Part shown: one piece after another, positions 1 to 8,558 of the stretch
Layout of the letters: each line of letters starts with the position of its first letter
Position numbering within the stretch: position 1 is the stretch's first letter
Origin: Propionibacteriaceae bacterium UBA4569
GTDB taxonomy: Bacteria; Actinomycetota; Actinomycetes; Propionibacteriales; Propionibacteriaceae
Length of the DNA: 8,558 bases
NCBI GenBank assembly: GCA_002387005.1
Contig: DGKN01000026.1
Location: forward strand, 17,839-26,396
Reading direction: 5' to 3'
Position numbers and translations under genes: made by a program
The notes under the pieces: generated by a model
The model's input: only the letters and a program-made list of their open reading frames with translations
What the model was told of the DNA's origin: nothing
The model's database searches: none

Positions 1-271
1 CCGTCAGCTCATCGGCCTGGACGTGCTGGCTGCCGACGGCACCCGCGTCGGTGAGGTGACCGAGGTGATCCACCTGCCGGTGCAGGACACGCTCGTGGTG
101 CGCACCACGGACGGGGAACGTCTGATTCCGTTCGTCGCGGCACTGGTGCCGGACCTCGATCTGAAGGCAGGAACCTGCACTTTGGCCGATGTGCGCGGCC
201 TGATGGACGACGAGGCCGAGGTCGCCGGCCCTGATGCGCCGGTTGGCGGCGCCGCCGAGGTCGAGGCCTGA
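1..271 (+). CDS. rimM: Ribosome maturation factor RimM, C-terminal part (5' truncated by window edge)
   Basis: The reading frame is open from the window edge (first full codon at base 2) to TGA at 269-271, giving about 89 C-terminal residues. The visible part reads as the PRC-barrel half of RimM: it begins [17 protein letters not shown], continues through a hydrophobic strand QDTLVVRT, then [17 protein letters not shown] and a tail rich in Asp, Glu and Ala. RimM binds ribosomal protein uS19 and the 30S head and helps late 16S rRNA processing in the cytoplasm. The N-terminal reductase-like half lies outside the window. The stop overlaps the trmD start by one base (TGATG), so the two are translationally coupled, as in the usual rpsP-rimM-trmD operon. 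Identification rests on this partial match plus synteny; the ATG at 23 is internal, not the true start. Confidence 0.9.
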
Positions 272-999
272 TGGGCCCCCGGATGCGCATCGACGTCATC
301 TCGATCTTCCCTGACTACTTCGCGCCGCTGCAGCTGTCCCTGGTGGGCAAGGCGATCGCCTCCGGTCTGCTGGAGGTGGGCGTCCATGACCTGCGGCGTT
401 GGACGCACGACCGGCACAACACCACCGACGACACCCCCTACGGCGGGGGTGCCGGCATGGTGATGAGGCCCGAACCATGGGGTGAGGCGCTCGACGAGAT
501 GCTGGACGCGTCCCCCGACGACGCGTCCCTCGCGCCGCCAACGCTGGTGGTCCCGAGCCCCTCCGGCGTCCCCTTCACGCAACAGATTGCCTACGAGCTC
601 AGTGAACTGCGCCACCTGGTCTTCGCCTGCGGACGCTATGAGGGCATCGACCACCGGGTGATCGGCCACGCGGGCACCCGGATGCCAGTGCGCGAGCTGA
701 GCTTGGGCGACTACGTCCTGAATGGGGGAGAGGTCGCCGCACTGGCCTTCATTGAGGCCACGGTCCGGCTCATCCCCGGTGTCATCGGCAACCCGGAGTC
801 GCTGACCGAGGAGTCCCACTCCGAGGGCCAGGACGGGCTGCTGGAGTACCCCATGTACACCAAGCCGCCGTCGTGGCGGGGGCTGGACGTCCCCGAGGTC
901 CTGTTGAGCGGACACCATGCCCGCATCGCCGCTTGGCGCCGCGACCAGGCCCTCGAGTTGACCCGTCTTCGTCGGCCCGATCTTCTGTCGGGGGAATGA
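271..999 (+). CDS. trmD: tRNA (guanine-N1-)-methyltransferase TrmD
   Basis: This 242-residue protein has the normal TrmD length. TrmD uses S-adenosylmethionine to methylate N1 of G37 beside the anticodon, preventing +1 frameshifting. Hallmarks of the trefoil-knot SPOUT fold are visible: [12 protein letters not shown] at the N-terminus, [15 protein letters not shown] (55-69), the knot/SAM loop [10 protein letters not shown] (121-130), [15 protein letters not shown] (144-158), and the C-terminal tRNA-binding part with [19 protein letters not shown] (193-211). The ATG at 271 overlaps the rimM stop and has GAGG motifs at 257-260 and 263-266. A second in-frame ATG at 283 would give the more family-typical N-terminus [10 protein letters not shown], so the start could be 12 bases later. 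One oddity: the motif that carries the catalytic Asp (EDSF in E. coli) reads EESH here, with Glu181 at the Asp position. No convincing terminator follows the gene. Confidence 0.96.
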
Positions 1000-1184
1000 A
1001 CCGGGCAGGGGCGATCAGCGTCTTTTGCAACGGTTTTATTTCGCTTCAACTTCATGCCGAAAATAGCGGCCAAGCGGGGCGAACGGGCCAGTCATAACGT
1101 GTTGGCGGTGCTATTTCCCACTAAACCCGCGCCACGGGGGGACCGGGTGCACAACGCCGCGCGAACCCGTCTAGGGTGTTACTC
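1000..1184. other. Intergenic region upstream of sdhC
   Basis: This 185-base spacer holds no convincing gene. Bases about 1020-1066 are clearly richer in A and T than their surroundings (TTTTGCAACGGTTTTATTTC and following), unlike the neighbouring coding DNA. A 7-bp inverted repeat AAATAGC (1061-1067) / GCTATTT (1110-1116) spans the middle. A candidate promoter lies at the right end, annotated separately. The AT-rich patch may be an upstream promoter element or regulator target, but no known operator consensus was recognised. Confidence 0.5.
1148..1177 (+). promoter_or_regulatory. Candidate leaderless promoter of sdhCAB
   Basis: A TANNNT-type -10 hexamer TAGGGT lies at 1172-1177. It is preceded, 18 bp upstream, by TGCACA (1148-1153; four of six matches to TTGACA). 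Transcription would start about 7 bases after the -10, at or next to the GTG at 1185, which would make sdhC leaderless, a common actinobacterial arrangement. The same bases could instead act as a weak Shine-Dalgarno (AGGG at 1173-1176, 8 bases before 1185) if transcription starts further upstream. The sequence does not decide between the two. Confidence 0.4.
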
Positions 1185-1891
1185 GTGGCGACTACTCTCA
1201 CTACTCATCAAAGAGCGGTCCGATCCACTGTCGCGAAGAAGGCCATCATGGCCATCACGGGGCTGTGTCTGATCGGCTTCCTGCTCATGCACATGTTCGG
1301 CAACTCCAAGTTGCTGCTTCCCGACGACGGCAAGGAATTCAACGAGTACGCGCACTACCTGCGCCACTTGTTGTACCCGATCCTGCCGCCGTACCTGTTC
1401 CTCTGGCTCTTCCGCTTCTTCCTGCTGGTGTGCCTCGTCCTCCACATGTGGTCGGCGTTCGAGCTGAGCGGCCGCAAGTCTCGCAGTGTCGGGAGAGCGC
1501 GGTACGCGAACACCAAGCACATGGAGAGCTCCTACGCGGCGCGCACCATGATGATATCCGGCCCGATCCTGCTGCTCGGCCTCATCCTGCACCTGCTGCA
1601 GTACACGGCCCAGGTGCTGAAGGTCGGCTACTCCGACACCAACACCGAGCCGTTCACCCGCGTCATGCTGGCCTACCAGGAATGGTGGGTGTGGCTGGCC
1701 TACGTCATCTTCATGGCCGCCGTCTGCATGCACGTCTACCACGGTTTCGCGAGCGCCTTCTTCACCTTGGGTGCCAACACCAGTGTGAAGGCCCGTTCGG
1801 TGCTGAAGGGGCTGTCGGCGCTGATCGCGGTTCTTCTGTTCGTCGGCTTCCTCTTCCCGCCGACGCTGATTCTGCTGGGAGTGATTGGATA

Positions 1892-1892
<1 letters not shown>
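1185..1892 (+). CDS. sdhC: Succinate dehydrogenase cytochrome b subunit (type B, dihaem anchor)
   Basis: This 235-residue, strongly hydrophobic protein anchors SdhAB in the cytoplasmic membrane and passes electrons between menaquinone and the iron-sulphur subunit. Five membrane helices are seen at about 19-41, 66-92, 119-141, 167-194 and 206-232. Four of them carry a His at a position fitting axial haem ligands: H36 (LMHMFGN), H87 (VLHMWSAF), H136 (LILHLLQY) and H183 (CMHVYHGF). This matches the single-polypeptide dihaem b anchor of Wolinella FrdC and Bacillus SdhC, so no sdhD is expected and none is present. GTG at 1185 is chosen because it gives [12 protein letters not shown] with AGGG 8 bases upstream and fits the leaderless promoter; GTG at 1176 is the alternative, three codons longer. 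The stop TAA overlaps the sdhA ATG by one base, so the operon is coupled. Confidence 0.93.
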
Positions 1893-3987
<2,095 letters not shown>

Positions 3988-3991
<4 letters not shown>

Positions 3992-4737
3992 AGGTTACGC
4001 TTCGCATCTGGCGTCAGGCCGGCCCTGACGCACAGGGCCAATTGGTCAGCTACCCCCTCGAGGGGGTCAGTGAGGACATGTCCTTCTTGGAGATGCTCGA
4101 CCTGCTCAACGAGAAACTCACGATGGATGGTGTCGAGCCGGTCGCGTTCGACCACGACTGCCGTGAGGGCATCTGCGGCACGTGTGGCGTCGTCATCAAC
4201 GGTGTCGCGCACGGTGGCCAGCACACGACCACCTGCCAGCTGCACATGCGCTCCTTCGCGGATGGTGCCGTGATCGACATCGAGCCCTGGAAGGCCGGCG
4301 CATTCCCGGTCATCAAGGACCTCGTCGTCGACCGCTCGGCCTTCGATCGGATCATCCAGTCGGGAGGCTTCATCTCGGCGAACACCGGTTCAGCTCCGGA
4401 CGCACACGCGACCCCGGCGCCGAAGCGCGAGGCAGACATCGCCTTCGACAACGCCACCTGTATCGGTTGCGGCGCCTGCGTGGCGGCGTGCCCGAACGGC
4501 TCGGCGATGCTGTTCACCTCGGCGAAGATCACCCACCTGGCCATGCTTCCGCAGGGTCAGCCGGAGCGGTACAGCCGTGTGAAGTCGATGGTTGCCCAGC
4601 ATGACTCCGAGGGCTTCGGTGCGTGCACCAACATCGGCGAGTGCGCCCAGGTCTGCCCCAAGGGCATTCCGCTGGCATCGATCAGCCAGCTGAACCGCGA
4701 CCTGATCAAGTCGCTCTTCAAGGGCGACGGTAAGTGA
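3988..4737 (+). CDS. sdhB: Succinate dehydrogenase / fumarate reductase iron-sulphur subunit
   Basis: This 249-residue subunit carries electrons between the FAD of SdhA and the haems/quinone of SdhC. All eleven cluster ligands are visible: C58, C63, C66 and C83 for the N-terminal ferredoxin-type [2Fe-2S] cluster (CREGICGTC ... TTTC); C158, C161, C164 and C223 for [4Fe-4S] (CIGCGAC ... VCP); and C168, C213 and C219 for [3Fe-4S] (ligand assignment by analogy with E. coli SdhB). Length and domain order are normal. The GTG start overlaps the sdhA stop by four bases (GTGA) and follows a strong Shine-Dalgarno. Gene order C-A-B with overlaps at both junctions implies one transcript with coupled translation and balanced subunits. 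A perfect 15-bp hairpin follows 24 bases after the stop. Confidence 0.97.
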
Positions 4738-4746
4738 GCCGGTAGC

Positions 4747-4817
4747 CACAGCCACACGGCAAGGGGCCGGACGGGAGAGATCCCGTCCGGCCCCTCGTCT
4801 GTCTGTGTGTGGCTGTG
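4747..4817. repeat. Nested outer inverted repeat around the terminator
   Basis: CACAGCCACAC at 4747-4757 and its exact complement GTGTGGCTGTG at 4807-4817 flank the 15-bp terminator stem. The result is a two-storey palindrome of 26 paired bases within 71 bp. The gaps between the two helices are 4 bases on the left (4758-4761) and 11 on the right (4796-4806). Confidence 0.8.
4762..4795. terminator. Bidirectional hairpin terminator between sdhB and the convergent membrane-protein gene
   Basis: A perfect 15-bp stem, 4762-4776 paired with 4781-4795 (AGGGGCCGGACGGGA / complement), closes a GAGA tetraloop. It lies 24 bases after the sdhB stop and 33 bases beyond the stop of the convergent gene at 4829. 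Neither flank has a clean run of T, as is common for actinobacterial terminators. It probably ends both transcripts. Confidence 0.85.
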
Positions 4818-4828
4818 ATCTTGTGTGC

Positions 4829-5722
4829 TCAGCCTTGGGCAAGCAGGCGGGCGATGGCCGAGGCCTGGGCGGCCATCGAGCACTGCGGGGCGTCGGTGCC
4901 GGCATCTGGCAGGCAGGCGTGGTCCTGGCCGGTGGTGAACAGCGAGAGGATCACCATCCGGTTGTCAACGGTGATGATGGTGACATCGTTGAACTGTGCC
5001 TCATCGCCGGAGGCGGGGAGCAGGGTGACGAGGCGGTAGCTGGCATTGGTGTCGGCGTCGTCGACACCAGCGCCGGTGACTGGGAACTCGGTGGCCGGAG
5101 TCACATCCAGGGTGTAGCCCGAGGGCGGGACGATCGTCTTCGCGCAATCCTTGAAGTATTGCCGATAGGTGCCGCGCGCGGCCGCGGCCTGGGAGGTGGT
5201 CTCGAACTGGAGGATGGCCGCGTATCCCGTCCCCGCACCCGAATAGGAGCGCACCAGGGTCTGCTGCTGGCCATGTGCGAGGGTCTGCTCACAGGCAGTC
5301 AGCGGTGACTGGAGTTGGCTGACCGCTTCCGAGCCGATGGCGTCCGATCCCGTGACCGTCATGTCGCCTGGGGCATTGAAGTAGAACAGGTCGGTTCCGG
5401 GCAGGTTGGCCGCAGAGAGTGCGCGAGAGGCGGCGGACGGGGCCGGGCTGGGGGTCGCCGAACTGCCCACGTCCACCGACCGTCCAGTGGTGGGGAACTG
5501 GTCGTGAGCGTCGAGCTGGACGAATGCCGTGCCGCCCAGCAGGCTGAGCCCCACGGCAGCCGCGGCGATGCCCATCCGACGCCTCGCTCGGCGGCCCTCC
5601 GCGAGCTGGCGCACCCTTGTGGCCGGCAGGGGGTCCACGGCGTCGAAGGTGCGCTCGGAGAACCGGCGGAAGATCTCGTCTGTGGAGGCCTCCAACTGGT
5701 CGAGGTCATCATGGTCGGTCAT
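4829..5722 (-). CDS. Single-pass membrane protein, probable anti-sigma/sensor partner of the adjacent sigma factor
   Basis: This 297-residue protein is not recognised as a named family. Residues 1-49 are a charged cytoplasmic segment ending in an Arg-rich stretch (GRRARRR). One membrane helix follows (about 50-70, MGIAAAAVGLSLLGGTAFVQ), then a Ser/Pro/Ala linker (about 86-106) and a roughly 190-residue extracytoplasmic domain. That domain has four Cys (C144, C193, C270, C281), enough for two disulphides. Positive charge before the helix predicts the N-terminus inside. The ATG at 5722 has a perfect Shine-Dalgarno AAGGAGGT (5735-5728) 5 bases upstream. Position behind a sigma factor gene, same strand, plus this topology suggest it tethers and inhibits the sigma factor through its N-terminal segment (inference). 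That segment contains no Cys, so it lacks the HxxxCxxC zinc-binding anti-sigma motif. A stand-alone lipid- or wall-associated protein is the alternative. Confidence 0.75.
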   Translation of the reverse strand: MTDHDDLDQLEASTDEIFRRFSERTFDAVDPLPATRVRQLAEGRRARRRMGIAAAAVGLSLLGGTAFVQLDAHDQFPTTGRSVDVGSSATPSPAPSAASRALSAANLPGTDLFYFNAPGDMTVTGSDAIGSEAVSQLQSPLTACEQTLAHGQQQTLVRSYSGAGTGYAAILQFETTSQAAAARGTYRQYFKDCAKTIVPPSGYTLDVTPATEFPVTGAGVDDADTNASYRLVTLLPASGDEAQFNDVTIITVDNRMVILSLFTTGQDHACLPDAGTDAPQCSMAAQASAIARLLAQG

Positions 5723-5873
5723 CGGGCACCTCCTTGCTGCTGCTCGTGGGCTGTTGGCCCGCTGCTGGCACCTGGTCTACGCCTGAGCAGGCGGTACGGT
5801 TGCATCGATCTGGGACTTCTTCGCGCGAGTTTCTCAGAACTTGCTGCCCGGAACCGGCCCTGACTTGCGGCGT
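5723..5873 (-). other. Spacer between sigma gene and membrane-protein gene
   Basis: A 151-base gap, long for a co-transcribed sigma/anti-sigma pair. It holds the Shine-Dalgarno of the downstream gene (5728-5735) and a small hairpin GCCTG-AG-CAGGC at 5781-5792. No gene and no convincing promoter was seen, though an internal promoter for the membrane protein is possible. Confidence 0.4.
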
Positions 5874-6353
5874 TCATCGCGACGGGTCTCCCATCACCTT
5901 CGCCAACGCGGCCCGGCCCCGGGACAGACGGGCCTTCACTGTCCCGGCAGGTGCACCCACCTCGACAGCGATCTCCTGAACGGACAGGTCACACAAGTGG
6001 TAGAGAACGACCGCGCGGCGCTGGTCCTCAGGAATCTGTTGCAGGGCCCGCTCCAGGGCGACCTTCGTGGGGTCCGGCTCGGCCGGGCTCCGGTCCTCCA
6101 GGGCACGGTCGGGCTGGCGCATTCCGCGGGTGACGCGACGCCACCGGCTCACGGCCAATCGGTAGGCCACGGTCCGTACCCAGGCCTCGGGATACTGCTC
6201 CTCGTCCAGCTGTTGGCGCTTGTCCCAGGCCCGGACGAAGGCTTCCTGAGTGCAGTCCTGGGCTTCGGCGAGGTTTCCGCACATGGCACGGATCTGCGCC
6301 ACGACACGAGGAAAGGAGGCGGCGTAGAACGCGTCGAAGTCCTCCTCGCTCAT
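5874..6353 (-). CDS. Short RNA polymerase sigma factor, ECF type (SigE-family-like)
   Basis: This 159-residue sigma-70-family protein consists of only regions 2 and 4, as in extracytoplasmic-function sigma factors. Region 2 (about residues 4-73) contains [14 protein letters not shown], the [13 protein letters not shown] core-binding/-10 segment and [21 protein letters not shown] charged linker (about 75-97) leads to region 4 (about 98-152), with [20 protein letters not shown] and the helix-turn-helix [23 protein letters not shown] for -35 recognition. Its short length and sequence style resemble the actinobacterial SigE-family group. ATG at 6353 is used; a GTG directly before it (6356) could serve instead. 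No good Shine-Dalgarno is seen on either, so leaderless translation is possible. The gene points away from rplS and precedes a membrane protein likely to control it. The regulon cannot be read from sequence. Confidence 0.88.
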
Positions 6354-6385
6354 CACAGGGCCATTCTCGCCACATCCGGGGTCAT

Positions 6386-6413
6386 CCGTCCGATTTCACC
6401 CCGGGCCCGTTCC
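6386..6413 (-). promoter_or_regulatory. Possible ECF-type promoter of the sigma gene
   Basis: On the minus strand GGAAC (6413-6409), the typical -35 core of many ECF promoters, is followed after 17 bases by GGACGG (6391-6386), ahead of the sigma gene start at 6353/6356. If real, the sigma factor would drive its own operon. The -10 match is poor and the motif is short, so this is tentative. Confidence 0.25.
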
Positions 6414-6423
6414 GTGGCAGAAT
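6395..6423 (+). promoter_or_regulatory. Candidate rplS promoter
   Basis: TTCACC (6395-6400; four of six matches to TTGACA), a 17-bp spacer and CAGAAT (6418-6423; four of six matches to TATAAT) predict transcription from about 6430, leaving a leader of about 108 bases before rplS. Its spacer contains the GGAAC complement used by the possible divergent sigma-gene promoter. Confidence 0.35.
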
Positions 6424-6435
6424 CAACAGCTGTTG
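6424..6435. repeat. Perfect 12-bp palindrome at the predicted rplS start site
   Basis: CAACAGCTGTTG is a perfect palindrome directly after the candidate -10 and over the predicted +1. Its position suits an operator; no known regulator consensus was recognised. Confidence 0.4.
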
Positions 6436-6453
6436 CTCTGCGCCGTCGGCTCC

Positions 6454-6520
6454 TGCCACAGGGGGATCGTCCGAGGGTCTGGAGCCATCCACACCAGACA
6501 TCACGAGGTGACCTGTGGCA
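6454..6520 (+). ncRNA. Candidate structured leader RNA of rplS
   Basis: Three nested perfect helices can form in the rplS leader: 6454-6462 with 6512-6520 (TGCCACAGG / CCTGTGGCA, 9 bp), 6467-6470 with 6503-6506 (4 bp), and 6477-6482 with 6494-6499 (GTCTGG / CCAGAC, 6 bp) around an 11-base loop. They are separated by purine-rich internal loops (GGGA / GGTGA). The structure ends 5 bases before the rplS Shine-Dalgarno. It could be an autoregulatory binding site for bL19, or simply chance pairing in GC-rich DNA. No known Rfam family was recognised. Confidence 0.4.
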
Positions 6521-6537
6521 CCGGCGAGGAAACCAGA

Positions 6538-6885
6538 ATGCATCAGCTGATCCAGGAGCTCGACAAGGCTTCGCTGCGTACCGACATCCCCGAGTTCCGT
6601 GCGGGTGATTCCGTCAAGGTGCACGTGAAGGTCGTCGAGGGCAACCGTTCCCGTGTCCAGGTCTTCGCCGGCGTCGTCATCGCCCGCAATGCCGGTGGCA
6701 TCCAGGAGGCATTCACCGTTCGCAAGGTGAGCTTCGGCACCGGCGTGGAGCGTACCTTCCCGCTGCACTCGCCGATCATCGAGAAGATCGAGGTCGAGCG
6801 TCGCGGCGATGTCCGTCGCGCCAAGCTGTACTACCTGCGTGGTCTGCGCGGCAAGGCCGCCAAGATCAAGGAGAAGCGCGACTGA
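6538..6885 (+). CDS. rplS: 50S ribosomal protein bL19
   Basis: This 115-residue basic protein is the expected length for bL19, which sits at the 30S-50S interface of the ribosome. Conserved family stretches are visible: [56 protein letters not shown] (residues about 60-79), [20 protein letters not shown] and [18 protein letters not shown] at 6538 follows GAGGA (6526-6530) by 7 bases. In most bacteria rplS follows trmD directly; here the two are separated by 5.5 kb holding sdhCAB and the sigma/membrane-protein pair, so it needs its own promoter. It is followed by a strong hairpin terminator, so it is likely transcribed alone. Codon use is strongly biased, as for a highly expressed ribosomal gene. 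Confidence 0.98.
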
Positions 6886-6910
6886 TCGCGTTGCTCCCCA
6901 CAGAGCACTG

Positions 6911-6943
6911 GAATGGCCCCGGCACTCGTTGCCGGGGCCATTC
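6911..6943 (+). terminator. Hairpin terminator after rplS
   Basis: A perfect 14-bp stem pairs 6911-6924 with 6930-6943 (GAATGGCCCCGGCA / complement) around the 5-base loop CTCGT, 25 bases after the rplS stop. No T-run follows. It isolates rplS from the signal peptidase genes. Confidence 0.85.
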
Positions 6944-6945
6944 GC

Positions 6946-6994
6946 CGTCTGGCCCCGATCACGTCTGGGTACCGATCACGTCTGGCCCCGATCA
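6946..6994. repeat. Three tandem 16-17-bp repeats upstream of the first signal peptidase gene
   Basis: CGTCTGGCCCCGATCA (6946-6961), CGTCTGGGTACCGATCA (6962-6978) and CGTCTGGCCCCGATCA (6979-6994) lie head to tail. Copies 1 and 3 are identical; copy 2 differs only in its centre (GTA for CC, one base longer). They end 4 bases before a -10-like hexamer, so they occupy the -35 and upstream region. Confidence 0.85.
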
Positions 6995-6998
6995 CGCC

Positions 6999-7004
6999 TA
7001 TCCT
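6999..7004 (+). promoter_or_regulatory. Candidate -10 element of the signal peptidase operon
   Basis: TATCCT fits TANNNT and would start transcription near 7011, 25 bases before the GTG at 7036. No good -35 hexamer lies at 17-18 bp; the tandem repeats occupy that place, which fits activator-dependent transcription (inference). Confidence 0.35.
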
Positions 7005-7035
7005 TGTGCCGGACGATGGCGAGAGGCGGTGTGCG

Positions 7036-7659
7036 GTGACCCCGACGAATCGTTCGCACGTGCGCCTGGCGGTCGCCGTCGCGGTGACCGCGTTGGTGGC
7101 GCTGGCCTTACGGCTCCTGGTGGCCAGTCCCTACACCGTTGACACCCGGGCCATGGAGCCAGTCGCCGAGGCCGGGGACGTCGTGGTGGGGCTGCGCGCG
7201 CACCACGTCGAACGCGGCGACGTGGTGGTCTTCCGCACCCCCAGCGACTGGATGGCCGGCCGTTCCGGAGCCAGCACCGCGGTCTCGCGTGTGGTCGGAG
7301 AGCCGGGGGACGAGGTTCGCTGCTGCGATGCCCAAGGCCGGCTCGTCGTGAACGGCATCTCGCTGTCGAGCGTGCCGGAGCCTGACCCCATCGCCTTCCG
7401 GGTCGTCGTGGGGCCGGGACAGTTGTTCGTCCGTGGCGACAACCCCGCCCACAGCGTTGACTCACGCTGCTTCCTGCACACCCTGGGCCCCGGTGCCCTC
7501 GTCCCCGCCGAACAGGTGAGGGCCCGACTCACCACCACCGTCTGGCCGCTCAACCGGCTGGGCGCCCTGCCGGGCAAGCCGGCGCTCACCACGGCTCCTG
7601 AGGGGCCAGGCGACCTCACCGGATCCATCGTCGAGGCAGCATCCGACGTGCCCTGCTGA
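7036..7659 (+). CDS. Signal peptidase I-like protein lacking both catalytic residues (predicted pseudoenzyme)
   Basis: This 207-residue S26-family protein has one N-terminal membrane helix (about 10-30) and an extracytoplasmic domain. Family boxes remain in order: the catalytic-Ser box reads DTRAMEP (36-42), then ERGDVVVF (about 58-65), the catalytic-Lys box reads VSRVVGEPGD (83-92), and GDNPAHSVDSR (134-144) is well kept. The nucleophile Ser before Met is Ala39 (GCC, 7150-7152) and the general-base Lys is Ser84 (TCG, 7285-7287), so peptide-bond cleavage is not expected. The frame is intact and family positions around the losses persist, arguing against simple decay. Four Cys (C96, C97, C145, C207) match those of the next gene. 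GTG at 7036 follows GAGAGG (7021-7026) by 9 bases. It may be a partner, regulator or substrate-holding subunit of the active peptidase downstream; function is unproven. Confidence 0.88.
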   Translation: MTPTNRSHVRLAVAVAVTALVALALRLLVASPYTVDTRAMEPVAEAGDVVVGLRAHHVERGDVVVFRTPSDWMAGRSGASTAVSRVVGEPGDEVRCCDAQGRLVVNGISLSSVPEPDPIAFRVVVGPGQLFVRGDNPAHSVDSRCFLHTLGPGALVPAEQVRARLTTTVWPLNRLGALPGKPALTTAPEGPGDLTGSIVEAASDVPC

Positions 7660-7666
7660 GCCCCCG

Positions 7667-7696
7667 TAGACTGTCCGCTGCCGGGCGGGCGCCCGG
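7667..7696 (+). promoter_or_regulatory. Possible internal promoter and small hairpin between the two signal peptidase genes
   Basis: TAGACT (7667-7672) is a TANNNT-type -10 that could give a separate transcript for the second gene from about 7679. Directly downstream a small GC hairpin can form (CCGGGC 7681-7686 with GCCCGG 7691-7696, loop GGGC), ending 4 bases before the Shine-Dalgarno. Both are short and uncertain. Confidence 0.25.
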
Positions 7697-7717
7697 GCTC
7701 AGGAGGAGGCAGTACCC

Positions 7718-8515
7718 GTGACAGACGAGTCCACCAAGCGCATCGATGCCGGAGTCCAGCCCGCGAGGGCGCGTACGGCTGGCGGGCGTGTCGGCTCGGT
7801 GCTGGGCGAGTTGCTCGTCGTCGTCATCGGCGCCCTGATCATCTCGTCATTGCTGCGTGCCTTCATGGGGCAGATGTTCATCATTCCGTCCGGGTCGATG
7901 CAGAACACCTTGCAGATCGACGACCGGGTGGTGGTCTCCAAGATCAGCACCTACCACCGCGGTGACATCGTCGTCTTCGAGGACCCGGCCAACTGGCTCC
8001 AGGAGGAACCCGCAACCCCCTCGGCCGGTCGACGGGTGATGGAGCTCATCGGGGTGCTCCCGTCCTCGTCCACCAACCACCTCGTCAAGCGGGTGATAGG
8101 CCTGCCCGGTGACCACATCACCTGCTGCGACGACCAGGGGCGGATGAGCGTCAACGGCAAGGCACTCGACGAGACCTCCTACCTGTACGTCTCCCCGGAG
8201 GGCACGCAGTCGCGTCCATCCGACTTCGACTTCGACGTGGTCGTGCCCGCTGGACGCATCTTCGTGATGGGCGACCATCGCGACATGTCCGGCGACTCAC
8301 GCTGCCATCTGCAGGACATCACCAACGACGGCCAGGTCGAGGGGATGGGGGCCTTCGTCCCGCAGAGCAGGGTGGTCGGACCCGTCGTGGCGATCGCCGC
8401 ACCATTCGACCGCTGGACGAGGTTCAGCGTCCCTGACACCTTCACCCACGTGCCCGATCCGACCGCCGCCGCTCCCGAGCAGCCAAGCGTGAGCGTCACC
8501 AACCCCAACTGCTGA
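7718..8515 (+). CDS. lepB: Type I signal peptidase, catalytically complete
   Basis: This 265-residue membrane protease removes signal peptides from exported preproteins on the outer face of the cytoplasmic membrane. One N-terminal membrane helix is at about 28-46. Box B is IIPSGSMQNTL with nucleophile Ser60; RGDIVVFEDP (81-90) follows; box D is LVKRVIGLPGD with general-base Lys124 (122-132); box E is GDHRDMSGDSR (185-195). All residues for the Ser/Lys dyad are present. Its only four Cys are C136, C137 (adjacent), C196 just after DSR, and C265 as the last residue, the same pattern as the upstream paralogue. The Ala/Pro-rich tail (about 247-256) is probably flexible. GTG at 7718 follows AGGAGGAGG (7701-7709) by 8 bases. 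It is 58 bases behind its paralogue and overlaps rnhB by one base, so it is likely an operon. Confidence 0.95.
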   Translation: MTDESTKRIDAGVQPARARTAGGRVGSVLGELLVVVIGALIISSLLRAFMGQMFIIPSGSMQNTLQIDDRVVVSKISTYHRGDIVVFEDPANWLQEEPATPSAGRRVMELIGVLPSSSTNHLVKRVIGLPGDHITCCDDQGRMSVNGKALDETSYLYVSPEGTQSRPSDFDFDVVVPAGRIFVMGDHRDMSGDSRCHLQDITNDGQVEGMGAFVPQSRVVGPVVAIAAPFDRWTRFSVPDTFTHVPDPTAAAPEQPSVSVTNPNC

Positions 8516-8558
8516 TGGTTCGTGCTGGCAAGGGGATCTACGGCTACGAGCGCGCGAT
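8515..8558 (+). CDS. rnhB: Ribonuclease HII, N-terminal fragment (3' truncated by window edge)
   Basis: ATG at 8515 overlaps the lepB stop by one base (TGATG) and opens a frame to the window end: MVRAGKGIYGYERA, 14 residues. This fits the N-terminal lead of actinobacterial RNase HII, ahead of its VDEAGRG active-site motif, which lies outside the window. RNase HII removes misincorporated ribonucleotides from DNA. The call depends mainly on the conserved rplS-lepB-rnhB order and this short match. No separate Shine-Dalgarno is clear; translation is probably coupled to lepB. Confidence 0.65.
   Translation, partial: MVRAGKGIYGYERA

Follow-up and report, generated by a model that had tools for sequence, protein, structure and literature searches.

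A signal peptidase I paralogue without its catalytic dyad next to lepB in Propionibacteriaceae

How did a signal peptidase I gene that lacks both catalytic residues come to lie directly upstream of lepB, and what could its product still do? We addressed both questions for an open reading frame in an 8,558-nt stretch of a Propionibacteriaceae draft genome that is 79% complete (G000:C10:17839-26396; below, the window), comparing it with related loci and proteins. We call its product the dead copy and the family of its orthologues the dead lineage.

The open reading frame and its locus

The window carries, in order, the end of rimM, trmD, sdhC-sdhA-sdhB, two minus-strand genes, rplS, the open reading frame at 7036-7659 and lepB (Table 1). 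The frame runs from a GTG start to a TGA stop without internal stops, and its GC3 of 0.86 is like that of the neighbouring genes. Its translation contains PYTVDTRAMEP and TAVSRVVGEPGDE, which span positions 39 and 84. An initial annotation had described loss of both dyad residues in boxes reading TRAM (Ala39) and VSRVVG (Ser84); the translation, with codons GCC and TCG, bears this out, and, as had also been claimed, the RGDVVVF and GDNPAHSVDSR boxes persist and the frame is intact; it has 207 open codons. The protein scores 82.1 bits against Pfam Peptidase_S26 (PF10502; cut-off 22.9), which places it in the type I signal peptidase family and also matches the adjoining lepB, and it passes TIGR02227 (80.2 against a cut-off of 47). 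It has neither the Ser nucleophile nor the Lys general base of an active signal peptidase I. A hydrophobic N-terminal helix (residues ~4-28) precedes the S26 domain, and the predicted model has the signal peptidase fold with an N-terminal membrane helix, aligning with E. coli signal peptidase over residues 28-179. In an HMM alignment of 283 rows from fetched loci and retrieved proteins, a redundant set gathered by similarity and hence no unbiased sample, 261 rows have Ser and Lys, 18 lack Lys, all of them from the dead lineage, and four are partial alignments.

The lepB product bears the complete dyad and resembles the dead copy in predicted build. The dead copy lies directly upstream, separated by a 58-nt gap that contains the ribosome-binding-site-like AGGAGGAGG. 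The same order of rplS, dead copy and lepB is found in genome G061, so that both loci place a dead paralogue beside an active enzyme, the arrangement of Staphylococcus aureus spsA, which we take to adjoin spsB. The dead-gene stop in G061 overlaps lepB by 4 nt if the lepB start is the first TTG (an alternative GTG lies 98 nt downstream), and the two genes of the tandem pair in G023 overlap by 7 nt, counted at the first possible start. Gene order and these likely frame overlaps suggest that the dead copy is made together with LepB. Between rplS and this gene pair stands a very stable hairpin (–35.4 kcal/mol, z –5.0, folded over 56 nt) that is a possible terminator of rplS despite the absent T run; no promoter was recognised for the dead copy, upstream of which the hairpin sits.

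This is a housekeeping locus (rplS, lepB, rnhB): the dead copy is flanked by rplS, lepB, ECF sigma, sdh and trmD genes in the window, and rnhB comes next in relatives. Neither a sortase nor a pilin gene was recognised within the window, and Rfam gave no match at gathering score anywhere in it. The two minus-strand genes, at 4829-5722 and 5874-6356, code for an ECF-type sigma factor that matches Pfam Sigma70 r2 and r4 and, after it, a 297-aa product that has no Pfam match, shows a hydrophobic stretch by eye and is perhaps the anti-sigma factor of its neighbour.

Table 1 Features of the dead-copy locus, in window coordinates
Feature	Position	Strand	Remark
rplS (ribosomal protein L19)	6538..6885	+	Flank upstream of the dead-copy slot
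Hairpin 3' of rplS	6911..6943	+	14-bp stem, 5-nt loop, without T run
Dead signal peptidase I paralogue	7036..7659	+	207 aa; Pfam, translation
Ala39 (GCC), nucleophile position	7150..7152	+	Ser in active enzymes
Ser84 (TCG), general-base position	7285..7287	+	Lys in active enzymes
Cys145, right after the DSR box	7468..7470	+	9/9 lineage members
C-terminal signature I-V-E-A-A-S-D-V-P-C	7627..7656	+	Common to the dead copy and dyad-bearing first copies elsewhere
Cys207, C-terminal	7654..7656	+	9/9 lineage members
AGGAGGAGG, ribosome-binding-site-like	7701..7709	+	Ahead of the lepB GTG start; by eye
lepB, signal peptidase I with Ser60 and Lys124	7718..8515	+	265 aa; Peptidase_S26 match

Residue states and constraint in the dead lineage

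The dead lineage comprises nine distinct members, all from Propionibacteriaceae: P0001 (the window), P0002-P0007, P0122, which is the full-length counterpart of a cut gene in genome G011, and P0264, a Tessaracoccus sp. SD287 protein whose gene matches the G061 copy. The proteins closest to the window copy come from 'Candidatus Luteococcus avicola' (94% identity) and Luteococcus sanguinis (88%), among the best 7999 candidates scored, which marks the window as Luteococcus-like; the protein searches scored the best 7999, 7996 and 7999 candidates, by most words in common.

In the order P0001-P0007, P0122, P0264, the nucleophile states are AAAAAASAS and the base states SSSSSSGGV, giving the pairs Ala/Ser, Ala/Gly, Ser/Gly and Ser/Val. 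The constant loss is that of Lys, absent from all nine, while Ser is lost in seven, and Ala/Ser is fixed only in six Luteococcus-type sequences. The claimed loss of both residues holds across orthologues for the base and not universally for the nucleophile, two members having kept Ser. With Lys gone from every member and Ser still present in P0007 and P0264, loss of the base probably preceded that of the nucleophile. A tree test that united the Ala bearers to the exclusion of P0007, which bears on one versus two origins of Ala, gave p 0.31.

We looked for the two patterns that would speak against a kept paralogue. Stops or frameshifts would point to decay, and all nine frames are open. A compensating Ser/Lys pair is unlikely to be shared, because no Lys or His is invariant among the nine members; the nearest candidates for a replacement base are Lys181 (7/9, including all six Luteococcus-type sequences; Arg in P0007, Pro in P0122) and His148 (6/9), and a shared replacement dyad was rejected on these counts. 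The earlier description of a kept pseudo-peptidase paralogue therefore stands as to the absent dyad, the dyad-bearing LepB alongside and the open frames, and falls as to a fixed Ala/Ser pattern.

The dead lineage evolves faster than LepB. Between the same pairs of sources, identity is 65.2 versus 78.1, 64.4 versus 75.5, 49.5 versus 63.0, 69.3 versus 79.3, 50.2 versus 64.9, 42.4 versus 54.0 and 37.5 versus 46.5% for dead copy and LepB, respectively, which puts the dead copy 9-15 points below the LepB that accompanies it; P0005, P0006 and P0007 were paired here with the LepBs P0147, P0148 and P0150 by record match and same source, not from DNA. What persists is the predicted fold, along with most cleft residues and two Cys pairs. 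Among the 33 columns invariant in the nine members are Thr37, Met40, Arg60-Gly61, Arg85, Asp92, Cys96-Cys97, Ser143 and Cys145, together with Glu200, Asp204 and Cys207 in the tail, and five of seven SpsB cleft positions are retained in seven to nine of the nine members. The most drifted member is the P0264/G061 copy, with Ser kept, Val for Lys, the DSR box changed to HSA, and Y33, V35 and V83 replaced by A, A and M. Across 7249-7287 of the window, Luteococcus-type dead copies are without most of the loop from Trp72 to position 84, which LepB, P0122 and P0264 retain.

A Cys after the DSR box and a C-terminal Cys occur in many Propionibacteriaceae signal peptidases, the LepB of the window and related LepBs included, where they possibly form a second disulfide. 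One Luteococcus subgroup (P0151, P0152, P0154, P0156, P0159 and P0187) lacks the two of them. P0264 has kept both despite its broken DSR box, and the corresponding Tessaracoccus sp. SD287 locus (L035 5198-5893, the same region as in G061) retains the Cys residues and the tail signature despite its drift. Over 293 rows, a DSR-Cys and a Cys within the last four residues are both present in 155, both absent in 135 and discordant in three, two of which are frames cut by contig ends. On a 131-row tree these counts reduce to three independent Cys changes, which agree under nearly every pairing (sign test, median p 0.25), and with three changes only, a Cys145-Cys207 disulfide is no more than suggested.

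Distribution and origin

The dead lineage was recognised in at least three genomes (G000, G011 and G061) among 198 family and 391 order genomes, counts that are lower bounds because the best 14 candidates per genome were scored in the family search and the best seven in the order search. A gap separates these three from the rest in the order search (E 3.0e-82, then 1.9e-48), whose profile included the G061 protein, so that the high G061 score there arises by construction; with the first profile the G061 copy scored E 2.4e-29, in the range of ordinary LepBs. It is assigned to the lineage by gene position, by its tail and by a tree in which it sits on a very long branch (length 4.46, support 98/96). 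In G011 the dead gene and lepB are on separate contigs, each at a contig end, so that adjacency is established for the window and G061. A contig scan for relatives found nine loci, among which Tessaracoccus sp. SD287 was the sole lineage member, near relatives of the window being liable to be missed. The dead copy is dispensable, since none was seen in G001, a genome of the same genus with the order rplS-lepB-rnhB and one dyad-bearing enzyme in the rplS-rnhB stretch, or in G060, which gave one match only among its best 14 candidates.

Where could the dead copy have come from? Within 13 genomes fetched from genera g19 and g23, rplS and lepB are separated by a first signal peptidase copy that bears both Ser and Lys, in the order rplS, copy 1, lepB, rnhB. 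These 13 had been chosen for two nearby matches in the family search; of 18 genomes fetched, G120 and G128 had one enzyme in the stretch, and in G141 the copy 1 gene is split across two contigs and was read as two pieces. The Cys-ending tail signature, picked only after the tails had been inspected, is present in all 13 first copies, in all nine dead-lineage members and in none of 34 other rows. The dead copy thus shares both marks of the first copies, the rplS-proximal slot and the C-terminal signature. Because a dyad-bearing copy occupies the same slot with the same tail signature in these 13 genomes, we infer that an old tandem duplication took place and that its first copy died in the dead lineage; a second enzyme copy would then probably have died base first and been kept thereafter.

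With the long-branched G061 copy left out of the tree, the dead lineage sits on one long branch with support 100/100. A clade uniting it with the first copies is absent from the best tree, in which branches are long, and imposing that clade costs 0.13 log-likelihood units, at a p of 0.386 that does not reject it. An origin from the Luteococcus LepB group is disfavoured by 7.9 log-likelihood units, at an AU p of 0.055 that does not reject it.

Precedents and possible roles

Two dead signal peptidases are already known. In S. aureus, SpsA is dispensable and without two conserved catalytic residues (PMC12445088; PMC2721850), in agreement with the analogy drawn in the initial annotation; like the dead copy, it is a paralogue of this kind in a genome whose single active signal peptidase is essential. 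The two belong to different phyla, and the dead lineage appears to have arisen by a tandem duplication of its own at rplS-lepB. Judged by gene order and tail signature, and by the published description of SpsA, its origin would be actinobacterial and separate. The better-studied functional precedent is Streptococcus pyogenes SipA (LepA), which lost its dyad, kept its cleft and is essential for pilus assembly (PMC4049620). The dead copy likewise combines a lost dyad with a kept cleft, with other replacement residues. The SipA gene belongs to a pilus operon that relies on a class B sortase (PMC4049620), whereas the dead copy occupies a housekeeping locus. The Ala at the nucleophile position also recurs in engineered SpsB S36A (PDB 4wvg; PMC4704075); that protein is a laboratory mutant with Lys kept, whereas the dead copy is natural and has lost the base too. 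The first copies of g19 and g23 share its slot and Cys-ending tail and keep Ser and Lys. The open-licence literature yielded no dead signal peptidase in Actinobacteria and no paper on signal peptidase in Luteococcus. New here is a lineage of seemingly independent origin at a housekeeping locus, in a slot where other genera have counterparts that bear the dyad.

By analogy with SipA, we propose, with about even confidence, that the dead copy is a membrane-anchored, non-cleaving binder of the signal peptides of exported proteins, working alongside LepB. Its ancestor would be the first copy in a tandem pair, a copy whose dyad is intact in other genera; the base and next the nucleophile would have been lost, and the protein would afterwards have been kept for binding, as proposed for SipA. 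Like LepB, it would be embedded in the membrane and expose its domain to the outside, holding signal-peptide C-regions in a cleft unable to cut. More tentatively, and with confidence short of even, it may be a receptor translated with LepB that holds selected preproteins at the membrane exit, delaying or steering their processing, and hence a pseudoprotease of general secretion and not of pilus assembly. The binder model is unproven even for SipA, because peptide binding could not be shown in vitro (PMC4049620) and the crystal structure has the peptide antiparallel with the oxyanion hole blocked (PMC12984324). For the dead copy itself, several observations also count against it: evolution faster than that of LepB, the small number of genomes in which the lineage was recognised, no copy seen in G001 or G060, drifted cleft and DSR residues in G061, and a hairpin ahead of a gene with no recognised promoter.

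The strongest competitor, which we nevertheless regard as rather unlikely, is that the dead copy is a regulatory or structural subunit of LepB, pairing with it in the membrane and tuning its amount, stability or substrate choice without binding signal peptides. The direct upstream position, the possible 4-nt overlap in G061 and the similar predicted build would fit such a partner, as would the grouping of the LepBs from the window and the sources of P0005-P0007 (five rows, 99/94). The LepBs of G011 and G061 fall outside that group, however, G001 has lepB and no dead copy, and cleft residues would need no retention in a subunit of this kind. A role like that of SipA, in assembling sortase-linked surface proteins or pili, would account for the lost dyad and kept cleft, and sortases are indeed present in all three lineage genomes (G000, G011 and G061). 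They are also present in G001, G060 and G023, which are without the dead copy. The sortase link was rejected on this 6/6 count, and a pilus role is quite improbable, because sortase content does not follow dead-copy presence in these six genomes; the housekeeping locus, with no recognised sortase or pilin gene in the window, argues the same way.

Two further readings concern whether the protein has any kept function or a catalytic one. A redundant second signal peptidase that lost catalysis and is drifting towards loss would explain the faster evolution than LepB, the patchy presence and the change of DSR to HSA in Tessaracoccus sp. SD287/G061. We consider such slow decay improbable: all frames are open, the identity deficit relative to LepB is only 9-15 points, and Cys96, Cys97, Cys145, Cys207, Glu200 and Asp204 are invariant. 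A rough neutral expectation of seven to eight stops among the six Luteococcus-type sequences (~281 amino-acid changes from hand-summed branch lengths, times a stop-to-missense ratio of 0.027) compares with none seen, an argument weakened because protein databases favour intact frames. Catalysis through other residues could draw on the invariant Ser143 and Thr37, with Lys181 or His148 at their 7/9 and 6/9 frequencies, but no Lys or His is invariant and Lys181 lies just outside the part of the model aligned with the E. coli enzyme, which makes a surviving enzyme very improbable. The non-cleaving binder remains the reading we prefer.

The dead lineage offers a traceable case in which a secretion protease seemingly lost the base first and the nucleophile later but kept the fold and a large part of the peptide cleft. 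If the dead copy does bind signal peptides, it would add to export a non-enzymatic holding step of a kind not described for housekeeping secretion in the literature examined. Dead copies are annotated as active enzymes, since the window protein passes TIGR02227 and P0002 and P0004, both without the dyad, carry the name 'signal peptidase I' in public records; such annotations would distort any tally of signal peptidases as drug targets.
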